The position numbers were made by a program, and so were the translations under genes. This document shows, in pieces, positions 1-5,106 of a stretch of 5,106 nt of DNA. Location of the stretch: assembly GCA_003506735.1 (NCBI GenBank), contig DNYS01000162.1, forward strand, positions 12,175-17,280, in the 5' to 3' direction. Source of the stretch: Nitrospinota bacterium (GTDB lineage Bacteria; UBA8248). Below the pieces are notes generated by a model. It did no database searches. It was not told the origin of the DNA and saw only the letters and a list, made by a program, of their open reading frames with translations. Each line of letters opens with the position of its first letter. The stretch's first letter is position 1.

Positions 1-58
1 TCCCATCCAACCCTTTTCGGCATCGAAGCGGAGCCGCTCCCGGGCGCGTTGAGGAACC
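1..58 (+). other. 5' leader of hyuA, possibly containing the end of an upstream gene
   Basis: This is the only sequence upstream of hyuA. The reading frame beginning at base 2 is open from the window edge and stops at a TGA at 50-52, which overlaps the hyuA Shine-Dalgarno. That arrangement would suit a tightly packed upstream gene, but 16 codons are too few to identify a protein and the frame could be open by chance in GC-rich DNA. I see no convincing -10/-35 promoter pair and no operator-like repeat here. Whether hyuA is the first gene of its operon cannot be decided from this window. Confidence 0.3.
51..55 (+). promoter_or_regulatory. Ribosome binding site of hyuA
   Basis: GAGGA lies just 5' of the ATG at 59, with 3 to 4 bases between the purine core and the start codon, which is a slightly short spacing. 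It supports the ATG at 59. The encoded N-terminus begins directly with the phosphate-binding loop expected at the start of this family, so no longer N-terminus is needed. Confidence 0.55.
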
Positions 59-2185
59 ATGTACAGCATCGGCATCGACATCGGCGGCACCTTCACGGAC
101 GCCGCCGTGGTGGAACGGGGGGGCAGCCGGGCGGTGCTCGCCAAGGCCCCCTCTACGCCCGGCGATTACCTCGAAGGGGTGATGGCCGCGCTCGAGGATG
201 CCGCCGCCCAGCTCGGGATCGGCCTCCGGGAGCTTCTCGGCGCGGCCGATTTGCTCGCCCACAGCACGACGGTCACCTCGAACGTCCTCTGGACGCGCTC
301 GGGTGCGCGCGTGGGGCTCATCGCCACGCGCGGGTTCGGCGACCAGATTCTCATCATGCGCGCCATCGGCCGGGTGGCGGGCCTCTCGCTCGCCGAGCGC
401 CGCCACTACCGCCGCACGGACAAGCCCCCGCCCCTCGTCCCCCGCAGCCGGATCGCCGAGGTGGCCGAGAGGGTGGATTCCGCCGGCGAGGCGATCGTAC
501 CGCTCGACGAGGCGGGCGCGCGCGAGGCCATCCGAATGCTCGTGGACGGACACGGGGCCGAGGCGCTGGCGGTGGGCCTTCTCTGGTCGTTCCGCAACCC
601 GGCGCACGAGGAGCGCCTTCGAGAGCTGGCCGCCGAGGAGGCGCCGGGCATTCCGGTAAGCCTGTCCTCGGAGATCTCCGGGCGGCTGGGCGAGTACGAG
701 CGGACGGCGACGGCGGTGCTGAACGCCTACGTGGGACGCGAGATGGCGGGCTACATCGGCCGCCTCACCGAGCGGCTGGCCTCGGCCGGGCTGGATCGCG
801 CGCCCCTCATCGTTCAATCGGACGGCGGCCTCACCCCGCCCGAGCGGGTCGTCCCGGTGCGCACGGTGGAGAGCGGCCCGGCGGCCGGGGTGGCCGGCGC
901 GGCGCGCCTCTCGGGCGAGCTCTCGAAGCCGAAACTCATCGCCACCGACGTGGGCGGCACGACCTTCAAGGTGGCCCTCGTCGAGGACGGGCGCTGGGAC
1001 CTCGCCGATGAGACCGTCATCAACCAGTACCATGTCTTCGTCCCCATGGTGGATGTGGTCTCCATCGGGGCCGGAGGCGGCTCGATCGCCTGGGAGGACG
1101 GGGGCCGGCTCCGCGTGGGACCCCGATCCGCCGGGGCGCGGCCCGGGCCCGCCTGCTACGGGGCGGGAGGGGAGGAGCCGACCGTCACCGACGCCGATCT
1201 CCTGCTGGGCGTTCTGAACCCCGAAAATTTTCTCGGCGGACGAATCGGCCTCGACCGGGAGGCCGCCCTTCGGGCCTTCGAGAAAAACGTCGCGCCCCGC
1301 TTTTTCGGGGGGGACGCCGCCGAGGCCGCCGCCGGGGTGCGCGCGATCATCGACGCCCAGATGGCCGACCTCATCCGCCGGACCACCCTGGAGCGGGGGA
1401 GCGACCCGCGTGAATTCGCCATCCTCGCCTACGGGGGCGCGGGCCCGGCCCACGCCTGCGCCTACGCCGCCGAGGCCGGCATCGGGGAGGTTATCGTCCC
1501 CTACCACGCCACCGTCCTGAGCGCGTTCGGGGCGGCGGCGGCGGGGGTCCGCTATACGCTGGAACGGTCCCTGACGGCCTTTCCGCCGGGTGGCGCGGAG
1601 ACGCTCGCCGAGGGCTTCGCCGATCTGGAGGCCGAGGGGGGCGCCATGCTCGAGCGGGCGGGGGTTGCCGCCGGGGATCGGCGCATCGAGCGCTGGTGCG
1701 CCATGCGCTGGCGGCGCCAGGTGCACAGCCTGCGCGTGCCCTTCCCGGAGGGGAAGATCGGGGCGGAAGCGCTGGAGCGGGTCTCGGCGGATTTTGGGGC
1801 CGAGTACGCCCTGCGCTACGGAGAGGGATCGGCCTACACCGAGGCCGGGATCGAGGTGACGCGGATATGGATCGACACCCGCGGGCCCTCCCTCCCCCCG
1901 CGCGATGTGCGCGCCCCGGAGAAAACCCTGTCCGCCGATCCCGAGGGCGCGCGGCGCGTCCATTGGGGGCCGGGGACCGGCTGGCGGGAGACGCCCATCT
2001 TCGGCGGCCCCGCCCTTCCGGCGGGGGCCGGAATCGAGGGGCCCGCGATCATCGAGTATCCCGGCACCACCATCGCCCTCCCGCCGGGGGCCGAGGCCCT
2101 CATCGACGAGGCCGGCCACACGCACATCCGGCTGGAGGTTGCCGCACCGCCCGCGGCCGCACCATCTACGGGAGAAGCGCCATGA
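59..2185 (+). CDS. hyuA: HyuA-type ATP-binding subunit of a hydantoinase/oxoprolinase/acetone carboxylase-family enzyme
   Basis: This 708-residue protein has the architecture of HyuA, the N-terminal half of 5-oxoprolinase and the acetone carboxylase beta subunit (AcxA). These are cytoplasmic ATP-binding subunits of the ASKHA (actin/Hsp70) fold that phosphorylate the substrate and, in carboxylases, bicarbonate. Visible landmarks are the phosphate-1 loop GIDIGGTFTD (residues 5-14), the family motif HSTTVTSNVL (68-77) followed by RGFGDQ (91-96), the SGPAAG segment (272-277), the phosphate-2 loop DVGGTTFKV (297-305), SIGAGGGSIA (335-344), the GPRSAGARPGPACYG stretch (354-368) with PTVTDAD (374-380), and AYGGAGPAHA (457-466). 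A smaller C-terminal domain ends in the GPAIIEYPGTT segment (661-671) and an Ala/Pro-rich tail. Length is normal for the family. The phosphate-2 loop has Lys304 where relatives usually have Asp. The stop overlaps the start of hyuB as ATGA, indicating translational coupling. The family is certain; the substrate (hydantoin, oxoproline-like lactam, or a ketone for carboxylation) is not. Confidence 0.93.
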   Translation: MYSIGIDIGGTFTDAAVVERGGSRAVLAKAPSTPGDYLEGVMAALEDAAAQLGIGLRELLGAADLLAHSTTVTSNVLWTRSGARVGLIATRGFGDQILIMRAIGRVAGLSLAERRHYRRTDKPPPLVPRSRIAEVAERVDSAGEAIVPLDEAGAREAIRMLVDGHGAEALAVGLLWSFRNPAHEERLRELAAEEAPGIPVSLSSEISGRLGEYERTATAVLNAYVGREMAGYIGRLTERLASAGLDRAPLIVQSDGGLTPPERVVPVRTVESGPAAGVAGAARLSGELSKPKLIATDVGGTTFKVALVEDGRWDLADETVINQYHVFVPMVDVVSIGAGGGSIAWEDGGRLRVGPRSAGARPGPACYGAGGEEPTVTDADLLLGVLNPENFLGGRIGLDREAALRAFEKNVAPRFFGGDAAEAAAGVRAIIDAQMADLIRRTTLERGSDPREFAILAYGGAGPAHACAYAAEAGIGEVIVPYHATVLSAFGAAAAGVRYTLERSLTAFPPGGAETLAEGFADLEAEGGAMLERAGVAAGDRRIERWCAMRWRRQVHSLRVPFPEGKIGAEALERVSADFGAEYALRYGEGSAYTEAGIEVTRIWIDTRGPSLPPRDVRAPEKTLSADPEGARRVHWGPGTGWRETPIFGGPALPAGAGIEGPAIIEYPGTTIALPPGAEALIDEAGHTHIRLEVAAPPAAAPSTGEAP
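2170..2174 (+). promoter_or_regulatory. Ribosome binding site of hyuB inside the 3' end of hyuA
   Basis: GGGAG lies 7 bases before the ATG at 2182, inside the last codons of hyuA. It decides the hyuB start. The same frame is open far upstream (back to about 1696), but that stretch lies inside hyuA and reads as Arg/Gly/Pro-rich shadow sequence, whereas family-like sequence begins at this ATG. Confidence 0.7.
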
Positions 2186-4335
2186 ACCCCGTCCAGTTCG
2201 AGGTCATCTGGCACCGCATCCTCCAGGTCGCCGAGGAGATGGGCATCCACTACCTGCGCTGCTCGGGCAGCCAGACGGTGGTGACCGGAAACGACGGGGC
2301 GACGGCGGTCATGCTCCCGGACGGGGGGCTGGTGGCCATCGGTCCCTACATCGCGACCCAGTCCAACGTCCTTCCGCTCATCGTCGAGAGCACCCGGCGC
2401 ACCTGCCCCGATAATCCGGGAATCGGCGAGGGCGACATTTTCATCTGCAACGACCCCTACAGCGGAGCCATCCACCACGCTGACGTGGCCGTCGTCGCGC
2501 CGATTTTCATCGAGGGAGAACTCACCGCCTGGCTCGGGGTGAGCGGCCACCAGCTCGACATCGGCGGGATGGAGGCGGGCGGTTTCGCCATCAATGCCGT
2601 GGACACCCACCAGGAGGGCCTGCGAATTCCGCCGGTCAAGATTGTCGAGGGCGGCCGGCTCCGGGAGGACATCTTCGCCTGGGTGATGAACCAGGTCCGC
2701 GATCCGCTCGTGGGCCTGGACGTGAAGGCCCAGCTCGCCGCCATCCATGTCGGCGAGCGCGGGCTGCGCCAGATTTCGGAGCGTTACGGCGCCGGGGCAC
2801 TGCGCGAGGTCATGACGGGGAGCATCGACTACGCCGAGCGGCGCTTCCGCGAGCGCCTCCGCTCGCTTCCGGACGGGGAGTGGAAGGAGGTTCAGTTTAT
2901 CGATCACGACGGGCACACGCCCGCGATCTACCGGATCGAACTCAAGCTCACCAAGGCGGACGACCGGCTCATCTTCGACTTCACGGGCACGAGCCCGAAC
3001 GCGCGCGGCCTCATCAACAGCACTTACTCGGGGCTGATCGCAGGCGTATTGTGCGGCACCTACATCCTGCTCGCCTACGACCTTCCCTGGAACCGGGGGG
3101 TTCATAACTGCATCGAGGTCATCTCCGAGCCCGGCACGGTCAACAACTGCGCCTATCCGGCCCCCTGCTCGATGGCCACCATCTCGGCCGTCATCGTCAC
3201 CATCGACACCGTATTCGGATCGGCCGCGCGGATGCTCCTGGCGAGCGAGGATCTGCGCGATGAGGCGATGAGCATGTGGACGGGCTCCTCCATGGGGCCC
3301 ATCGTCTCGGGCACCTCCCAGCACGGCCACCCCTTCGTCTACACCGAGATGAGCCACTTCGCGGGCGGGGGCGGCGCCCGCGTGGACGCCGACGGGGTGG
3401 ACACGGGCGGCATCGTCTTCAACACGACGCCGAACGTCGCCAACATCGAGGAGATCGAGGCCGATTTCCCGCTGCTCTACCTTTTCCGGCGGCATCTGGA
3501 GGATTCGGGCGGCGCGGGCCGCTTCCGGGGCGGGCGCTCGGCCGAGCTGGCCTATGTGGCCTGGCGCGCGCCGGAGGGCTTTTTGGAGGGCAGCTTCGCC
3601 GGGACGGGAGGCGAGATGCCCAACGCGGTCGGCCTCTCGGGCGGGCTGCCGGGGGCCGCCATCCGCCTCATGATGGTCTCGGAGAGCGGGGTCCACGACG
3701 CGATTGAGCGCGGGGAGATGCCTCCCGCGCGCCTGGAGGACATTCCCGGGCACCGCGAGATGCTGCCCGTCAAGCACCCCCGCCGGGCCTTCGGGCGGAA
3801 CGAGGTCTGGTACCACAACTGGCAGGGAGCGGCGGGCTACGGAGATCCCATCGCCCGCGAGCCGGGGAAGGTGGCGGAGGATCTGCGCGAGGGGGTCATC
3901 TCGGCCGATACCGCGGGGGACATTTACGGCCTCCTCCTGGATCCATCGGGCGGGGTGGATGCCGGGGGCACCGCCCGGCGGCGGGAGGAGATTCGCCGCG
4001 CGCGCCTGGGCGGGGAGCCCTGTCCCACGGGCGGGGCCGAGCTTCCCGAAGGCGCGCGCCGAATCACCGACGATCTGTGGCTGTCGGGGAGCCGGGTGTT
4101 CTGCGGGCGCTGCGGAGAAACCACCGGCGGGCCCGAAGCGCCGCTCGCCCTGGCGAAGGAGATCGAGGGGCCGCTCACCGGGGCGGGGCCCGTACGCGGG
4201 GAGGCCTATTCGGCCCTCTATGGAACCGAGCGGTTTTTCCTCATCCGCCATGTATGTCCCGGCTGCGGGACCCAGCTCGAAGCGCGCGTGGTGATGACGG
4301 GCGCGCCCAGGCCGGGCTGGCGGCTGTCCGGCTAG
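2182..4335 (+). CDS. hyuB: HyuB-type catalytic subunit fused to a C-terminal acetone carboxylase gamma-like zinc module
   Basis: This 717-residue protein is the HyuB/5-oxoprolinase C-half/acetone carboxylase alpha-type partner of the preceding HyuA. Family landmarks are GDIFICNDPYSGAIHHADV (residues 84-102), SGHQLDIGG (121-129), EGLRIPPVKI (145-154), FDFTGTSP (265-272), INSTYSG (278-284), the SGGAGRFRGG stretch (442-451) and GYGDPIAREP (552-561). In acetone carboxylase the alpha subunit holds an active-site Mn. His98/His99/Asp101 and His123/Asp126 are the likely metal ligands here, by analogy only. The usual HyuB ending is the GYGDP segment plus a short helical stretch, and it is complete by about residue 605. 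About 110 further residues follow, carrying CGRC (641-644) and CPGC (692-695), a four-cysteine zinc-ribbon pattern like that of the separate AcxC gamma subunit. The start overlaps the hyuA stop by ATGA and the product is expected to form a complex with HyuA in the cytoplasm. Annotation as acetone carboxylase alpha or as N-methylhydantoinase B are both possible; substrate unknown. Confidence 0.92.
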   Translation: MNPVQFEVIWHRILQVAEEMGIHYLRCSGSQTVVTGNDGATAVMLPDGGLVAIGPYIATQSNVLPLIVESTRRTCPDNPGIGEGDIFICNDPYSGAIHHADVAVVAPIFIEGELTAWLGVSGHQLDIGGMEAGGFAINAVDTHQEGLRIPPVKIVEGGRLREDIFAWVMNQVRDPLVGLDVKAQLAAIHVGERGLRQISERYGAGALREVMTGSIDYAERRFRERLRSLPDGEWKEVQFIDHDGHTPAIYRIELKLTKADDRLIFDFTGTSPNARGLINSTYSGLIAGVLCGTYILLAYDLPWNRGVHNCIEVISEPGTVNNCAYPAPCSMATISAVIVTIDTVFGSAARMLLASEDLRDEAMSMWTGSSMGPIVSGTSQHGHPFVYTEMSHFAGGGGARVDADGVDTGGIVFNTTPNVANIEEIEADFPLLYLFRRHLEDSGGAGRFRGGRSAELAYVAWRAPEGFLEGSFAGTGGEMPNAVGLSGGLPGAAIRLMMVSESGVHDAIERGEMPPARLEDIPGHREMLPVKHPRRAFGRNEVWYHNWQGAAGYGDPIAREPGKVAEDLREGVISADTAGDIYGLLLDPSGGVDAGGTARRREEIRRARLGGEPCPTGGAELPEGARRITDDLWLSGSRVFCGRCGETTGGPEAPLALAKEIEGPLTGAGPVRGEAYSALYGTERFFLIRHVCPGCGTQLEARVVMTGAPRPGWRLSG

Positions 4336-4390
4336 CCCCTCCCCAAGAGGCCGGTAAAACGCTTCGCCCACCTTTCAAAAGGAGAAACCC
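4336..4390 (+). other. hyuB to Rid-family gene intergenic gap
   Basis: This 55-base spacer separates the hyuB stop from the next gene on the same strand. I see no good promoter and no terminator: the only stem near the hyuB stop, CCTC/GAGG at 4338-4350, has four pairs and no T-tract. Co-transcription with hyuAB is therefore the simplest reading. Confidence 0.5.
4380..4384 (+). promoter_or_regulatory. Strong ribosome binding site of the Rid-family gene
   Basis: AGGAG stands 6 bases before the ATG at 4391, the best Shine-Dalgarno in the window. Together with the family-typical N-terminus it fixes this start. The sequence CCTTTCAAAAGG (4371-4382) just overlaps it and could form a weak four-pair hairpin (CCTT/AAGG), probably too weak to regulate translation. 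Confidence 0.7.
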
Positions 4391-4813
4391 ATGGCCAAGC
4401 AGGTGGAATACGTGGATTGGCCGGACGCCCTGGACGTCTGGACCCCCTACACCCCCGCCGTTGCGGTGCGGGGCGGCAGGACCGTCTATTTCGCCGGGGT
4501 GACGGCGGCGGCCGTCTACCATCACCACCCCCACCGCCCCGAGGAGTTCGACGATCTGCCCGAGGACATGGAGAGCCAGACGCGGGCGGCGCTCGAGAAC
4601 TTGAGGAAAAGCCTGGAGTCGGTGGGCGCCACGTTCCGGGACGTCGTCTCGGTCGGCGTATTTCTCACCGACGCCTCCGATTCGGCCTCGGGCCGGGTCC
4701 GGCGGGAATTTTTCGGGGATCACCGCCCTGCTTCGACGACCGTCGAGGTCGTGCGCCTGGCGACCGACCCCAGATGCAAGATCGAGATCAACGCGGTGGC
4801 GGTAATCGATTGA
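4391..4813 (+). CDS. RidA/YjgF/YER057c/UK114-family protein lacking the catalytic arginine
   Basis: This 140-residue protein has the complete Rid fold pattern: an N-terminal TPY motif (Tyr20), beta strands with TVYFAGVT (31-38), the long helix QTRAALENLRKSLESVG (63-79), DVVSVGVFLTD (84-94), and the C-terminal HRPASTTVEVVRL (111-123) and KIEINAVAV (130-138). Family members are trimeric cytoplasmic proteins; archetypal RidA hydrolyses reactive 2-aminoacrylate and related enamines/imines. Compared with E. coli RidA, the Tyr17 and Glu120 equivalents are kept (Tyr20, Glu132), but Ser30 becomes Ala35, Arg105 becomes Ser115 and Cys107 becomes Thr117. Loss of the arginine places it with the non-archetypal Rid groups, for which 2-aminoacrylate deaminase activity is not expected. 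It lies 55 bases after hyuB on the same strand, so a role on an intermediate or product of the HyuAB reaction is a reasonable inference. The family assignment is firm; the reaction is unknown, so I give no gene symbol. Confidence 0.9.
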   Translation: MAKQVEYVDWPDALDVWTPYTPAVAVRGGRTVYFAGVTAAAVYHHHPHRPEEFDDLPEDMESQTRAALENLRKSLESVGATFRDVVSVGVFLTDASDSASGRVRREFFGDHRPASTTVEVVRLATDPRCKIEINAVAVID

Positions 4814-4853
4814 GGAAGCGAAAAAGATTTGAGGGAAACCGCGGGCCAGCCGC
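4814..4853. other. Convergent intergenic spacer
   Basis: These 40 bases separate two converging stop codons (TGA at 4811-4813 on the plus strand, TAG at 4856-4854 on the minus strand). It contains a purine-rich A-tract but no stem-loop followed by a T-run in either direction. The nearest candidate, GCGG/CCGC at about 4841-4853, has four base pairs. No intrinsic terminator is claimed. Confidence 0.45.
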
Positions 4854-5106
4854 CTATTCCTTCGCCTTCAGGCGCAGCCGGTATGCGCGGTGAAACTGCC
4901 GCTCGACGACGATATTTCGCCGCTCGGAGAGAAACCCTTTTTTTCTGACGAAAACCGTGTGCTCCCCGAACGGGAGCGAGTCCACATCCACCGCCGGTGA
5001 GGCCTTCCCGTAGTAGCGGCTGTCCACGAACACCTCCGCGCCCGGGGGATCGACCACAACGGTCAGCCGCCCGAAAGATTTTTTCGAGAGGCGGATGCGC
5101 ACATCC
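4854..5106 (-). CDS. PEGA-domain protein, C-terminal part (5' end beyond the window)
   Basis: The visible 82 or so residues form one PEGA domain, a small beta-sandwich repeat of about 65-70 residues common in surface proteins, some protein kinases and other multidomain proteins. Numbering from the GTG at 5102, the diagnostic features are LTVVVDPPGAEVFVDS (13-28), a YYGKASP turn (30-36), and a later LPFGEHTVFVRKKGF (43-57) matching the usual glycine, strand and KxGF ending. A basic tail closes the protein. The frame stays open through the window edge, with an Asp codon just upstream of the GTG. That GTG has no room for a visible Shine-Dalgarno, so I read this as the 3' end of a longer gene, perhaps with a signal peptide, kinase or further PEGA repeats upstream. 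It converges on the Rid-family gene, belongs to another transcription unit, and probably has nothing to do with the HyuAB pathway. PEGA domain confident; overall protein identity unknown. Confidence 0.8.
   Translation of the reverse strand, partial: DVRIRLSKKSFGRLTVVVDPPGAEVFVDSRYYGKASPAVDVDSLPFGEHTVFVRKKGFLSERRNIVVERQFHRAYRLRLKAKE

What the first reader, a model, noticed from the sequence alone, without database searches (positions are those of the whole stretch)
3997..4335. HyuB carries a fused acetone carboxylase gamma-like zinc module
Seen: after the normal HyuB ending (GYGDP segment, residues 552-605) the protein continues about 110 residues with CGRC and CPGC pairs 47 residues apart, followed by a Pro/Trp-containing tail. 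Known: in acetone carboxylase the gamma subunit AcxC is a separate small protein with a four-cysteine zinc site, and from memory it has a similar late motif of the form IRxxxCPxCGT followed by a short acidic/aliphatic run and a PxPxW-like tail. Here the matching piece reads IRHVCPGCGT. Gene order ATPase, catalytic, gamma equals acxABC. Inference: a natural two-gene version of a three-subunit ATP-dependent carboxylase/hydrolase, with fixed 1:1 stoichiometry of catalytic and zinc parts.
Basis: partly seen in the sequence, partly recalled or inferred. Interest (0 to 1): 0.7.

Follow-up and report, generated by a model that had tools for sequence, protein, structure and literature searches.

The report
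Hydantoinase-like enzyme with built-in gamma subunit
A bacterial two-gene enzyme of a kind that databases name hydantoinase carries, fused to the end of its catalytic protein, a relative of the small four-cysteine subunit that is a separate protein in ketone-carboxylating enzymes, and its widespread relatives with that part are likely carboxylase-like rather than true hydantoinases.

The parts
59..2185 (+). HyuA-like ATPase/kinase subunit, 708 aa; phosphate motifs DIGGTFTD (7) and DVGGT (297), adenosine motif GARPGP (359), AERVDSAG (136)
   Evidence: Pfam Hydant_A_N, Hydantoinase_A, Hydant_A_C; motif positions; motif meanings from PMC8453981 (passages) and PMC5214803 (section)
2182..4002 (+). 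HyuB catalytic core, residues 1-607; predicted metal ligands D38, H98, D101, H123
   Evidence: PF02538 at 2-556; ApcD model 2-607; phmmer alignment to 5l9w_A placing these on Apc Asp65, His123, Asp126, His148 named in PMC5214803; invariant in a 15-row alignment
4003..4050 (+). linker, residues 608-623, weakly conserved
   Evidence: dN/dS 0.23-0.99 over 16 codons; alignment A1
4051..4335 (+). fused gamma-subunit-like module, residues 624-717, and stop codon
   Evidence: sequence profiles; fold; selection
4102..4113 (+). first cysteine pair C641-G-R-C644 (predicted zinc knuckle)
   Evidence: aligned with the first Cys pair of 5l9w_C and 5m45_C
4255..4266 (+). second cysteine pair C692-P-G-C695 (predicted zinc knuckle)
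   Evidence: aligned with the second Cys pair of 5l9w_C and 5m45_C
2182..2185 (+). ATGA overlap of HyuA stop and HyuB start, likely one transcriptional unit
   Evidence: sequence

Best explanation
The last ~95 residues of the window's HyuB are a fused homologue of the four-cysteine gamma subunit of acetone and acetophenone carboxylases, which is predicted to bind one zinc and would clamp the catalytic HyuB core in cis as the separate gamma does in trans. The homology and the fusion are shown by profiles, fold and related loci. The rest is inferred. HyuA likely phosphorylates a carbonyl substrate with ATP. The activated substrate then likely passes to the metal site of HyuB (D38, H98, D101, H123). 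There it is likely carboxylated with bicarbonate (about 0.55) rather than hydrolysed (about 0.45), because this HyuB belongs to the gamma-bearing side of the family. With a single HyuA and no second kinase subunit, any carboxylation would have to activate ketone and bicarbonate in turn on one ATPase, as proposed for acetone carboxylase, and not on two as in acetophenone carboxylase. The gamma module would be structural: it would hold the HyuB C-terminal arm and fix a 1:1 ratio.
Confidence: 0.72

Rival explanations
1. The enzyme is an ATP-dependent amide, lactam or hydantoin hydrolase, and the gamma-like module is only an inherited structural brace without bearing on the reaction.
For: The core metal ligands and HyuA motifs are those shared by hydrolases and carboxylases. 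The best HyuA model is caprolactamase alpha. A RidA-like gene lies downstream. No CoA-activating gene was recognised beside the window's own gene pair or in the same-family loci (judged by reading predicted proteins, without a family search).
Against: HyuB lies on the gamma-bearing side of the tree. PMC5214803 states that gamma is absent from any Hyd complex (section read). Acyl-CoA genes accompany 6 of 8 gamma-bearing but 0 of 6 gamma-less plasmid loci.
Confidence: 0.42
2. The tail is a generic zinc ribbon acquired independently, similar to carboxylase gamma only in its CPxCG knuckles.
For: The window tail alone scores slightly better with several zinc-ribbon models than with PF08882, all below cut-off.
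Against: The homology spans most of the domain in profile and fold, not only the knuckles. 120 shuffled controls reach at most 7.0 bits with the fused-tail profile, and unrelated frames at most 8.3, against 21-24 bits for two of the six named gammas, although the other four score 13.3, 6.8 or nothing. Bridging proteins pass both Pfam models. In relatives a separate gamma gene follows HyuB at the same place.
Confidence: 0.03
3. The module is a small-molecule sensor: its fold is related to the Yippee/cereblon fold, and cereblon binds cyclic imides and lactams, so it might recognise the substrate.
Confidence: 0.04

Closest known systems
Acetophenone carboxylase Apc gamma (gene apcB, PDB 5l9w chain C, Aromatoleum aromaticum)
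   Same: Best sequence-profile and fold match; four cysteines in the same two knuckles, 49 residues between pairs there (Cys25-Cys75) against 47 here; in the crystal it is embraced by the C-terminal arm of the HyuB-like subunit (PMC5214803, section read)
   Different: Separate protein of 129 residues; its complex has two kinase subunits, here one HyuA; it continues after the last cysteine well beyond the 22 residues seen here
Acetone carboxylase gamma (AcxC, Pfam PF08882, PDB 5svb/5m45/5svc chain C)
   Same: Same fold and cysteine spacing; gene order kinase, catalytic, gamma; role of gamma stated as not clear in PMC5543143 (passage)
   Different: Separate 168-aa protein with a longer N-terminal part and a C-terminal helix that touches the kinase subunit; the window tail is too short for both and is below the Pfam cut-off
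Caprolactamase CapAB and hydantoinase HyuAB
   Same: Two-gene operon, same metal-site and ATP motifs
   Different: They lack gamma; CapB and 20 of the other 21 gamma-less HyuB rows fall on the other side of a branch with support 100
Rhodococcus-type fused HyuB (L024 R. jostii, P0016-P0021)
   Same: Same core-plus-gamma fusion; precomputed Pfam architecture PF02538 + PF08882 in six of six hits
   Different: Another subbranch; L024 is about 33% identical to the window protein; where a source names them they are hydantoinase B/oxoprolinase or N-methylhydantoinase B

Membership tests
Carboxylase gamma family (Acetone_carb_G, PF08882) | Score of the window protein over the curated cut-off | tested here: not met
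   11.7 bits against 21 for the tail alone; not listed for the whole protein at E <= 10
Carboxylase gamma family (Acetone_carb_G, PF08882) | Profile-level homology to named gamma subunits | tested here: met
Carboxylase gamma family (Acetone_carb_G, PF08882) | Four cysteines in two knuckles | tested here: met
   columns aligned; 53 of 57 distinct gamma-like domains keep both pairs
Carboxylase gamma family (Acetone_carb_G, PF08882) | Fold of Apc/Acx gamma | tested here: met
   [not shown]
Carboxylase gamma family (Acetone_carb_G, PF08882) | Encoded as a separate subunit | tested here: not met
   Continuous ORF and in relatives
Carboxylase gamma family (Acetone_carb_G, PF08882) | Zinc bound; docks on the HyuB-like subunit | not testable with these tools
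   No coordinates of a complex and no bench data
Acetone carboxylase (Acx) | Catalytic subunit in the Acx branch | tested here: not met
   The five Acx rows form their own group with support 100, without the window
Acetone carboxylase (Acx) | Glutamate (Glu89) as switchable metal ligand | tested here: inconclusive
   D38 aligns with Apc Asp65; the printed Acx alignment does not reach Glu89
Acetophenone carboxylase (Apc) | Two kinase subunits (alpha and alpha') | tested here: not met
   One HyuA beside HyuB in the window and one HyuA hit at each of 16 fused loci with HyuA in view; flank lengths differ
Apc delta equivalog NF042976 / caprolactamase equivalogs NF050156, NF050157 | Score over the equivalog cut-off | tested here: not met
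   226 of 1500; 487 and 199 of 1000 bits
Hydantoinase/oxoprolinase superfamily (PF02538 with PF01968) | Curated Pfam cut-offs for both subunits | tested here: met
   388.7 of 26.8 and 274.9 of 22.9 bits
Hydantoinase (gamma-less HydAB) | No gamma subunit | tested here: not met
   gamma-like module present; rule from PMC5214803 (section) and PMC4959651 (passage)

The most novel reading that the evidence does not exclude
Much of what databases call N-methylhydantoinase B with a long tail is a third class of ATP-dependent, biotin-free carboxylases, beside acetone and acetophenone carboxylase. It spans bacteria and haloarchaea, has gamma repeatedly fused to or split from the catalytic subunit, and is hidden because gamma was used as the mark of carboxylases and was looked for only as a separate gene.
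Probability: 0.45. Interest if true: 0.68.

Novelty: new variant of a known kind. Interest (0 to 1): 0.52.

Why it matters
Published rules tell carboxylases from hydantoinases by gene number, subunit length and a separate gamma gene (PMC5214803 section read; PMC4959651 passage). A fused gamma defeats all three: the operon has two genes like a hydantoinase, HyuB is about 720 aa like the acetone carboxylase subunit, but the extra length is gamma itself. Counting the fusion would move a set of proteins now named hydantoinase B to the carboxylase-like side. It would also give single-chain enzymes in which the role of gamma, called not clear in PMC5543143 (passage), can be tested by simple truncation. 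Loss of the cysteines in 4 of 57 gamma-like domains offers natural tests of whether zinc matters.

Tried and rejected
Pfam and NCBIfam scans of the window tail: no family over cut-off. phmmer of the single tail against the PDB: nothing at E <= 10; the relation shows only with profiles. Search for free-standing close relatives of the tail: of 37 candidates only one, a 78-aa fragment on a 1.2-kb contig. Phylum-centred surveys around other genomes returned only 1-3 genomes each and say nothing on prevalence. In the tail-profile survey of 386 genomes (16 with a match), four weak matches (G018, G187, G353, G365) showed neither HyuB nor gamma in the later scan and are likely chance. A conserved operon in the window's own branch: by reading predicted proteins without a family search, the upstream sugar-phosphate-isomerase-like gene recurs only in L022, and the RidA-like gene is not beside HyuB in the other same-family loci viewed. 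The acetovanillone carboxylase of Rhodococcus (HpeCBA) was considered as a characterised relative and dropped: it is biotin-dependent (PMC9618137 passages). A single origin of the fusion: rejected under the quick tree (31 fused of 46 rows, AU p 1.8e-71; the group was not named before the tree was seen, and the direction of change is unknown). Gamma-bearing rows as one strict clade: also rejected; I read this as the effect of the one gamma-less row L082b inside, which I did not re-test. Cereblon-like ligand binding: weak, kept as a rival. Searches for a paper on the fusion: none found among the titles, abstracts and passages seen. One search matched 135,580 papers and listed 15, so it says little; (the Pfam accession) found none. 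The library is open-licence only, and PMC3256595 is not held.

Rows left out before counting. In the 69-row tree, own-genome rows L002, L012, L016 and L017 were dropped for length and speed, and L001, L005, L007, L013 and L014 were never added (incomplete or merged frames). P0004 and P0008-P0010 were left out as near copies, and L134 was left out. Of the 22 loci L094-L115, 8 went into the tree. The 46-row test also left out L025 (partial). For the neighbour count I fetched 15 of the 30 listed plasmid records (136 matched), with 7 kb flanks, except 5 kb for L123 and a record end near L133. L118 (no annotation) was left out, and the Acx- and Apc-type loci L063-L068 were not counted. L133 was drawn as a control and moved to the gamma side when its tail matched at 15 bits; without it the count is 5 of 7 against 0 of 6. 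In one search the script marks P0003, L021 and the fragment P0015 as separate; the first two belong to fused proteins.

Full report
WHAT IS THERE. The window holds hyuA (59-2185, 708 aa) and hyuB (2182-4335, 717 aa), overlapping by ATGA, then a RidA-like gene (4391-4813; PF01042). HyuB matches Pfam Hydantoinase_B at residues 2-556 and aligns with acetophenone carboxylase delta up to residue 606-607. From there the same frame runs on for 110 residues with C641, C644, C692 and C695.

IT IS A REAL MODULE. Of 1333 candidates, 11 proteins share the tail region at E <= 0.01, all full-length HyuB fusions of 716-725 aa. Seven of 18 same-family genomes (the window's own included) have a match to the tail profile; one of these, in G008, is partial with an in-frame stop. 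Tail dN/dS is about 0.25-0.42 in four comparisons (core 0.14-0.20; linker 608-623 0.23-0.99 over 16 codons).

WHAT IT IS. The single tail finds nothing in the PDB and misses the PF08882 cut-off (11.7 of 21 bits). Profiles do find relatives. Twelve tails (11 fused, 1 separate gamma) against PDB sequences give the three gamma chains first (5l9w_C 2.2e-10, 5m45_C 1.2e-5, 5svb_C 2.3e-5) and then a ribosomal protein at 0.02. The 8 fused tails without that member still give 5l9w_C at 3.5e-5 with the next at 0.19, but do not reach the acetone carboxylase chains at E <= 10. hhalign against six plasmid proteins named acetone carboxylase subunit gamma (five in acx-type, one in Apc-type gene order) gives probability 94.7, E 6.3e-8. 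In a test with 120 shuffled decoys the fused-tail profile scores the best decoy at 7.0 bits and the best unrelated frame at 8.3. Of the six named gammas, two score 21-24 bits, one 13.3, one 6.8 (no better than the decoys), and two are not found. Single proteins bridge the two families: 6 of 8 fused relatives pass both Pfam cut-offs.

HOW WIDESPREAD. A tail-pattern scan of named genome contigs confirmed 13 of 135 stretches. Six are fused (Nitrospinota, Chloroflexi, Rhodococcus jostii, Tectomicrobia, Actinomycetota, Gammaproteobacteria) and seven have a separate gamma-like ORF. PF08882 itself was found in 6 of 386 genomes and the tail profile in 16 of 386, seven of them same-family; four of the 16 are likely chance. 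On plasmids I saw fused forms in Niveispirillum, R. pseudokoreensis, Halorientalis, Natrinema caseinilyticum and Mycobacterium branderi, and a cysteine-poor one in R. opacus, and separate gamma genes directly after HyuB in Natronosalvus, Haloterrigena and Haladaptatus. In Natronosalvus and in one groundwater genome (L018) the HyuB stop and gamma start overlap by four bases, so small changes could fuse or split them. Six of six hits with the Rhodococcus tail carry PF02538 and PF08882 in the precomputed Pfam column, so the architecture can be seen in databases.

GAMMA FOLLOWS THE CLADE. A search of 366 genomes with the HyuB core alone, which is blind to the tail, listed 83 matches. Ten have 400 bits or more, and all 10 carry gamma (9 fused, one of these, G065:C2, by a weak match of 16-22 bits; 1 separate). 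Of the 73 weaker ones (241 bits or less) I scanned 22 (L094-L115, 1.5 kb flanks); none has gamma. At most three places per genome were scored in that search. In the 69-row tree gamma presence needs 2 changes, and 21 of 22 gamma-less rows form one side of a branch (support 100). The exception, L082b, stands directly upstream of a HyuB-gamma pair. The Acx and Apc rows form one group (99). The other gamma-bearing rows lie outside it: 38 rows with the window hold together at 92, but two fused rows (L119, L122) stand apart. In an earlier 50-row tree without those two, the non-Acx, non-Apc rows held together at 97. Fused and separate states need 6 changes among the gamma-bearing rows, and one fused clade is rejected. 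The direction, fusion or fission, is not known. These are quick trees with one type of support, and one strict gamma-bearing clade is rejected as well.

HOW IT LIKELY WORKS. HyuA keeps the ATP motifs and HyuB the four metal ligands, D38, H98, D101 and H123, invariant in a 15-row alignment. In acetone carboxylase the kinase subunit phosphorylates the substrates and a channel leads to a metal site about 40 A away (PMC5543143, passages). Apc gamma wraps the catalytic subunit and is held by its C-terminal arm, with zinc taken to be structural (PMC5214803, section). I infer the same in cis here. With one HyuA hit at each of 16 fused loci with HyuA in view, a carboxylation would have to be sequential on one ATPase, as argued for acetone carboxylase in PMC5214803 (section). 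Carboxylation rather than hydrolysis rests on the gamma-bearing position in the tree and on neighbours. Acyl-CoA genes (ligases, thiolase, acyl-CoA dehydrogenase, enoyl-CoA hydratase, CoA transferase) lie near 6 of 8 annotated gamma-bearing plasmid loci (yes: L116, L117, L119, L121, L122, L133; no: L120, L123) and 0 of 6 gamma-less ones (L131, L132, L134-L137). In 3 of those 6 a DSD1-family PLP enzyme or alanine racemase directly follows HyuB (L132, L134, L137). Transporter genes occur on both sides, and RidA genes lie near one locus of each kind (L119, L135). This is a small, post hoc count, and the window's own branch shows no such operon.

AGAINST MY READING. HyuA scores best with caprolactamase alpha. 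The downstream gene is RidA-like. The window tail fails the curated Pfam test. One gamma-like fused domain (L133) and three separate ones have lost cysteines, while 53 of 57 keep both pairs. A single third branch is not shown by the larger tree. Activity, zinc, partner contacts and substrate are untested.

VERDICT. The thing is best described as a cis-gamma variant in the hydantoinase/ketone-carboxylase family, outside the known acetone and acetophenone carboxylase group. It works like a carboxylase gamma, but by its own score it is not filed in PF08882, and it is neither an acetone nor an acetophenone carboxylase.

Noticed in passing
whole genome G000: 17 places match Hydantoinase_B in one 3.8-Mb incomplete genome; only the window's copy matched the gamma-like tail profile, with 12 of 46 first-look candidates scored.
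   Followed up: partly
L066 4345-4848 and L068 4330-4830 (Martelella, Paracoccus plasmids); L037; L133: Gamma subunits with cysteine pairs lost; three belong to acetone-carboxylase-type loci and one is a fused form in Rhodococcus opacus. Zinc may be dispensable there.
   Followed up: partly
L082 3065-8000 (minus strand): A tandem of two HyuB genes followed by one gamma gene in genome G065; the upstream HyuB has no gamma of its own.
   Followed up: no
L051 (genome G008): A partial gamma-like tail with an in-frame TGA; possibly a decayed or misassembled copy. Left as it is.
   Followed up: no
4391-4813: RidA-like gene downstream of HyuB (PF01042).
   Followed up: partly
4854-5105 (minus strand): Short ORF reading VVDPPGAEVFVDSRYYG, which looks from memory like a PEGA-type repeat at the contig end; not searched.
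   Followed up: no
[not shown]
   Followed up: partly
L120 and L122: 2,3-butanediol dehydrogenase genes lie near the HyuAB-gamma genes in two haloarchaeal plasmids, in L120 beside dihydrolipoyl dehydrogenase and acetyltransferase genes; a possible hint at acetoin-like substrates.
   Followed up: no
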